Origin: Mycolicibacterium thermoresistibile
GTDB lineage: Bacteria > Actinomycetota > Actinomycetes > Mycobacteriales > Mycobacteriaceae
Reading direction: 5' to 3'
DNA length: 64,000 nucleotides
Assembly: GCF_900187065.1 (NCBI RefSeq)
Contig: NZ_LT906483.1
Location: forward strand, 992,001-1,056,000
Every line of letters begins with the position of its first letter. Position 1 is the first letter of the stretch. The position numbers and the translations under genes are program-made. Of this stretch, positions 1 to 64,000 are shown piece after piece. Below the pieces are notes generated by a model that saw nothing but the letters and a program-made list of their open reading frames with translations, was not told the DNA's origin and ran no database searches.

Positions 1-1492
1 GCGCGCAGAGCGCCCCGAGCACGATCAACGAGACATGCATCGCCTCCAGGAAGGCCGACTGGGCGAACTCGGCGAGCCGGGCGCCCTGGGGGCCCAGCTG
101 CCGCGCGGCTTCCAGGGCCTCGGCCAGCGAGTTCGACGCCGCCTGCCGGACCGGTTCGGGTAGCGCGCCCAGATGGGGCCGCAGCCGGTCGCCGTATTCC
201 GCGGCCAGCACCGAGCCCGCCACCGCGATGCCCAGCGCGGCGCCGATCTCCCGGGTGGTGTCGTTGACGGCCGAAGCGACCCCGTGCTTCTCGTCGGGGA
301 CCGCGCCCATGATCGCCGACGTCGACGGCGCGGTGCACAGGCCGATACCGGTCGACATGATGAGCAGCGGTACCGCGAGATCCAGGTACGGCGAGGCGAT
401 CTCGAGGGTGCGGGCGTAGAACAACCCGGCGGCGATCAGCAGCAGGCCGGTGGAGATCACCGCCCGCAGCCCCAACCGGGGCAGGTACCACTGCGTGGTG
501 ACGCTGAGCAGCAGCAGCGGGATCGTGAGCGGGGTCAGCGCGAACGCCGTCTGCAGGGCGCTGTATCCCAGCATCAGCTGCATGTACTGCATCGAGACGA
601 AGAAGAATCCGAAGTTGGCCAGGAAGAAGAACGTGACCCCGACCGCACCGGTGGTGAAGTCCGGCTTGGCGAACAGCCGGATGTCCAGCAGCGGGTGTGC
701 GCTGCGCAGCTCGACCACCGCGAAGGCGAGCGCCAGCGCGACCCCGGCGGCCATCGAGCCGTACACCACGGGGTGGGTCCACCCGTGGACCGGCGCCTCG
801 AGCACCCCGTAGACGAACACCGCGACCGCTCCACCGATCAGCACCGCCCCCGGCCAGTCCAGCGGGGTGGCACGGTGATCGCGGGACGACGCCACCGTGC
901 AGGCCAGGACGAACAACCCGGCACCCGAGACGGTGAACGCCCAGAAGATCGACGGCCAGGACCAGAAGTGCAGCAGCACACCGGTTCCCAGGAATCCGAC
1001 CACTGCGCCCGAACCGGCGACGGCGGCCCAGATGCCGACGGCCTTGTTCCGTTGGGCCCGCGGGTACGCCGCGGTCAGCAGCGACAGCGTGGCCGGCATC
1101 ACGAATGCCGCCCCGACGCCGGCCACCATGCGGGACAGGATCAACGTCAGCGGACCGTCGAGCACCAGCGGTGCGGCCGAGGCGACGGTGAACAGGCCCA
1201 GCCCGACGAGCATCGCGCCGCGCCGGCCGTACCGGTCGCCGATCGCGCCGGCGGGCAGCAGCAGACACGCCAGCACCAGCGTGTAGCCGTCGACCACCCA
1301 GGTGAGCTGCGACTGGGTGGCCGCGGTCTCCACCGCGATGTCGGGCAGCGCGGCGTTGAGGGCCACCATCGAGCTGATCACCAGCGCGACCCCCATGCAC
1401 GCCACGGTGAGCAGCCACACGCGGGCCCGAGTGGACAGAGCGGCGACGCTCGCGCCGATATCCTGACCGGGCTGGCTGAGGGCGTCGACCAT
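1..1492 (-). CDS. DHA2-family MFS drug efflux transporter (C-terminus beyond left edge)
   Basis: Membrane exporter of the 14-helix DHA2 (EmrB/QacA) branch of the major facilitator superfamily, expected to use the proton gradient to extrude lipophilic compounds. The visible 497 codons start at ATG 1492-1490 (MVDALSQPGQ) and show alternating hydrophobic segments. Between helices 2 and 3 lies a motif A loop (GDRYGRRG), and an early WVVDGYTL segment is typical of the family. The last visible residues are still inside the hydrophobic C-terminal part, so only the end is missing. It is transcribed divergently from a TetR gene across a 92-bp spacer that carries two palindromes, which makes repression by that TetR and induction by its ligand the likely control. 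The substrate cannot be told from sequence. Confidence 0.9.
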   Translation of the reverse strand, partial: MVDALSQPGQDIGASVAALSTRARVWLLTVACMGVALVISSMVALNAALPDIAVETAATQSQLTWVVDGYTLVLACLLLPAGAIGDRYGRRGAMLVGLGLFTVASAAPLVLDGPLTLILSRMVAGVGAAFVMPATLSLLTAAYPRAQRNKAVGIWAAVAGSGAVVGFLGTGVLLHFWSWPSIFWAFTVSGAGLFVLACTVASSRDHRATPLDWPGAVLIGGAVAVFVYGVLEAPVHGWTHPVVYGSMAAGVALALAFAVVELRSAHPLLDIRLFAKPDFTTGAVGVTFFFLANFGFFFVSMQYMQLMLGYSALQTAFALTPLTIPLLLLSVTTQWYLPRLGLRAVISTGLLLIAAGLFYARTLEIASPYLDLAVPLLIMSTGIGLCTAPSTSAIMGAVPDEKHGVASAVNDTTREIGAALGIAVAGSVLAAEYGDRLRPHLGALPEPVRQAASNSLAEALEAARQLGPQGARLAEFAQSAFLEAMHVSLIVLGALCA

Positions 1493-1521
1493 CGGTCGCT
1501 CTCCTTCGGCAGGGAGATTTG

Positions 1522-1554
1522 AGACTAACAGTCTTGTACCAAGACCGATAGTCT
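1522..1554. promoter_or_regulatory. Paired palindromic operator for the divergent TetR
   Basis: Two 13-bp palindromes, AGACTAACAGTCT (1522-1534) and AGACCGATAGTCT (1542-1554), lie 20 bp centre to centre. Together they form one 33-bp symmetric block centred on 1538 (AGACTA-N3-GTCTTG-N3-CAAGAC-N3-TAGTCT). The block sits in the spacer between the MFS and TetR starts. Such an arrangement fits two cooperative TetR dimers repressing both genes; this function is inferred from position and symmetry. Confidence 0.7.
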
Positions 1555-1584
1555 TCTTTATCCGAAGGAGGTGGGTTACAGCAA

Positions 1585-2235
1585 ATGGCGGCCGCAACCA
1601 GCGACCCTCGACCGGCCCGCTCGCGGGCCCGGCTGCTCGAGGCCGCGACGACGCTGTTGCGCACGGGCGGGCCGAGTGCGGTGACGATCGACGCGGTCAC
1701 CAAGAGCGCCAATGTCGCCCGCGCCACGCTGTACCGGCACTTCGCCGGCGCCAACGATCTGCTCGCCGCCGCGTTCACCAGCCTGCTGGAGCCCGCGCCG
1801 ATGCCGCCCGCCGAGGGCAGTCTGCGCGACCGACTGCTGGCGGTGGTGCTGGGATGGGCGGAGACCATCGCCGAGGCGCCGACGATGCTCACCGCCATGA
1901 CCTGGATGGCGTCCGGGCCCGACGTCGGCCCCTATCCCGATGCGCGGGAGACCGATTCCGACGCGGTCGGCACCCTGCGCTCGCGGATCGTGCAGCTCTA
2001 CTCGGTGCCGTTCGACGCGATCCTGGACAGCCCACAGGCGGCCGAGGAACTCGACGAGGTGGACCGCATCCAGACCATCGCGCTGCTCATCGGCCCGCTG
2101 ATCCTCGGAAAGCTGTCCACCGTCGCCGATTTCGACTATCGGAGGTGCGCGGAAGCCGCCGTCGACGGCTTCCTCGCCACCCACGCCAAGAAGCGTGAGA
2201 TCACCTCAGCGAGTACCGAATCGGGAGGTGCTTGA
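1585..2235 (+). CDS. TetR/AcrR-family repressor, likely of the divergent efflux pump
   Basis: 216-aa DNA-binding regulator. Residues 12-58 form the TetR helix-turn-helix region (RARLLEAATTLLR, then TIDAVTKSANVARATLYRHF). The C-terminal alpha-helical part is the presumed ligand-binding and dimer domain. ATG 1585 is preceded by a strong ribosome site AAGGAGGTG (1565-1573). The gene is divergent from the MFS pump with a double palindrome between them, so it probably represses the pump and itself. Its 3' end overlaps the convergent P450 gene by 35 bp. Confidence 0.88.
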   Translation: MAAATSDPRPARSRARLLEAATTLLRTGGPSAVTIDAVTKSANVARATLYRHFAGANDLLAAAFTSLLEPAPMPPAEGSLRDRLLAVVLGWAETIAEAPTMLTAMTWMASGPDVGPYPDARETDSDAVGTLRSRIVQLYSVPFDAILDSPQAAEELDEVDRIQTIALLIGPLILGKLSTVADFDYRRCAEAAVDGFLATHAKKREITSASTESGGA

Positions 2236-3451
2236 GCCCGCCGACGAACACCGTCGAGGCTAGTGCGGGCTCGCCGGCCAGTTCGATCGACTCCAGCCGG
2301 GGCAGCAGCTCGGTGAAGAAGCTGTTGATCTCCATCCGGGCCAGCGCGGCGCCCAGGCAGAAGTGCACCCCGTAGCCGAACGACAGGTGCTTGTTGGGGT
2401 CGCGGCCCACGTCGAACCGGAACGGCTCGTCGAACACCTCCTCGTCGAAGTTCGCCGAGACATAGGACAGATACACCGATTCGCCGGCCTTGATCGGCAC
2501 CCCGCGCACCTCGGTGTCGGCGGCGGCGGTGCGCATGAACTCCTTGACCGGGGTGGACCAGCGGATCATCTCCTCGACCGCGGTGGGCATCAGTGCCGGG
2601 TCGGCCTTGAGCCGTTCCAGCTGATCCGGGTTCTCGATCAACGCCCGCAGCCCGTCGGAGATCGCGTGGCTGGTGGTGTCGTGGCCGGCGGTGGCCACGA
2701 TGACGTAGTAGGACAGGCAGTCGACGTCCGACAGCAGCTCTCCGTTGATGCGGCCGTTGGCGATCGCCGAGGCCAGGTCGTCGGTCGGGTTCTTGCGGCG
2801 CGCGATGGTGAGCTCGTTGAAGTAGTTGAAGAAGTCCATCAGCACCTGCAGCTGCTCCTCGGGCGTGGTGCCGCGCTTGTACTCCTCCTCGTCGCCGCCG
2901 AACAGCTCCTGGGTGAGCCGCAGCATGCGCGGGAAGTCCTCCTCGGGCAGGCCCAGCAGCGACATGATCACGTACAGCGGGTAGTACACCGCGATGTCGT
3001 CGACGAAGTCGCACTCCGGGCCGATCTCGACCATCTTGTCGACATAGCGGCGGGCCAACTCGTCCACGCGGACCTTCAGATCACGCATGGCCTTGGGGCG
3101 GAACCAGTCCGCGCCGATCTTGCGGACGTCGCGGTGGTGCGGGTCGTCCATGTGGATCAGGGTGCGCAGACCCATCCCGGCCTCGAGTTGCGCCTTGGCC
3201 AGATCGTCGGCCTCGGCGGTGGCCAGCAGCGGCCGCGGTTCGGACAACCACAGGTCGTTGGCCCGTTCGATGTCCATCACGTCGGTGTGTCTGGTGATGG
3301 CGAAGAACGGCCGGTAGGGCGGCTGGTCCACCCAGGCCACCGGATTGTGTGCGCGCAGGTGGGCCAGCGCCGCATGCAGCCGCGCCTCGTCGGCGTACGC
3401 GGTGGGGTCCGCGAAAATCCTGGCGGCCTCGTCCATCGTGCGAGTGTTCAC
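2201..3451 (-). CDS. Cytochrome P450 (first of two tandem paralogues)
   Basis: 416-aa soluble bacterial P450 monooxygenase that would use ferredoxin and reductase to insert oxygen into a hydrophobic substrate. The I-helix oxygen-binding motif AGHDTT is at 255-260, the K-helix ExxR at 294-297 (EMIR), and the haem loop FGYGVHFCLG at 358-367 with thiolate Cys365. Length and motifs are complete. I cannot assign a CYP family or substrate; the location near steroid genes makes a terpenoid or sterol-like substrate a reasonable guess only. ATG 3451 follows a 22-bp inverted repeat. The 3' end overlaps the TetR gene tail to tail. About three quarters of residues match the downstream P450. Confidence 0.93.
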   Translation of the reverse strand: MNTRTMDEAARIFADPTAYADEARLHAALAHLRAHNPVAWVDQPPYRPFFAITRHTDVMDIERANDLWLSEPRPLLATAEADDLAKAQLEAGMGLRTLIHMDDPHHRDVRKIGADWFRPKAMRDLKVRVDELARRYVDKMVEIGPECDFVDDIAVYYPLYVIMSLLGLPEEDFPRMLRLTQELFGGDEEEYKRGTTPEEQLQVLMDFFNYFNELTIARRKNPTDDLASAIANGRINGELLSDVDCLSYYVIVATAGHDTTSHAISDGLRALIENPDQLERLKADPALMPTAVEEMIRWSTPVKEFMRTAAADTEVRGVPIKAGESVYLSYVSANFDEEVFDEPFRFDVGRDPNKHLSFGYGVHFCLGAALARMEINSFFTELLPRLESIELAGEPALASTVFVGGLKHLPIRYSLR

Positions 3452-3463
3452 CCGAGCCTCCCT

Positions 3464-3485
3464 GTCCGTAAGTCGTCTTACAGAC
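3464..3485. promoter_or_regulatory. Inverted repeat upstream of the first P450
   Basis: GTC-N-GTAAG-N4-CTTAC-N-GAC is perfectly symmetric in the bases written. It ends 13 bp before the P450 start codon, where a bound repressor would block transcription. Its size is typical of a TetR-family operator. Which regulator binds it is unknown; it differs from the palindromes in front of the nearby TetR gene. Confidence 0.45.
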
Positions 3486-3603
3486 GAGTGTCGGTGATCG
3501 ACCCAGTGGTTGGGAGGCTTTTCGGCGAACCCGCCGGCCCCCGGCCGAGTCCCGGGCCGGGTTCCGGGCCGGGTCCCTGGTCCGAAACCCGGTCGGGGCG
3601 CGC

Positions 3604-4866
3604 TCAGCGCACCGAGTACCGGATCGGCAGATGCTTGAGCCCGCCGACGAACGTGGTCGCCAGGAACTCCGGTTTGCCGGCCAGTTCGATCGACTCCAGC
3701 CGGGGGACCAGTTCGGTGAAGAAGCTGTTGATCTCCATCCGGGCCAGCGCGGCGCCCAGGCAGAAGTGCACCCCGTAGCCGAACGACAGGTGCTTGTTGG
3801 GGTCGCGGCCCACGTCGAACCGGAACGGCTCGTCGAACACCTCCTCGTCCCGGTTGGCCGACACGTAGGACAGCAGCACCGATTCGCCGGCCTTGATCGG
3901 CACCCCGCGCACCTCGGTGTCACGCGTCGCGGTGCGCATGAACTCCTTGACCGGCGTGGACCAGCGGATCATCTCTTCCACCGCGGTCCCCATCAGCTCC
4001 GGATGGGCCTTGAGCCGTTCCAGCTGATCCGGGTTCTCGATCAACGCCAGCAGGCCGCCCGAGATGGCCGCGCTGGTGGTGTCGTGGCCGGCGGAGGCCA
4101 CGATGACGTAGTAGGACAGACAGTCGATGTCGTTGAGGTATTCGCCGTCGATCTTGGCGTTGGCGATGGCCGACGCGAGGTCCTCGGTCGGGTTGGCCCG
4201 CCGGTCGGCGGTGAGCTTGGTGAAGTACCGGAAGAAGTCGGTGATGACCTCGTGCAGTTCCTGCGGGCTCTTGCCGCGGGTGAACTCGTCGTCGTCACCG
4301 CCGAACATCTCCTGGGTGAGCTTGAGCATGCGGGGGAAGTCGGACTCCGGTAGGCCGAGCAGCGACAGGATCACGTACAGCGGGAAGTTGACCGCGACCT
4401 CCTGGACGAAATTGCACTCCGGTCCGACCTCGACCATCTTGTCGACGTAGATCCTGGCGAGTTCGTCGACCCGGGTCTTGAGCGCCCGCATGGCCTTCGG
4501 CCGGAACCAGTCCGCCCCGATCTTGCGGATGTCGCGGTGCAGCGGATCGTCCATGTGGATCAGGGTGCGCAGCCCGCCGCCGGCGGCCAGGTTCGCCTGG
4601 GCCAGGTCCTCGGTCGCGGCGGGGATCAGCATCGGCCGCGGCGCGTTGATCCACAGTTCGTTGTCGCGCTCGATGTCCATGATGTCGGCGTGCTTGGTGA
4701 TCGCCCAGAACGGCCGGTAGTTCGGCACGTCGACATAGGAGACCGGTGCATGGGCCCGCAGATGGGTCAGTGCGGCGTTCAGGCTGTCCTCGTCGGTGTA
4801 CGCCTGGGGGTCGGCGAGGACCGTCGCGGCTTCGTCGGTGAGGCGAGAGCTGATCGGCGTGCTCAT
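3604..4866 (-). CDS. Cytochrome P450 (second tandem paralogue)
   Basis: 420-aa P450 closely related to the preceding one, with AGHDTT, ExxR (EMIR) and the haem loop FGYGVHFCLG all intact (thiolate Cys near residue 369). Expected to be a class I, ferredoxin-dependent monooxygenase; substrate unknown. ATG 4866 was chosen because it aligns with the paralogue apart from a 4-residue longer N-terminus. Both genes point the same way with a 152-bp spacer containing a separate inverted repeat, so they may be expressed independently. A 137-bp stretch covering the haem loop is identical between the copies (2310-2446 and 3713-3849), which suggests recent gene conversion. Confidence 0.93.
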   Translation of the reverse strand: MSTPISSRLTDEAATVLADPQAYTDEDSLNAALTHLRAHAPVSYVDVPNYRPFWAITKHADIMDIERDNELWINAPRPMLIPAATEDLAQANLAAGGGLRTLIHMDDPLHRDIRKIGADWFRPKAMRALKTRVDELARIYVDKMVEVGPECNFVQEVAVNFPLYVILSLLGLPESDFPRMLKLTQEMFGGDDDEFTRGKSPQELHEVITDFFRYFTKLTADRRANPTEDLASAIANAKIDGEYLNDIDCLSYYVIVASAGHDTTSAAISGGLLALIENPDQLERLKAHPELMGTAVEEMIRWSTPVKEFMRTATRDTEVRGVPIKAGESVLLSYVSANRDEEVFDEPFRFDVGRDPNKHLSFGYGVHFCLGAALARMEINSFFTELVPRLESIELAGKPEFLATTFVGGLKHLPIRYSVR

Positions 4867-4896
4867 GGCGCGGTTTCCTTACTGACATGTACGTCG

Positions 4897-4914
4897 ACTT
4901 GACGGGTGTCAAGT
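4897..4914. promoter_or_regulatory. Inverted repeat between P450 and carboxylesterase
   Basis: ACTTGAC-GGGT-GTCAAGT has perfect 7-bp arms and lies 31 bp upstream of the second P450 start and 60 bp upstream of the esterase. Read on the minus strand it contains TTGACA, so it may overlap a -35 element for the P450. Operator function is inferred. Confidence 0.4.
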
Positions 4915-4974
4915 TCAATCTAGCGAACGTCGAACGGGTTGGCCACGGCCGGTACGTCAGTAGGCTCTTCAGCC

Positions 4975-6657
4975 GTGCTGTCCGGAGCGTTGCGCCGCGT
5001 GTTCGCGGGCGCGGTGACGTGCATGACGGGTGTGTTGGTGGCCGGCTGCGTGAGCTCCGGACCCTCGCCCGATCCGCCGCCGGCGCCGGGCGCGCCGGCG
5101 GGCGACCCGGCCGTGGTGCAGACCGACGCCGGGGCGGTCCGCGGGACCGTCACCGACCGGTACCGGTTCTTCGGCGGCATCCCGTACGCCGCCGCCCCGG
5201 TCGGGGATCTGCGGTGGCGGGCGCCCGAGCCGCCGCGGAGCTGGCCGCAGGTGCGCGACGCCACGATCCCCGGTCCGCGCTGCATCCAGAATCCGGCCGG
5301 GGATCCGGAGGGCGGCCGCAACTCCGACGAGGACTGCCTGACCCTCAACGTGTGGACACCGCCACCCGACGGTGTGTTGCGACCGGTGCTGGTGTGGATC
5401 CACGGCGGCGGCTTCGTCAACGGCGGCGGCGCCATGTTCAACTCCGAGTGGTTCGTCGAACGCGGCGACATCGTCGTCGTCACCATCAACTACCGGTTGG
5501 GCACGCTCGGGTTCCTGGCACACCCGGAACTCGGGCCGCCCGGGGCGGTCGGCAACTACGGATTCCTCGATCAGCAGGCCGCGCTGCGCTGGGTCCGGGC
5601 CAACATCGCCGGGTTCGGCGGCGATCCCGACCGGGTGACCATCGCCGGCGAGTCGGCCGGCGGCATGGCGGTGTGCGACCACCTCGCCGCACCCGGGTCG
5701 GCCGGGCTGTTCCACGCCGCGATCATCATGAGCGCACCGTGTCAGGGGCAGGTCGACGTGGACACCGCCGAACAGGTCAGCCTGCGGTACGCCGCCGAGG
5801 TGGGCTGCGGCGATCCCGGCGCCGCGGCCGCCTGTCTGCGCGGTCTGCCGCCCGAGGCCGTGGCGGCGCCGGTCTCGTACTTCGAGTTCGGCACCGAGAA
5901 GCTGTCCGGACCGGTCACCGGAACCGAGGCCCTGCCCGTCGATCCGGTCGACGCGATCGCCGAGGGCCGCGTGGCGCGGGTTCCGGTGCTCATCGGCACC
6001 AACCGCGACGAGTTCACGCTGTTCGCCGGGTTGCGGTATCTGCGGGAAGGGGAGCGGTTCGCCGCCGAGGATCATCCGCGGCTGCTCGCCGAGATCTTCG
6101 GCGACGACGCCGCGGCGGTGGCGGCCCGGTATCCGCTCGAGGATTACCCCAGCCCGGCCCTGGCCTACAGCGCCGCGGTCACCGACAGCCTGTTCGCGTG
6201 CCTGAGCGAACGCCTGGCCGATCAGTTGGCCCGCCACCAGCCCGTCTACAGCTACGAGTTCGCCGACCGGGACGCCCCGGCGCCCGAACCGCTGCGCACC
6301 CTGCCGTTCCCGGTCGGCGCCGGTCACTCCCTGGAACTGCGGTATCTGTTCGACGTCGGCGGCGCCCCGGCGCTCACCGCGGCGCAGCGCGCGCTGAGCG
6401 AGCAGATGATCGATTACTGGAGCGCGTTCGTCGCCACCGGCGTCCCGGCAACCGACGGCCATCCGGACTGGCCCGCCCACCGGGCCGCCGCGGACTCCGG
6501 CGCGGGGCCGGACGAGAGCCCGACAGACCGGGACCCGGGTGACGGGGGCCCGGGAGCCGGCCCGGCCCGGATGTCACTGCGCCCCGGCGGCAGCACCGTG
6601 GTCGACGATTTCGCGACCGAGCACCGCTGTGTGTTCTGGGCGGAACTGGCTGGTTAA
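4975..6657 (+). CDS. Type-B carboxylesterase lipoprotein
   Basis: Alpha/beta-hydrolase of the carboxylesterase type-B family, which hydrolyses carboxylic esters. GTG 4975 gives a 560-aa protein with an exported lipoprotein signal (MLSGALRRVFAG..., lipobox LVAGC, lipidated Cys25); an in-frame TTG at 4939 would add 12 residues. The oxyanion-hole HGGG lies near residues 143-146, the nucleophile elbow GESAGG has Ser227, and the acidic and His partners are probably in GTNRDEF and AGHSLEL. The mature enzyme should be anchored on the outside of the membrane. It is oriented divergently from the P450s. The natural ester is unknown. Confidence 0.88.
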   Translation: MLSGALRRVFAGAVTCMTGVLVAGCVSSGPSPDPPPAPGAPAGDPAVVQTDAGAVRGTVTDRYRFFGGIPYAAAPVGDLRWRAPEPPRSWPQVRDATIPGPRCIQNPAGDPEGGRNSDEDCLTLNVWTPPPDGVLRPVLVWIHGGGFVNGGGAMFNSEWFVERGDIVVVTINYRLGTLGFLAHPELGPPGAVGNYGFLDQQAALRWVRANIAGFGGDPDRVTIAGESAGGMAVCDHLAAPGSAGLFHAAIIMSAPCQGQVDVDTAEQVSLRYAAEVGCGDPGAAAACLRGLPPEAVAAPVSYFEFGTEKLSGPVTGTEALPVDPVDAIAEGRVARVPVLIGTNRDEFTLFAGLRYLREGERFAAEDHPRLLAEIFGDDAAAVAARYPLEDYPSPALAYSAAVTDSLFACLSERLADQLARHQPVYSYEFADRDAPAPEPLRTLPFPVGAGHSLELRYLFDVGGAPALTAAQRALSEQMIDYWSAFVATGVPATDGHPDWPAHRAAADSGAGPDESPTDRDPGDGGPGAGPARMSLRPGGSTVVDDFATEHRCVFWAELAG

Positions 6658-6718
6658 ACTGTTTCGGCCGATCGCCCGGCTGTGGTGAATCGTTCCCGGA
6701 GCATCGATGAGCAGGGAT

Positions 6719-6747
6719 TTGGCTGCTGCCTCGATGTAAGGCATACT
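6719..6747 (+). promoter_or_regulatory. Promoter of the rpsJ (S10) operon
   Basis: -35 TTGGCT (6719-6724), 17-bp spacer, -10 CATACT (6742-6747), followed after 5 bases by GGTTGCCTTG (6753-6762), where transcription should start. GATTTGG at the -35 and GGTTGYCTKG after the -10 recur at the same spacing before rplN and rpsH. Sigma-A type by sequence; the start site is inferred. Confidence 0.65.
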
Positions 6748-6752
6748 GTTCG

Positions 6753-7098
6753 GGTTGCCTTGAGCCGGGTCCTTCGTCTGGCCGGGTAACCGACCAGCGC
6801 CCGCACGGGCGCACCCGGTCCCACTCTCGATGTGGCGGTTTCCGTCACAAAAAGGGGTGCGGAGCAGGGCCGACACGCCCGACCGCAGGGGCCGGTGAAC
6901 CACAGACAGGAAAACAGCGGCGGCGACAGCCAGCGCGCCGAGTTGACGTGTGAGCGGAGCGCCGGCCCGGCCGGCGAGCCGACGAGAGTTGGCGAGTCGG
7001 CACAGCCGACGAGAAGAAGGCCAGTCGGCACCAGCCGACGCGAGCGCCGGGACGTCACGTCCCAGCACGGACCCGAGCAGGAGTGAGGTAGGAGAAGC
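6753..7098 (+). promoter_or_regulatory. Long 5' leader of the S10 operon with tandem hairpins
   Basis: About 345 nt lie between the inferred start and rpsJ. No convincing coding region is present. Two perfect stem-loops built on the same stem occur near the 3' end: GTCGGC-ACA-GCCGAC (6996-7010) and GTCGGC-ACCA-GCCGAC (7024-7039). Long structured leaders in front of S10 operons are sites of autogenous control in other bacteria (L4 in E. coli). Whether this leader acts that way is not known. Confidence 0.5.
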
Positions 7099-7404
7099 GT
7101 GGCGGGACAGAAGATCCGCATCAGGCTCAAGGCCTACGACCACGAGGCGATCGACGCCTCGGCGCGCAAGATCGTCGAGACGGTCACCCGTACCGGCGCC
7201 AGCGTGGTCGGGCCCGTGCCGCTGCCGACGGAGAAGAACATCTACTGCGTCATCCGGTCCCCGCACAAGTACAAGGATTCGCGGGAGCACTTCGAGATGC
7301 GTACTCACAAGCGGTTGATCGACATCCTCGACCCGACGCCGAAGACCGTTGACGCGTTGATGCGCATCGATCTTCCGGCCAGCGTCGACGTGAACATCCA
7401 GTAG
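7099..7404 (+). CDS. rpsJ: 30S ribosomal protein S10
   Basis: 101-aa S10 (uS10), a 30S head protein that also acts as NusE in transcription antitermination. The start [16 protein letters not shown] and the internal [19 protein letters not shown] segment are diagnostic. GTG 7099 is preceded by a GGTAGGAGAAG ribosome site. It is the first gene of an 11-gene operon, 12 bp before rplC. Length is normal for mycobacteria. Confidence 0.98.
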
Positions 7405-7416
7405 GAGACCCAAGAA

Positions 7417-8073
7417 ATGGCACGTAAAGGCATTCTGGGCACCAAGCTGGGCATGACGCAGGTGTTCGACGAGAACAACAAGGTCGTGCCGGTGACGGTC
7501 GTCAAGGCCGGCCCCAACGTCGTGACGCGCATCCGCACCCCGGAGCGGGACGGGTACAGCGCGGTGCAGTTGGCCTACGGCGAGATCAACCCGCGCAAGG
7601 TGAACAAGCCGCTGGCCGGCCAGTTCGCCGCCGCGGGCGTCAACCCGCGCCGGCACATCGCCGAGCTGCGGCTCGACGATGAGGCCGCCGCCACCGAGTA
7701 CGAGGTCGGCCAGGAGCTCACCGCCGACATCTTCACCGAGGGCAGCTACGTCGACGTGACCGGCACCAGCAAGGGCAAGGGCTTCGCCGGCACCATGAAG
7801 CGCCACGGCTTCGCCGGTCAGGGCGCCTCGCACGGCACCCAGGCGGTGCACCGCCGGCCGGGCTCCATCGGCGGCTGCGCGACCCCCGGCCGGGTGTTCA
7901 AGGGCACCCGGATGGCCGGCCGGATGGGTAACGAGCGGGTGACCACCCTGAACCTCAAGGTGCACAAGGTCGATGCCGAGAACGGCGTGCTGTTGATCAA
8001 GGGCGCCATCCCGGGACGCAACGGCGGTCTGGTGATGGTCCGCAGCGCAATCAAGCGAGGCGACAAGAAATGA
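7417..8073 (+). CDS. rplC: 50S ribosomal protein L3
   Basis: 218-aa L3 (uL3), an early-assembly 50S protein near the peptidyl-transferase centre. The start [15 protein letters not shown] and the central [21 protein letters not shown] loop are characteristic. A GGAGACC site precedes ATG 7417. The stop overlaps the rplD start by 4 bp (ATGA), indicating translational coupling. Confidence 0.98.
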
Positions 8074-8738
8074 CAATGAAGATTGACGTGAGGACGCCGG
8101 CCGGTAAGACCGAGGGTTCCGTCGAGCTGCCCGCCGAACTGTTCGACGTCGAGCCGAACATCGCGCTGATGCATCAGGTGGTGACCGCTCAGCTGGCCGC
8201 CGCCCGCCAGGGCACGCACTCCACCAAGACCCGCGGCGAGGTCCGGGGCGGTGGCCGCAAGCCGTGGCGGCAGAAGGGCACCGGCCGCGCCCGGCAGGGT
8301 TCGCTGCGGGCGCCGCAGTTCACCGGCGGCGGTGTCGTGCACGGGCCGAAGCCCCGCGACTACAGCCAGCGCACCCCGAAGAAGATGATCGCCGCCGCGC
8401 TGCGCGGCGCACTGTCCGACCGGGCCCGCAACGGCCGCATCCACGCCGTCACCGAGCTGGTCGAGGGCCAGACCCCGTCAACCAAGAAGGCCAAGGCGTT
8501 CCTGAGCACGGTCATCGCCGACCGCACGGTCGAGAAGGACAAGGTGCTGGTGGTGATCGGCCGGACCGACGAGACCAGCATCCGCAGCGTGCGCAACCTG
8601 CCCGGGGTGCACGTGATCGCGCCGGATCAGCTCAACACCTACGACGTGCTCAAGGCCGATGACGTGGTGTTCAGCGTCGAGGCCCTGAATGCCTACATCA
8701 GTGCCAACACCAGTACGGCCAAGGAGGTTTCGGCCTGA
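8070..8738 (+). CDS. rplD: 50S ribosomal protein L4
   Basis: 222-aa L4 (uL4), which lines the 50S exit tunnel through its extended loop (here around [18 protein letters not shown], residues 50-70). In E. coli it represses its own operon through the leader RNA. ATG 8070 overlaps the rplC stop; an in-frame ATG at 8076 would shorten it by two residues. The stop shares one base with the rplW start. Confidence 0.97.
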
Positions 8739-9040
8739 TGGCAACCGTCACCGATCCGCGCGACATCATCCTGGCGCCGGTCATCTCGGAGAAGTCCTAC
8801 GGCTTGATCGAGGACAACGTGTACACGTTCATCGTGCACCCGGACTCGAACAAGACGCAGATCAAGATCGCGATAGAGAAGATCTTCAACGTCAAGGTCG
8901 CGTCGGTGAACACCGCCAACCGGCCGGGCAAGCGCAAGCGCACCCGCACCGGGTACGGCAAGCGCAAGGACACCAAGCGGGCCATCGTGACGCTGGCTCC
9001 GGGAAGCAAGCCCATCGACCTGTTCGGAGCTCCGGCCTGA
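8738..9040 (+). CDS. rplW: 50S ribosomal protein L23
   Basis: 100-aa L23 (uL23) at the tunnel exit, the docking site for trigger factor and SRP. Features seen are [11 protein letters not shown] near the N-terminus and the basic loop [24 protein letters not shown] 8738 overlaps the rplD stop by one base. Confidence 0.97.
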
Positions 9041-9074
9041 TCCGCCGGCCGGGAACTGGAGAGATTTAGCAGAC

Positions 9075-9911
9075 ATGGCAATTCGCAAGTACAAGCCGAC
9101 GAGCCCCGGTCGCCGCGGTGCCAGCGTCTCCGATTTCGCCGAGATCACTCGCTCACATCCGGAGAAGTCGCTGGTCCGCCCGCTGCACGGCAAGGGCGGA
9201 CGTAACGCACACGGTCGGATCACCACCCGGCACAAGGGCGGTGGCCACAAGCGCGCGTACCGTGTCATCGATTTCCGTCGCCATGACAAGGACGGCGTCA
9301 ACGCCAAGGTCGCGCACATCGAGTACGACCCGAACCGCACCGCGCACATCGCGCTGCTGCACTACCTCGACGGCGAGAAGCGCTACATCATCGCGCCGCA
9401 GGGCCTCCGCCAGGGCGATGTGGTCGAGTCCGGCGCCAACGCCGACATCAAGCCGGGCAACAACCTGCCGTTGCGCAACATCCCCGCCGGTACCGTGATC
9501 CACGCGGTGGAGCTGCGTCCCGGCGGCGGCGCGAAGCTGGCCCGCTCGGCCGGTGCCAGCATCCAGCTGCTGGGCAAGGAGGGGTCCTACGCCTCACTGC
9601 GGATGCCCAGCGGTGAGATCCGCCGCGTCGACGTGCGCTGCCGCGCCACCGTCGGCGAGGTCGGCAACGCCGAGCAGATCAACATCAGCTGGGGCAAGGC
9701 CGGCCGGATGCGGTGGAAGGGCAAGCGCCCGTCGGTCCGCGGTGTCGTGATGAACCCGGTGGACCACCCGCACGGCGGTGGCGAGGGCAAGACCTCCGGC
9801 GGCCGTCACCCGGTGAGCCCGTGGGGCAAGCTCGAGGGCCGTACCCGCAGACCGAACAAGCCGAGCGACAAGCTCATCGTCCGGCGCCGGCGCACCGGCA
9901 AGAAGCGCTAG
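9075..9911 (+). CDS. rplB: 50S ribosomal protein L2
   Basis: 278-aa L2 (uL2), needed for subunit association and peptidyl-transferase activity. Features seen are [19 protein letters not shown] near residue 40 and the C-terminal [15 protein letters not shown] motif, which carries the conserved histidine (HGGGEG). ATG 9075 follows a GGAGAG site and a 34-bp spacer from rplW. Full length. Confidence 0.98.
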
Positions 9912-9932
9912 TCGTCAGGAGGACAGACACAG

Positions 9933-10210
9933 ATGCCACGCAGCCTCAAGAAGGGTCCGTTCGTCGACGACCATCTGCTCAAGAAGGTCGACGCACAGAA
10001 CGAGAAGAACACCAAGCAGGTCATCAAGACCTGGTCACGTCGGTCCACGATCATTCCCGACTTCATCGGGCACACCTTTGCGGTGCATGACGGCCGCAAG
10101 CATGTCCCGGTGTTCGTGACCGAGGCGATGGTCGGGCACAAGCTCGGCGAATTCGCCCCGACCCGCACGTTCAAGGGTCACATCAAGGACGACCGGAAGA
10201 GTAAGCGGCG

Positions 10211-10214
<4 letters not shown>
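9933..10214 (+). CDS. rpsS: 30S ribosomal protein S19
   Basis: 93-aa S19 (uS19) of the 30S head, which contacts the A-site tRNA and bridge B1a. [15 protein letters not shown] and the C-terminal [16 protein letters not shown] are diagnostic. A strong AGGAGGA site precedes ATG 9933. The stop overlaps rplV by 4 bp. Confidence 0.98.
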
Positions 10215-11568
<1,354 letters not shown>

Positions 11569-11571
11569 ATC

Positions 11572-11988
11572 ATGTTGATTCCCCGCAAGGTCAAGCACCG
11601 CAAGCAGCACCACCCCAAGCAGCGTGGGCTGGCCAGCGGCGGCACCACGGTGGAGTTCGGTGACTACGGCATTCAGGCGCTGACGCACGGTTACATCACC
11701 AACCGGCAGATCGAGTCGGCCCGTATCGCGATCAACCGGCACATCAAGCGTGGCGGCAAGGTGTGGATCAACATCTTCCCGGACCGCCCGCTGACCAAGA
11801 AGCCCGCCGAAACCCGGATGGGTTCGGGCAAGGGCTCGCCGGAGTGGTGGGTGGCCAACGTGAAACCGGGCCGCGTGCTGTTCGAGCTGAGCTATCCGAA
11901 TGAGGAGACGGCGCGCGCGGCGTTGACGCGCGCGATCCACAAGTTGCCGATCAAGGCACGCATCGTGACCCGAGAGGAACAGTTCTGA
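11572..11988 (+). CDS. rplP: 50S ribosomal protein L16
   Basis: 138-aa L16 (uL16), close to the A site and important for tRNA positioning. The start [15 protein letters not shown] and the internal [28 protein letters not shown] are diagnostic. The ribosome site GGGGAGAG lies in the end of rpsC, 3 bp upstream. The stop overlaps rpmC by one base. Confidence 0.98.
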
Positions 11989-12221
11989 TGGCTGTGGGAG
12001 TGACGCCTGGCGAACTGCGCGAACTGACCGACGACGAGTTGAAGGATCGGCTGCGCGAGTCCAAGGAAGAGCTGTTCAATCTGCGCTTCCAGATGGCCAC
12101 CGGCCAGCTGTCCAACAACCGTCGGCTGCGCATTGTGCGGAAGGAGATTGCGCGGGTGTACACCATCCTGCGCGAACGTGAGCTGGGTCTGGCATCCGGG
12201 CCGGGCGGTGAGGATTCGTAA
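11988..12221 (+). CDS. rpmC: 50S ribosomal protein L29
   Basis: 77-aa L29 (uL29), beside L23 at the tunnel exit. The two-helix signature is visible ([27 protein letters not shown], then [22 protein letters not shown]). ATG 11988 overlaps the rplP stop, and its own stop shares a base with rpsQ. Confidence 0.97.
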
Positions 12222-12562
12222 TGGCAGAGACTAAGAGTGACGCCCAGAAGGACTCGGCGCAGAAGGGTTCGGGCCAGAAGGGGCCGAAGTACACTCCGCC
12301 CGCCGAGAAGCCGCGGGGCCGCCGCAAGACGGCCATCGGCTACGTGGTGAGCGACAAGATGCAGAAGACCATCGTGGTCGAGCTGGAGGACCGCAAGAGC
12401 CACCCGCTCTACGGCAAGATCATCCGGACGACCAAGAAGGTCAAGGCGCACGACGAGCACGGCATCGCCGGCGTCGGCGACCGGGTGTCGCTCATGGAGA
12501 CTCGTCCGCTGTCGGCCACCAAGCGCTGGCGGCTGGTCGAGATCCTGGAGAAGGCCAAGTAG
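12221..12562 (+). CDS. rpsQ: 30S ribosomal protein S17 with N-terminal extension
   Basis: 113-aa S17 (uS17), a primary 16S rRNA binder. The OB-fold core begins near residue 35 ([33 protein letters not shown]). It is preceded by a Lys/Gln/Ser-rich, probably disordered extension of about 34 residues. ATG 12221 shares one base with the rpmC stop. It is the last gene of this operon, 13 bp before a strong terminator. Confidence 0.97.
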
Positions 12563-12575
12563 TAGTCGCTTCGAG

Positions 12576-12605
12576 AAGCCCCCGACCCGCGGTCGGGGGC
12601 TTTTT
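12576..12605 (+). terminator. Rho-independent terminator after rpsQ
   Basis: A 12-bp perfect stem AAGCCCCCGACC / GGTCGGGGGCTT with a 3-base CGC loop, followed by a T run (12601-12605). It ends the S10 transcript, and because of its symmetry may also stop the convergent TetR transcript. It means the rplN half of the cluster must be transcribed separately. Confidence 0.9.
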
Positions 12606-12629
12606 CGTCGCTGTGTGTGCCCCGCTCTG

Positions 12630-13316
12630 CTAGAGCTTCGCGGCGATGCCGTCGAGCAGGTAATCGACGGCGCTGTGCAGGTCGGTCAGCGGATCGGCAT
12701 CGACGGGGTCGAACGCTCCCGCGTCGAGCGCCGCGGTCAGCGCCGGGAAGCGGTCGGCATCGATCAGACGCCGTAGCAGCACCGGGTACTCCGGCCAGTC
12801 CAACCGGCCCGCATCGATGTGCAGCGCCGCCGCGCCGCGTACCAGGTGCATCAGCGCCGTGACCGCGGCGAGTTTGTCGCGTTCGGCCAGCCCGGTTCCC
12901 TGCAACGCGGCCAGGGCGGTGTCCAGCCAGGCGAGCTGTTGCGGGTCGGCGGGCGGGCCCGCCGCGGCGGCCTGCAGGATCCACGGATGACGGTGATACA
13001 CCTCCCACAGTGCGGTGGACCAATGGCGCAGGGCCGCAACCCAATCCGTGGGATCGAGCTGGGGTGGCGGGCCCACGGCCGCGGCCACCATGAGGGTCAC
13101 CAGGTCGTCCTTGTTGGCGACGTGGCGGTAGATCGACATCGTGCCGCAGCCGAGGTGCTCGGCCAGCCGGGCCATCGACAGCGCGGCCAGCCCGTCGGCG
13201 TCCGCCACGTCGATCGCGGCCCTGACGATGCGCTCGCGCGTCAAGCCGGCGCCCCGGCGGCGGGGCGGGGGCTCGCGCCAGAGGGTCTCCAGTGCACGCG
13301 GCAACGGGTTGCTCAT
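12630..13316 (-). CDS. TetR-family repressor (TetR_C type)
   Basis: 228-aa regulator with the HTH at residues 25-70 (LTRERIVRAAIDVADADG, then SMARLAEHLGCGTMSIYRHV) and a long alpha-helical C-terminal domain resembling the tetracycline-repressor C-terminal class. ATG 13316 (MSNPLPRAL) was chosen; longer reading upstream would run through the operator and into the divergent gene. It is convergent with rpsQ and divergent from a DUF2306-like membrane protein, with two palindromes in the spacer, so autorepression and repression of that neighbour are likely. Ligand unknown. Confidence 0.87.
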   Translation of the reverse strand: MSNPLPRALETLWREPPPRRRGAGLTRERIVRAAIDVADADGLAALSMARLAEHLGCGTMSIYRHVANKDDLVTLMVAAAVGPPPQLDPTDWVAALRHWSTALWEVYHRHPWILQAAAAGPPADPQQLAWLDTALAALQGTGLAERDKLAAVTALMHLVRGAAALHIDAGRLDWPEYPVLLRRLIDADRFPALTAALDAGAFDPVDADPLTDLHSAVDYLLDGIAAKL

Positions 13317-13348
13317 CGACGCCGAGCTTAACCCGTCGACAACCGCAC

Positions 13349-13382
13349 GCGTATGCCATACGCTTATGCGTATGGCATACGC
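13349..13382. promoter_or_regulatory. Tandem palindromic operators overlapping the start of the membrane protein
   Basis: GCGTATGCCATACGC (13349-13363) and GCGTATGGCATACGC (13368-13382) are each a palindrome and are perfect inverted repeats of one another, centres 19 bp apart, spacer TTAT. The candidate start codons of the divergent gene (13366 and 13372) lie inside the spacer and the right copy. This is a very strong TetR-type operator pair, 33-66 bp upstream of the TetR start. Confidence 0.8.
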
Positions 13383-14160
13383 AAAGTCGCCGCGGGTCGC
13401 CGTATCGGCACTCGTGCTCGTGGTCGGGGTCTTCCTCGGGTATTCGGTGTGGCCGTACCTCCGCGGCGGCACCCGTGTCCCGCCCACCTTCGCGCTGCAC
13501 CATCAGCTGCTGGTCGCGCACGTCCTGCTCGGCGCCGTCGTGATGGTCGCCGCGATGCCGCAGATCTGGCCCGGGCTGCGGGCGCGTCACCCGGCCTGGC
13601 ACCGGCGGTCGGGGCGGGTCTACGTCGCCGCGGTCATCCCCTCCGGGCTGCTGGCGCTGGTACTCGGCGCGGCGGGCCCGTTCGGGCCGGCTCTGGCGAT
13701 CAGCAATGTCCTCCTCGCCTCGGTGTGGGTGTGGTTCACCACCGGCGGATACCTCGCCGCCCGGCGGCGGCGGTTCACCGAGCATCGCCGGCACATGCTG
13801 ATCAGCGTGACGCTGGCGCTGTCGGTGATCACCAACCGGATCTGGTCACCGCTGCTGTTCATGGCCTCTGAGCCGTTGCGCGACAGCGTCTTCGGCGGTA
13901 GTGAAGAACACTACGTGTGGTTCGTCGCCGGGGTGGGCGGGTGGCTCGGGTGGCTGCTGCCACTGGCCGCCGTGACGTGGTGGTTGCGCCGCCGCGGGCC
14001 GCTGCCCGCGCCGGCTCAGAGTCGAACCAGCGAGAACGGATACCGCAGGGTTCCGGGGGCGCCGTCGCAACCGGATGCGAACGACGACTCCAGGGTTCCC
14101 TGCAGGGTCGCGGCGTCCCAGGTGTACACGTCCCGGGTCGGGATCACCGGACCGAAATAG
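13372..14160 (+). CDS. DUF2306-like integral membrane protein
   Basis: 262-aa polytopic membrane protein resembling the DUF2306 family, whose function is not established. Hydrophobic helices are visible near residues 8-25, 42-62, 78-100, 103-122, 136-155 and 175-198, with basic loops (ARRRRFTEHRRHM). The start is uncertain (ATG 13366 or 13372); no ribosome site precedes either and both lie in the operator, so a leaderless message is possible. The last 48 codons overlap the convergent secreted-protein gene by 145 bp, so the C-terminal tail may be non-conserved. Probably controlled by the divergent TetR. Confidence 0.72.
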   Translation: MAYAKSPRVAVSALVLVVGVFLGYSVWPYLRGGTRVPPTFALHHQLLVAHVLLGAVVMVAAMPQIWPGLRARHPAWHRRSGRVYVAAVIPSGLLALVLGAAGPFGPALAISNVLLASVWVWFTTGGYLAARRRRFTEHRRHMLISVTLALSVITNRIWSPLLFMASEPLRDSVFGGSEEHYVWFVAGVGGWLGWLLPLAAVTWWLRRRGPLPAPAQSRTSENGYRRVPGAPSQPDANDDSRVPCRVAASQVYTSRVGITGPK

Positions 14161-14465
14161 ACGTCGCCGCAACGGAGCCCGTCCGGTACATCGACCGTCA
14201 GGGTGTAGCGGCCGTCGGCCAGATAGGCATTGCCCCGGTATTCGAATGCCTTGGCGATCGGCATCGGAATGGCGTTGATCTCGACGCAATCCGGCGCCTG
14301 GGGGACACAGAACGCGACGGCCCAGGTCCACGTGTGAAAGTCATACCGCTGCGGGATCACCAGTTGGTAATTCCCGTAGAACACACCGGCATGGGCGACC
14401 CCGGGTGCGCCCGAAGCCATCGCGATCACCGGGATGACGGCCAGCACGGCCCGGATCGTCGTCAT
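14016..14465 (-). CDS. Small secreted protein, unknown function (A)
   Basis: 149-aa exported protein. ATG 14465 gives a Sec signal peptide (MTTIRAVLAVIPVIAMASG...) with likely cleavage after AHA. The mature part has four cysteines and a beta-rich look (GVFYGNYQL, HTWTWAVAFC, YPFSLVRL at the C-terminus). It shares a scattered pattern with the secreted protein at 24769-25269 (TWT...C...C, terminal PF-LV), so the two may be distant relatives. Together they bracket the mce operon. I do not recognise a function. Confidence 0.75.
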   Translation of the reverse strand: MTTIRAVLAVIPVIAMASGAPGVAHAGVFYGNYQLVIPQRYDFHTWTWAVAFCVPQAPDCVEINAIPMPIAKAFEYRGNAYLADGRYTLTVDVPDGLRCGDVYFGPVIPTRDVYTWDAATLQGTLESSFASGCDGAPGTLRYPFSLVRL

Positions 14466-14511
14466 GTACAACCTCCGATGAGTCGGCCACGCGGAATCGG
14501 TTCGCGGGCAA

Positions 14512-15321
14512 TCACATGTGCGCGCCACCGTCGATCCGAACCTCGGTGCCGGTGATGAAGAAGGCGTCGTCGCTGCCCAGCATCGCGACCACACCCGCCA
14601 CCGCGTCCGGGTCCGCGAAGATCGTGCCGTCGCCGAGTGGCAGCGCCGGGGCGACCTTGGCGAACAACGCCAGGTCGGCGTCCTCCGGCAGACCCGGACC
14701 GACACTCTGCCGTGAGACGCCGGAACCGTCGGTCATACCCGATGAGATCGAGCCCGGCTGAACGGCATTGAACCGGATCCCGGCCTTGGCGAACTCGGCC
14801 GCCCAGGTGTGGGTCATCGCCAGCACACCGCCCTTCGACGCGGCGTACGCGGCCATGTACGGGTGGGCGAAATGCGCCGAGGTCGAGCTGAAGTTCACCA
14901 CCGCCGGACCGTTGCCGTCGAGGAGCGCGGGGATGCACTCGCGGGTCACCAGGAACGTCCCGGTCAGGTTGATCCGGATGACCTGTTCGAAGTCGGCCAG
15001 AGTGGTCTGCACCAGATGCGCCGAGCGCAGGATGCCGGCGGCGTTGACCAGGGCGTCGAGTCCGCCCAGCGCCGTGATCGCCTGTCCGACGCCGTGGCGA
15101 ACCGACTGTTCGTCCGCGACGTCCATGGTGACGGTGGTCAACCGCTCGGCGGCGGCGCCGGCCTGGTTCACGGTGTCCCGCAGACCCGACGGGCTGATGT
15201 CGGCGGCGGCGACACGCCCGCCTTCGGCGAGTATCCGCAGAACGCAGGCCTGTCCGATCCCGGAACCACCGCCGGTGATCAGCACCCGCCTCGCGGCGTA
15301 GCGTGCGGACAGATCAGACAC
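14512..15321 (-). CDS. Short-chain dehydrogenase/reductase
   Basis: 269-aa classical SDR, expected to oxidise or reduce an alcohol/ketone with NAD(P). Rossmann motif TGGGSGIG near residue 16, NAAG near residue 90, active-site Ser and YAASK (Tyr/Lys) near residues 145-160. GTG 15321 was chosen because AAAGAGG precedes it; no ATG fits. Its neighbour upstream is the divergent mce operon, suggesting a steroid or lipid substrate (inference). A 14-bp direct repeat duplicates the ribosome site in its leader. Confidence 0.88.
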   Translation of the reverse strand: MSDLSARYAARRVLITGGGSGIGQACVLRILAEGGRVAAADISPSGLRDTVNQAGAAAERLTTVTMDVADEQSVRHGVGQAITALGGLDALVNAAGILRSAHLVQTTLADFEQVIRINLTGTFLVTRECIPALLDGNGPAVVNFSSTSAHFAHPYMAAYAASKGGVLAMTHTWAAEFAKAGIRFNAVQPGSISSGMTDGSGVSRQSVGPGLPEDADLALFAKVAPALPLGDGTIFADPDAVAGVVAMLGSDDAFFITGTEVRIDGGAHM

Positions 15322-15324
15322 GAT

Positions 15325-15352
15325 GATCCTCTTTCGTCGATCCTCTTTCGTC
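15325..15352. repeat. Tandem 14-bp duplication in the SDR leader
   Basis: GATCCTCTTTCGTC occurs twice without a gap. On the minus strand each copy contains AAAGAGG, so the ribosome site of the SDR gene (GTG 15321) is duplicated; only the proximal copy is at usable spacing. Confidence 0.7.
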
Positions 15353-15545
15353 GTAACTGCACGTCGACACCGCCGGCGGGCGGCGGCGCATCCACGTTGC
15401 GACCCATCCTGGCACGGTGTCGCGGCAACTCCCGGTGGATGGGACGCACCGTGTCTGATCACCGATCTGCTGCGCGAAGGTGAGTCGTCCCACCGGCGGT
15501 CGGTGGTGTGTGTGGTCAGACTTCGACGGAGTTCTCGGGCGACAG

Positions 15546-16358
15546 ATGGTGAACAAGGCAGTGGACCGGTGGTCCACCGGGCTGCCCCTGCCGGCAGGCG
15601 GAACCGCGGGCACGCTGCGGGCGGTCGGCGGTCTGTTCTCGATGTCGGTGGACGCGGTGAGGTTCGCGTTCCGCCGGCCGTTTCAGGGCCGGGAGTTCCT
15701 GGAGCAGTCCTGGTTCGTCGCCCGGGTGGCGCTGTTGCCCACCCTGCTGGTCGCCATCCCGTTCACCGTGCTGGTCAGCTTCACCCTCAACATCCTGCTG
15801 CGCGAACTCGGCGCGGCCGACCTGTCCGGCGCCGGCGCCGCCTTCGGCGCGGTCACGCAGGTGGGTCCGATGGTGACGGTGCTGATCGTCGCCGGAGCAG
15901 GTGCCACAGCCATGTGCGCCGACCTGGGCTCCCGCACGATTCGGGACGAGGTCGACGCCCTGGAGGTGCTGGGAATCAACCCGGTTCAGCGGTTGGTCAC
16001 CCCCCGGATGCTTGCTTCCGGGCTGGTGGCGCTGCTGCTCAACAGCCTGGTGGTGATCATCGGGATCCTGGGTGGATACACGTTCTCGGTCTTCGTCCAG
16101 GACGTCAACCCCGGGGCCTTCGCCGCCGGGATCACGCTGCTCACGGGTGTGCCGGAGGTGATCATCTCGTGCGTCAAGGCCGCGCTCTTCGGTCTGATCG
16201 CCGGCCTCGTCGCCTGTTACCGCGGGTTGACCATCTCCGGCGGCGGCGCCAAGGCGGTGGGCAACGCCGTCAACGAGACGGTGGTGTACGCCTTCATGGC
16301 GCTGTTCGTGGTGAACGTCGTGGTCACCGCCATCGGTATTCGGATGACGGCCGGATGA
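15546..16358 (+). CDS. MCE-system permease, YrbEA type
   Basis: About 270-aa MlaE/YrbE permease, one of two membrane subunits of an Mce lipid importer energised by the MceG (Mkl) ATPase, which is not in the window. Features: FRRPFQGREFLEQSWFVARV near the N-terminus, the cytoplasmic EVDALEVLGINPVQRLVTPR motif that contacts the ATPase, and a conserved C-terminal GNAVNETVVYAF. ATG 15546 (MVNKAVDRW) is preferred; a GTG at 15480 would add 22 residues. First gene of an eight-gene operon with short gaps and stop/start overlaps. Confidence 0.93.
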   Translation: MVNKAVDRWSTGLPLPAGGTAGTLRAVGGLFSMSVDAVRFAFRRPFQGREFLEQSWFVARVALLPTLLVAIPFTVLVSFTLNILLRELGAADLSGAGAAFGAVTQVGPMVTVLIVAGAGATAMCADLGSRTIRDEVDALEVLGINPVQRLVTPRMLASGLVALLLNSLVVIIGILGGYTFSVFVQDVNPGAFAAGITLLTGVPEVIISCVKAALFGLIAGLVACYRGLTISGGGAKAVGNAVNETVVYAFMALFVVNVVVTAIGIRMTAG

Positions 16359-16371
16359 CGGGCTGCGGAGA

Positions 16372-17217
16372 ATGACGGTACAGGCGCTCTACCCCAGGCT
16401 GGTCCGCACCGCGAACCGGCCGGTCGACGCCGTCGAGCGGTTGGGCGAGCACACGCTGTTCTACCTGCGGGCGCTTGCCGGCGTGCCCAACGTGATCATG
16501 CACCACCGGCGCGAGATCATCCGGTTGATCGCCGAGATCAGCATGGGGGCAGGGACTCTCGCGATGATCGGCGGCACGGTGGTGGTCGTCGGCTTCCTCA
16601 CCCTGGCGGCGGGCGGCACCCTGGCGGTGCAGGGCTACAGCTCATTGGGGGACATCGGCATCGAGGCGCTGACCGGGTTCCTCGCCGCGTTCATCAACGT
16701 CCGGATCTCCGCACCGGTGGTGGCCGGCATCGGGTTGGCGGCGACCTTCGGCGCCGGGGTGACCGCCCAGTTGGGCGCGATGCGCATCAACGAGGAGGTC
16801 GACGCGCTGGAGACGATGGGCATCCGCGCGGTGGAGTATCTGGTGAGCACCCGCCTGGTGGCCGGAATGCTGGCCATCACACCGCTGTACGCCGTTGCGG
16901 TGCTGCTGTCCTTCGCCGCCAGCAAGCTCACCACGGTGGTTCTGTTCGGACAGTCGGCCGGACTCTACGACCACTATTTCTCGACCTTCCTCAACCCCGT
17001 CGACCTGCTGTGGTCCTTTCTCCAGGCCCTGCTGATGGCGTTGGCGGTGCTCCTGGTGCACACCTATTTCGGGTACTTCGCGAGCGGTGGCCCGGCCGGT
17101 GTCGGGGTCGCCGTGGGCAATGCCGTGCGCACCTCGCTGATCGTGGTGATCGCGGTGACGCTGTTGATCTCGCTGTCGGTCTACGGAGCCGACGGAAACT
17201 TCAACCTGTCGGGGTAG
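16372..17217 (+). CDS. MCE-system permease, YrbEB type
   Basis: 281-aa second YrbE permease, pairing with the preceding one as the transmembrane channel of the Mce transporter. The ATPase-contact motif EEVDALETMGIRAVEYLVSTR lies mid-protein, and the C-terminal part GVGVAVGNAVRTSLIVVIAVTLL is typical. ATG 16372 is 13 bp after yrbEA; the mceA start follows after 7 bp. Confidence 0.94.
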   Translation: MTVQALYPRLVRTANRPVDAVERLGEHTLFYLRALAGVPNVIMHHRREIIRLIAEISMGAGTLAMIGGTVVVVGFLTLAAGGTLAVQGYSSLGDIGIEALTGFLAAFINVRISAPVVAGIGLAATFGAGVTAQLGAMRINEEVDALETMGIRAVEYLVSTRLVAGMLAITPLYAVAVLLSFAASKLTTVVLFGQSAGLYDHYFSTFLNPVDLLWSFLQALLMALAVLLVHTYFGYFASGGPAGVGVAVGNAVRTSLIVVIAVTLLISLSVYGADGNFNLSG

Positions 17218-17224
17218 GGGCGGG

Positions 17225-18484
17225 ATGAACGCTGGGATGGACAACACCGGGATGGACAACACCGGAATGGACAACGCCGGAATGGGCAGCGCCGGGATGA
17301 GCACCGAGTGGAAACGACGCCTCGCGGGGTTCGCCACCGCGTCGGTGATCGTGCTGCTGGTGGCGATGGCGATCGGGTTCTTCCGAGGCAGCTTCACCAG
17401 GACCGTCCCCGTCACCGTGCTGTCGGAGCGGGCCGGACTGGTGATGAATCCGGACGCCAAGGTGAAGCTGCACGGGGCCCAGGTGGGCTCGGTCCGCTCG
17501 ATCGACACCCTGCCCGACGGCCGCGCGGCGATCCAGTTGGCGATGAATCCGGCCTATCTCCATCTGATCCCGGCGAACGTACGAGTCGACATCTCCTCGC
17601 CGACGGTGTTCGGGGCGAAGGCGGTCGAACTCGTTCCGCCCCACCGGCCCGACCCGGAACCGTTGCGGCCCGGTCAGGTACTCACGGCCGACCACGTCAC
17701 CGTCGAGATCAACACCGTGTTCGAGCAGTTGTCCTCGGTGCTGGCGAAGATCGAGCCGCAGAAACTCAACCAGACCCTCGAAGCGCTGTCGGCGGCGCTG
17801 GACGGTCGCGGCGAGCGGATCGGCCAGATGCTCACCGACTTCGACGAATTCCTCGCGCGGGTGGAGCCGAGCCTCCCCACGCTGGAACACGAGTTGGCGC
17901 TGGCGCCACAGGTGGTCGAGGCGTACGCCGACGTCGCTCCGGCGCTGATGGAGACGGCCACCGCGGCGACCACCACCGGCCGGACCATCGTCGACGAGCA
18001 GACGAACCTCGACAAGCTGCTGCTGCATGTCAGCGGGCTGGCCGATATCGGCATCGACGTGATCGGCACCAACCGCGCGGCGATCACCGACGTGGCCCGG
18101 TTGCTGGTGCCGACCACCGATCTGCTCAACCGCTACCACGAGGCACTCACCTGCGGGCTGGGCGGCGCCGCGCAACTCGCCAAGGCTCCCGGCAGCCCCG
18201 TCCCCGGCGGGCTGCTGCTGCAGACCATCGTGCTGGGCCAGGAACGCTACCGTTATCCGGCCAATCTGCCCAAGGTGGCGGCGAAGGGCGGACCGCAGTG
18301 CACCGATCTCCCGAAGGTGCCGTTCCAGAAGAGCCCGCCGTTCGTCATCACCGACATCAACGCCAACCCGGCTCAGTACGGCAACCAGGGCATCCTGCTC
18401 AACTCGGACGGTCTTAAGCAGATGCTCTACGGCCCGATCGACGGGCCGCCCCGGAACACCGCACAGATCGGACAGCCCGGATGA
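17225..18484 (+). CDS. Mce protein A (substrate-binding/tunnel subunit)
   Basis: Mce-family protein with one N-terminal membrane helix (FATASVIVLLVAMAIGFF), an MCE domain (ERAGLVMNPDAKVKLHGAQVGSV..., roughly residues 65-140) and a helical C-terminal part that builds the periplasmic tunnel. The family imports lipids such as cholesterol (Mce4) or fatty acids (Mce1). The N-terminus is odd: five 15-bp units encode a pentapeptide repeat with an in-frame ATG in each, so translation may start anywhere from 17225 to 17297. The stop overlaps mceB by 4 bp. I cannot assign it to a numbered mce class. Confidence 0.93.
   Translation: MNAGMDNTGMDNTGMDNAGMGSAGMSTEWKRRLAGFATASVIVLLVAMAIGFFRGSFTRTVPVTVLSERAGLVMNPDAKVKLHGAQVGSVRSIDTLPDGRAAIQLAMNPAYLHLIPANVRVDISSPTVFGAKAVELVPPHRPDPEPLRPGQVLTADHVTVEINTVFEQLSSVLAKIEPQKLNQTLEALSAALDGRGERIGQMLTDFDEFLARVEPSLPTLEHELALAPQVVEAYADVAPALMETATAATTTGRTIVDEQTNLDKLLLHVSGLADIGIDVIGTNRAAITDVARLLVPTTDLLNRYHEALTCGLGGAAQLAKAPGSPVPGGLLLQTIVLGQERYRYPANLPKVAAKGGPQCTDLPKVPFQKSPPFVITDINANPAQYGNQGILLNSDGLKQMLYGPIDGPPRNTAQIGQPG
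17234..17305. repeat. 15-bp coding repeats at the start of mceA
   Basis: Units of the form GGGATGGACAACACC begin at 17234, 17249, 17264, 17279 and 17294 with increasing divergence. They encode Gly-Met-Asp-Asn-Thr-like pentapeptides ahead of the membrane helix of MceA, each with an in-frame ATG. Confidence 0.8.
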
Positions 18485-19512
18485 CGGGAATCGGCGGTAC
18501 GGCAGCCAAATTCGGCATCTTCGGCACGGTCATGCTGTTGCTCACCGGGATGTTGTTCGTGATCTTCGGTGAGTACCGGTCGGGGTCCACCACCGACTAC
18601 TCGGCGGTGTTCGACGACGTCTCCAGCCTCAAGCGCGGAGATTCGGTGCGCGTCGCCGGATTGCGCGTCGGCACCGTCAAAGACGTCTCGCTGCAACAGG
18701 ACAACACCGTGCTGGTTCGGTTCACCGCCGACGACAAGGTCCGGTTGACCGAGGGCACCAGGGCGAAGGTGCGGTATCTGAACCTGGTGGGGGACCGGTA
18801 TCTGGAACTCGTCGACGAGCCGGGGTCGACCAGGATCCAGCCGCCGGGATCGCTGATCGGCTCGGATCGCACCGAACCGGCACTGGACCTCGACCTGTTG
18901 CTGGGCGGTCTCAAACCGGTCATCCAGGGGCTGAACCCGCAAGACGTCAACGCGTTGACCGGCGCACTGATCCAGGCACTGCAAGGGCAGGGCGGCGACA
19001 TCGAATCGCTGTTCTCCCACACGTCGTCGTTCACCAACACCCTCGCCGACAACGGCCGGGTCGTCGAACAGCTCATCGACAACCTCAACGAGGTGTTGAA
19101 CACCATCGCCGAAGACGGCGACAAGTTCTCCGGCGCGGTGAACCACCTCGAAAACCTCATCACCCGGCTGGCCGCCGACCGCGACCCGATCGGCGAGGCC
19201 ATCACGGCCCTGGACAACGGCACGGCCTCCCTGGCCGACCTGCTCGGCCGGTCCAGGCCCCCGTTGGCCGGCACCGTGGACGAGCTGGCGCGGCTGGCGC
19301 CGCTGCTGTCCAACGACACCGATCTGGCCCGCATCGACCTCGCACTGCAGAAGACACCGGCCAACTACCGCAAACTCGTACGCCTCGGGGCCTACGGCAG
19401 CTGGCTGAATCTCTACATCTGCGGGGTGTCGGTCCGGGTCACCGATCTGCAGGGACGGACCGCCCACTTCCCGTGGGTGATCCAGAACACCGGACGATGC
19501 GCGGAGCCCTGA
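18481..19512 (+). CDS. Mce protein B
   Basis: 343-aa Mce subunit. One N-terminal transmembrane helix (FGTVMLLLTGMLFVIFG), MCE domain from about residue 38 (YSAVFDDVSSLKRGDSVRVAGLRVGTV), then alpha-helical heptad-rich segments. It ends with the mce B-type tail SWLNLYICGVSVRV. ATG 18481 overlaps the mceA stop; its stop shares one base with mceC. Confidence 0.93.
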   Translation: MTGIGGTAAKFGIFGTVMLLLTGMLFVIFGEYRSGSTTDYSAVFDDVSSLKRGDSVRVAGLRVGTVKDVSLQQDNTVLVRFTADDKVRLTEGTRAKVRYLNLVGDRYLELVDEPGSTRIQPPGSLIGSDRTEPALDLDLLLGGLKPVIQGLNPQDVNALTGALIQALQGQGGDIESLFSHTSSFTNTLADNGRVVEQLIDNLNEVLNTIAEDGDKFSGAVNHLENLITRLAADRDPIGEAITALDNGTASLADLLGRSRPPLAGTVDELARLAPLLSNDTDLARIDLALQKTPANYRKLVRLGAYGSWLNLYICGVSVRVTDLQGRTAHFPWVIQNTGRCAEP

Positions 19513-20588
19513 TGCACAAATATCGAGAATCCGCTCTGATCCGCAGTGGTGTCATCGGCCTGGTGCTGGTGGTCCTCATCATCGTCGTGGGTCTGCAGAC
19601 CCAGCAGCTGTGGACGATGGCCACGTCGGTGCGCTACCACGCCGAGTTCGCCGAGGCCGGCGGGCTGGCCGCCGGCAACGAGGTGAAGGTCTCCGGCATG
19701 ACCGTCGGCACCGTTTCCGATGTGCGACTCCAGGGCGGTCACGCCGTGGTGACCTTCGCGTTGAACGCGCGGATCCGGCTGGGGGAGGAGACCACCGCCC
19801 ACATCCGGACGGGCACGCTGCTCGGCGAGCGGGTGCTGACCGTGGAACCCCGGGGGAACGGTCGCATCCGGCCGGCCGGCGTCATCCCGCTGAGCCGGAC
19901 CGGGTCGCCCTACTCGCTGACCGACGCGGTCGGTGACTTCACCGCCAACACCGCACAGACCGACACCGCGGCGATCAACCAGTCGCTCGACGTGCTGGCC
20001 GAGACCATCGATCGGATCGCGCCCCAGCTCGGTCCGACCTTCGACGGCGTCACCCGGCTGTCGCAGTCCCTCAACAGCCGAAACGAGTCGCTGGCGGAGC
20101 TGCTGGAGAGCGCCTCGAAGGTCACCGGGATACTCTCCGAGCGCAGCGAACAGGTCAACCGGATGCTGCTCAACGCCAACGATCTGATGGGTGTGCTGCA
20201 GCAGCGCCGGCACGCGATCGTCACGCTGCTGGCCAACACCTCCGCGGTGGCCCAACAGCTCTCGGGTCTGGTCGCCGACAACGAGGAGGAGCTGGCCCCG
20301 GCGTTGGAGAAACTCAACAGAGTGCTCGAGTTGCTCGAACGCAATGAGGACAACCTCACGCAATCACTGAAGGGCCTGGCCAAATACCAACTCACCCAAG
20401 GTGAGGCCGTCAACAACGGCTTCTACTACTACGGGTTCGCGTCGAACCTGCTGCCCGGTCCGGCCATCCAGCCGTTCCTGGACTATGCGCTGGGCTTCCG
20501 GCGCGGGGTCAACGCCGGCCAACCGCCCGACAATGTTGGCCCACGCGCCGAATTCCCGTTCCCCTACAACGGTATTCCCGGAGGCTGA
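19512..20588 (+). CDS. Mce protein C
   Basis: 358-aa Mce subunit. N-terminal helix (SGVIGLVLVVLIIVVGL), MCE domain (YHAEFAEAGGLAAGNEVKVSGMTVGTV), then a long helical region rich in coiled-coil heptads (about residues 150-300). ATG 19512 is used because it overlaps the mceB stop (TGATG) like the other joins in this operon; reading from 19473 would add 13 residues inside mceB. Confidence 0.92.
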   Translation: MHKYRESALIRSGVIGLVLVVLIIVVGLQTQQLWTMATSVRYHAEFAEAGGLAAGNEVKVSGMTVGTVSDVRLQGGHAVVTFALNARIRLGEETTAHIRTGTLLGERVLTVEPRGNGRIRPAGVIPLSRTGSPYSLTDAVGDFTANTAQTDTAAINQSLDVLAETIDRIAPQLGPTFDGVTRLSQSLNSRNESLAELLESASKVTGILSERSEQVNRMLLNANDLMGVLQQRRHAIVTLLANTSAVAQQLSGLVADNEEELAPALEKLNRVLELLERNEDNLTQSLKGLAKYQLTQGEAVNNGFYYYGFASNLLPGPAIQPFLDYALGFRRGVNAGQPPDNVGPRAEFPFPYNGIPGG

Positions 20589-20590
20589 CA

Positions 20591-22063
20591 ATGATCGCCA
20601 CATGGCGGACCGCTCCGCGGATCACCAGGACGTTGTTGATCGTCCTGGTGGCGTTGATGCTTGCGAGTTCCGGATATCTGCTGTACCAGAACAGATTCGG
20701 CCCGATCACCATCTCGGCGTATTTCAGATCGGCGACGGCCGTCTATCCGGGGGACGACGTGCGGGTCGCCGGCGTCCGGGTCGGAACCATCAAGAGCATC
20801 GAACCGATGGGTACCCGGGCCAAGGTCGTCCTGCAGGTGCGGCGTGACGTGCCTATCCCGGCCGACGCCGAGGCGATCATCGTGGCGCAGAACCTGGTCT
20901 CGGCGCGATACGTGCAGTTGACTCCGCCCTACGGTTCCGCCGCGGCGCCCGACGGTCCCACCATGCCCGACGGCGGGGAGATCGGGCTGGAGCGGACCGC
21001 GGTGCCGATCGAGTGGGACGAGGTCAAGGAACAGCTCACCCGGCTGGCCACCGAACTCGGGCCCGACGGTGGCGTGTCGGACACCGCCCTCGGGCGGTTC
21101 ATCGACAGCGCCGCCGACGCCATGGCCGGTAACGGCGGGAAGCTGCGCCAGACCATCTCCGAACTCTCGGCGGTGGGCCGTGTGCTCGGGGAGGGCAGCG
21201 GGAACATCGTCGAGATCCTGGAGAACCTGCAGACCTTCGTCACCGCGTTACGAGACAGCAACATTCAGATCGTGCAGTTCCAGGATCGGCTCGCCGACGT
21301 CACCAGCGTCGTCGACGGCAGCCGGGCCGAGCTGGACGCCGCCATCAGGGATGTCGCAGATGCGGTGGGCGTGGTCGAGCGGTTCATCGACGGCACCCGC
21401 GATCAGACCGCCGAGCAGATCCAGCGGCTGGCCGCTCTGACCCGGGTGCTCTCGGACAACAGCATGACCGTCAAGAACGTGTTGCATGCCGCGCCCACCG
21501 CCCTGGCGAACGGCTACAACATCTACAACCCCGACACCGGCGGTCCGCGCGGATCGTTCGCCATGAACAACTTCGCCAACCCGGTGACGTTGATCTGCGC
21601 GGCGATCGGCGCGGTGGAGAACGTCACCGCGGAGGCCTCCGCCAAAGCCTGCGCGGAGTACCTCGGACCCGCACTGCGCCTGATCAACTTCAACTATCTG
21701 CCGCTGCCGTTCAACGCCTATCTGGGACCGGCGCCGCAGAACGTGATCTACTCCGAACCCGGGCTCGCACCCGGCGGCGGTCAGAGGCCGCCCGGCCCGG
21801 ACGAACCGCCGCCCGCGGTGTCGGCTTACACCGGTGCCGGTGACGTGGCGCCACCCGCCGGATGGCACGACCCGCCACATCCGCCCGGGGCGTACACCCC
21901 CGACGGGCTGCCGGCCATCCCGCAACCCGCCCTGTTCCCGGGCGCGCCGGTACCGCCCGGGCTGCCGGCGCCGGCGCCGTCCGGTCCCGGCCCGGCCGAC
22001 CTGCAGGACCTGCTGCTACCCGCCGAACGTCACTCTGACCAGCAGCCGGGAGGGACACCGTGA
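20591..22063 (+). CDS. Mce protein D
   Basis: 490-aa Mce subunit with an N-terminal helix (TLLIVLVALMLASSGYLLY), MCE domain (YFRSATAVYPGDDVRVAGVRVGTI) and helical tunnel segment. The C-terminal 110 residues are Pro/Gly/Ala-rich, as common in MceD proteins. ATG 20591 is 2 bp after the mceC stop. The stop overlaps mceE (GTGA). Confidence 0.93.
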   Translation: MIATWRTAPRITRTLLIVLVALMLASSGYLLYQNRFGPITISAYFRSATAVYPGDDVRVAGVRVGTIKSIEPMGTRAKVVLQVRRDVPIPADAEAIIVAQNLVSARYVQLTPPYGSAAAPDGPTMPDGGEIGLERTAVPIEWDEVKEQLTRLATELGPDGGVSDTALGRFIDSAADAMAGNGGKLRQTISELSAVGRVLGEGSGNIVEILENLQTFVTALRDSNIQIVQFQDRLADVTSVVDGSRAELDAAIRDVADAVGVVERFIDGTRDQTAEQIQRLAALTRVLSDNSMTVKNVLHAAPTALANGYNIYNPDTGGPRGSFAMNNFANPVTLICAAIGAVENVTAEASAKACAEYLGPALRLINFNYLPLPFNAYLGPAPQNVIYSEPGLAPGGGQRPPGPDEPPPAVSAYTGAGDVAPPAGWHDPPHPPGAYTPDGLPAIPQPALFPGAPVPPGLPAPAPSGPGPADLQDLLLPAERHSDQQPGGTP

Positions 22064-23238
22064 CAGTCGTGACCTTCTTGCGTAGCCGGATCGCCGTCGC
22101 GTGCTGCGCCGTGCTGACCCTCTCGGGCTGCACCTTCGACGGGGTCAGCTCGCTGCCGCTGCCAGGCACCGTGGGTACCGGCTCCGACGCCGTCACCTAC
22201 CAGGTCCAGATCGCCAATGTCGGTACCCTGGAACCGAATTCACCCGTCATGGTCGACGATGTGGTGGTCGGCGCGGTGCGCAGGATGACACTCGACGGCT
22301 GGTATGCCGACGTCGAGGTGACGGTACGGCCCGGCACCGTGATTCCGGCGAACGCGGTGGCCACGGTCGGACAGACCAGCCTGCTCGGGTCGATGCACCT
22401 GGCATTGGATCCACCCGTCGGTGAACCACCCACCGGTGCGCTGGCACCCGGCGCCACCATCCCACTCGAGCGGTCGTCGAGCTTTCCGTCCACCGAGCAG
22501 ACACTGGCGTCGCTGTCCTTCGTGGTCAACGGCGGCGGGCTGGCTCAGATCGCCGACATCGTGCACAACTTCACCGCGGCGCTCGACGGTCGCGCGGTCC
22601 ACGTCCGGGAGTTGCTCACCCGGATGAACAACGTGGTGGGCCTCCTCGACGGTCAACGCGACAAGATCCTCGCCACCATCGAGAACCTGGACCGGGCCGC
22701 GGGAACATTCGCCGCCCAGCGTGAGGAACTGGCCGCGGCGCTGGACCGCATCCCGCCGGCTCTCGAGGTGCTCGCCGAGCAGCAACCCCGGATCAGCACC
22801 GCCCTCCAGAGCCTGGGCGACTTCAGCGACCTGGCGAATCAACTGATCAACGAATCGCAGGAAGATCTGGTGCGCAACCTGCAGAACCTCGAACCCACGG
22901 TCCGCGCCCTCGCCGAGGTCGGCCCCGACCTCGTCACGGCCCTCACCTACCTGCCGACCTATCCCTACACCCAGGAGTTCATCGACCGGGGCATCCGCGG
23001 CGACTACATGAACCAGTTCATCGTCTTCGACTTCACCATTCCCCGGCTCAAGCGCGGAATCCTGCTCGGAACGCGGTGGGGGCAGCCCGGCGCGTCCCTG
23101 GTACCGGCGCCGGGCGACCCCTGGTACTCCTCGTACACCCGCGACCCGTTAAAAACCCCGGTGACACCTGCGCCCCCCGACCTGGCGCCGATCCCACCGA
23201 TGACCGACGATCCGGCGGACACCGGAGGCGGCAACTGA
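22060..23238 (+). CDS. Mce lipoprotein E
   Basis: 392-aa Mce E subunit, the lipoprotein member of the complex (LprK/LprN type). A signal with lipobox LTLSGC places the lipidated Cys at residue 24. The MCE domain follows (VTYQVQIANVGTLEPNSPVMVDDVVVGAV), then a helical region and a Pro-rich tail. GTG 22060 overlaps the mceD stop by 4 bp, which fixes the start. Confidence 0.93.
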   Translation: MTVVTFLRSRIAVACCAVLTLSGCTFDGVSSLPLPGTVGTGSDAVTYQVQIANVGTLEPNSPVMVDDVVVGAVRRMTLDGWYADVEVTVRPGTVIPANAVATVGQTSLLGSMHLALDPPVGEPPTGALAPGATIPLERSSSFPSTEQTLASLSFVVNGGGLAQIADIVHNFTAALDGRAVHVRELLTRMNNVVGLLDGQRDKILATIENLDRAAGTFAAQREELAAALDRIPPALEVLAEQQPRISTALQSLGDFSDLANQLINESQEDLVRNLQNLEPTVRALAEVGPDLVTALTYLPTYPYTQEFIDRGIRGDYMNQFIVFDFTIPRLKRGILLGTRWGQPGASLVPAPGDPWYSSYTRDPLKTPVTPAPPDLAPIPPMTDDPADTGGGN

Positions 23239-24743
23239 TGCTCACCCGGTTCGTCCGCACCCAGCTCGTCATCTTCACCATCGCGGCGGTGGTCGGCATG
23301 GGCGCCATGGTGTTCGGCTATCTGCAGGTACCGATGCTGCTCGGCATCGGACGCATCTCGGTGACGATGGAGCTGCCCTCGACCGGCGGTCTGTACCGGT
23401 TCTCCAACGTCACCTACCGCGGCGTCAAGGTGGGCAAGGTGCTCGACGTCCGGCCCACCCGCACCGGTGCGGTCGTCACGATGTCGCTGCAGTCGAGGCC
23501 GAGGATCCCCGCGGATCTGCAGGCGGATGTCCGCAGCGTCTCGGCCGTCGGTGAACAGTACGTCGAGCTGCTGCCCCGCCACGACGGCGCCCCGTACCTC
23601 GAGGACGGTTCGGTCATCGGGATCGAGAACACCTCGGTGCCGCAACGGGTCGGACCCATGCTCGATCAGATGAGTGCGCTCATCGACAGCATCCCGTCCG
23701 GGCAACTCGGCGCATTGCTCGACGAATCGGCCACAGCACTCGGTGGCTCGGGATACGAGTTGGGATCGGCGTTCGATTCCGCCGCCCAGCTGGCGGAGCG
23801 GCTCAATGGTTCCGGCGAACGGGCGCGCGTCCTCATCGAGGACGGGCGGCCGCTGCTCGACGGGCAGGCTGTCGGCGCCGAGGCCATCCGCACGTGGGCG
23901 CGGAGCCTCTCCGGGATCACCGGGCAGCTGGCGGCCGACGACGCGCAGATCCGCACGATCCTGACCGACGGTCCGGGTGCCGCCGACCAGGCCGCCCGGC
24001 TCCTCGCCCAGGTGAAGCCGACCGTGCCGGTGCTGCTGGCCAACCTCACCACGGTCGGACAGATCGGCGTCACCTACAACCCGTCGCTCGAACAGCTGCT
24101 GGTGCTGCTGCCGCCGTATCTGGCCGCCACCCAGTCGTACGGCTCCTCGTTGAACAATCCGACCGGGATGGCGTTGTCGGAGTTCAGCCTGACGCTGGGG
24201 GATCCGCCGGCCTGCACGGTCGGCTTCCTGCCGCCCTCGGAATGGCGGTCACCGGCGGACCTGTCCGACATCGACACACCGGACGGGCTCTACTGCAAGT
24301 TGCCGCAGGACTCGCCGATCGGTGTGCGCGGCGCACGGAACTTCCCCTGCATGGGACAGCCCGGGAAGCGCGCCCCCACCGTGGAGATCTGCGAGAGCGA
24401 CCGGCCGTTCGAGCCGCTGGCCATGAGGCAGCACGTCACCGGCCCGTACCCGATCGACCCGAACCTGATCGCGCAGGGCGTCGCACCGGACAGCCGGGTG
24501 ACGTCGGATGACCAGATCTTCGGCCCGCCCGCCGGCACCCCGCCGCCCGCGGACGACACCCCGCCGCCGGGGGCGGCCCCGGCGTCCGCATCCGCCGAGG
24601 CGACCGACGGGGGTCCGTCGGTGGCGTTCGCGACCTACAATCCGCGGACCGGGCAGTACGCGACGCCGGACGGACTGGTCCACACCCGAACCGATCTGGT
24701 GGCCCCGCCCGCGCAGAACTGGACCGACCTGTTGCCCCGATGA
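23238..24743 (+). CDS. Mce protein F
   Basis: 501-aa last Mce subunit. N-terminal helix (LVIFTIAAVVGMGAMVFGYL), MCE domain (VTMELPSTGGLYRFSNVTYRGVKVGKV), helical part, and a Pro/Ala-rich C-terminal tail. ATG 23238 overlaps the mceE stop. The operon ends here, 25 bp before a convergent gene, with no strong terminator seen. Confidence 0.93.
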   Translation: MLTRFVRTQLVIFTIAAVVGMGAMVFGYLQVPMLLGIGRISVTMELPSTGGLYRFSNVTYRGVKVGKVLDVRPTRTGAVVTMSLQSRPRIPADLQADVRSVSAVGEQYVELLPRHDGAPYLEDGSVIGIENTSVPQRVGPMLDQMSALIDSIPSGQLGALLDESATALGGSGYELGSAFDSAAQLAERLNGSGERARVLIEDGRPLLDGQAVGAEAIRTWARSLSGITGQLAADDAQIRTILTDGPGAADQAARLLAQVKPTVPVLLANLTTVGQIGVTYNPSLEQLLVLLPPYLAATQSYGSSLNNPTGMALSEFSLTLGDPPACTVGFLPPSEWRSPADLSDIDTPDGLYCKLPQDSPIGVRGARNFPCMGQPGKRAPTVEICESDRPFEPLAMRQHVTGPYPIDPNLIAQGVAPDSRVTSDDQIFGPPAGTPPPADDTPPPGAAPASASAEATDGGPSVAFATYNPRTGQYATPDGLVHTRTDLVAPPAQNWTDLLPR

Positions 24744-24768
24744 CCGCCTCGCCGGTGCGGTCGGCGCG

Positions 24769-25269
24769 TCAGACCTTCACCAGCTTGAACGGCATGTTGA
24801 TGTAGACCGGTTTGTTCACCCCGCAGGCGCCGCTGACCCCGGTGGTGATGTCCTCACCCACCAGCGTCGTCGCGGTCGGATCGGCCGTCGTTCCGTCCGG
24901 TGTCATGGCCTTGAACCGGAACACCTGCAGGCCCGGCGCGGTGCTGCCGTCCGGGCACGGAATCCAGTCCTCGATCGTGTGTTTGACGTACCAGACGCCG
25001 CTGCGCTGGTAGATCGGCGCGGTCCAGCCCCATTCGCTGACCACCGTCCCGGTGCACTCACCCGGATAACTGCACTGCGTGCTGATCGTCCACGTGCTGC
25101 GCAGGCTCCGCTGCTCGAAGAACACCTCGTTCTTGCGGGCCAACTCGCCGTTGGAGGTCGCGATATAGGTTCCGTTCAGACCCCAGTCGGCGGTGTCCGC
25201 GCCGGCGTCCGGGGACGTCGCCAGCCCCAGCGCCGTCACCGCCGCCAGCACCACGGGAATACGCACCAT
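24769..25269 (-). CDS. Small secreted protein, unknown function (B)
   Basis: 166-aa exported protein; ATG 25269 gives a signal peptide (MVRIPVVLAAVTALGLA...) probably cut after AGA. The mature part is beta-rich with four cysteines (TWTISTQC, YPGEC, WIPCPDG, SGACG) and ends PFKLVKV. The pattern resembles the secreted protein at 14016-14465. It lies tail to tail with mceF, so the two secreted proteins flank the mce operon, which hints at a role near the transporter outside the cell. Function not recognised. Confidence 0.78.
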   Translation of the reverse strand: MVRIPVVLAAVTALGLATSPDAGADTADWGLNGTYIATSNGELARKNEVFFEQRSLRSTWTISTQCSYPGECTGTVVSEWGWTAPIYQRSGVWYVKHTIEDWIPCPDGSTAPGLQVFRFKAMTPDGTTADPTATTLVGEDITTGVSGACGVNKPVYINMPFKLVKV

Positions 25270-25551
25270 CGCCACTCCTCGAACACGAGGCCTGCGGTCA
25301 GCGCCGGACCGGTGGACGTCCGGATGACACAGGCAACAAGCCCGGAATCTAGCCGCGACAGCGGGCGGCCACAGCCTGTGCACCCACTGAGCGGACATGT
25401 GGGCCCATACCGCGTCCGGTCCTCGCCGTTGACGGCGCCGCCCGGTGGGCGGGACGGACCGAACCGCGCTGCGGCGTCATCGGCCTAGCGTCGAGCATCG
25501 TCCGGGCCAGACGGGCCGCACCTCGGGCGGACTCGAGCAGGAAGGAGGCCG

Positions 25552-26085
25552 GTGCCGCGCACATCAGGCTCACGAACATCAGGCGCGCCACGCACATCAG
25601 GCGGTCGCCGGGCGCCGATCTTCGTCGCCGCGGCACTGCTGGCCACGGTGGCCATGCTCATCGGCAGCGGGATCCTGCTGCGCGCCACCCACACCGGTCG
25701 GTCGGCCGCCCACGAGCGCGCCGAGTTCATCGCGGCCGCCCGGCAGGCTGTGGTGACGCTGTTGTCGGTCGACGCCGAACAGGCCGACCGGCAGGCACAA
25801 CGCATCATCGACAACTCGACCGGGTCGTTCAAGGACGACTTCACGTTCGCGGCAGATGATTTCGTCCGCATGGCACGCGACGCGGGGGTTTCCACCACGG
25901 TGACGGCGGCCGCCGCCGCGGTCGAGAGGATGGCCGACGACTCGGCTGTCGTACTCGTCGCCGCCACCTCGACGGTCACCGATGCGGCCGGCACCGCCGA
26001 GCCGCCGCAGCACTGGCGACTCGCCGTCGAACTGCGGCGGGAAGGGGATCAGATCAAGATGTCCGGCGTGGAGTTCGTCTCGTGA
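25552..26085 (+). CDS. Mce-associated membrane protein (first)
   Basis: 177-aa single-span protein of the Mam type found beside mce operons. A short basic N-terminus is followed by one helix (APIFVAAALLATVAMLIGSGILL) and an extracytoplasmic domain with FVRMARDAGVSTTVTAAAAAVERM and a C-terminal WRLAVELRREGDQIKMS strand. Mam proteins stabilise Mce complexes (family knowledge). GTG 25552 has GAAGGAGG 3 bp upstream, an unusually short spacing, so the exact start is uncertain. The stop overlaps the next gene. Confidence 0.82.
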   Translation: MPRTSGSRTSGAPRTSGGRRAPIFVAAALLATVAMLIGSGILLRATHTGRSAAHERAEFIAAARQAVVTLLSVDAEQADRQAQRIIDNSTGSFKDDFTFAADDFVRMARDAGVSTTVTAAAAAVERMADDSAVVLVAATSTVTDAAGTAEPPQHWRLAVELRREGDQIKMSGVEFVS

Positions 26086-26621
26086 GGCTCCGCGGCCGCG
26101 CCGGGCGCATCATCGGCGCAGCGGCCGCCCGGTGGTGCGTCGTCCGGTGGTGCGCCGTCGTCGCGACCGTGGCGTTGATCGGCTCCGCCGCACTGCTGGC
26201 GGCTGCGATGGTCCATCACCACCGCAGCACCCAACGCAGCGGACCGGAGGTTGCGCAGGACGCGGTCGAGGCCGCAGCGTCGGCCGCCGAGGCGCTGCTG
26301 TCGTATGCGCCGGACACCATCGACGGCGACATGGTGCGGGCCGGGTCGATGATGACCGGGGAGTTCTCGACCTATTACGGCAGATTCACCTCCGATGTGC
26401 TGGCGCCCGCGGTGCGCGACCGTGGTGTCACGGCGTCCGCCCGGGCACTGCGGGCCGGGTTGATCGAGATCGGTCCGGACACCGCCAAGGTGCTGGTCTA
26501 CGTGAACCAGGAGACCGGCAGCGCGCAGCGACCGGAGCCGGCGTACACGTCGAGCAGCGTCGTCGTCAGCCTGGCGAAAGTCCAGGGGCGGTGGCTGGTC
26601 TCGGCGTTCGAGCCAGTGTGA
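26082..26621 (+). CDS. Mce-associated membrane protein (second)
   Basis: 179-aa Mam-type protein. One transmembrane helix (VVATVALIGSAALLAAAMV) follows an Arg-rich N-terminus. The outer domain has LLSYAPDTIDGDMVRAGSMMTGEFSTYYGRF and ends WLVSAFEPV, a typical Mam C-terminus. GTG 26082 overlaps the stop of the first mam gene by 4 bp, so the pair is co-translated. Likely accessory to the mce operon 1.3 kb upstream. Confidence 0.85.
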   Translation: MRLRGRAGRIIGAAAARWCVVRWCAVVATVALIGSAALLAAAMVHHHRSTQRSGPEVAQDAVEAAASAAEALLSYAPDTIDGDMVRAGSMMTGEFSTYYGRFTSDVLAPAVRDRGVTASARALRAGLIEIGPDTAKVLVYVNQETGSAQRPEPAYTSSSVVVSLAKVQGRWLVSAFEPV

Positions 26622-26638
26622 ACGCCCGGCGGTGAGCG

Positions 26639-27241
26639 TCATCCGGGCCGGATGAAGACCCCTTCACCGCGCACCGTGACGACGCCGTCGTGATCGGAGA
26701 TCTGCCCGAGAGCGAACGTCTTCGAGCCTTCCTCCCGGTCCACCCAGGCCTCCGTCCGCAGCGGCACCCCCAGCGGTGTGGCACGCAGGTACCGCAGGGT
26801 GATGGTGCCGGTGAACGCGGGCGCACCCGGGCGGTGCGCCGTCGCGCCGAGCACATGGTCGAGCAGCAGGGCACACACACCGCCGTGCACCTGCCCGGGC
26901 GGCCCCTCGTACGGGGCGCCCAGGGTGACCTCGGCCCAGGCCCGGCCCCCTTGGTGATGGACCCGCAACGGCGGAGCGATCGCATTCCGGAGCCCGATCG
27001 CGACGTTGCCCCACACCATCGGATTGCCGTCGGTGTCGTGCCGGAGCCCGAACGAGCCCGGCATGAGCCGGGAGCTGAGCAGCGCGACAGCCTGATCGAT
27101 GAGGGCGTGCGCCTGCCGCACCGCCTGTTCATCGGCTTCGCTGCGAATGGTGGCGTCGATGAGGCGCCGGACCGACGACGTCAGGGGTTCGTAGCGGGCC
27201 CGGTCCTGTTCGGCCCGGCTGACCGGTACCTGCTCCGGCAT
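26639..27241 (-). CDS. PaaI-family (hotdog) thioesterase
   Basis: 200-aa protein with the 4HBT/PaaI hotdog signature GQVHGGVCALLLDHVLG (about residues 118-134) and a preceding long N-terminal helix region. Such enzymes hydrolyse acyl-CoA thioesters. ATG 27241 follows the upstream flavoprotein by 3 bp, so the two are probably one operon. The acyl substrate is unknown; a steroid side-chain acyl-CoA is plausible by context. Confidence 0.82.
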   Translation of the reverse strand: MPEQVPVSRAEQDRARYEPLTSSVRRLIDATIRSEADEQAVRQAHALIDQAVALLSSRLMPGSFGLRHDTDGNPMVWGNVAIGLRNAIAPPLRVHHQGGRAWAEVTLGAPYEGPPGQVHGGVCALLLDHVLGATAHRPGAPAFTGTITLRYLRATPLGVPLRTEAWVDREEGSKTFALGQISDHDGVVTVRGEGVFIRPG

Positions 27242-27244
27242 GCG

Positions 27245-28795
27245 CTAACGCCCCGCCCCGGTCGGCTGGGCGGCCATGTCCAGTGCCGCGAAGTGGCTGA
27301 ACAGCAGCGAGGCGCCGATCGGATTACCGCCACCCGGATAGGTGGTTCCGGTCACCGCGGCCATGGTGTTGCCGGCCGCGTACAACCCGGGAATCGCGGT
27401 GCCGTCGCGGCGCAGCACGCGGGCCCGCGCATCGGTGCGCAGTCCACCCTTGGTGCCCAGATCGGACAGGCCGAAGGCGGCCGCGTGATACGGCGGGGTG
27501 TCGATGGGTACCAGCGGTGAGGCGCCGGCGGTGAACACGCGGTCGTATGCCTCCGCGCCCCGACCGAAGTCGACGTCCGTGCCGGAAGCCGCGAGCTCGT
27601 TGAAGCGTGCGATCGTCGCCGCGAGATCGCCGGCGGGCACCCCGATCGCCTCGGCCAGTCCGGTGATCGTGTCGGCCGAGCGCCACAGCCCCGCCTTGCG
27701 GTACTCCGCGGCGTCCACCATCGAGACGTTGGTGGCGCCGATCGGGGGTGTGCCGCCGGTCCGGTCGTCGTAGATCATCCAGTACGGCAGGGTCAGCCGG
27801 CCCGCCCGCATGTGCCGGATCACCTCGCGGCCCAGCCGGTCGTAGGGGGCCGACTCGTTGACGAACCGCCGACCGTTCTGGTCGACGAAGATGCCGCCGG
27901 TGAACCACAGGGCGAATGCGGAGCGGCCGTCCGGATGGGTCAGACCGGGGGACCACCACGCCTGATCCATCAGGTCGGTGTCGGCCCCCGCCGCGATCGC
28001 CGCCAGGTGGGCGGCGCCGGTGTTGCCGGGAGCGCCCATGGTGTCGGTCGCATCACCGGGAACGCCGTACCGGGCACGCATGTCGGCATTCCGTTCGAAT
28101 CCGCCGGCCGCCAGCAGCACGCCCCTGCGTGCGCGGACCCGCACCGGCGTTCCGTCGCGCACCACGACCGCCCCCACGACCCGATCGCCGTCGCAGATCA
28201 GCTCGGTCAGCGGGGTGTTGCGCCAGCAGGTGACGTCGGGGAATCCGCCGAGAGCCGCCAGGAACCTGCCCACCAGGGCGCGTCCGCCGACCAGGACATC
28301 GGGTGCCGGAGTCCCGAGCCGTTCGGTGTCCAGTGGCCCGCGCACCAGCCCGGCGTGTCGCCCGAGCGCGTCGTCCGGGAGCGGGACCGGGACGATGTGC
28401 CGGTAGCCGTCGTTCCGGGCGCCGGGGGCCGAACCGTAGTAGTCCGGCCACGGCAGCACGGTGAACTCGAAATGCGGGTCCTGCTCCAAAAACTCGATGA
28501 AGCCGGCGCCACCGGTGACATACGCGTCCTGCAGGTCGCGCGGGGTGCGATCGCCGACGACCGCATGGAAGTACTCGAGTGCGTCGGCGATGGTGTCGTC
28601 GGTCCCGGCACGCCGGACCACCGGGTTGCACGGATACCACATCCCGCCGCCGCCCGAATACGCCGTGGTGCCGCCGAACTTGTCGGTGGCCTCCACCAAC
28701 AGCACCGACAGGCCGGCCCGTGCTGCGGTGTAGACGCCCGCGAGCCCACCGCCGGAACCGGCCACCAGCACATCGACCACGATGTCGTCGGACAT
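27245..28795 (-). CDS. KstD-family FAD dehydrogenase (first)
   Basis: 516-aa flavoprotein of the fumarate reductase/3-ketosteroid dehydrogenase family. FAD Rossmann motif VAGSGGGLAG near residue 13, AYSGGGGMWYPCNP near 50, LLAAGGFERN near 235, and the C-terminal GLYAAGNTMAAVTGTTYPGGGNPIG that closes the FAD site. Known members insert C1-C2 or C4-C5 double bonds into 3-ketosteroids. ATG 28795 was chosen because GGAGGAGGG precedes it; the ORF extends eight codons further. Which ring position is attacked cannot be read from sequence. Confidence 0.85.
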   Translation of the reverse strand: MSDDIVVDVLVAGSGGGLAGVYTAARAGLSVLLVEATDKFGGTTAYSGGGGMWYPCNPVVRRAGTDDTIADALEYFHAVVGDRTPRDLQDAYVTGGAGFIEFLEQDPHFEFTVLPWPDYYGSAPGARNDGYRHIVPVPLPDDALGRHAGLVRGPLDTERLGTPAPDVLVGGRALVGRFLAALGGFPDVTCWRNTPLTELICDGDRVVGAVVVRDGTPVRVRARRGVLLAAGGFERNADMRARYGVPGDATDTMGAPGNTGAAHLAAIAAGADTDLMDQAWWSPGLTHPDGRSAFALWFTGGIFVDQNGRRFVNESAPYDRLGREVIRHMRAGRLTLPYWMIYDDRTGGTPPIGATNVSMVDAAEYRKAGLWRSADTITGLAEAIGVPAGDLAATIARFNELAASGTDVDFGRGAEAYDRVFTAGASPLVPIDTPPYHAAAFGLSDLGTKGGLRTDARARVLRRDGTAIPGLYAAGNTMAAVTGTTYPGGGNPIGASLLFSHFAALDMAAQPTGAGR

Positions 28796-28913
28796 ATCCC
28801 TCCTCCGCCGGGAGATCAACCCTGCCGGGCGCCGCCGCGACCGCGCAATACGGCCTCCCGGTCAGCGGTAGGAGGGCGGCCGCCGTCGGACGCGGAATTG
28901 TTAGCCTTGGACA

Positions 28914-29582
28914 GTGACGGAAGCTGTCGAGGACGCCGCTGATCAGCCCAATCTGAGCCCCACCGGGTGGGCGCTGCTGGGCATGTTGTCGGGCGGTAAC
29001 GAGCTGTCCGGCTACGACATCAAGAAGTGGACGGACTGGGTCATCCGGTTCTTCTACTCCAGCCCCGCGTACAGCCAGATCTACTCCGAACTCAAACGAC
29101 TCGAACAGTACGGCCTGGTGACGTCGCGGATCGAGGGCAGCACCCGGAGCCGGCGGATGTACAAGATCACCGACGCCGGCCTGGCCGCCGTCACCCGGTG
29201 GACCAACGAGGAACCGGTGGAGGCCCCGACCCTCAAACACAGCCCGATGCTGCGGGTGGTCTTCGGCCACCTGACGAATCCGGGTCGGCTCAAAGAGGTG
29301 TTGGCCGAACACGCGGCCTACGCCGACCGGATGCAGCGGGAGGCCGCGACCGAGGCGAGGCACACCGCCGAACAGCCGGCGTGGTCGTACGCCCGGCTCG
29401 CGTTGCAGTGGTCGGAGCGGTACTACGCCGCCGAACGCGATCTCGCGCTGCAGCTGATCAAGGACCTCGACGTCGCCGACAGGATCTTCACCGAAGCAGA
29501 GCAGTCGGGACTGGAGTGGCCGGTCCGCGAGTACTGGTACGAGGTGGAGCGCCGGATCGCCGCGGAGAAGGATCGGGAGTGA
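28914..29582 (+). CDS. PadR-family transcriptional regulator
   Basis: 222-aa regulator with an N-terminal winged helix (LLGMLSGGNELSGYDIKKW...YSQIYSELKRLEQYGLV, residues 20-80) and a PadR C-terminal helical domain (EVLAEHAAYADRM). GTG 28914. It lies between two KstD-type genes on the opposite strand and is divergent from the first, so it may control that gene; ligand unknown. Confidence 0.88.
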   Translation: MTEAVEDAADQPNLSPTGWALLGMLSGGNELSGYDIKKWTDWVIRFFYSSPAYSQIYSELKRLEQYGLVTSRIEGSTRSRRMYKITDAGLAAVTRWTNEEPVEAPTLKHSPMLRVVFGHLTNPGRLKEVLAEHAAYADRMQREAATEARHTAEQPAWSYARLALQWSERYYAAERDLALQLIKDLDVADRIFTEAEQSGLEWPVREYWYEVERRIAAEKDRE

Positions 29583-29594
29583 CCGCCGGGGCGG

Positions 29595-31271
29595 TCAGCC
29601 CGCCCGGGTGGCGGCGTGCCGTGCCGCGATGTAGCCGAACACCAGTCCCTGGCCGATGGTGGCGCCCGCGCCGGGGTAACACGCCCCGAACACATTCGCC
29701 GCGGTGTTGCCGATCGCGTACAGACCGCCGATCACCGATCCGTCTTCGCGAAGCACCCGCGCATGGTGGTCGGCCCGGACGCCGCCGCAGGTGCCGAGGT
29801 CGCTGAGCACCACCCGCACCGCGTAGAACGGGCCGTGGTCGAGCGGTCGGAGGTTGGGGTTGGGCGCCACGGTGGGGTCGCCGTAGTAGCGGTCGTAGGC
29901 GCTGTCGCCCCGGCCGAAGTCGGTGTCGACTCCGGCCCGGGCCAGCCGGTTGAACCGTTCCACGGTGGCGTCCAGCGTGGACGCGTCGACGCCGATCGCC
30001 CGGGCCAGACCGGGGATGTCGTCGCTGCGGTGCGCGATCCCGGCGTCATACCAGGACCGCGGCAGCGGCATCCGTGGAAATAGTTCCGCGGCAAGCAGAT
30101 AACTGTCACGGTAGCGCTGGTCGAAGACCATCCACATGTCCTCGACCGGGTGGCCGCTCCGCTCGCGCCGCAGAAGCTGCTGACCGAAGGACATGTAGTC
30201 GGTGGCCTCGTTGATGAACCGATTGCCGGTCTGGTCGACCAGCAGGCATCCCGGTAGCGACCGTTCGGCGAGCATCACCGCCGGTTCCCCACCGGGCAGT
30301 GGGGCGAAGGCGGGAAACCACCACGCCTGATCCATCAGCCCGGTGCCGGCCCCGACCTCCTGCGCGATCCGGATACCGTCACCGGTGTTGCCCTCGGCGC
30401 CCAGGCTGAGGTCCCCGGGCAGCGATTCGAGCTGAAACTTGCGGCGCCAGTCCAGCAGATGGTCGAAGCCGCCGGTGGCGAGGATCACACCGCGACGCGT
30501 CCGGACCGTCACCTCGGCGCCGTGCCGGTCGATCACGGCGCCGACGACGTCGTCGCCGTCGAACAGCAACCGCGTCAGCGGGCTGTGGGTCCACACCGGG
30601 ATGCCGGCCCGGATCACACCGGCGAACAGACCGGCGGCCAGCGCCTGCCCGCCCGCCACGTAGCGGCGGCGCAGGGCCAGACCGCCGACGCCCTGGACGA
30701 CGCGCAGCCCGATCCGGGGGATCGCCTTCAACGGCATCCGCGTCATCAGGTTGAGCCAGCGGTAGTCCGCCCCGGTGACCGGCACCGGCAGGGAGGACTT
30801 CATCACCCCGGGGCGCAGCCGGTCCAGTTCCGGGCCGAGGATGCGGGCGTCGAACGGCCGGCATTCGCAGGTGCGGCCCAAAACCGCTCCGCCGGGCCGC
30901 TCCGGATGGTAGTCCGAATACCCCTTGGCCCACTGGAATCTCATCGGTGTGGTGCGGCGGAGCATGCGCACCGTCTCGGCGCCGTGATCGAGGAAGGCCT
31001 GCCAGCGGTCGGCGGGCGCGCTGTCCTCGACCACCGCCTCCAGGTAGCTGCGCGCCGCGTCGAGGGTGTCCGCGGCGCCTGCCTCGGTCAGGACCGGATT
31101 CGCCGGCATCCAGAAGGCGCCTCCGGACCGGGCGGTCGAACCGCCCACCTGGGCGGTCTTCTCCACGATCAGGGTGGTCAACCCGAGTTCGTGGGCGGCC
31201 AGGGCCGCGGCCATCCCGGTCCCGGAACCCACCACCAGCAGGTCCACCTCGATGTTCTGGGCAACAGTCAC
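29595..31271 (-). CDS. KstD-family FAD dehydrogenase (second)
   Basis: 558-aa flavoprotein related to 3-ketosteroid-delta1-dehydrogenases. FAD motif VVGSGTGMAAALAA near the N-terminus, ARSGGAFWMPANP near residue 48, VILATGGFDHL, and the C-terminal GLYAIGNTAANVFGACYPGAGATIGQ with the YPGAG segment of true KstDs. GTG 31271 gives the usual short N-terminus; ATG 31307 would add 12 residues, and neither has a good ribosome site. It is divergent from kshA, the partner activity in ring-B opening. Confidence 0.86.
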   Translation of the reverse strand: MTVAQNIEVDLLVVGSGTGMAAALAAHELGLTTLIVEKTAQVGGSTARSGGAFWMPANPVLTEAGAADTLDAARSYLEAVVEDSAPADRWQAFLDHGAETVRMLRRTTPMRFQWAKGYSDYHPERPGGAVLGRTCECRPFDARILGPELDRLRPGVMKSSLPVPVTGADYRWLNLMTRMPLKAIPRIGLRVVQGVGGLALRRRYVAGGQALAAGLFAGVIRAGIPVWTHSPLTRLLFDGDDVVGAVIDRHGAEVTVRTRRGVILATGGFDHLLDWRRKFQLESLPGDLSLGAEGNTGDGIRIAQEVGAGTGLMDQAWWFPAFAPLPGGEPAVMLAERSLPGCLLVDQTGNRFINEATDYMSFGQQLLRRERSGHPVEDMWMVFDQRYRDSYLLAAELFPRMPLPRSWYDAGIAHRSDDIPGLARAIGVDASTLDATVERFNRLARAGVDTDFGRGDSAYDRYYGDPTVAPNPNLRPLDHGPFYAVRVVLSDLGTCGGVRADHHARVLREDGSVIGGLYAIGNTAANVFGACYPGAGATIGQGLVFGYIAARHAATRAG

Positions 31272-31419
31272 CGCACGATTCTGGCCACCGCCGCGTCGGG
31301 CGGTCATCGGCGTTGCCCGATCAGTGGAACACCGCGGGTTCCCGGCGCCGTTCCGGTGTTACAACCGGGGCTGTCCACAACACGCAACACGACGAGCAGA
31401 CAAGACGAGGATGGCCGGT

Positions 31420-32580
31420 ATGACTTCGTTGCAGTCCGACCGCGACACCGGCGAGGTGCGTCAGATCGAGGCGCAGGCGGTGCCGACCCGGTTCGCCCGG
31501 GGCTGGCACTGTCTCGGACTGATCGACGACCTCGGCGACGGGAAACCCCACGCGATCAACGCTTTCGGCGGCAAGTTGGTGGTCTTCCGGGGTGGGGACG
31601 GCAAGATCAACGTCCTGGACGCGTACTGCCGGCACATGGGGGGAGACCTGTCCGACGGCGAGGTGAAGGGCAACGAGATCGCCTGCCCGTTCCATGACTG
31701 GCGCTGGGGCGGGGACGGCCGCTGCAAGAAGGTTCCCTACAGTCGCCGGGTCCCGAAACTGGCCCGTACCGCCACCTGGCCCACCCTGGAGCAGGACGGG
31801 ATGCTGTTCGTCTGGAACGACCCGGAGAACAATCCGCCGCCGCCCGACGTGACGATCCCCCGGATCGAGGGTGTGGGCACCGACCGCTGGACCGACTGGC
31901 ACTGGTACAGCACGGTCGTGCACACCAACTGTCGGGAGATCATCGACAACATCGTGGACATGGCGCATTTCTTCTACATCCACGGCGGACTTCCGACGGA
32001 GTTCAAGAACGTCTTCGAGGGCCACGTCGCCACCCAGTACTACAAGAGCGAGGCCCGTCCCGATCTCGGGTCGGGGGAGGGGGCGAAGATCCTGGGGACC
32101 ACCTCGGTCGCGTCGTACTACGGCCCCTCGTTCATGATCGACGACCTCACCTATCACTACGAGCACGGTGATCAGCGCACCGTGCTGATCAACTGCCACT
32201 ACCCGATCGACGCGAATTCCTTCGTGCTGCAGTACGGGATCACCGTGGAGATCTCCGACACCGCACCGCGGGACATCGCGATGCAGATGGCCGTCGCGCT
32301 GGGCGACTTCGTGAAGATGGGTTTCGAACAGGACGTGGCGATCTGGAAGCGCAAGGCGCGCATCGACAATCCGCTGCTCTGCGAGGAAGACGGCCCGGTC
32401 TATCAGGTGCGGCGGTGGTACGAGCAGTTCTATGTCGACGTGGCGGACGTGACACCGGACATGGTGGACCGATTCGAGTTCGAGATCGACACCACCCGGC
32501 CGCGGGAGGCGTGGATGAAGGAGGTCGAGGACAACATCGCCGCCGGCCGGTTGCCCAGGCTGGTGGGCGTGAACAAGTGA
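31420..32580 (+). CDS. kshA: 3-ketosteroid 9alpha-hydroxylase oxygenase (KshA homologue)
   Basis: 386-aa Rieske non-haem iron oxygenase, the same length as M. tuberculosis KshA and very similar along its length (PTRFARGWHCLGL, FHDWRWGGDGRCK, YQVRRWYEQFYVDVADVT). The Rieske cluster ligands are Cys70/His72 and Cys89/His92; the mononuclear iron site includes DMAHFFYIH (His183, His188). With reductase KshB (50203-51264) it would 9alpha-hydroxylate a 3-ketosteroid, which breaks ring B after delta1-desaturation. ATG 31420 has GACGAGG at a 9-bp spacing. Diverged enough to be a paralogue with another substrate. Confidence 0.9.
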   Translation: MTSLQSDRDTGEVRQIEAQAVPTRFARGWHCLGLIDDLGDGKPHAINAFGGKLVVFRGGDGKINVLDAYCRHMGGDLSDGEVKGNEIACPFHDWRWGGDGRCKKVPYSRRVPKLARTATWPTLEQDGMLFVWNDPENNPPPPDVTIPRIEGVGTDRWTDWHWYSTVVHTNCREIIDNIVDMAHFFYIHGGLPTEFKNVFEGHVATQYYKSEARPDLGSGEGAKILGTTSVASYYGPSFMIDDLTYHYEHGDQRTVLINCHYPIDANSFVLQYGITVEISDTAPRDIAMQMAVALGDFVKMGFEQDVAIWKRKARIDNPLLCEEDGPVYQVRRWYEQFYVDVADVTPDMVDRFEFEIDTTRPREAWMKEVEDNIAAGRLPRLVGVNK

Positions 32581-32876
32581 CCGCACGCCCGGACAACCGG
32601 CTGCTCGACGCACCGATGCGGCCGGTCACCTGCGGGACCTGCGGGGCGCGGGTGCTGGCCCGGAAGAGCAGCTGGGAACAGACCAGCGTGCAGTGGAACG
32701 CCGCGGCGCGGGAGATGTGCCTCGACCAGAGTCAGGTGGAAGGACATGCCATCCCGCTGTGCCCCGCGTTGCGCACCGCCATCGAGACGGCGGTGGTGCA
32801 GGGGTTGCTCCCGGTGCTGGACGACTCCGCGCCGCCGACCACCGAAGGGGAGCCGTCCCGTGCGCATCACCGATAG
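32577..32876 (+). CDS. Small four-cysteine protein of unknown function
   Basis: 99-aa protein starting at GTG 32577, overlapping the kshA stop by 4 bp, and overlapping the next SDR by 17 bp. It contains CGTC (Cys19, Cys22), then RKSSWEQTSVQW (30-40), Cys48 and Cys62. The spacing could bind zinc or an iron-sulfur cluster, but it is not a standard ferredoxin motif. Tight coupling to kshA suggests a partner in electron transfer or oxygenase assembly (inference). I do not recognise a characterised homologue. Confidence 0.7.
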   Translation: MTARPDNRLLDAPMRPVTCGTCGARVLARKSSWEQTSVQWNAAAREMCLDQSQVEGHAIPLCPALRTAIETAVVQGLLPVLDDSAPPTTEGEPSRAHHR

Positions 32877-33660
32877 GGTGTTCGTCGTCACCGGTTCCGG
32901 CAACGGCATGGGGCGGGAGGTCGCCGTGGAGCTGGGCCGGCGCGGGGCACATGTCGCCGCCGTCGACATCGATCGGGAAGGGCTCGCCGGCACGGCGGAA
33001 CTGGTTCGGGCCACCGGAGCGCGGATCACCACCCACGTCGTGGACGTCACCGACGACAATGCGGTGGCGGCCCTGCCCGCTGCGGTGCTCGACGCGCACG
33101 GGCAGGTCGACGGTCTGGTCAACATCGCCGGGATCGCGCAACGGTTCGCGTTGTTCTCCGACCTCGGCGCCGAGGCCCTCGACCGGGTGCCGGTGGTGAA
33201 CTTCACCGGCACCGTGCGGATGTGCCGGGCGTTCCTGCCGATCCTGCTGGCGCGTCCGGAGGCCAACATCACCAACATGTCGAGCCTGTCGGCTCTGGTG
33301 CCGTTCGCCAGTCAGCTGCTCTACAGCGCCAGCAAGGCCGCGGTGAAACAGTTCAGCGAAGGCCTGGACGCCGAACTCGTCGGTACCGACGTCCGTGTCG
33401 TGACCGTGTTCCCGGGCAACGTCGCCACCGAACTCGCGAAGAACTCCGGGGTGGAGATGCTCGACGCCGGCAGCCGACGGGTGTACGCCACCAGCCCCGA
33501 GGCGGCCGGCAGGAAGATCGTCGCCGGTATCGCGAGAGACCGGTACCGGGTGATCATCGGCGCGGACGCCCATGTGTTGCATGCCCTTGCGCGGATCGCG
33601 CCGCGGCGCACCGCACGGCTGGTGGCCAGACAGATCACATCCGTTCTCCGGGAGCAGTGA
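32860..33660 (+). CDS. Short-chain dehydrogenase/reductase
   Basis: 266-aa classical SDR with TGSGNGMG at about 10-17, NIAG near 90, catalytic SSLS...YSASK near 140-160. Expected to act on a hydroxyl/keto group with NAD(P). GTG 32860 has GAAGGGGAG upstream. It lies in a tightly packed operon kshA - Cys protein - SDR - flavoprotein; its stop shares a base with the next start. A hydroxysteroid substrate is plausible. Confidence 0.88.
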   Translation: MRITDRVFVVTGSGNGMGREVAVELGRRGAHVAAVDIDREGLAGTAELVRATGARITTHVVDVTDDNAVAALPAAVLDAHGQVDGLVNIAGIAQRFALFSDLGAEALDRVPVVNFTGTVRMCRAFLPILLARPEANITNMSSLSALVPFASQLLYSASKAAVKQFSEGLDAELVGTDVRVVTVFPGNVATELAKNSGVEMLDAGSRRVYATSPEAAGRKIVAGIARDRYRVIIGADAHVLHALARIAPRRTARLVARQITSVLREQ

Positions 33661-35252
33661 TGCCGACAGCGCAGGAATACGACGTCATCATCGTGGGATT
33701 CGGGGCGGCGGGCGCCTCCGCGGCCATCGAGGCGGCGGACCGGGGGGCGCGGGTCCTGGTGCTGGACCGCGGTCACGGCGGTGGTGCGACGGCATACTCC
33801 GGCGGGATCGTCTACGCCGGCGCCGGAACGGCCGAACAGCAGGCCGGGGGGCATGCCGACAGCGTCGAGAACATGCGCGCGTATCTGGCGCGTGAGGTCG
33901 GTGACGCCGTCAGCCCCGAGACCCTCACCCGCTTCTGCGAACAGAGCCCCGCGATGATCGAATGGCTCAAGGCACAGGGGGTGGAATTCCGGGGCGGTCC
34001 GGTGCCCCCCTACAAGACTTCCTACCCGACCGATGAGCACTACCTGTACTACTCGGGCAACGAGACCGCCTTCCCGTACAGCGAACACGCACACCCCGCA
34101 CCCCGCGGTCACCGGGCACTGGCCCCGGGTATGAGATCGGGGCGGGTGCTGTTCGAGCGGCTGCGGGATTCCGCGCTGTCCAAGGGCGTCGAATTCGTTC
34201 CGCTCGCCCACGTGCATTCCCTGATCCAGGCTGACGACGGCCGGGTCACCGGGGTGCGCTACACGGTCCTGGATCCCGGGCACCGCCACGCCCGCAGGCA
34301 TCGACTCATCACCAGGGCCACCGGCAAGCTGGGGACGTGGATGCCCGGTGTGGTCTCCGGCGCCGTCCGGTACGCCGAACGGCTGCGTGCCGAGGCCAGT
34401 GTCGAAACGGAAACCCGTGCCGGCGCGGTGATTCTGGCCGCCGGTGGATTCATCAACAACCGTGGATGGGTGCGACAGTACGCACCGCAGTTCCTGAAGA
34501 TCTCCCCGTTGGGCACGGTCGGGGACGACGGCACCGGGATCCGGCTCGGACTGGACGCCGGTGGTAAGACCGACAAGATGGGCAACGTCACCGCCTGGCG
34601 ATTCCTGTCCCCACCCAGCGCGTTCCTGGAAGGTCTCACCGTCGGCGCGGACGGGCGGCGGATCGCGAACGAGGATCTCTACGGCGCCACCCACGGTGAC
34701 GTGCTCATGCGCGAGTTCGGCGGCACCGGGTGGGCGATCTATGACGCCGCCACCTGGCGGAAGATCAGGACGCAGATCACCGATCAGACCCAGGTCTTCC
34801 AGCGGCTCCAGGTGTGGTATCTGCTGACCATCGGGCACAAGAAGGCGGCCACGATCGCGGATCTGGCCCGCAAGAACGGTATCGACGCCGCCGGTCTGCA
34901 GCAGACCGTCGACGAGTACAACCGCGGGATCAGCAGCGGGGCAGGGGATCCCGGTCACAAGCATCCGTCCCTGTGTCCACCGCTGGAGCGCGGTCCGTTC
35001 TACTCGATCAACATCTCCGCCGACGCCTCGCTGTTCTACCCCATTCCCGGGTTGACCCTGGGCGGGCTCGTGGTGGACGAGGACAGCGGTGCGGTGGTGC
35101 ACCGCGACGGCGGGGTGATCCCCGGCCTGTACGCCGCCGGCCGCAACGCCGTCGGCGTGTGCTCCAACAGTTACGTCAGCGGCCTGTCGATCTCGGACTG
35201 CGTGTTCAGCGGCCGGCGGGCCGGCGCCCACGCGGCCGGCGGAACCCGCTGA
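33660..35252 (+). CDS. KstD-family FAD dehydrogenase (third; possible delta4-type)
   Basis: 530-aa flavoprotein with FAD motif VGFGAAGASAAIEAADRG near residue 13, AYSGGIVYAGAGT near 48, ILAAGGFINN near 260, and C-terminal GLYAAGRNAVGVCSNSYVSGLSISDCVFSGRR. The GGIVYAGAGT and KTSYPTDEHYLYYSGNE segments remind me of 3-oxo-5alpha-steroid 4-dehydrogenases (Kst4D-like), but I cannot confirm that. Last gene of the kshA operon; ATG 33660 shares a base with the SDR stop. Confidence 0.82.
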   Translation: MPTAQEYDVIIVGFGAAGASAAIEAADRGARVLVLDRGHGGGATAYSGGIVYAGAGTAEQQAGGHADSVENMRAYLAREVGDAVSPETLTRFCEQSPAMIEWLKAQGVEFRGGPVPPYKTSYPTDEHYLYYSGNETAFPYSEHAHPAPRGHRALAPGMRSGRVLFERLRDSALSKGVEFVPLAHVHSLIQADDGRVTGVRYTVLDPGHRHARRHRLITRATGKLGTWMPGVVSGAVRYAERLRAEASVETETRAGAVILAAGGFINNRGWVRQYAPQFLKISPLGTVGDDGTGIRLGLDAGGKTDKMGNVTAWRFLSPPSAFLEGLTVGADGRRIANEDLYGATHGDVLMREFGGTGWAIYDAATWRKIRTQITDQTQVFQRLQVWYLLTIGHKKAATIADLARKNGIDAAGLQQTVDEYNRGISSGAGDPGHKHPSLCPPLERGPFYSINISADASLFYPIPGLTLGGLVVDEDSGAVVHRDGGVIPGLYAAGRNAVGVCSNSYVSGLSISDCVFSGRRAGAHAAGGTR

Positions 35253-35309
35253 GATCCGGCCCGAGATCCGGTTCGGCATCCTCCGGCCCGCCAGGGCGAC
35301 TTCCGGTCC

Positions 35310-35346
35310 GGAAAAGCCCGGCCCGGAAAAGCCCGGCCCGGAAAAG
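35310..35346. repeat. 15-bp tandem repeat (2.5 copies)
   Basis: Units GGAAAAGCCCGGCCC begin at 35310 and 35325, with a partial third at 35340. It lies in the spacer between convergent genes, immediately before a long hairpin. No function evident. Confidence 0.75.
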
Positions 35347-35381
35347 CATTGTGGCCCCGGGTGTTCCCGGGGCCACAATGC
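35346..35381. terminator. Perfect 16-bp hairpin between convergent genes
   Basis: GCATTGTGGCCCCGGG - TGTT - CCCGGGGCCACAATGC, a perfect stem with a 4-base loop. It is the same on both strands, so it can stop both the kshA operon and the convergent 360-aa gene. There is no T tract, which is common for mycobacterial terminators. Confidence 0.7.
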
Positions 35382-35405
35382 GTGTGACACGCTTGGTGGG
35401 CGTCG

Positions 35406-36488
35406 TCAGAGCACGAACGCGCTCACCGGGGCCTCTTCCGGATAGATCGCCGGACCGCCCAGGTCGTAGGCGGCGTTGAGGGCGGCGATGAAGGCCGGGT
35501 CGTGCAGGGGCTCACTCGGGATGTCGAGCTTGGTGCCCCGCTTGGCCAGGTCGTCGACCATCATGTCGATCGCCTTGTCGATGGTGAGGTCGTCGGAGTG
35601 GTCCATGTTCTTCTTCAGCTCGTCGTAGTCGGAGAACACCTCGGCCGACCAGTGCACCAGGAACCGCAACTCGTCGGTGTGGTGGCGGGCGATCACCTCG
35701 TCTCCGTTGCGGAGCACCCAGTGGTCCCGCGACTCCGGATCGCCGGCGAACACCGTGTCGAACGACAATCCCTTCGGCACCTGCTGGTCGAGCGGGCCGT
35801 TGGCCTCGCCACGGTGCACCATCATCTCGTTCTGGACCACCACGCCCCGGTTGTAGACCGGCGGCAGAACCCGTTTGGGCGCTTTGAGCGGCCCGTCGGG
35901 CCAATAGGTGAAGCCGCTGTTCTCGTCCAACGAGAACCAGGTGATGACCTGCGCCATCTTGATCAGGTAGTCGGTGAACAGGCCGGACTTGCCCATCACG
36001 CTGACCAGCCATGTCGGGGCGTTCTCGTAGCGGATACCACGGAAACTCGGGGAGTCGAGATGACCGGGGTCGCGGTTGCAGCACGGGCCGTTGATGTTGA
36101 ACAGCATCATCTGGGGTTTGGCGTACTCGGCTCCCCAGTACGACTTCGCCTCGTTCAGGAACCGCTCGTTGTAGAAGCAGTCGTGCAGTTCCGGATACAG
36201 CACGGTGCCGTAGTTGGCCAGGTGCCCGCGGAAGGTCGGGGTGAGGAAGAGATCCAGGCTGGGCTCGAAGCCCTCCGGGAACTGTCCACTCATGGTGGCC
36301 ATCAGTTCTTCGGGCGAGGCGAAGTGCTGGGCGATGATCAGTCGCCACGGGCCTTCCCGGCGAACCACGTCGAGCAACCGTTCACGTTGGTCATCGGTGT
36401 AGACGTTGTCGATCTCGCGGGGCGGTGCCACCGGCCGGAGAATGTCGGACAACTCCATACGCCGCTCTTCGGTGAGCATGCCTGTCAC
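35406..36488 (-). CDS. Conserved protein of unknown function, possible Fe(II)-dependent oxygenase
   Basis: 360-aa soluble protein. I do not recognise a characterised family. Visible features are GHLDSP (an HxD pair, near residue 142), a later MVHRGEAN histidine (near 228), and a basic/aromatic RFLVHWSAEVF (near 277). That order recalls the HxD...H metal triad of 2-oxoglutarate/phytanoyl-CoA dioxygenases, but the match is weak. Start candidates are ATG 36488, 36479 and 36458. It stands alone between hairpin 35346-35381 and an HSL hydrolase on the same strand. Confidence 0.6.
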   Translation of the reverse strand: MTGMLTEERRMELSDILRPVAPPREIDNVYTDDQRERLLDVVRREGPWRLIIAQHFASPEELMATMSGQFPEGFEPSLDLFLTPTFRGHLANYGTVLYPELHDCFYNERFLNEAKSYWGAEYAKPQMMLFNINGPCCNRDPGHLDSPSFRGIRYENAPTWLVSVMGKSGLFTDYLIKMAQVITWFSLDENSGFTYWPDGPLKAPKRVLPPVYNRGVVVQNEMMVHRGEANGPLDQQVPKGLSFDTVFAGDPESRDHWVLRNGDEVIARHHTDELRFLVHWSAEVFSDYDELKKNMDHSDDLTIDKAIDMMVDDLAKRGTKLDIPSEPLHDPAFIAALNAAYDLGGPAIYPEEAPVSAFVL

Positions 36489-36604
36489 TCCTTCGTCGGG
36501 TTGCGGCGTCGATGCACGCCAGATGGTGTGTACCGTCGATTGTCAGTCGGGTCGGTATCCCCCGGACCGGGGGTTTCCGGCCACCGGGACGGTTTGAGAA
36601 ATTG

Positions 36605-37561
36605 TCAAAACGGAAGTGGATTGGCGAATTTCGCGCGGAGGAGGGCGCCGATCTCGGCCAGGGCCAGCCGGCCGCGGGCGGTGGACTCGTAGCGCATCAG
36701 AAAGCCGTGGTACATCCCCGGGTAGCGGGTCACCGTGGTCTGCACCCCGGCATCCCGCAGCCGCCCGGCATACCTTTCCCCCCAGTCCCGGATGGGGTCA
36801 CAGGCGCCGGTCACGATGATCGTCTGCGGAAGGCCTCCGAGATCGGTGGCGTAGGCCGGCACCCGGTACGGGTCATGGGGGGTGCCGGCGCCCAGGTCGG
36901 CGAGCTCGTGCAGATACACGATGTCGTCCCGGCTCAACATCGGGGCTTCGGGCATGGCGACGATGGACGGGGCAGCCAGGTCCCGGTCCAGTCCCGGGTA
37001 CATCAACAGCTGCGCGAGCAGTTCTGGTCCGCCCCGGTCGCGGGCCGCCAACGCCACCGCGGCGGCCAGTGCCCCACCGGCGCTGTCGCCGGCGACGGCG
37101 AGCCGGCTGGTGTCCAGCCCCAGTTCGTCGGCGTGGGCGGCCACCCAGCGGGTCGTCGCCCACGCGTCGTCGAACTGCGCCGGCGGAGGATGCTCCGGCG
37201 CCAACCGGTAGTCGACGGCGACCACGACGGCCCCGCTGGCGGCGGCCAAACCCCGGGCCAGCGGTTCGAATGAGTGGTTGCTGCCCATGACCAGACCGCC
37301 GCCGTGGAAGTACAGCACCGCCGGCGCCGGGTCACCGCAGCCCCGTTCGGGGCGGTGGATGCGCACCGGGATGTCACCGCCGGGTCCGGGCACCGCCCGG
37401 TCGACGATGCTCGCCATGGCCGGCATATCGGTCGGCAGTGGGGCGGATTCGATCGCGTCGCGCACCGCCTGGAGGCCACGTCGGCGCATCGGTGCGGGTG
37501 GGCCGAGGGAGGCGATGCGGGCCGCCGCGTCGGGATCGAGCGGGGGAACCGGGTGATTCAT
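36605..37561 (-). CDS. Alpha/beta hydrolase, hormone-sensitive-lipase family
   Basis: 318-aa esterase/lipase of the HSL (Lip) group. Oxyanion motif YFHGGG near residue 84, nucleophile GDSAGG near 158, Asp in ACDPIRD, His in MYHGF near 287. It cleaves esters of hydrophobic alcohols or acids. The start ATG 37561 shares a base with the stop of the upstream SDR, so they form an operon (SnoaL-like - SDR - hydrolase). The substrate is unknown. Confidence 0.88.
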   Translation of the reverse strand: MNHPVPPLDPDAAARIASLGPPAPMRRRGLQAVRDAIESAPLPTDMPAMASIVDRAVPGPGGDIPVRIHRPERGCGDPAPAVLYFHGGGLVMGSNHSFEPLARGLAAASGAVVVAVDYRLAPEHPPPAQFDDAWATTRWVAAHADELGLDTSRLAVAGDSAGGALAAAVALAARDRGGPELLAQLLMYPGLDRDLAAPSIVAMPEAPMLSRDDIVYLHELADLGAGTPHDPYRVPAYATDLGGLPQTIIVTGACDPIRDWGERYAGRLRDAGVQTTVTRYPGMYHGFLMRYESTARGRLALAEIGALLRAKFANPLPF

Positions 37562-38412
37562 CAGTGCCGTGCCGGATCGAATCGCTGTTCGGTGCGCAGG
37601 ACCGGAGCACGGCGCTCCGTCAACACGGCCGCCCGTTCCGCCATCGCCCCGCCGACGTACTCGGGCTGAGTGAGCAGGTAGAACTCGCCGGCGGCGGCCT
37701 GTTCGAAGACCACCCGCGCCGCCTCGACCGGATCCATCGCGGCGGCCTTGATGTCGAGCATCGCGGCCCGCTGCGCCTCGGCGGCGGCGACATCACCGTC
37801 GTCGACACCGCCCGCCGCCTCGAAGATGTTGGACTTCACCGCGCCCGGCAGCACCGCCTGCACGGTGATCCGGTCGGCGTGTCCGGCCAGTTCCACCTCG
37901 AGCCGTAGGCATTCGGTCAGTGCCAGCACCGCGTGCTTGCTCATGATGTAGGGGGCCTGCAACGGAACCGCGGCCACCCCGCCGATGGAGGACAGGTTCC
38001 ACACCCACGCCGGGGCGCCGGCGTCGATCATGCGGGGCAGGAACGCCCGGATCCCGTAGAACACCCCGCTGACATTGACCGAGACGAGCCGGTCCCAGTT
38101 GGGGACCGGCGTGTCCCACAGGTACCCGAACTGCTCGATGCCGGCGTTGTTGACCAGCAGCCGTACCGGCCCCACCTCGGAATAGACGCGCGCGGCGAGC
38201 ATTTCGAGCGCGTCGGGATCGCGCACATCGCACACCTGACCCACCGAGCCCGGCAGCTCCCCGCGCAGGGCCGCGATCGCCGCGGCGTCGACGTCGGCGA
38301 GCACCACCGTCATCCCCAGGGACGCGGCATACCGGGCCAGCCCCGCACCGACGCCGTGCCCGGCGCCGGTGATGACGGCGACGCCCCCGCCGAAGACCTC
38401 ATGCGCGTCCAC
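37561..38412 (-). CDS. Short-chain dehydrogenase/reductase
   Basis: 283-aa SDR with TGAGHGVGAG near 15, LVNNAG near 90, catalytic Ser in NLSS near 143 and YIMSK near 156-160. The long C-terminal part (to 283) is typical of larger mycobacterial SDRs. ATG 38412 follows the SnoaL-like gene by 3 bp. Confidence 0.88.
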   Translation of the reverse strand: MDAHEVFGGGVAVITGAGHGVGAGLARYAASLGMTVVLADVDAAAIAALRGELPGSVGQVCDVRDPDALEMLAARVYSEVGPVRLLVNNAGIEQFGYLWDTPVPNWDRLVSVNVSGVFYGIRAFLPRMIDAGAPAWVWNLSSIGGVAAVPLQAPYIMSKHAVLALTECLRLEVELAGHADRITVQAVLPGAVKSNIFEAAGGVDDGDVAAAEAQRAAMLDIKAAAMDPVEAARVVFEQAAAGEFYLLTQPEYVGGAMAERAAVLTERRAPVLRTEQRFDPARH

Positions 38413-38415
38413 GCG

Positions 38416-38907
38416 TCACGAACCCGCCGGTGCGGCCGCGGTGGTGTTGGCGGCGTGCTCGGCGAACGGGATGGAGTCCTCGGCGTCGAGCACCACCGTC
38501 ATCTTCGTGAACACCAGGCCGTCGCCGGACCGGCGGATACCGACGTCGACGACACCACTGGAGACATCGAACGGGACGTTGTTGGTGACCTGGTTGACGT
38601 AGAGGTAGAAGCGCGCCTTCGTGACGTCTCCGTCGACGCCGGTGCGGAAGATGTTCGTGGCGTGGTGGCGCAGCGGGTACGGGTTCTCGTTGCGGTGCTG
38701 GGTCAGCCAGGCCAGGGTTTCGTCCTTGCCGTGCAGCTCGGCGGCGAGCAGATGCTCGAACGGGCAGTTACCCGAATCGGATCGGCTCAGGTACTCCATC
38801 TCGTCACCGAGGCGGGCGCCGAGCTCGGCGAAGTGGCCCTGGTCGTAGTGGTACCAGAACTCGGCGATGAACTCCTGGACCTCCGACAGCGTGATCTCGT
38901 TGCTCAT
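38416..38907 (-). CDS. SnoaL/NTF2-like protein
   Basis: 163-aa protein with the NTF2/SnoaL-like cone fold pattern: N-terminal helix EVQEFIAEFWYHYDQGHFAEL, LRHHATNIFR in the middle strands, and a C-terminal strand FTKMTVVLD. The fold hosts isomerases, hydratases and small subunits of ring hydroxylases. In this context it could isomerise or hydrate a steroid intermediate (inference). First gene of a three-gene minus-strand operon; ATG 38907. Confidence 0.75.
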   Translation of the reverse strand: MSNEITLSEVQEFIAEFWYHYDQGHFAELGARLGDEMEYLSRSDSGNCPFEHLLAAELHGKDETLAWLTQHRNENPYPLRHHATNIFRTGVDGDVTKARFYLYVNQVTNNVPFDVSSGVVDVGIRRSGDGLVFTKMTVVLDAEDSIPFAEHAANTTAAAPAGS

Positions 38908-39157
38908 GGCAGGCAGTCAACCCCGCCGCTGTGCGCTTCGACACAGCTCGGCCCGGTCAGCGGAACACGAGTTGACCGAGGTGCCGGCCGTGACGCGCCG
39001 GCCGATGAAGGACGCTGCGCCGGTGAGCGCGGGATCCTGCTTTCCCGACGCCGCGTCACCGGCTCGCGGCGTTGGTTCTGCGGTGCGGCCCCAGGGCGAA
39101 CCGACCGGCACGGGGACGTGCGGACGTTCCGTTCCGCGCCATCCGTGCCGATCTGCA

Positions 39158-40735
39158 TCAATGCGGCGCCTTCTCCGAGTACCGTTCCCGCAGCACCCGT
39201 TTGAGCAGCTTGCCGCTGGGATTCTTGGGCAGCGAGTCGACGAAGAACACCTGTTTCGGGGTCTTGAACCCCGCGAGATGCTCCCGGCAGTGGCCCAGGA
39301 GCTCCTCCTCGCCGAGCGTCATACCGTTCCGGGTCACCACCGCGGCCACCACCGCTTCGACCCAGGTGGGATGAGGCAGACCGAACACGGCCACCTCCTC
39401 CACCGCGGGGTGGCGGTAGATGACCTCCTCGACCTCGCGGCTGGCGACGTTCTCCCCGCCGGTGTTGATCATGTCCTTCTTGCGGTCCACGACGTGCAAC
39501 ATCCCGTGCTCGTCGAAATAGCCGAGGTCCCCGGAGTGGAACCAGCCGCCGCGGAACGCCTCGGCCGTCTTGGCGGGATCGTCGTAGTAACCGAGCATCA
39601 GATGTGGGCTGCGGTGGGCGATCTCCCCGACGGTTCCCGCGGGCAGCACCGCACCGTCGTCGTCGAGGATCACCGTCTCGACATTGGTCACCGGCCGGCC
39701 GGCCGCCCCGGCGTGCGCATCCTGCTCGTCCGGACCCAACGCCGTCGCCAACGGCGCCATCTCGGTCTGGCCGTAGAAGTTCCACAACCGCAATCCGGGC
39801 AGCCGGTCGCGGATCTCGGCCAGGATCTCCGCCGGCATCGCGGACGCGCCGTAATAGCCCTTGCGCAGGCTGGACAGATCCACGGTGTCGAACACCGGGG
39901 AGCGCAGCAGCGATATCCACACCGTCGGCGGTGCGAAGTAGTTCGTGACCCGGTGACGCTCGATGGTCCGCAGCACCAGCTCGGGATCCGGACGCGGCAG
40001 GATGATGCTGGTGGCGCCGAGATAGACGTCGGTGATCAGGAAGTTGTCCAGCTGTGCGCAGTGATAGAGCGGCAGCGAGTGGATCTCGACATCGCCGCTC
40101 TCCATCGATCCGGCGATGATCGTGCTGACGTAGTTGCCCATCAGGCTGCGGCTGGAATGCATCGCCCCCTTCGGCCGCGACTCGGTGCCGCTGGTGTACA
40201 TGAGCCGGATCATCTGGTCGTCCGCCACATACGGGTGCGGCGCGGGCGACGTGGTCTGCAGCCAGCGGTCGAAATCCGTCCACCCGGGCGGCAGGGCCTG
40301 ACCGGGCAGCACCAGAGCAGCGGTGGTGGTGACCGATCCGCCCAGGCGCATCGCGGCCTCCGCCGTGGGCACCAGATCGGCCTCGACGAGGAAACCCCGT
40401 GCCCCGCAGTGGCCGAGGATGTACGAGATCTCCTCGGCGGTCAGCATGAAGTTGATCGGCACCAGCACCACCCCGGCCCGCGCGGTGGCGAACGCCAGCA
40501 CCGCGAACTGCCGGCAGTTGCGGGACAGCACCGCCACGCGGTCGCCGGGGGCGAAGCCGTGATCGCTCAGCGCCGCCGCCGCGCGGTCCACCCAGTGTTC
40601 GAACTCTGCGAACGTCCACGTCACGTCGCCGTCGATGATCGCGACCTTGTCCGGATGCCGACGGGCCGACCGTCGTGGAATGTCACCGAGTGCGTGGCCA
40701 CGCGCCGACGCGACCACCGCATGCAGGTCATCCAT
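39158..40735 (-). CDS. Acyl-CoA synthetase / AMP-binding ligase (FadD-like)
   Basis: 525-aa member of the ANL superfamily, activating a carboxylic acid to acyl-AMP and then acyl-CoA. P-loop YTSGTESRPKGAM near residue 160-172, YGQTE near 300, GWFHSGDLG near 385, and the C-terminal catalytic Lys in PKNPSGKLLKR. All core motifs are intact. ATG 40735 is used; the ORF runs upstream but that part overlaps the divergent promoter. Probably activates a side-chain or ring-derived acid (inference). Confidence 0.9.
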   Translation of the reverse strand: MDDLHAVVASARGHALGDIPRRSARRHPDKVAIIDGDVTWTFAEFEHWVDRAAAALSDHGFAPGDRVAVLSRNCRQFAVLAFATARAGVVLVPINFMLTAEEISYILGHCGARGFLVEADLVPTAEAAMRLGGSVTTTAALVLPGQALPPGWTDFDRWLQTTSPAPHPYVADDQMIRLMYTSGTESRPKGAMHSSRSLMGNYVSTIIAGSMESGDVEIHSLPLYHCAQLDNFLITDVYLGATSIILPRPDPELVLRTIERHRVTNYFAPPTVWISLLRSPVFDTVDLSSLRKGYYGASAMPAEILAEIRDRLPGLRLWNFYGQTEMAPLATALGPDEQDAHAGAAGRPVTNVETVILDDDGAVLPAGTVGEIAHRSPHLMLGYYDDPAKTAEAFRGGWFHSGDLGYFDEHGMLHVVDRKKDMINTGGENVASREVEEVIYRHPAVEEVAVFGLPHPTWVEAVVAAVVTRNGMTLGEEELLGHCREHLAGFKTPKQVFFVDSLPKNPSGKLLKRVLRERYSEKAPH

Positions 40736-40801
40736 GTCCCGGAACGTTAGGTCCGGGGCCGGCCGGCATGCAGCCGCCGTCCCGCTCAGTAGAAACCGCT
40801 G

Positions 40802-40830
40802 CTGACGGGGGCGCCGGCGGCGCCCATACT
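40802..40830 (+). promoter_or_regulatory. Candidate promoter of the BVMO-SDR pair
   Basis: CTGACG (40802-40807), 17-bp spacer, CATACT (40825-40830), then a strong ribosome site AAGGAGG (40841-40847) 4 bp before ATG 40852. The implied 5' UTR is only about 15 nt. Sequence-based only. Confidence 0.4.
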
Positions 40831-40851
40831 CGGGCACGACAAGGAGGTTCG

Positions 40852-42777
40852 ATGCCGACCGACCCGACCGTGCTCTCGGCCGAAACCGCTTCACACGCCG
40901 AGGAATTACGGATGTACCTACGTCACGCGGACGCCGGGGTGCTGGTGGCGGTGCTCGCTCAGCTCACCGGAGATCCCGGTGTCGTCGACCGGTTCGGACC
41001 GCGCATAGAGCATGTTCCGGACCCACCGGAACATGTCGGCGTCACCGACGCCGCCACGCTCGACGCCCTGGTGGAGGCGGTGGTTGCGGCCATGGGCGGA
41101 GACCGGCCGGATCATCGGTTGCCGCCCGACGACCCGCAGCTGTTCGTCCGGATCGCGCCGTTGGCGCTGGGCACCCCCGTCGACACCGACTATGTCGGCC
41201 TGCTGCTGGAGCAGGGCGGATTCCACCCCTCGCAGCCGGTGCTGCCTCGGACGGCCCGCCTGCCGGCGGATTTCAGCGTGACCGTCATCGGCGCCGGAAT
41301 GGCGGGTATGGCGGCGGCGCTGGAACTGGCCGACGCCGGAATCGACTATCAGATCATCGACCGCAACGACGACGTGGGCGGCACCTGGTGCACCACGGTG
41401 TACCCGGGCATCGGGGTGGACACGCCGTCGGCCTACTACTCGTTGTCACGCGACATCAACCCCGATTGGTCCAGCTACTACCCGAACGGCGCCGAGTACC
41501 AGCAGTACCTGCTGTCGGTGGCCGACAAACACGGGCTGCGCGAACACATCCGGTTCGGAACCGAGGTGACGGCGCTGCGGTGGGACGACGACCGCGACCA
41601 GTGGCAGGTCCACACCGTCGGCCCGGACGGCACGAAACAGGTCAGCTACGCCAACGTGGTGATCCCGGCGGCCGGTTACCTCAACCGCCCACGCTGGCCG
41701 GAGGTCGAGGGCCGGCACACGTTCACCGGGGTCAGTGTGCACTCCGCCCAATGGGATCCGGAACTGGATCTGACGGGCAAGCGGGTCGCCGTGATCGGCG
41801 CCGGTTGCACCGCGGTGCAGATCGTCGACGCCTGTGTCGATCAGGTCGCGCACCTGACGGTCTTCCAACGGCAACCGCACTGGGTCGCCCCGCGGAAACG
41901 GTTGAGCGACGACGTGCCCGAACACCGGCGCTGGCTCAACAACCACATCCCGTTCTACGCCAACTGGAACCGGTTGAAATCCTTCTGGGGTACCGCGGAC
42001 AACAACTACCCGGTCATCCTGCGCGATCCGCAATGGGCCGCCGAGCATCCGCTGTCGATCTCGAAGGCCAATGACGCGCTGCTGCAGCTCTGCCTCGATT
42101 ACATCGACCGGACCTTCGGCGCCGGCAGCGAGTTGGCGGCGAAGGTCACCCCTGACTTCGCGCCGTACGGCAAGCGGATCATCCGTGATCCGGGTGGCTA
42201 CTACGCCGCGTTGACCCGACCGCACGTAAATCTCGAAGCCGCCGAACCGGCCCGGATCAATGAGCGCGGCATCGTCACCCAGGAGGGGCGGCAGATCGAT
42301 CTCGACGTGATCATCTACGCCACCGGCTATTACCTGGATTTCCTGTCCACCGTGGACATCCGGGGCCGCGACGGTGTCCGGCTGGCCGAGGTGTGGGGCG
42401 ACAGCCCCAGCGCCTACCGCGGCGGGACGGTCCCCGGATTCCCGAACATGTTCGTCTCCTCCGCGCCCAACTACAGCCCCGGTCACGGGGCCGGGCACAA
42501 CTTCGGAGTCGAGATCATGGTGCACTACGTGATGGAGTGCCTGCAGTTGATGGCGCTGCGCGGGGCGCGGACCATCGAGGTGAAGCCGGAGGCGTTCACC
42601 GACTATGTCCGGCGGGTGGACGAGGCGATGGCCGACACCGTCTGGTGCCACACCCCCACCGCACACACCTATTACCGGTCCGGCAGCGGCCGCATCGTGA
42701 CGGCGTTCCCGTTCCGTCTGATCGACATGTGGCAGAGCCATCGGGCCCCGATCGAGGACGATTTCATTCTGCGATGA
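40852..42777 (+). CDS. Flavin-containing monooxygenase, Baeyer-Villiger type, with N-terminal extension
   Basis: 641-aa FAD/NADPH monooxygenase of the BVMO group. FAD motif IGAGMAGMAAALELADAG lies near residue 143, NADPH motif IGAGCTAVQIVDA near 310, and the BVMO fingerprint region reads FTGVSVHSAQWD: His and Trp are kept but the usual Pro after Trp is absent. About 135 residues precede the FAD fold, longer than classical BVMOs. Such enzymes turn ketones into esters or lactones. The stop overlaps the SDR start (ATGA). Confidence 0.86.
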   Translation: MPTDPTVLSAETASHAEELRMYLRHADAGVLVAVLAQLTGDPGVVDRFGPRIEHVPDPPEHVGVTDAATLDALVEAVVAAMGGDRPDHRLPPDDPQLFVRIAPLALGTPVDTDYVGLLLEQGGFHPSQPVLPRTARLPADFSVTVIGAGMAGMAAALELADAGIDYQIIDRNDDVGGTWCTTVYPGIGVDTPSAYYSLSRDINPDWSSYYPNGAEYQQYLLSVADKHGLREHIRFGTEVTALRWDDDRDQWQVHTVGPDGTKQVSYANVVIPAAGYLNRPRWPEVEGRHTFTGVSVHSAQWDPELDLTGKRVAVIGAGCTAVQIVDACVDQVAHLTVFQRQPHWVAPRKRLSDDVPEHRRWLNNHIPFYANWNRLKSFWGTADNNYPVILRDPQWAAEHPLSISKANDALLQLCLDYIDRTFGAGSELAAKVTPDFAPYGKRIIRDPGGYYAALTRPHVNLEAAEPARINERGIVTQEGRQIDLDVIIYATGYYLDFLSTVDIRGRDGVRLAEVWGDSPSAYRGGTVPGFPNMFVSSAPNYSPGHGAGHNFGVEIMVHYVMECLQLMALRGARTIEVKPEAFTDYVRRVDEAMADTVWCHTPTAHTYYRSGSGRIVTAFPFRLIDMWQSHRAPIEDDFILR

Positions 42778-43661
42778 ACGACTTACTCCACGGCAGGACG
42801 GCGTTGGTGACCGGCAGCAGCCGGGGGATCGGGCGCGCCATCGCCCAGCGGTTGGCGGCCGAGGGGGCGACGGTGGCGGTCACCGCGAGATCCCAGACCC
42901 CATCGCCGTCGACCAGGGCCGGGCAGTCCACGGTGCTTCCCGGCACCATCGGCGAGACCATCGAACTGATCGAGGCGGCGGGCGGCAAGGCCTTCGGCAT
43001 CGTCGCAGATCTCGAGGACCCGCGGCAGCGGGCCGATCTGATCGACCAGGTGGTACAGCACACCGGCCGCATCGACATCCTGGTCAACAACGCCGGTTTC
43101 GCCGACTATTCGATGGTCGAGAAGATGTCACTGGAAACCTTCGACCGGACCGTCGAGCACTACCTGCGCACGCCGTTCGTGCTGACCCAGGCGGCCATCC
43201 CGCACATGCGGGCCCAGGGGGCCGGCTGGATCGTCAACATCGGCTCGGTGACGGGTCTGCCGCCGATCCGGCCGTACCGTGACTACAACAAGACGTCCGG
43301 CGACGTCATCTACGCCTCGTTGAAAGCGGCGCTGCACCGGTTCACCCAGGGCGTGGCCGCCGAACTGCTGGACTCCAACATCGCGGTGAACGCCGTGGGG
43401 CCGAGCAGTGCGGTGCGCACCCCGGGGGCGGCGAGCCTCATTCCCGACACGTTCCCCACCGAACCGGTCGAGTACCTCGCCGAGACAGTGCTCGCGATGT
43501 GCCACCGGCCGGCGGCGGAACGCACCGGACTGGTCGCGTTCAGTCTGCATTACCCGTGGTCACAACGGATTCCGGTGCACACCCTGGACGGTCGCGAGGT
43601 GCTTCCGCCGCTCGAGCCGCCGGCGACGGCCAACCCGAACATCCTGCCGGGCGGGATGTGA
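42774..43661 (+). CDS. Short-chain dehydrogenase/reductase
   Basis: 295-aa SDR with TGSSRGIG near 15, NNAG near 105, IGSVTG and YASLK as Ser-Tyr-Lys catalytic set. A 25-residue insertion after beta-strand 2 (QTPSPSTRAGQST) and a C-terminal extension of about 30 residues make it longer than usual. It is coupled to the BVMO by a 4-bp overlap: a dehydrogenase could make the ketone that the BVMO oxidises. Confidence 0.87.
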   Translation: MNDLLHGRTALVTGSSRGIGRAIAQRLAAEGATVAVTARSQTPSPSTRAGQSTVLPGTIGETIELIEAAGGKAFGIVADLEDPRQRADLIDQVVQHTGRIDILVNNAGFADYSMVEKMSLETFDRTVEHYLRTPFVLTQAAIPHMRAQGAGWIVNIGSVTGLPPIRPYRDYNKTSGDVIYASLKAALHRFTQGVAAELLDSNIAVNAVGPSSAVRTPGAASLIPDTFPTEPVEYLAETVLAMCHRPAAERTGLVAFSLHYPWSQRIPVHTLDGREVLPPLEPPATANPNILPGGM

Positions 43662-43665
43662 GGGA

Positions 43666-44289
43666 TCAGGACAGCACCGGAGCGGGGCTGACACAGAAGC
43701 TGTGGCAGACCCGGTCCCGCACGATGACCTCGGTGGTCTCCGGATCGAACCAGCGGTCCACCACAGCCCAGTGGATCGGATGCATGAGATAGGGGCCCAT
43801 CAACCCGGCGACGTCGGTGAACTCCTGTTCGAACACGTGCGTCCAGGGTGTCGCGCCCACCGCTTCGGTCACCCGGCTCAGCTGCCAGGCCCGGATGCTG
43901 CGCACATATCGGGGCATCGCCGCAAGCTCGGATTCGAATCGAGCCACCGTTTCGGCGTCGGTGCCGGGCGCCACCCGGAGCAACAACGTGCGGTAGACCG
44001 TTCCGGGCTGCCCGGTGCTCACCGGTGTGCCCTGATAGCAGGCGCCGTTGACCCGGGTGATCGCGGTGTCGGCCAACAGCTCGTCGAATCGTGGTGCGTG
44101 CCCTGACCATCGGTCCGCATCGGGGAACCGCAGATGCAGCAGTATGTCCCCACCGTTGCGGGATCGGGGATCGGTCCGTTCGACGACCCACCGACGCGCG
44201 CCGGAGGCGGTCGCAGCCTGACGCAGCGCCGTCACCACCCGGTCGCGATGTTCGGGCACGACGTCGAGCAGGCGGGTCACACCGTACAT
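43666..44289 (-). CDS. Dabb-domain (stress-responsive A/B barrel) protein
   Basis: 207-aa protein whose C-terminal half (WTHVFEQEFTDVAGLMGPYLMHPIHWAVVDRWF) matches the dimeric alpha+beta barrel Dabb pattern; the N-terminal half resembles a degenerate second barrel. ATG 44289 follows the upstream stop by 4 bp with GTGGAG as ribosome site; ATG 44310 would extend into that gene. Function unknown; such folds include small oxygenases and cyclases. Convergent with the SDR. Confidence 0.7.
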   Translation of the reverse strand: MYGVTRLLDVVPEHRDRVVTALRQAATASGARRWVVERTDPRSRNGGDILLHLRFPDADRWSGHAPRFDELLADTAITRVNGACYQGTPVSTGQPGTVYRTLLLRVAPGTDAETVARFESELAAMPRYVRSIRAWQLSRVTEAVGATPWTHVFEQEFTDVAGLMGPYLMHPIHWAVVDRWFDPETTEVIVRDRVCHSFCVSPAPVLS

Positions 44290-44293
44290 CGGC

Positions 44294-44659
44294 TCACTCC
44301 ACCACCGCACACAGCGCGTCGACGTCGGCCGCCTCGGCGGCCACCGACCGGGACCTCTCGGTGATCAATTCCCCGATCTCCGACCACCATCGGCCCAGTG
44401 TCGGGTCCGGCCGTCCCTGCCAGGTCATCTGCCACCATTCCGACGGCCCCGGCAGGGTCCAGGTGATGGTGACGGTGTTGGGCCGATCGTCGAACCAGAT
44501 CGGTGGGCTCACCAGGACATGGCTCAGCGTCATACCCCGCTGCCGGGCGCCGGGAGCATACTCGGCCAGATACCGGTCCACGAACATCCGGGCCCGCCCC
44601 GGTTTGGTGACCACCCGGTCGATGACGTAGACGGGATTCCGCGCTTCGGCGTCGGTCAT
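44294..44659 (-). CDS. Small ferredoxin-like-fold protein of unknown function
   Basis: 121-aa protein (MTDAEARNPVYVIDRVV...), with strand-helix-strand spacing like dimeric alpha/beta barrel (NIPSNAP/EthD) proteins and a conserved-looking WQMTWQGRPDPTLGRWW. It is co-transcribed with the Dabb protein. No specific function recognised. Confidence 0.65.
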   Translation of the reverse strand: MTDAEARNPVYVIDRVVTKPGRARMFVDRYLAEYAPGARQRGMTLSHVLVSPPIWFDDRPNTVTITWTLPGPSEWWQMTWQGRPDPTLGRWWSEIGELITERSRSVAAEAADVDALCAVVE

Positions 44660-44758
44660 ACGCCGAGACTAGGGGCGCCCGGTACCGGGTTCGGCGCGCT
44701 CTCCCGGCCACCGGGAGGCGGCGACGGCGGTGCCGCGGTGTCGTGAAACGGTGCGAGG

Positions 44759-45997
44759 GTGACCCACACCAGCCTCGATCCGTTCGCGCCGGCCCAACTC
44801 GGTCCAGTCCGCCTGCGTAACAGGGTGATCAAGGCGGCCACCTCGGAAGGCCGTTCACCGGACGGTCTGGTGACCGACGACCTCGTCGAGTTTCACCGCC
44901 GTTTCGCCCGCGGCGGTGTCGCAATGACCACCGTCGCCTACTGTTGTGTGTCCCCGGAGGCGGCCAGCGCCCCGGGCCAGATCGTCATGGCAGACCGGGC
45001 ACTGCCCGGCCTGCGCCGGCTCACCGACGCGGTGCATGAGGCGGGTGCGGCGGTCTCGGCGCAGTTGGGCCATGCCGGTGTGGTGGCGCCGAAGAAGCTC
45101 ACCGGCGTGACGGCCGTGGCGCCGAGCCGGTTCATCAATCCGACCTCGCTGGCGTACTGCCGGGAGATCACCCGGGACGAGATCGAGGCCGTCATCGATC
45201 AGTTCGGCGAAGCCGCCCGGATTGCGGCCGAGGCCGGGTTCGATGCGGTCGAACTGCACTTCGGCCATCTGTACCTGCCGAGTTCGTTTCTCAGCCCGCT
45301 GATCAACCGGCGCACCGACGAATACGGAGGTGACATCGACAACCGGTCGAGGTTCGTGCGCCGGATCGCCCGGCGGGTGCGCGAGGTGGTGGGCGACCGG
45401 ATCGCCGTCATCGCGAAGCTGAACATGGACGACGGGCTGCCCGGCGGCATCTGGATCGACGAGGCCCTGCGGACCGCCCAACTGCTGGACGCCGACGCGA
45501 CCCTGGACGCTCTCGAATTGACCCAGGGGTCGTCGGTGTTCAAGCCCATGTACCTGTTCCGCGGTGACGTCCCGGTGCGGGAGTTCGCCGAGGTGATGCC
45601 GGCGATGATGCGTCCCGGGGTGCGGCTGATGGGCAAGCGGTTCATGGGCAGTTACCCGTATGAGGATCTGTACATGTTGCCGGCCGCCCGGCAGTTCGTG
45701 CCGGTGATGCGGCACACCAAGCTGATCCTGCTGGGAGGCATCACCAACCGAGACCATCTCGAAACCGGACTGCGGGAGGGTTTCGACTTCCTGGCGATGG
45801 GCCGCGCGTTGTTGCGCGAACCCGACCTCGTCAACAAGATGATCGCCGACGGGAGCGTCCGGAGCCGGTGCAACCACAACAACAAGTGCATGGTGACGGT
45901 GTTCGGCCGCACGCACTGCGTGCTCGACCCGGATCAGCGTTACGGGGCGGCGACCCCGATGCGCCCCACCAGATCTGCCACGTCGGCGCAGACCTGA
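44759..45997 (+). CDS. NADH:flavin oxidoreductase (OYE / 2,4-dienoyl-CoA reductase type)
   Basis: 412-aa FMN TIM-barrel enzyme of the old yellow enzyme group, which reduces activated C=C bonds. Core motifs: RNRVIKAATSEG near 21, AQLGHAG near 100, HFGHLYLPSSFLSP near 167 in the substrate-binding region, KRFMGSYPYED and the FMN-phosphate motif LLGGITNRDHLE/ FLAMGRALLREPD. The C-terminal Cys pair (RCNHNNKCM) recalls the iron-sulfur region of dienoyl-CoA reductases but only partly, so it probably lacks the cluster. GTG 44759. The 3' end overlaps a convergent hydrolase by 58 bp. Confidence 0.85.
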   Translation: MTHTSLDPFAPAQLGPVRLRNRVIKAATSEGRSPDGLVTDDLVEFHRRFARGGVAMTTVAYCCVSPEAASAPGQIVMADRALPGLRRLTDAVHEAGAAVSAQLGHAGVVAPKKLTGVTAVAPSRFINPTSLAYCREITRDEIEAVIDQFGEAARIAAEAGFDAVELHFGHLYLPSSFLSPLINRRTDEYGGDIDNRSRFVRRIARRVREVVGDRIAVIAKLNMDDGLPGGIWIDEALRTAQLLDADATLDALELTQGSSVFKPMYLFRGDVPVREFAEVMPAMMRPGVRLMGKRFMGSYPYEDLYMLPAARQFVPVMRHTKLILLGGITNRDHLETGLREGFDFLAMGRALLREPDLVNKMIADGSVRSRCNHNNKCMVTVFGRTHCVLDPDQRYGAATPMRPTRSATSAQT

Positions 45998-46935
45998 GAC
46001 CGCGCCCGGTCGCAGATGTCCAGCGCGGGCATCGTCATGAATCCGTGGATGCCGCCGTCGAAGACCCGCACCACGGTCGACACCCCGGCCTGCTGTAACG
46101 CCGCGCCGTAGGCCAGGCCCTCGTCCCGGAGCGGATCGTGGCCGGCGACGGCCATGATCGCGGGTGGCAGTCCGTTCAGCTCTGCCCGCAGCGGACATGC
46201 GTAGGGGTGGTCGCGGTCAGCGGGATCGGGCACGTACTGATCCCAGTACCACCGCAACGCGGGTCGGGGGTTGTAGTAGCCCGTGCCGAACCGCCGGTAG
46301 GACTCGGTATCGAAATCGGCGGCGATCACCGGGTAGAGCAACAGCTGGCCGGCCAGCCGCGGGCCGCTGCGATCCCGGGCCATCAGGGCGGTCACCGCGG
46401 CGAGATTCCCCCCGGCGCTGTCGCCGCCGACCAGAATCGCGTCGGCCCGGCCGCCGAGCTCCGCCACGTGCTCGGCAGCCCAGCAGGTGGCGGCGTGGAC
46501 ATCCTCCGCCGCCGCCGGCCAGCGGCCCTCATCGGGGGCCCGGCGGTAGTGCACGGACACCACCACCGCGGGGATGCGGTCGGCCAGGTCGCGGCAGAGT
46601 TCATCGTGGCTGTCCAGATCGCAGAACACCCATCCGCCACCGTGCGCGTACACCAGGGTCGGCATCGGTTTGTTCTGGCGGAGGGGGCCGTCCTGGTGGC
46701 GGGGATGATAGATCCGCACCGGCACCGGGCCGTCCGGTCCGGTCACGGTGGTATCGGTGATCGAGGCGACCGGGCGGGGCCGGCTCGCGGGGCGGAACCG
46801 GGACCGGATGGCCGCGCGGGCCTCTGCCCCGGTCATGGTGTGTACCGGCGGGAAGCCGGAGTCCAACTGCGGTAGCAGCGTGGCGATCTGTGGGTCGAGG
46901 CCGCCCTGCGGGGCAGGGCCGACGTGGTCGGTCAT
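45940..46935 (-). CDS. Alpha/beta hydrolase, hormone-sensitive-lipase family
   Basis: 331-aa esterase of the HSL group: YAHGGG near residue 95, GDSAGG near 168, Asp in AGHDPLRDE, His in GIHGF near 300. ATG 46935 overlaps the stop of the IclR gene by 4 bp, so the two are co-expressed. In context it could hydrolyse esters produced by a BVMO; that is inference. Confidence 0.88.
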   Translation of the reverse strand: MTDHVGPAPQGGLDPQIATLLPQLDSGFPPVHTMTGAEARAAIRSRFRPASRPRPVASITDTTVTGPDGPVPVRIYHPRHQDGPLRQNKPMPTLVYAHGGGWVFCDLDSHDELCRDLADRIPAVVVSVHYRRAPDEGRWPAAAEDVHAATCWAAEHVAELGGRADAILVGGDSAGGNLAAVTALMARDRSGPRLAGQLLLYPVIAADFDTESYRRFGTGYYNPRPALRWYWDQYVPDPADRDHPYACPLRAELNGLPPAIMAVAGHDPLRDEGLAYGAALQQAGVSTVVRVFDGGIHGFMTMPALDICDRARSQVCADVADLVGRIGVAAP

Positions 46936-47876
46936 GCGAACCGCCGCGTGTCGGCGCGATGTGACCGGGCGGGATGTGACTGGGCCGGATGGGACAGGGC
47001 CGAATGGGACAGGGACTGCGCCGTCGGGCCGGGGCGGAGCGGACGCACCTGTTGCAGTGTCGGCACCACCCGTTGCCGGGCGCCCTCCATCGCCCGCCAG
47101 ATGCCCAGCGCGGCCATCCGGACCGGTGCGACGAGTCGGTGGTCGAAGGCCATCTGATTCATCGGACCGCACACCGAGATCGCCGCGACGGCCTCACCGG
47201 GATCCCCGATCGGTGCGGCGACACAACCGATTCCGGGAAGGGATTCCTCGCGGTCGAACGCGACGCCGTGTGCGCGGACCTTCGCCAATTCGGCGCGCAG
47301 CCGGGCCGGATCCGAGATCGAGTACTTCGTGTTCCGTGGCAGCGGCCCGGTACCGGACAGCACACCGTCGTCCTCGGCGTAGGCCAGGATGGCCTTGCCC
47401 ACCGCCGCGCAGTTCGCCGGGCGGCGGCCACCGACGCGGGTCGGGATGGCCGCGGCCAGGCGACTGCCCACCTTCTCCAGATAGACCACATCGGAGCCGT
47501 CGAGCACGGCCAGGTGCACCACCAGCCCGGTGGCTGCATGCAGTTCGTGCAGTCGGGGGATCGCCGCCCGGTGCAGCCGATCCTGATGGACCGCGAGCGA
47601 GCCCAACTCGACCAGCCGCATGCCGAGCTCGTAATCGCGCCCGTCGCGGCGGAGCCATCGCAGTTGCACCAGCCGCTCGAGCATGCGGTGCGCCGATGAC
47701 CGGGGCAGGCCGGTGCGGCGCACGACCTGCGCCAGGGTGAGCCGGCCGGGACCGTCGAACGCGTCGAGAACCAGTGAGATGCGATCCAGCACCGCACTCG
47801 GTGTCTCGCCGGTGCGCTCGGTCCCGGTTCGCTTGACGGTGGTGTTCGGCGTGGGCTGATCGAGGGTTGCGGTCAT
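46932..47876 (-). CDS. IclR-family transcriptional regulator with repeat-encoded tail
   Basis: 314-aa regulator. Winged HTH at about 25-90 (LDRISLVLDAFDGPGRLTLAQVVRRTGLPRSSAHRMLERL), then an IclR effector domain (LHELHAATGLVVHLAVLDGSDVVYLEKVGS... GVAFDREESLPGIGCVAAPI). The last 30 residues (SHSALSHPAQSHPARSH) are encoded by degenerate 15-bp repeats and are not part of the family fold. Palindromes 18-55 bp upstream fit autoregulation. It may control the hydrolase and the hsaC-hsaA-kshB genes next to it. Confidence 0.88.
   Translation of the reverse strand: MTATLDQPTPNTTVKRTGTERTGETPSAVLDRISLVLDAFDGPGRLTLAQVVRRTGLPRSSAHRMLERLVQLRWLRRDGRDYELGMRLVELGSLAVHQDRLHRAAIPRLHELHAATGLVVHLAVLDGSDVVYLEKVGSRLAAAIPTRVGGRRPANCAAVGKAILAYAEDDGVLSGTGPLPRNTKYSISDPARLRAELAKVRAHGVAFDREESLPGIGCVAAPIGDPGEAVAAISVCGPMNQMAFDHRLVAPVRMAALGIWRAMEGARQRVVPTLQQVRPLRPGPTAQSLSHSALSHPAQSHPARSHRADTRRFA
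46958..47017. repeat. Degenerate 15-bp repeats at the 3' end of the IclR gene
   Basis: Four units of the type GATGTGACCGGGCGG begin at 46958, 46973, 46988 and 47003, each differing at a few positions. They encode the Ser-His-Pro-rich tail of the IclR protein and end just before the hydrolase start. Confidence 0.65.
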
Positions 47877-47893
47877 GAATGCCTCCGAGAGCG

Positions 47894-47931
47894 CCGGATG
47901 TTTCCATCCGGAATATGACTATTAGTCATAT
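47894..47931. promoter_or_regulatory. Two palindromes upstream of the IclR gene
   Basis: CCGGATG-TTTC-CATCCGG (47894-47911) has 7-bp arms. Immediately beside it is a 19-bp perfect palindrome, ATATGACTA-T-TAGTCATAT (47913-47931). They lie 18-55 bp upstream of the IclR start codon. IclR proteins usually bind palindromes in their own promoters, so the AT-rich one is the best operator candidate. Confidence 0.65.
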
Positions 47932-48033
47932 ACCTATCACAAATATGTGCCGGTGGCCACACACCGCACAGGGTTGTCACACCGGCCACACCCGTCGCAC
48001 ATGGCGGCCGCCGTATCCAGGCGTCGCGTCAGG

Positions 48034-48942
48034 TCACGGACGCATCGCGGCCGGGAGATCGCCGACCCACTGATGACCCCAGTAACTGTCCGCGGTGATC
48101 TCCTCGGCGGTGTAATAGGTCTCGTCGACCCGCATTCCGGCGGTGCCGAACTCGATGTCCCAGTCGCCGGGGGCCCGGACGTAGAACGACACCATCTTGT
48201 CGTTGGTGTGCCGGCCCAGCGTCGACGACAGTTGGTACCCGTCGCGGTTGACCCGGTCCAGGGCCTGGCCGACCGCGTCGAGGGTGTCCACCTCCACCAT
48301 GAGATGGATCAGACCCGGGTCGCGCAACGTCGACGCCGGGCAGAGTGCCAGACTGTGGTGGCGTTCGTTGATGCCGAGAAACCGCACCCGCACCGGGCCG
48401 AACTCCTCCGGCGCCGGCACCCGGAAGGCTCCGCGCGATCTGAAACCCAGTACCTCGGTGTAGAACTCGAAGAGCCCGTCCACGTCGACCGTCGGCAGCA
48501 CCACATGCCCCAGACCCTGATCGCCGGTGACGAACCTCGCCCCGAACGGGGTCACCACCGGGCTGTGGTCGAGAACCGGGCCGTGAAACACCTCCAAGGC
48601 CGTTCCGGCGGGATCGGCGAAGGCCACGACCTCCTCGACTCTGCGGGCGTCGGCCTCGGCGGTGGAGAGTTGCCTGTGGGGCACCCCGGCGGCCGCCAGG
48701 GCGCGTTTGACGTCCTCCAACGCCGCATGGTCACGAACTTCCCAGCCGATGGTGACGATCCGGTCGACCTCGCCCGGTTCGACGGTGATCCGTGCGGTGC
48801 GTTCGTCCATCCGCAGGTAGAGCGCCTCCGGGTTCGGTCCGGTGCCCTCGGCGAAACCGAGTACCTCGTAGGCGAAGTGGCGCCATCGGTCCATATCGGT
48901 GGCCTGGACGATCACATAACCCAGGCTCTTGATGAAACCCAT
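48034..48942 (-). CDS. Extradiol (meta-cleavage) dioxygenase, HsaC homologue
   Basis: 302-aa type I extradiol dioxygenase with two vicinal-oxygen-chelate domains. Iron ligands are visible in GHVVLPTVD (His near 145), LIHLMVEV (His near 215) and WDIEFG (Glu near 265), and ALYLRMDERTARITVEPGE aligns with M. tuberculosis HsaC. HsaC cleaves the catechol 3,4-DHSA made from ring A of steroids. ATG 48942 has AGAGGG at good spacing; ATG 48963 is an alternative. Downstream of hsaA-like on the same transcript. Confidence 0.88.
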   Translation of the reverse strand: MGFIKSLGYVIVQATDMDRWRHFAYEVLGFAEGTGPNPEALYLRMDERTARITVEPGEVDRIVTIGWEVRDHAALEDVKRALAAAGVPHRQLSTAEADARRVEEVVAFADPAGTALEVFHGPVLDHSPVVTPFGARFVTGDQGLGHVVLPTVDVDGLFEFYTEVLGFRSRGAFRVPAPEEFGPVRVRFLGINERHHSLALCPASTLRDPGLIHLMVEVDTLDAVGQALDRVNRDGYQLSSTLGRHTNDKMVSFYVRAPGDWDIEFGTAGMRVDETYYTAEEITADSYWGHQWVGDLPAAMRP

Positions 48943-48962
48943 CGTGTCCCTCTCGTGCCGCA

Positions 48963-50144
48963 TCAGATCATCGCCCGCAGCGGACCCTGCGGTTCGACAC
49001 CCAACGAACTCAGCGCCGAGGCGTGGTAGACGGTTCCGGGGGAGTGGATGGCGTGTGCCTGCGCCACGTGCACGTCACGCCAGAACCGTTGCAGCGGTTG
49101 GTCCATCCGGGCAGCGTTTCCGCCGCAGCGCGCGAAGATCTCGTCCACGGCCGACACCGCCCGCCAGACCGCGCGGACCTGGGTGCGGCGACCGGCAGCG
49201 CGATCCTCGAAGCTGACCTCCGCTCCGGAGGCGACGATGTCGTAGATGCGGTCGGCGTTGGCCAGCAGCTCCTGGCGGGCGGCGTTGATGTCGGCGGCCG
49301 CTTCGCCGATCGCATACATCACGTAGGGGTCGTCCTTGACCGCGACGCCGCTGGAGTTGACCCGCCGCCGCTGGTAATCGAGCGCCGCCGCCAACGCACC
49401 CTCGGCGATCCCGATCGTCGCCGAGCTGATGCCCAACGGGAACATCGTCGACCACGGCATGAGGTAGAGCGGCTCGGTCATCCCGGCCTCGCGTTGAGCG
49501 GTGCCGTCCATGACCTTCATCCCGTCCATGGTGCGGTAGGCCGGGACGAACGCGTCCTTGACGATGACGTCCTTGGACCCGGTGCCGCGCAGACCCACCA
49601 CATCCCAGGAGTCCTCGACGATCTCGTAGTCCTTGCGCGGCAGGATCATGTGCAGCATCCGGGGCGGGGTCACCGGGGTGCCGTCGGCGTCGCCGACCAT
49701 CGCGCCGAGGATGATCCAGTCGCAGTGATCGGTGCCGGAGCTGAACTGCCAGCGGCCGTTGAAGAGGTATCCGCCGTCGACCGGCCGGGCGACGCCCTGC
49801 GGCGCGTACGGCGAGGCGATCCAGGTGTCGACGTCCTCCGCCCAGATCTCCTCGGCGACCCGGGGGTCGGCGTAGGCCAGTTGGTAGGGATGCACACCCA
49901 CCACGCCGTTGATCCAGCCAGCCGACGGATCCAGCGCGGCCGTCGCCATCACGGTCTCGGCGAACTCACGCGGATGCACCTCCAGCCCACCGTGTTTCTT
50001 CGGTTGGAGCAGACGGATGCTGCCGAGCTTCTTCATGATCTTGACCGTCTGGTCGGTCAGCTTGCCGATCCGCTCGGCCTCGATACTCTGTTCGCGGAGC
50101 TGGTCGGCGAGTTCTGCGATGCCGTCGATCACCCGTTTGGTCAT
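48963..50144 (-). CDS. Flavin-dependent monooxygenase oxygenase subunit, HsaA homologue
   Basis: 393-aa acyl-CoA-dehydrogenase-fold hydroxylase. Segments such as LLQPKKHGGLEVHP, VVGLRGTGSKDVIVKDAFVP, MPWSTMFP and PLQRFWRDVHVAQAHA match the HsaA/HpaH group. HsaA hydroxylates the phenolic seco-steroid 3-HSA to the catechol using reduced flavin from HsaB. No hsaB-like flavin reductase is present here, so reduced flavin must come from elsewhere. Lies between kshB and the hsaC-like gene, 58 bp after kshB. Confidence 0.87.
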   Translation of the reverse strand: MTKRVIDGIAELADQLREQSIEAERIGKLTDQTVKIMKKLGSIRLLQPKKHGGLEVHPREFAETVMATAALDPSAGWINGVVGVHPYQLAYADPRVAEEIWAEDVDTWIASPYAPQGVARPVDGGYLFNGRWQFSSGTDHCDWIILGAMVGDADGTPVTPPRMLHMILPRKDYEIVEDSWDVVGLRGTGSKDVIVKDAFVPAYRTMDGMKVMDGTAQREAGMTEPLYLMPWSTMFPLGISSATIGIAEGALAAALDYQRRRVNSSGVAVKDDPYVMYAIGEAAADINAARQELLANADRIYDIVASGAEVSFEDRAAGRRTQVRAVWRAVSAVDEIFARCGGNAARMDQPLQRFWRDVHVAQAHAIHSPGTVYHASALSSLGVEPQGPLRAMI

Positions 50145-50202
50145 GGTCCGATGGTGGACCGGGCGGATCTGCAGCGGTGCCGGCCATCCCGGTGAGCGGA
50201 AG

Positions 50203-51264
50203 TCAGAACTCGATTCTGACGGAGTCCGAGTTCGGTCGGGTCTGGCACGCCAGGATCAGGCCGTCGGCGACGTCCTGCGGGTCGAGGATGTCCGAGTGGC
50301 CCCGGTCCACCTCGCCCTCCAGCACGGTGGCCGCGCACGATCCGCAGTTCCCTTCCCGACAGGAGTACGGCGCGTCCAGACCGCGGGCCAGCATGGTGTC
50401 GAGCAGCGTCGCCGTCCGTGGCCACTCGCACACATGGGTTTCGCCGTCGAGGACGACGACGGCCTCGGCGGGTGGACGCTCGTCGGCAATGGTCCCATCG
50501 GGTTCACCGACGGGTTCGTCGGTGAACGGGTCGCCGGTGAGCGACCGGAAGACCTCGGTGTGGATTTGGTTGCGCGGAACTCCCGCTTCGGTCAGCGCCG
50601 CGGTGACCACCGCCATGAACGGTTCGGGACCGCAGACGAACGACTCGTGGTCGGTGAACAGCCTCGCGAACCGGTACATCTGCGCGGTGGTGGGAAGCCC
50701 CTGAACCGACTCCAGCCAGTGCAGCACCGTGAATCGGCCGGCATGACGCGCCGCCAGCTCGCGGAGTTCGCCGGCGAAGATCACCGAACGTTCATCCCGG
50801 TTGGCGTAACACAGGATCACCCGGCCGGTCCCGGCCTCCAGGACCGACTTGAGGATCGACATCACCGGGGTGATGCCGCTGCCGGCCGCCCACAGCAGGA
50901 AGGCGCCGTCCAGCGAGGCCGGCGTGAACGTGCCCGCCGGCGGCAGCGCCTCGATCGTGGTCCCGGGCTCGGCGTTGTCGCACAACCAGTTGGAGCCGTA
51001 GCCACCGTCGGTGCGTTTGACGGTGACCTTCATCGCGTCGTCGGTGTGCGGCGAACTGGCCAGCGAATAGCAGCGAGCCACCGAACCGGTCCGGTCACCG
51101 GGGATGCGCAGGGTCAAGAACTGGCCTGGGCGGTATACGAAGCGGGTGCGGTGTTCCTCGGGAACCTCGAACACCAGCGACCGGGCGTCGGGGCTCTCGT
51201 CGATGACCGCGGCCACCGTGAGGCGCACGGCGCGCGGGCCGCGGCTGATTTCGGCGTCGACCAT
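50203..51264 (-). CDS. kshB: 3-ketosteroid 9alpha-hydroxylase reductase (KshB homologue)
   Basis: 353-aa FAD/[2Fe-2S] reductase passing electrons from NAD(P)H to KshA. FAD motif RCYSLASSP near 65, NAD(P) motif AAGSGITPVMSI near 128, VCGPEPF near 212, and a C-terminal plant-type ferredoxin domain with CREGNCGSC near 298-306 and the fourth Cys in ILACQ near 340. Length and order match M. tuberculosis KshB closely. It heads a minus-strand unit kshB-hsaA-hsaC and is divergent from a BVMO. Confidence 0.9.
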   Translation of the reverse strand: MVDAEISRGPRAVRLTVAAVIDESPDARSLVFEVPEEHRTRFVYRPGQFLTLRIPGDRTGSVARCYSLASSPHTDDAMKVTVKRTDGGYGSNWLCDNAEPGTTIEALPPAGTFTPASLDGAFLLWAAGSGITPVMSILKSVLEAGTGRVILCYANRDERSVIFAGELRELAARHAGRFTVLHWLESVQGLPTTAQMYRFARLFTDHESFVCGPEPFMAVVTAALTEAGVPRNQIHTEVFRSLTGDPFTDEPVGEPDGTIADERPPAEAVVVLDGETHVCEWPRTATLLDTMLARGLDAPYSCREGNCGSCAATVLEGEVDRGHSDILDPQDVADGLILACQTRPNSDSVRIEF

Positions 51265-51383
51265 GACGCGGGATTGTCGTTCCGGTGATCGTGGCGCCGG
51301 GGGGATCAGCCCGATGGCCGGGAGAAAACGGCGGGATGCCCGCTGACCGGGAAACGACGGCGCCGGGGACCCGCCGGATCAAT

Positions 51384-53009
51384 ATGTTGCCCGGTGTGAC
51401 TAGCGCGGCTGCAAGTGATGTCGATGTCGTCGTGGTGGGTGCCGGTTTCGGCGGCCTGTACGCGCTGCACAGATTCCGCAGCGACGGACTGTCGGTACGG
51501 GTGTTCGAAGCCGCACCCGAGGTCGGCGGAACCTGGTACTTCAACAGGTATCCGGGAGCCCGCTGCGATGTCGAGAGCCTGGACTACTGCTACTCGTTCT
51601 CCGACGAGCTGCAGCAGGAGTGGACCTGGACCGAGAAGTACGCCACCCAGGGCGAGATCCTGCGGTACATCAACTGGGTCGCGGACAAGCTCGACCTGCG
51701 CCGGGACATCACGTTCAACACCCGGGTGGTCGCCACGGTGCTCGACGAGGACACCCTGCGCTGGACGGTCGAAACCGACACCGGGGAATCGGTGACCGCA
51801 CGGTTCGTCGTGCTGGCCACCGGGCCGTTGTCGTCGCCGATCACACCGGACATCCCGGGTCTGGACACCTTCGCCGGCGGCGTCTACCACACCGCGAACT
51901 GGCCGCACGAGGACGTCGACTTCACCGGGAAACGGGTGGCGGTGATCGGCACCGGGTCGTCCGGTATCCAGTCGATCCCGATCATCGCCGAGCAGGCCGA
52001 GCACCTCTACGTCTTCCAACGCACCCCGAATTACAGCGTGCCGTCGGGGAATCGGCCGTTGAGCGCCGAGGAGATCGCCGAGGCCAAGGCGAACTACGCC
52101 GAGCGCCGCCGGATGTCGTGGCGCAGCGGCGGCGGGTCACCGCATGTGCCGCACCCCAAGCTGACCATGGAGGTGAGCCCCGAGGAGCGGCGCGAGGCGT
52201 TCGAGAAGCGCTGGCAACTCGGCGGCGTGTTGTTCTCCAAGACGTTCAGCGACCAGATGATCGATCCGGTGGCCAATGAGGAGGCCCGCAAGTTCTACGA
52301 GGAGAAGGTGCGGGCGGTCATCGACGATCCGGAGATCGCCGATCTGCTGATACCCGACGACCATCCGATCGGCACCAAGCGAATCTGCACCGACACGAAC
52401 TACTTTCAGACATTCAACCGTCCCGACGTCACCCTGGTCAGTGTGCGCCGGACGCCGATCCAGAGCATCGATGCCGAGGGCGTCGTCACCTCGGAGCGGC
52501 ACTACCGGCTGGACGCGATCGTGTTCGCGACCGGCTTCGACGCCATGACCGGGACCGTGGCCAAGATCGACATCGTCGGACGGGGCGGCCGGCGGCTGGT
52601 CGAGGACTGGGCGCACGGCCCGCGGACCTACCTGGGGCTCGGCGTGGACGGATTCCCCAACCTGTTTCTCATCTCCGGTCCGGGTGCCCCGGCGGTCCTG
52701 GCGAACATGGTGTTGCACGCCGAGGCCAACGTGAACTGGATCGCCGACGCGATCGGCCATCTCGACGAGCACGGGTACAGCGCCATCGAGGCGACGCCGG
52801 ACGCCGTGGACAACTGGGTCGCCGAATGCAACAAGCGTGCCGAGGCCACCCTGTTCCCGAAGGCCAACTCCTGGTACATGGGTGCCAACGTGCCCGGTAA
52901 ACCCAGGGTGTTCATGTTGTTCATCGGTGGTTTCGCCACCTATCTCGACATCTGCGCCGAGGTGGCGGACGCGGGATACAAGGGATTCCGCCTGCTCAAG
53001 GCCGGTTGA
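51384..53009 (+). CDS. Group I Baeyer-Villiger monooxygenase
   Basis: 541-aa FAD/NADPH monooxygenase with the FAD motif VGAGFGGLYALHRF near residue 18, the full BVMO fingerprint FAGGVYHTANWPHE near 170, and second Rossmann motif IGTGSSGIQSIP near 192. YPGARCDVES and the C-terminal WYMGANVPGKPR are those of cyclohexanone/steroid-type BVMOs. It would convert a ketone into an ester or lactone. ATG 51384 was chosen; GTG 51396 also possible. In this cluster a 17- or 20-keto steroid is a plausible substrate. Confidence 0.9.
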   Translation: MLPGVTSAAASDVDVVVVGAGFGGLYALHRFRSDGLSVRVFEAAPEVGGTWYFNRYPGARCDVESLDYCYSFSDELQQEWTWTEKYATQGEILRYINWVADKLDLRRDITFNTRVVATVLDEDTLRWTVETDTGESVTARFVVLATGPLSSPITPDIPGLDTFAGGVYHTANWPHEDVDFTGKRVAVIGTGSSGIQSIPIIAEQAEHLYVFQRTPNYSVPSGNRPLSAEEIAEAKANYAERRRMSWRSGGGSPHVPHPKLTMEVSPEERREAFEKRWQLGGVLFSKTFSDQMIDPVANEEARKFYEEKVRAVIDDPEIADLLIPDDHPIGTKRICTDTNYFQTFNRPDVTLVSVRRTPIQSIDAEGVVTSERHYRLDAIVFATGFDAMTGTVAKIDIVGRGGRRLVEDWAHGPRTYLGLGVDGFPNLFLISGPGAPAVLANMVLHAEANVNWIADAIGHLDEHGYSAIEATPDAVDNWVAECNKRAEATLFPKANSWYMGANVPGKPRVFMLFIGGFATYLDICAEVADAGYKGFRLLKAG

Positions 53010-53024
53010 GCAGGCGGGCCCTGG

Positions 53025-53891
53025 TCACCCGCGGGCCGGATCGGTGAGGAAGGCCAGCACGGTCCGTTCGAACGCGGACTTCGCCTCGATCATCACCCAG
53101 TGCCCACAGTTGGGGAACACGTGCAGTTCGGCGCCGGGGATGGTGCGCATCGGGAGCAGCGCCATGTCCAGCGGGCTCACCCGGTCATCGCGGCCCCAGG
53201 TCAGCAAGGTCGGCGCCTGCACCTTGTGCATGGTCGCCCACGGCGGCGGCGTGTCGGAATCCCGCATCATCGCCATCATCGCCGCGAACGCGGCCTTGCT
53301 GTACATCCGCCGGGCGGCCGCCAATGTCGCCGGATCGGTGGCGGCGGCCCAGCGCTCCTCGATGAGCTCCTCGGTGATCAGCGTCGGGTCGTACACCATC
53401 GAGTTGAGCCAGGCGATCAGCCGGTCCCGGGTGGGATCGTCGGTGAACTCCTGGAGCAGGCGGATCCCCTCACTGGGGCCGGGGCTGAAGATGTTGGTGC
53501 CGATCCCGCCGATCGTCACCAACCGGTTCACCCGGTCGGGATGGCGCACCGCCAGGCTGACACCGACACCGCCGCCCATCGAGTTGCCGATGATGTCGAC
53601 CCGGTCCAGCCCCAACGCATCGGCGAAGGCCAGGGCCGCGCCCTGGGCGTCGATCATGGGGTGACCGCCGAAGTCGTCGCTGACCCCGAACCCCGGGAAC
53701 TCCAGGACGAGGCAACGGAAATGCTCGGCGAACACCCCGAGATTGCCGCGGAAATTGCGCCATCCGGTGACACCCGGCCCGGAGCCGTGCAACAACAACA
53801 GCGGTGGCCCGTCACCGGCCTCGTGGTAGCGCAGCACCCCGGCCGGGGTGCGTACCTCGCGCAGCGTCTCCTGGTAATCGAACGTTCGCAT
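53025..53891 (-). CDS. Meta-cleavage product hydrolase, HsaD homologue
   Basis: 288-aa alpha/beta hydrolase of the C-C bond hydrolase family. Oxyanion loop LLHGSGPG near 35, nucleophile GNSMGGG near 103, Asp in WGRDDRVSPLD near 233 and His in CGHWVMIE near 262; MVYDPTLITEELIEERW aligns with HsaD. It would cleave the ring-opened product of the HsaC-like enzyme. ATG 53891 gives the usual length. Convergent with the BVMO, divergent from atsA. Confidence 0.88.
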   Translation of the reverse strand: MRTFDYQETLREVRTPAGVLRYHEAGDGPPLLLLHGSGPGVTGWRNFRGNLGVFAEHFRCLVLEFPGFGVSDDFGGHPMIDAQGAALAFADALGLDRVDIIGNSMGGGVGVSLAVRHPDRVNRLVTIGGIGTNIFSPGPSEGIRLLQEFTDDPTRDRLIAWLNSMVYDPTLITEELIEERWAAATDPATLAAARRMYSKAAFAAMMAMMRDSDTPPPWATMHKVQAPTLLTWGRDDRVSPLDMALLPMRTIPGAELHVFPNCGHWVMIEAKSAFERTVLAFLTDPARG

Positions 53892-54072
53892 CCTGACAAG
53901 CCCTTTCTGTGCCGATCCGATTACACCCGGTGAGCCCGGCCGACGGGGCCGCGCCGTCGGCTCAATGGGACAACCGGGCCGCCCGCCGGCCGGCGCGTAA
54001 ATTTCGCGGCACGGGGCGGTCCGCCGGTGTAATCTCCGGGCGATCGGCACACTCTCCGACTGAGGCGGGATC

Positions 54073-56421
54073 ATGGCGGATTTCGGCGGCAAGATCGAGT
54101 TGGACATCCGTGACTCGGAGCCCGACTGGGGACCGTTCGCCGCGCCCACCGCCCCCGAAGGGGCGCCCAACATCCTCTACGTGGTGTGGGATGACGTCGG
54201 CATCGGCACCTGGGACTGTTTCGGCGGGCTGGTCGAGATGCCCACCATGAGCCGCATCGCCGAACAGGGCGTGCGGCTGAGCCAGTTCCACACCACCGCG
54301 CTGTGCTCACCGACCCGGGCGGCGCTGCTGACCGGCCGCAACCCCACCACGGTGGGGATGGCCACCATCGAGGAGTTCACCGACGGCTTCCCGAACTGCA
54401 GCGGCCGCATCCCGGTCGACACCGGGCTGATCTCCGAGGTGCTCGCCGAGCACGGCTGGAACACCTACTGCGTCGGCAAATGGCATCTGACCCCGCTCGA
54501 GGAGTCGAACATGGCGGCCACCAAGCGGCATTGGCCGGTGAGCCGTGGATTCGAACGGTTCTACGGATTCCTGGGCGGCGAGACCGATCAGTGGTATCCG
54601 GACCTCGTCCACGACAACCATCCGGTGGCTCCGCCGGCCACCCCGGAAGACGGCTACCATCTGTCGAAAGACCTCGCGGACAAGACGATCGAGTTCATCC
54701 GCGACGCCAAGGTGATCGCGCCCGACAAGCCGTGGTTCACCTATCTGTGCCCGGGCGCCGGGCACGCCCCGCACCACGCCCCCAGGGACTGGGCGGACCG
54801 CTACGCCGGCCGGTTCGACATGGGCTACGAACGCTACCGCGAGGTGGTGCTGGAGAACCAGAAGAAGCTCGGCATCGTGCCGCCCGACACCGAACTCCCG
54901 CCGATCAACCCCTACCAGGATGTGAAGGGTCCCCACGGCGAACCCTGGCCGCTGCAGGACACCGTGCGACCCTGGGACAGCCTGTCCGACGCCGAGAAGC
55001 GGCTGTTCTGCCGGATGGCCGAGGTGTTCGCGGGCTTTCTGAGCTACACCGATCACCAGATCGGCCGGGTGCTCGACTACCTCGAGGAATCCGATCAGCT
55101 CGACAACACCCTGATCGTGGTGCTCTCCGACAACGGGGCCAGCGGCGAGGGCGGCCCCGACGGATCGGTCAACGAGGTCAAGTTCTTCAACGGTTACGTC
55201 GACACCGTCGAGGAGAGCATGCGGTTCTACGACCAGCTGGGTGGGCCGCAGACCTACAACCACTATCCGACCGGCTGGGCGATGGCGTTCAACACGCCGT
55301 ACAAGTTGTTCAAACGCTACGCCTCGCACGAGGGCGGGATCGCCGACCCGGCGATCATCTCCTGGCCCAACGGGATCACCGCGCGGGATGCGGTGTGCGA
55401 CCGCTACATCAACGTCGTGGACGTCACCCCCACGGTGTACGAGCTGATCGGCCTGACACCACCGGACACCGTGCGCGGCGTCCGACAGCGTCCGTTGGAG
55501 GGCGTGAGTTTCCGGGCCGCCCTGGCCGATCCGGACGCCGACACCGGCAAGCGCACCCAGTTCTACAGCATGCTCGGTACCCGCGGGATCTGGAGTGACG
55601 GTTGGTTCGCCAACACCGTCCACGCCGCCAGCCCGGCCGGCTGGTCGAACTTCGACGCCGACCGCTGGGAGCTCTACCACCTCGAATCCGACCGCAGCCA
55701 GTCCCGTGACCTGGCCGCCGAGCATCCGGAGAAACTCGAAGAGCTCAAACAACTCTGGTTCGACGAGGCGGCGAAGTACAACGGCCTGCCGCTCGGCGAT
55801 CTCAACCTGTTCGAGACCCTGGGCCGGTGGCGGCCGCACCTGTCGAGGGGACGCACCAGCTACACCTACTACCCGGGCACCGCCGAGGTCGGCCTCGGCG
55901 CGGCCGTCGACATCCGCGGGCAGTCGTTCACCGTCCTGGCCGACGTGACCGTCGACGCGGCCGGTGCGCAGGGCGTCATCGTCAAACACGGCGCCGGGCA
56001 CGGCGGCTATGTGCTGTTCCTGCAGGACGGCCGGCTGCACTTCGTCTACAACTTCATGGGGGAGGAGGAGCAGCGGGTGTCCTCCGCCGATCCGATTCCG
56101 GCGGGCCGGCACATCCTCGGCGTCAGCTACCACCGCACCGGCACCGTCGACGGCAGCCACACCCCGCTCGGCGAGGTGGCCCTCTACGTCGACGGCACCG
56201 TCGTGGCGACCCGTCCCGACGTGCGGGCCCACCCGGCCAACTTCGGTCTGGCCGGCGGCGGAATCGCGGTGGGCCGCAACACCGGCCAACCGGTCTCCAG
56301 CGCCTACCGGGCGCCGTTCGCGTTCACCGGCGGCAGCATCGCCAAGGTCATCGTCGACATCTCCGGGACGCCGTACCGCGACGTCGAGAGGGAAGCCGCG
56401 ATGGCCTTCGCCAGGGACTGA
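54073..56421 (+). CDS. atsA: Arylsulfatase AtsA
   Basis: 782-aa type I sulfatase, nearly the length of M. tuberculosis AtsA (Rv0711), hydrolysing sulfate esters. The formylglycine site CSPTRAALLTG has Cys78 as the residue converted; metal ligands include Asp40/Asp41 and SDNGAS near 349. The C-terminal third (from about 600) is a beta-rich domain (GQSFTVLADVTVDA). ATG 54073 follows GAGGCGGG. It is followed by its maturase. In related genomes this pair lies directly between rpsQ and rplN, so it marks the ancestral junction. Confidence 0.95.
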   Translation: MADFGGKIELDIRDSEPDWGPFAAPTAPEGAPNILYVVWDDVGIGTWDCFGGLVEMPTMSRIAEQGVRLSQFHTTALCSPTRAALLTGRNPTTVGMATIEEFTDGFPNCSGRIPVDTGLISEVLAEHGWNTYCVGKWHLTPLEESNMAATKRHWPVSRGFERFYGFLGGETDQWYPDLVHDNHPVAPPATPEDGYHLSKDLADKTIEFIRDAKVIAPDKPWFTYLCPGAGHAPHHAPRDWADRYAGRFDMGYERYREVVLENQKKLGIVPPDTELPPINPYQDVKGPHGEPWPLQDTVRPWDSLSDAEKRLFCRMAEVFAGFLSYTDHQIGRVLDYLEESDQLDNTLIVVLSDNGASGEGGPDGSVNEVKFFNGYVDTVEESMRFYDQLGGPQTYNHYPTGWAMAFNTPYKLFKRYASHEGGIADPAIISWPNGITARDAVCDRYINVVDVTPTVYELIGLTPPDTVRGVRQRPLEGVSFRAALADPDADTGKRTQFYSMLGTRGIWSDGWFANTVHAASPAGWSNFDADRWELYHLESDRSQSRDLAAEHPEKLEELKQLWFDEAAKYNGLPLGDLNLFETLGRWRPHLSRGRTSYTYYPGTAEVGLGAAVDIRGQSFTVLADVTVDAAGAQGVIVKHGAGHGGYVLFLQDGRLHFVYNFMGEEEQRVSSADPIPAGRHILGVSYHRTGTVDGSHTPLGEVALYVDGTVVATRPDVRAHPANFGLAGGGIAVGRNTGQPVSSAYRAPFAFTGGSIAKVIVDISGTPYRDVEREAAMAFARD

Positions 56422-56463
56422 ACCTTCCCGGCCCCGGCGCCTCAGAGAGGACGACTCGAAGAC

Positions 56464-57366
56464 ATGAGCGCGCTCACCGACCTCGTCGAGATCCCGGGCG
56501 GAACCTTCCGGATGGGCTCGATCCGGTTCTATCCGGAGGAGGCGCCGGTGCACACCGTCACCGTCGCCGATTTCGCGATCGAACGACATCCCGTGACCAA
56601 CGCACAGTTCGCCGAGTTCGTCGCCGCCACCGGGTACCGCACGGTGGCCGAACAGCCGCTCGATCCGCGGCTGTACCCCGGCGTGGCTGCGGCCGACCTA
56701 CAGCCCGGCGCACTGGTGTTCACCCCCACCCGCGGCCCGGTCGACCTGCGGGACTGGCGGCAGTGGTGGACCTGGACGCCCGGGGCGTGCTGGCGTCACC
56801 CGTTCGGGCCGGAGGGGCCGTCCTGGCAGGACCGTCCGGACCACCCGGTCGTGCAGATCGCCTATCCCGATGCGCAGGCCTACGCCCGGTGGGCCGGACG
56901 CCGGCTGCCCACCGAACGGGAATGGGAGTACGCGGCCCGCGCCGGCGCCGACACCGTCTACCCGTGGGGTGACGAGGCCCGCCCCGGCGGCCGGTTGATG
57001 GCCAACACCTGGCAGGGCCGGTTCCCGTACCGCAACGACGGCGCCGCGGGCTGGATCGGCACCTCCCCGGTCGGCGCCTTCCCGCCCAACGACTTCGGGT
57101 TGTTCGACATGATCGGCAACGTCTGGGAGTGGACCACCACCCGCTTCTCCGGCCACCACCGCCCAGCCGAGGCCGACGAGCCGGTGCGGTCCTGCTGCAC
57201 GCCGTCCGCACCGGTCGAGCGCCCCGACCCGGCGGTCAGCCAGACCCTCAAAGGTGGGTCCCACCTGTGCGCGCCGGAGTACTGCCACCGCTATCGGGCG
57301 TCGGCCCGCTCACCGCAGTCCCAGGACAGCGCCGCCACCCACATCGGTTTCCGCTGTGCCGCGTGA
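56464..57366 (+). CDS. Formylglycine-generating enzyme (sulfatase maturase)
   Basis: 300-aa FGE (SUMF1) family protein (Rv0712 type), which oxidises the sulfatase active-site cysteine to formylglycine. Start IPGGTFRMGS, IERHPVTNAQFAEFV, LPTEREWEYAARAG, NVWEWT and the copper-binding cysteine pair CAPEYC (Cys269, Cys274) are all present. It lies 42 bp after atsA with an AGAGGAC ribosome site and would activate AtsA. Confidence 0.94.
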   Translation: MSALTDLVEIPGGTFRMGSIRFYPEEAPVHTVTVADFAIERHPVTNAQFAEFVAATGYRTVAEQPLDPRLYPGVAAADLQPGALVFTPTRGPVDLRDWRQWWTWTPGACWRHPFGPEGPSWQDRPDHPVVQIAYPDAQAYARWAGRRLPTEREWEYAARAGADTVYPWGDEARPGGRLMANTWQGRFPYRNDGAAGWIGTSPVGAFPPNDFGLFDMIGNVWEWTTTRFSGHHRPAEADEPVRSCCTPSAPVERPDPAVSQTLKGGSHLCAPEYCHRYRASARSPQSQDSAATHIGFRCAA

Positions 57367-57519
57367 GGCCGCCGAACCCTTTCGGGGAGCGTTACCGGCT
57401 CGTAGAATTCCGGGGGACTCGGCTCCGGGGAACCCCGCCGGAGGGGAAACCCAGCCTGTGGGCACTCGGGGCCCGGGGGAGTGTTGAGCGCGAACAGGTC
57501 GGGGGGATGTGGGGCGCGA

Positions 57520-58770
57520 ATGGTGTCGATGCGTACTGGTGACGGTTTTCGCAACGTCGTGGTGACCGCGGTGGCGGCGACGACGCCGCTGGCCGCCGAT
57601 GCCGAGGGGACCTGGGCCGGGCTGCTGGCCGGTGACAGCGGCATCCGCCCGCTGGACCGGCCGTTCGTCACCGATTTCGACTCACCGGTCCGGATCGGCG
57701 GCCGCCTGGTGGAGAACTTCGCCGATCAGCTCAGCCGGGTGGAACTGCGCCGGCTCGGCTTCATGCAGCAGATGTCGACGCTGCTGAGCCGGCGGTTGTG
57801 GGAGACGGCCGGCAACCCCGACGTCGACACCAAACGGCTGCTGGTCTCCATCGGTCTGGCGCTGGGGTCGACCGAGGAGATCCCGATCCAGCACAACGCC
57901 TGGAAGGAACGCGGGATGCGGGCGATCTCGCCGCTGACCGTGCAGATGCACATGCCGAACTCGGCGGCGGCGGCCGTCGGGCTGGACCGGCAGGCCAAGG
58001 CGGGTGTCATCTCCCCGGTGATGTCGGACGCCTCCGGTGCGGCCGCCATCACCGAGGCGTGGCGTCACATCGTGCTCGGCGAGGCCGACGTCGCGATCTG
58101 CGGCGGGGTCGAAACGGTCGTCGAGGCGGTGCCGGTCGCCTGTTTCACCCAGCTCGGCATGCTCTCCACCCACAACGACGACCCGGCCGCGGCCTGCCGC
58201 CCGTTCGATCAGGAGCGCGACGGGATGGTGTTCGGCGAAGGCGGCGCGCTGCTGCTGATCGAGGCCGAGGAACACGCGAAGGCGCGCGGCGCCACCATCC
58301 TGGCCCGGGTGATGGGCGGCGCGATCACTTCCGACGCCTATGACCCCATCGACCTCGAGCCCGGCGGTGAGTGCGCCGCCGAGGCGATCGGCCGCGCCAT
58401 CTACCTGGCCGGGCTGGAGCCGACCGACATCGACCACGTCAACGCGCACGCCGCCGGCACCCGCACCGGTGATCTGGCCGAGGCGCACGCGTTGCAGCGG
58501 GTCTTCGGCGCGCACCGGCCCGCGGTGTATGCGCCGAAAGCGGCGCTGGGCAACGCGCTGGGCGCCGCCGGCGCGATCGAGGCGGTGCTGACCGTGCAGG
58601 CGCTGCGCGACGGGGTCGTCCCGCCGACACTGAACCTGAAGAACCTCGACCCCGAGATCGACCTGGACGTGGTGGCCGGCGAGTCCCGCCGCGGCGACTA
58701 CCGGTACGCGCTGACCACCTCGATGGGTATCGGCGGCCACAATGTCGCGGTGGTCTTCGGGGCTTACTGA
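57520..58770 (+). CDS. KasA-like beta-ketoacyl synthase with altered catalytic residues
   Basis: 416-aa protein of the FAS-II condensing enzyme family, the same length as M. tuberculosis KasA from ATG 57520 (GTG 57481 and ATG 57529 are alternatives). The thiolase fold motifs are kept (VNAHAAGTRTGD, PKAALGNALGAAG, TTSMGIGGHNVAVVF). At the nucleophile position the sequence is MSDASG (Asp170 instead of Cys171 in KasA), and the second histidine is Asn345; His310 and Lys340 remain. Condensation is therefore unlikely; a decarboxylase, chain-length-factor-like or structural role is possible. It lies between the FGE gene and rplN. Confidence 0.87.
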   Translation: MVSMRTGDGFRNVVVTAVAATTPLAADAEGTWAGLLAGDSGIRPLDRPFVTDFDSPVRIGGRLVENFADQLSRVELRRLGFMQQMSTLLSRRLWETAGNPDVDTKRLLVSIGLALGSTEEIPIQHNAWKERGMRAISPLTVQMHMPNSAAAAVGLDRQAKAGVISPVMSDASGAAAITEAWRHIVLGEADVAICGGVETVVEAVPVACFTQLGMLSTHNDDPAAACRPFDQERDGMVFGEGGALLLIEAEEHAKARGATILARVMGGAITSDAYDPIDLEPGGECAAEAIGRAIYLAGLEPTDIDHVNAHAAGTRTGDLAEAHALQRVFGAHRPAVYAPKAALGNALGAAGAIEAVLTVQALRDGVVPPTLNLKNLDPEIDLDVVAGESRRGDYRYALTTSMGIGGHNVAVVFGAY

Positions 58771-58821
58771 TTCCCCTTGATTCCCCGCGAGCCGACTCCC
58801 CGCTCGCCGACCAGCGCCGAT

Positions 58822-58851
58822 TTGGTTCCGCCGCGGCCGCTCACCTAGAAT
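58822..58851 (+). promoter_or_regulatory. Promoter of the rplN operon
   Basis: -35 TTGGTT (58822-58827, within GATTTGG), 18-bp spacer, -10 TAGAAT (58846-58851), then 5 bases and GGTTGCCTTG (58857-58866). It matches the rpsJ and rpsH promoters at both elements. The inferred leader is about 120 nt. Confidence 0.65.
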
Positions 58852-58975
58852 CAGGCGGTTGCCTTGGGCAGACCTCGGCCTGACACGTGCAGGTCCTGCG
58901 TGCCCACCGGTGACACAGACCGCGCACGTCCAGGTCGGAATCTGGCGTGCATACATAACCAGGTCAGGAGATCTA

Positions 58976-59344
58976 GTGATTCAACAGGAATCGCGGGTGA
59001 AGGTCGCCGACAACACGGGCGCCAGGGAGATCCTGTGCATCCGGGTGCTCGGCGGGTCCGGGCGGCGCTACGCCGGCATCGGCGACGTCATCGTCGGGAC
59101 GGTCAAGGAGGCCATGCCCGGCGGCAACGTCAAGCGCGGTGAGATCGTGCGCGCCGTGATCGTGCGCACCGCCAAGGAGCGGCGCCGCCCCGACGGCAGC
59201 TACATCAAGTTCGACGAGAACGCCGCGGTGCTCATCAAGAATGACAACGACCCGCGCGGCACCCGCATCTTCGGGCCGGTCGGCCGCGAGCTGCGGGAGA
59301 AGCGCTTCATGAAGATCGTCTCGCTGGCACCGGAGGTGTTGTAG
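58976..59344 (+). CDS. rplN: 50S ribosomal protein L14
   Basis: 122-aa L14 (uL14), contacting L19 and the 30S at bridge B5/B8. [36 protein letters not shown] is diagnostic. GTG 58976 with CAGGAG at 58965-58970 gives the normal length; the frame is open upstream but that would be non-standard. First gene of the second ribosomal transcription unit. Confidence 0.97.
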
Positions 59345-59662
59345 ATGAAGGTCCGTAAGGGCGACACCGTGCTGGTCATCTCCGGCAAGGACAAGGGCGC
59401 CAAGGGCAAGGTGCTGCAGGCCTACCCCGATCGGCAGAAGGTGCTGGTCGAGGGCGTCAACCGGATCAAGAAGCACACCGCGGTGTCGCGCAACGAGCGT
59501 GGCGCGCAGTCGGGCGGCATCGTCACCCAGGAGGCGCCGATTCACGTGTCCAACGTGATGGTGGTCGATTCCGACGGCAAGCCGACCCGCATCGGATACC
59601 GCTTTGACGAGGAGACCGGCAAGAAGGTCCGAATCGCCAAGACCAACGGCAAGGACATCTGA
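59345..59662 (+). CDS. rplX: 50S ribosomal protein L24
   Basis: 105-aa L24 (uL24), an assembly initiator at the tunnel exit. KOW motif [22 protein letters not shown] at the N-terminus, GVNRIKKHT in the middle. ATG 59345 directly follows the rplN stop codon. Confidence 0.97.
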
Positions 59663-59663
59663 C

Positions 59664-60227
59664 ATGACTACTGCTGAAAAGACCCTGCCGCGCCTCAAGC
59701 AGCGCTACCGCGAGGAGATTCGCGAAGCCCTGCAGAAGGAGTTCGGCTACACCAACGTCATGCAGATCCCGACCGTGGTCAAGGTCGTGGTGAACATGGG
59801 TGTCGGTGACGCCGCCCGGGACGCCAAGCTGATCAACGGCGCCGTCAACGACCTGGCGTTGATCACCGGGCAGAAGCCGGAGATCCGTCGCGCCCGCAAG
59901 TCGATCGCCCAGTTCAAGCTCCGCGAGGGCATGCCGATCGGGGCCCGGGCCACACTGCGCGGCGACCGGATGTGGGAGTTCCTGGACCGGTTGATCTCCA
60001 TCGCGCTGCCGCGTATCCGCGACTTCCGCGGGCTGAGCCCCAAGCAGTTCGACGGCACCGGTAACTACACCTTCGGGCTGACCGAGCAGTCGGTGTTCCA
60101 CGAGATCGACGTGGACTCCATCGACCGGCCCCGGGGTATGGACATCACCGTCGTCACCTCGGCGACGACCGACGACGAAGGACGAGCGCTCCTGCGGGCG
60201 CTGGGCTTCCCGTTCAAGGAGAACTGA
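59664..60227 (+). CDS. rplE: 50S ribosomal protein L5
   Basis: 187-aa L5 (uL5), which binds 5S rRNA and contacts P-site t[28 protein letters not shown] and [28 protein letters not shown] are diagnostic. ATG 59664 is one base after the rplX stop; an in-frame ATG at 59604 lies inside rplX and is not used. Confidence 0.97.
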
Positions 60228-60231
60228 GCAG

Positions 60232-60417
60232 ATGGCAAAGAAGGCACTGATCCACAAGGCCCAGCGCAAGCCGAAGTTCAAGGTGCGCGCCTACACGCGC
60301 TGCAACAAGTGCGGCCGTCCCCGGTCGGTGTACCGCAAGTTCGGGCTGTGCCGCATCTGCCTGCGCGAGATGGCGCACGCCGGCGAACTGCCCGGTGTGC
60401 AGAAGGCCAGCTGGTAA
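60232..60417 (+). CDS. rpsZ: 30S ribosomal protein S14, zinc-binding type (S14Z)
   Basis: 61-aa S14 (uS14) with two CxxC pairs, CNKCGRP and CRICLRE, so this is the zinc-containing form rather than the zinc-independent paralogue induced on zinc limitation. [23 protein letters not shown] is typical. A GGAG site overlaps the rplE end. Last gene before a 388-bp non-coding gap. Confidence 0.97.
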
Positions 60418-60805
60418 CAGCAACCGGACGTCGCCACCAGGCGTCCACCAGACGTCCATCAGACACTGACGCGCACCCCGCGGGGCATGATCCTCTGCCC
60501 GGCGGGGTGTTCGTCGTCGGCGGCCGGATCGGCCGACCGTCACCGATTTGGTCGGTGAGCACGCGTTTCCTATACTGGGTCGGTTGTCTGGGGTGCTTCG
60601 TGCCCGCAGTCAGCGACCGGTCCGCAGTGCTGGCCCATTGGGTACGGAATTGCGGATGAGCAAGGCCCCTGACCGGTAACTGCCGGTCAGGACGAACTTC
60701 GTAGTAGGCCCACGACACGACATGCCCGGCCATCGGAGCTCTCCGATGGGACAGGCACGCGTGTGTTGCATGGGAACCGCCGCGGGAGAGGTTGACCAAG
60801 CTGTC
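60418..60805 (+). promoter_or_regulatory. Non-coding gap: rpsZ end, rpsH promoter and structured leader
   Basis: No gene is seen in these 388 bp. After rpsZ there is a weak inverted repeat (CACCCCGC 60474-60481 / GCGGGGTG 60502-60509). A promoter lies at 60548-60576. The leader holds two perfect hairpins: CTGACCGG-N6-CCGGTCAG (60669-60690) and CCATCGGAG-CT-CTCCGATGG (60730-60749). The leader may serve feedback control by a ribosomal protein, as S8 does in E. coli; not proven here. Confidence 0.55.
60548..60576 (+). promoter_or_regulatory. Promoter of the rpsH operon
   Basis: -35 TTGGTC (60548-60553, within GATTTGG), 17-bp spacer, -10 TATACT (60571-60576), 5 bases, then GGTTGTCTGG (60582-60591). 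Best consensus of the three ribosomal promoters in this window. It gives rpsH-rplO their own start, with a leader of about 220 nt. Confidence 0.7.
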
Positions 60806-61204
60806 ATGACCATGACGGACCCGATCGCAGACTTCTTGACTCGTCTGCGCAACGCCAACTCGGCGTACCACGACGAAGTGGTGCTGCCGCATTCCAAGCT
60901 GAAGGCCAACATCGCCGAGATCCTCAAGAAAGAGGGTTACATCGCCGACTACCGCACCGAGGACGCTCGGGTGGGCAAGTCGCTGATCATCGAGCTGAAG
61001 TACGGCCCGAACCGGGAGCGCAGTATCGCCGGCCTGCGCCGGGTGTCCAAGCCCGGGCTGCGGGTGTACGCGAAGTCCACCAACCTGCCCCGGGTGCTGG
61101 GCGGCCTGGGCGTGGCGATCATCTCCACGTCGAAGGGTCTGCGCACCGACCGGCAGGCGGCACGAGAAGGCGTGGGCGGGGAAGTCCTCGCCTACGTGTG
61201 GTGA
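60806..61204 (+). CDS. rpsH: 30S ribosomal protein S8
   Basis: 132-aa S8 (uS8), a primary binder of the 16S central domain. [23 protein letters not shown] and the C-terminal [11 protein letters not shown] are diagnostic. ATG 60806 gives the normal length (ATG 60812 is two codons later). First gene of the third ribosomal unit, 15 bp before rplF. Confidence 0.97.
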
Positions 61205-61219
61205 GGGGTAACTGAAGAC

Positions 61220-61762
61220 ATGTCACGCATTGGTAAGCAGCCGATCCCGGTCCCCGCGGGTGTCGACGTGACCATTGACGGTCAGCGCGTGTCGGTGAAG
61301 GGCCCCAAGGGCACCCTGTCGCTGGACGTGGTGGAGCCGATCAAGGTGTCCCGCAACGACGACGGCGCGATCGTGGTCACCCGTCCGGACGATGAACGTC
61401 GCAACCGGTCACTGCACGGTCTGTCGCGGAGCCTGGTGGCCAACCTGATCACCGGCGTCACCGAGGGGTACACCACCCGGATGGAGATCCACGGCGTCGG
61501 CTACCGGGTGCAGGCCAAGGGCAGCGACACCCTGGAGTTCTCGCTGGGCTTCAGCCATCCGGTGGTGGTGAAGGCTCCCGAGGGGGTGACCTTCAACGTG
61601 GAATCGCCCACCAAGTTCTCCATCTCCGGTATCGACAAGCAGAAGGTCGGCCAGATCTCGGCGAACATCCGTCGCCTGCGCCGCCCCGACCCGTACAAGG
61701 GCAAGGGTGTGCGGTACGAGGGTGAGCAGATCCGCCGCAAGGTCGGAAAGACAGGGAAGTAA
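61220..61762 (+). CDS. rplF: 50S ribosomal protein L6
   Basis: 180-aa L6 (uL6), near the factor-binding region. Start [17 protein letters not shown], the domain repeats, and the C-terminal signature [18 protein letters not shown] are clear. ATG 61220, 3 bp before rplR at its end. Confidence 0.97.
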
Positions 61763-61765
61763 GAC

Positions 61766-62170
61766 ATGACGTCCACCGAAACTCCCCGGAAGCACAAGCC
61801 GATCGGTATGAGCGTCTCGGCCGCCCGGCGTCGGGACCGGCTGCGTCGGCATGCCCGGTTGCGCAAGAAGATCTTCGGCACCCCGGAACGGCCCCGGCTG
61901 GTCGTGCACCGGTCGTCTCGGCACATCCACGTCCAGCTGGTCAACGACCTGACCGGCACCACGCTGGCGGCCGCCTCCTCGATCGAGCCGGATGTGCGCG
62001 CGATCGAGGGCGACAAGAAGGCCCGCAGCGTGCGGGTCGGCCAGTTGATCGCCGAGCGCGCCAAGGCGGCCGGGATCGAGAACGTGGTGTTCGACCGCGG
62101 TGGCTACACCTACGGCGGACGCATCGCGGCGTTGGCCGATGCGGCGCGGGAGAACGGGCTGAACTTCTGA
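61766..62170 (+). CDS. rplR: 50S ribosomal protein L18
   Basis: 134-aa L18 (uL18), which brings 5S rRNA into the 50[37 protein letters not shown] and the C-terminal [24 protein letters not shown] are diagnostic. Its N-terminal extension of about 15 residues is common in mycobacteria. Confidence 0.97.
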
Positions 62171-62213
62171 TGACGAAAGACTTGTGCATGTACACCGATG
62201 GAAGGATGCAACG

Positions 62214-62858
62214 ATGAGCCAGCCTGGTGCCGGGGGTCCGGCCACCTCGGAGGGCCGGCGTGAGCGCGAAGGTCGGCGTCGCGACGATCGCCGGGGCCGC
62301 GATGGCGGTGACAAGAGCAACTACCTCGAGCGCGTCGTATCGATCAACCGCGTCTCCAAGGTCGTCAAGGGTGGTCGCCGGTTCAGCTTCACCGCGCTGG
62401 TGATCGTCGGTGACGGCAACGGCATGGTCGGTGTCGGCTACGGCAAGGCCAAGGAGGTCCCGGCCGCGATCGCCAAGGGGGTGGAGGAAGCCCGCAAGAA
62501 CTTCTTCCGGGTCCCGCTGATCGGCGGCACCATCACCCATCCGGTGCAGGGCGAGAAGGCCGCCGGTGTGGTCATGTTGCGTCCGGCCAGCGCCGGTACC
62601 GGTGTGATCGCCGGCGGAGCGGTGCGTGCCGTGCTGGAGTGCGCCGGCGTGCGCGACATCCTGGCCAAGTCGCTGGGCAGCGACAACGCGATCAACGTGG
62701 TGCACGCCACCGTTGCCGCGCTGAAGATGCTGCAGCGGCCCGAGGAAGTGGCGGCCCGCCGCGGCCTGCCCATCGAGGACGTCGCGCCGGCCCGCATGCT
62801 GCAGGCCCGGCGTGAGAGCGAGGCGCTGGCGGCATCCGCGGCGCGTGAGGGGTCGTAA
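62214..62858 (+). CDS. rpsE: 30S ribosomal protein S5
   Basis: 214-aa S5 (uS5), at the mRNA entry and decoding-fidelity region. Core from about residue 38 ([35 protein letters not shown]) with [12 protein letters not shown] and [14 protein letters not shown]. The N-terminal 35 residues are Gly/Arg/Asp-rich and the C-terminus is extended. ATG 62214 follows GGAAGGA; an in-frame ATG at 62184 would add ten residues. Confidence 0.96.
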
Positions 62859-62861
62859 ACC

Positions 62862-63041
62862 ATGGCGCAACTGAAGATCACCCAGGTGCGCAGCACCATC
62901 GGCGCGCGCTGGAAGCAGCGGGAGTCGCTGCGCACGCTCGGCTTGCGGAAGATCCGTCAGTCGGTCGTGCGGGAGGACACCCCGCAGACCCGTGGACTGA
63001 TCAAGGCCGTGCACCATCTCGTCACGGTTGAAGAGGTTTAG
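62862..63041 (+). CDS. rpmD: 50S ribosomal protein L30
   Basis: 59-aa L30 (uL30): [19 protein letters not shown], then [23 protein letters not shown] 62862 is 3 bp after the rpsE stop; stop TAG 63039-63041, 3 bp before rplO. Normal length; conserved position between rpsE and rplO. Confidence 0.96.
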
Positions 63042-63044
63042 GCG

Positions 63045-63491
63045 ATGACCATCAAACTGCATGACCTGCGCCCCGCGGCCGGGTCGAAGACCAGCAAGAC
63101 CCGGGTGGGTCGCGGTGACGGTTCGGGCCGCGGCAAGACCGCGGGTCGCGGCACCAAGGGCACCAAGGCCCGCAAGAACGTCCCGGTGACGTTCGAGGGC
63201 GGCCAGATGCCGATCCACATGCGGCTGCCCAAGCTGCGTGGTTTCCGCAACCGGTTCCGCACCGAGTACGCGGTCGTCAACGTCGGGGACATCAACCGGC
63301 TGTTCCCCGAGGGCGGTCAGGTCGGCATCGACGAACTGGTGGCCAAGGGTGCGGTGCGCAAGAACACCTTGGTGAAGGTGCTCGGTGACGGGAAGCTGAC
63401 CGTCAAGGTCGACGTCACCGCGCACAAGTTCAGCGGTAGTGCCCGCGAGAAGATCACCGCCGCCGGCGGTTCGGCGACCGAACTCTCCTGA
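63045..63491 (+). CDS. rplO: 50S ribosomal protein L15
   Basis: 148-aa L15 (uL15), a late-assembly 50S protein. [35 protein letters not shown] and GFEGGQMP-like [20 protein letters not shown] are diagnostic. Last gene of this unit; a hairpin follows 24 bp after the stop. secY is not immediately downstream, as also in other mycobacteria. Confidence 0.97.
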
Positions 63492-63515
63492 GGCCGACGA
63501 CAGAACTGATACGAG

Positions 63516-63545
63516 GGCCCCGATACGCAACAGCGTGTCGGGGCC
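63516..63545 (+). terminator. Terminator after rplO
   Basis: GGCCCCGATACGC - AACA - GCGTGTCGGGGCC, a 13-bp stem with one mismatch, followed by TTCGTCGTCTG rather than a T run. It lies between rplO and a convergent gene and could serve both strands. Confidence 0.7.
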
Positions 63546-63668
63546 TTCGTCGTCTGTAGGCGTCGTCGTGATCACCGGCGCTCAGATAGCGCTGCGGGTG
63601 GTGGGAGTCATTGACCAGGCCCGGTGTCCAACGCCGGTGGAGGCGCGCTCCTGCAATAACCGGTTCGG

Positions 63669-63866
63669 TCAGTACTCTTTTCGTTCGGGATGGTCTGGAC
63701 CGCGTAGCGGTGGTGGGGGGCTGGCTGGCCGCATGTCGGATGTCCAACTTGGATTGATGAGGGGATCGGCACGGCCGTCGCGAATGCGTGTGAAATACCA
63801 CCTGGAACCGATGATGAACAGGGACATGAGTGCTACACAAGCGATGGCAGCCAGTATCTCGATCAT
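63669..63866 (-). CDS. Small single-span membrane protein
   Basis: 65-aa protein with one N-terminal membrane helix (LAAIACVALMSLFIIG) followed by a polar, Pro-rich tail. ATG 63866 overlaps the stop of the upstream partial gene by 4 bp (ATGA), which supports that it is translated. Function unknown. Confidence 0.55.
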   Translation of the reverse strand: MIEILAAIACVALMSLFIIGSRWYFTRIRDGRADPLINPSWTSDMRPASPPPPLRGPDHPERKEY

Positions 63867-64000
63867 GACATCCCAGGGCTTGCGGTCAGGAGTTCGTCGA
63901 CGGTACGACTGTGTGAGTCATGGTATTCGCGGTACGCCTGCATGAACTTTCGTTCACTCGCTAACGTCTGACTCTCCTCCGCTCCAGGCGCCGGGGGGAC
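63863..64000 (-). CDS. C-terminal fragment of an uncharacterised protein (runs off right edge)
   Basis: The last 45 codons of a gene entering from the right edge (ending ...EYHDSHSRTVDELLTASPGMS). No stop in frame back to the window end. It overlaps the small membrane protein by 4 bp, indicating an operon. Too short to identify. Confidence 0.5.
   Translation of the reverse strand, partial: VPPAPGAEESQTLASERKFMQAYREYHDSHSRTVDELLTASPGMS

What the first reader, a model, noticed from the sequence alone, without database searches (positions are those of the whole stretch)
6716..6762. Three ribosomal operon promoters share the -35 block and a fixed-position start-site motif
The rpsJ, rplN and rpsH promoters all have GATTTGG at the -35 and, exactly 5 bases after the -10 hexamer, GGTTGCCTTG (6753-6762), GGTTGCCTTG (58857-58866) or GGTTGTCTGG (60582-60591). 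Spacers of 17, 18 and 17 bp separate otherwise unrelated DNA. The conserved block covers the expected +1 region, so it may set initiating-nucleotide (GTP) control or bind a regulator, or act as a 5' mRNA element coordinating the three parts of the split cluster.
Basis: seen in the sequence. Interest (0 to 1): 0.72.

Follow-up and report, generated by a model that had tools for sequence, protein, structure and literature searches.

The report
Shared start signal for ribosome genes
In this likely Mycobacterium and in many other members of its class, ribosomal RNA operons and many ribosomal-protein operons share a short sequence, GGTTGCC, at a fixed step from the promoter where the RNA is predicted to begin, and this likely lets the cell raise or lower ribosome production together according to its supply of the building block GTP.

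Summary
The rpsJ, rplN and rpsH promoters share GATTTGG, a -10, and GGTTGYC exactly 5 bases later. A sequence-only promoter model finds 8 sites in the own genome at E<=10, all at rRNA or r-protein operons; two (rplS, rplJ) were not in its training set. In 25 genomes of the order, 78 of 101 hits precede rRNA or r-protein operons. Elsewhere in the class it stands before rpmB (25 of 67; 0.18 expected) and rpsJ (16 of 29; 0.21 expected); in other classes of the phylum before rpsJ in 0 of 19. Conservation covers -1 to +6 and falls to background at +7. The published start of an M. tuberculosis rRNA promoter (GUU, GTP-limited) fits this register. The -35 half is already published; I found no description of the start-site half. 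Most likely RNA polymerase reads it as a GTP-dependent initiator (inferred). It marks a subset: 8 of 21 own-genome ribosomal promoters examined carry the clear form.

The parts
6716..6722 (+). -35 block GATTTGG of the rpsJ promoter
   Evidence: sequence; same position in rpsJ relatives
6742..6747 (+). -10 hexamer CATACT of the rpsJ promoter
   Evidence: sequence; CATACT recurs at rpsJ in several other families of the class
6753..6759 (+). start-site element G|GTTGCC, -1 to +6; predicted +1 at 6754
   Evidence: sequence; logo; start itself predicted
7099..7404 (+). rpsJ (S10)
   Evidence: Pfam PF00338
58819..58825 (+). -35 block GATTTGG of the rplN promoter
   Evidence: sequence; ATTTG in 74 of 80 rplN relatives
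58846..58851 (+). -10 hexamer TAGAAT of the rplN promoter
   Evidence: sequence
58857..58863 (+). start-site element G|GTTGCC; predicted +1 at 58858
   Evidence: sequence; strict motif in 78 of 80 rplN relatives
58976..59344 (+). rplN (L14)
   Evidence: Pfam PF00238
60545..60551 (+). -35 block GATTTGG of the rpsH promoter
   Evidence: sequence
60571..60576 (+). -10 hexamer TATACT of the rpsH promoter
   Evidence: sequence
60582..60588 (+). start-site element G|GTTGTC; predicted +1 at 60583
   Evidence: sequence; present in 5 of 5 relatives with a separate rpsH, 0 of 69 with a short rpsN-rpsH gap
60806..61204 (+). rpsH (S8)
   Evidence: Pfam PF00410

Best explanation
The three promoters carry a start-site element, G|GTTGYC at -1 to +6 from the predicted start, which recurs at rRNA and many r-protein operons of the class, and RNA polymerase itself likely reads it: the RNAs are predicted to begin GUUGYC, so starting them would depend on the GTP pool, while the rest of the hexamer would set the first steps of RNA synthesis and escape from the promoter. 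Shown here: the element, its nearly fixed step from the -10, its concentration at ribosomal operons, its spread in the class and its end at +6. Published for one M. tuberculosis rRNA promoter: product GUU, GTP then UTP as first nucleotides, GTP rate-limiting; for PrrnPCL1 in another study: an open complex favoured by the first nucleotides, and inhibition by pppGpp. Inferred: that r-protein promoters start at the same G and behave alike, that +2 to +6 act on early RNA synthesis, and that the weak -35 (GATTTGG) keeps the open complex unstable, so that low GTP or high (p)ppGpp turns these operons down together.
For: Own genome: 8 of 8 model hits ribosomal. Order: 78 of 101 hits at rRNA or r-protein operons, and 19 of 39 when the six operon types used for training are left out. 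rRNA promoters share it: 15 of 20 usable loci in the order, 5 of 14 more in the class. Class: rpmB 25 of 67, rpsJ 16 of 29. Conservation spans -1 to +6 only. 80 non-rRNA sites that matched a pattern allowing 5 or 6 bases after the -10 all have 5; rRNA sites have 5 (6) or 6 (7), as expected of a start-linked element. Published register and kinetics (passages only): GUU product, GTP limiting with Km,app 16 uM, first-nucleotide and pppGpp effects; GTP starts are over-represented among (p)ppGpp-downregulated genes of C. glutamicum, 55.7% against 33%.
Against: No start site of an r-protein operon was mapped here. 11 of 21 ribosomal promoters examined in the own genome lack it, one of its two rRNA operons included. 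Several families of the class lack it at rpmB or rpsJ. GTP control needs only +1 (and perhaps +2), so it does not explain +3 to +6. PrrnPCL1 of M. tuberculosis clears fast, but that of M. smegmatis clears slowly with more abortive product. 12 of 101 hits are other or unidentified sites and 5 precede an unknown protein. One rplS site (L189) has 4 bases after the -10.
Confidence: 0.5

Rival explanations
1. A DNA-binding regulator of ribosome genes recognises the block at the start site (perhaps together with GATTTGG) and represses or activates these promoters.
For: A 7-base conserved DNA block shared by one functional class of genes over many families is also what an operator would look like; bases beyond +1 are conserved although nucleotide sensing does not need them.
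Against: The block is not palindromic and its step to the -10 is nearly fixed (5, in some rRNA promoters 6), whereas operators usually vary in place. Polymerase with sigma-A, without a dedicated regulator, already gives the GTP dependence at an rRNA promoter (PMC10602862, passages).
Confidence: 0.22
2. The 5' end of the RNA, not the promoter, is what is conserved: GUUGYC would set stability, 5'-end processing or pairing with another RNA.
For: All conserved bases but one lie in the predicted transcript; some groups of leaders, such as rplU, fold well at the 5' end.
Against: rRNA operons, which are not translated, share it; 42 leaders folded show no common shape across operons; no Rfam family matched in the window.
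Confidence: 0.1
3. GGTTGYC is simply a favourable start sequence for any strong promoter in these GC-rich genomes and has no special link to ribosomes.
For: Ribosomal promoters are among the strongest; 12 of 101 hits in the order are other or unidentified sites and 5 precede one unknown conserved protein.
Against: Only 2 of 7 exact genome-wide matches are non-ribosomal; zinc-free rpmB paralogues lack it, 0 of 14; published M. smegmatis starts show only G or A at +1 and C at -1 as general preferences (PMC6448022, passages).
Confidence: 0.1

Closest known systems
TTTTG / TTTG -35 motif of (p)ppGpp-downregulated translation genes in Corynebacterium and Mycobacterium (Ruwe et al. 2019, PMC6892785; abstract, one section and passages seen)
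   Same: Same gene class and lineage; GATTTGG at -35 here is the same -35 feature; G is enriched at +1 of the downregulated genes there.
   Different: They examined the 50 bp upstream of the start, with logos ending at -4, and report no motif between -10 and +1; the block at -1 to +6 and the link to rRNA promoters are not part of what I saw. Their supplementary figures were not available to me.
M. tuberculosis rRNA promoters rrnAP3 and PrrnPCL1 (PMC10602862, PMC10232725, PMC4288152, PMC3436766; passages seen)
   Same: Starts GUU, GTP-limited, unstable open complex helped by first nucleotides, inhibited by pppGpp.
   Different: Studied as single rRNA promoters; I saw no statement that r-protein operons share the start sequence.
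GTP-initiated rRNA promoters of Bacillus subtilis (recalled; cited in PMC6892785)
   Same: GTP level as the signal through the +1 base.
   Different: There the identity of +1 (and +2) is the known requirement; here six transcribed bases are conserved.
TCT initiator / 5'TOP of eukaryotic ribosomal-protein genes (recalled)
   Same: A core-promoter element straddling +1 and used mostly by ribosomal-protein genes.
   Different: Different polymerase, sequence and domain of life; analogy only.

Membership tests
TTTTG/TTTG -35 translation promoters (Ruwe 2019) | T-rich TTTTG or TTTG at about -37 to -33 | tested here: met
   GATTTGG in all three window promoters; logo T 0.85, T 0.88, T 0.53, G 0.69 at -36 to -33
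TTTTG/TTTG -35 translation promoters (Ruwe 2019) | Drives translation genes | tested here: met
   S10, L14, S8 downstream; 78 of 101 hits in the order at rRNA or r-protein operons
TTTTG/TTTG -35 translation promoters (Ruwe 2019) | Turned down in a (p)ppGpp-dependent way | not testable with these tools
   needs expression data
GTP-initiated (iNTP-controlled) promoters | G at +1 | tested here: inconclusive
   G stands at the predicted +1 in 0.99 of the weighted logo, but sites were picked by a pattern asking for it and no start was mapped; GUU start published for one rRNA promoter
GTP-initiated (iNTP-controlled) promoters | Activity follows GTP concentration | not testable with these tools
   published for rrnAP3, not for r-protein promoters
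Ribosomal-protein leader RNA | Conserved RNA structure in the 5' leader | tested here: not met
   42 leaders (first 35 nt) show no common fold across operons; no Rfam match in the window
Operator of a ribosomal regulator | A protein that binds the block specifically | not testable with these tools
   no binding data; block not palindromic (sequence)

The most novel reading that the evidence does not exclude
A whole bacterial class possesses a true ribosomal initiator: a start-site hexamer, GUUGYC, used chiefly by rRNA and r-protein operons and decoded by RNA polymerase during the first six nucleotides of synthesis, a bacterial counterpart of the eukaryotic TCT/5'TOP initiator that ties rRNA and r-protein output to the GTP pool without a dedicated regulator.
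Probability: 0.42. Interest if true: 0.88.

Novelty: new variant of a known kind. Interest (0 to 1): 0.74.

Why it matters
How these bacteria keep rRNA and ribosomal-protein synthesis in step is not settled. A start-site sequence shared by both, kept in many families of a large class, gives one mutable handle on the question. Nature supplies controls: in the own genome one rRNA operon carries the element and the other does not, and the rpsH element is present where the gene stands apart and absent where it follows rpsN closely.

Tried and rejected
A device specific to the split S10/spc cluster: rejected, since rRNA, rpmB, rpsF, rplS and rplU carry the element too. Chance: rejected. A leader RNA structure: folding the first 35 nt of up to four leaders per group (42 in all) gave no common fold. 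Slippage on a G run: considered and rejected, as many members have only two Gs. Relaxing the -10 to ANNNT gave 96 sites in the own genome against 45 for the reversed control; they were not annotated and nothing was drawn from them.

Limits and rows dropped; 150 of 1617 first-look candidates were scored, so weak sites may be missing; 3 of 101 hits lie at contig ends and were not annotated; many identities were read by eye from translations, ten representatives were checked (aspS, typA and the ABC-F ATPase as N-terminal pieces below full-length cut-offs); 20 of the 30 rRNA loci were usable (short upstream sequence, contig ends or a misplaced 16S start in the others); two rpmB loci (L262, L267) cut by contig ends and rpmB of the own genome, G004 and G011 were left out. 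L401 and L425 (gene not found) and six loci with short upstream sequence were left out; two of the 16 class matches (L441, L443) have a first -10 base other than T or C; three of the 16 are from the own family; the 900 bp before each gene were scanned; rplT and rpsI lie inside operons and were not scored. The six genomes were chosen because their rpmB carries the motif. The logo used a pattern that asks for GTTG or GTTC, so +1 to +4 are partly conditioned; four sites did not fit it (L189, L195, L147, L204). Other classes were surveyed for rpsJ only.

Full report
What was reported, and whether it is there. The three promoters are as described. The genes behind them are S10, L14 and S8. With the -10 hexamer as -12 to -7, the shared block begins at -1, and the G at 6754, 58858 and 60583 is the predicted +1. 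Neither GATTTGG nor the 10-mer with one mismatch is enriched in the window on its own; the combination with the -10 is.

Genome-wide specificity. TANNNT-N5-GGTTGYC has 7 sites in the 4.95 Mb genome, 5 for the pattern read backwards. The 7 are rplN, rpsH, rpmB (L003; L28), an rRNA operon (L005; 16S), the rpsF-ssb operon (L007; rpsF), one inside a 469-codon reading frame (amidase-like by eye) and one before an unidentified gene. A sequence-only model, R1, built from 24 promoters, 6 of them from this genome, gave 8 hits at E<=10, all ribosomal. The two not used for training are rplS (CACAAT TGGGC AGTTGTC) and rplJ-rplL (TATTCT CGGGT GGTTCC).

How complete it is. A 14-protein bait located further ribosomal genes. 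Of 12 upstream regions scanned over 900 bp, rplU carries the element (TACCCT TGAGC AGTTGTC), rpsP a variant (GCTGTC) and 10 do not: rpsB, rpsM, rplY, rplK, rpsL, infC, rplM, rpsO, rpsT, rpmF. The second rRNA operon lacks it. So of 21 ribosomal promoters examined 8 carry the clear form (rpsJ, rplN, rpsH, rpsF, rpmB, rplS, rplU, one rRNA operon), 2 a variant (rplJ, rpsP) and 11 do not.

Relatives in the order. In 80 named loci around rplX, mostly Mycobacterium with a few Nocardia, Rhodococcus, Gordonia and Speluncibacter, the strict motif stands before rplN in 78 of 80 (0.16 expected by shuffling; one of the two misses, L055, has little upstream sequence), 74 of them with ATTTG at -35. It stands before rpsH in 5 of 5 loci where the rpsN-rpsH gap is 350 bp or more, and in 0 of 69 where it is shorter. 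R1 on the own genome and 24 relatives gave 101 hits at E<=1. From fetched stretches: 78 precede rRNA or r-protein operons (rpsJ 16, rplN 15, rpsF 14, rpmB 11, rplS 6, rplJ 4, rplU 4, rplY 2, rpsH 2, and rpsT, rpmF, rpsM, rrn 1 each); 3 precede other translation genes (aspS, typA, an ABC-F ATPase); 5 precede one unknown 250-residue protein; 12 are other genes, coding sequence or unidentified; 3 lie at contig ends. Leaving out the six operon types used in training, 19 of 39 are r-protein operons. Ten representative proteins were checked against NCBIfam: nine named as stated, the unknown one without a family.

rRNA promoters. In the order 15 of 20 usable rRNA upstream regions have a -10 followed 5 or 6 bases later by [AG]GTTGC[CT]. 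Of 14 further loci in the class 5 do; in one genome with six rRNA operons, 2 of 6. The element is thus shared by rRNA and r-protein promoters.

The class and beyond. For zinc-type rpmB 25 of 67 upstream regions carry the strict motif (0.18 expected), in twelve families; 0 of 14 zinc-free paralogues do. For rpsJ 16 of 29 (0.21 expected), in ten families; 0 of 19 in other classes of the phylum (0.34 expected). Several families lack it. R1 on six distant genomes, chosen because their rpmB carries it, gave 18 hits at E<=3: rpmB 4, rplY 3, rpsJ 2, yceD-rpmF 1 and an infC-type operon 1 (both without GTTG), a tRNA-Ser gene 1, pheS 1, other or unidentified 5.

Shape of the element. A logo weighted equally over 13 gene groups (12 ribosomal and the unknown protein) shows GATTTGG at -38 to -32, the -10, and G|GTTGCC at -1 to +6; information drops from 0.82 bits at +6 to 0.16 at +7. 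Sites were picked by a pattern asking for GTTG or GTTC, so +1 to +4 are partly conditioned; +5 and +6 are not. The pattern allowed 5 or 6 bases after the -10: 80 non-rRNA sites have 5; rRNA sites have 5 (6) or 6 (7); one rplS site left out (L189) has 4. Folds of 42 leaders (first 35 nt) differ between operons.

How it most likely works. Published work on the M. tuberculosis rRNA promoter gives register and chemistry, seen here as passages only: GpU plus UTP gives GUU (PMC10232725; PMC4288152); GTP is the initiating nucleotide and rate limiting, Km,app 16 uM (PMC10602862); at PrrnPCL1 the open complex is favoured by the first two nucleotides, pppGpp inhibits, and clearance is ten times faster than at PgyrB1, although M. 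smegmatis PrrnPCL1 clears more slowly (PMC3436766). That r-protein promoters start and behave alike is inference. GTP dependence explains +1; the near-invariance of +2 and +3 and the stop at +6 point to the first six nucleotides of synthesis as the tuned step. A review notes that the initial transcribed sequence affects escape (PMC12288462); the CarD study says it did not examine that region. A regulator bound at the start site is the main rival.

What is known already. Ruwe et al. 2019 found TTTTG at -35 of (p)ppGpp-downregulated translation genes of C. glutamicum and of 12 M. tuberculosis r-protein promoters, and mention Actinoplanes and Streptomyces (PMC6892785; abstract passage, one section and passages). 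They examined 50 bp upstream of the start, with logos ending at -4, and report no motif between -10 and +1. Eight searches of the openly licensed library turned up no description of the start-site half; subscription papers and supplementary files were out of reach. Other papers opened, passages only: PMC10011835, PMC8470358, PMC2904383, PMC6448022, PMC7682106, PMC11464796.

Verdict. A genuine, conserved start-site element of ribosomal promoters in the class, with a plausible but untested mechanism.

Noticed in passing
60704-60713 and 60768-60792: The rpsH leader holds two strongly conserved blocks (GTAGGCCCAC and TGGGAACCGC..GAGAGGT), the second also seen in short rpsN-rpsH gaps of mycobacteria printed; a candidate autoregulatory RNA site for S8, with no Rfam match in the window.
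   Followed up: partly
12562-58976: The S10 and spc parts of the ribosomal cluster lie about 46 kb apart here, against about 9 kb between the rpsJ and rplN promoters in relative G002; the content of the extra DNA was not studied.
   Followed up: no
L234 (own genome, second rRNA operon): One of the two rRNA operons of the own genome has a TTGAC-type promoter without the GTTGCC start, while the other carries it: a natural control.
   Followed up: partly
L174, L182, L191, L193, L203: An unknown conserved 250-residue protein in five relatives has a TATCCT-N5-GGTTGCCG promoter; L174's protein has no Pfam or NCBIfam match. It may be linked to translation.
   Followed up: partly
58857-58878 and rplN loci: At rplN of mycobacteria conservation runs on past +6 (GGTTGCCTTGGGCAGACCTCGG), unlike at the other operons, so there may be an extra rplN-specific leader element.
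   Followed up: no
L355 (G078): TATCCT-N5-GGTTGCC stands just before a tRNA-Ser(GCT) gene in a distant member of the class, so the element may also serve other stable RNAs.
   Followed up: no
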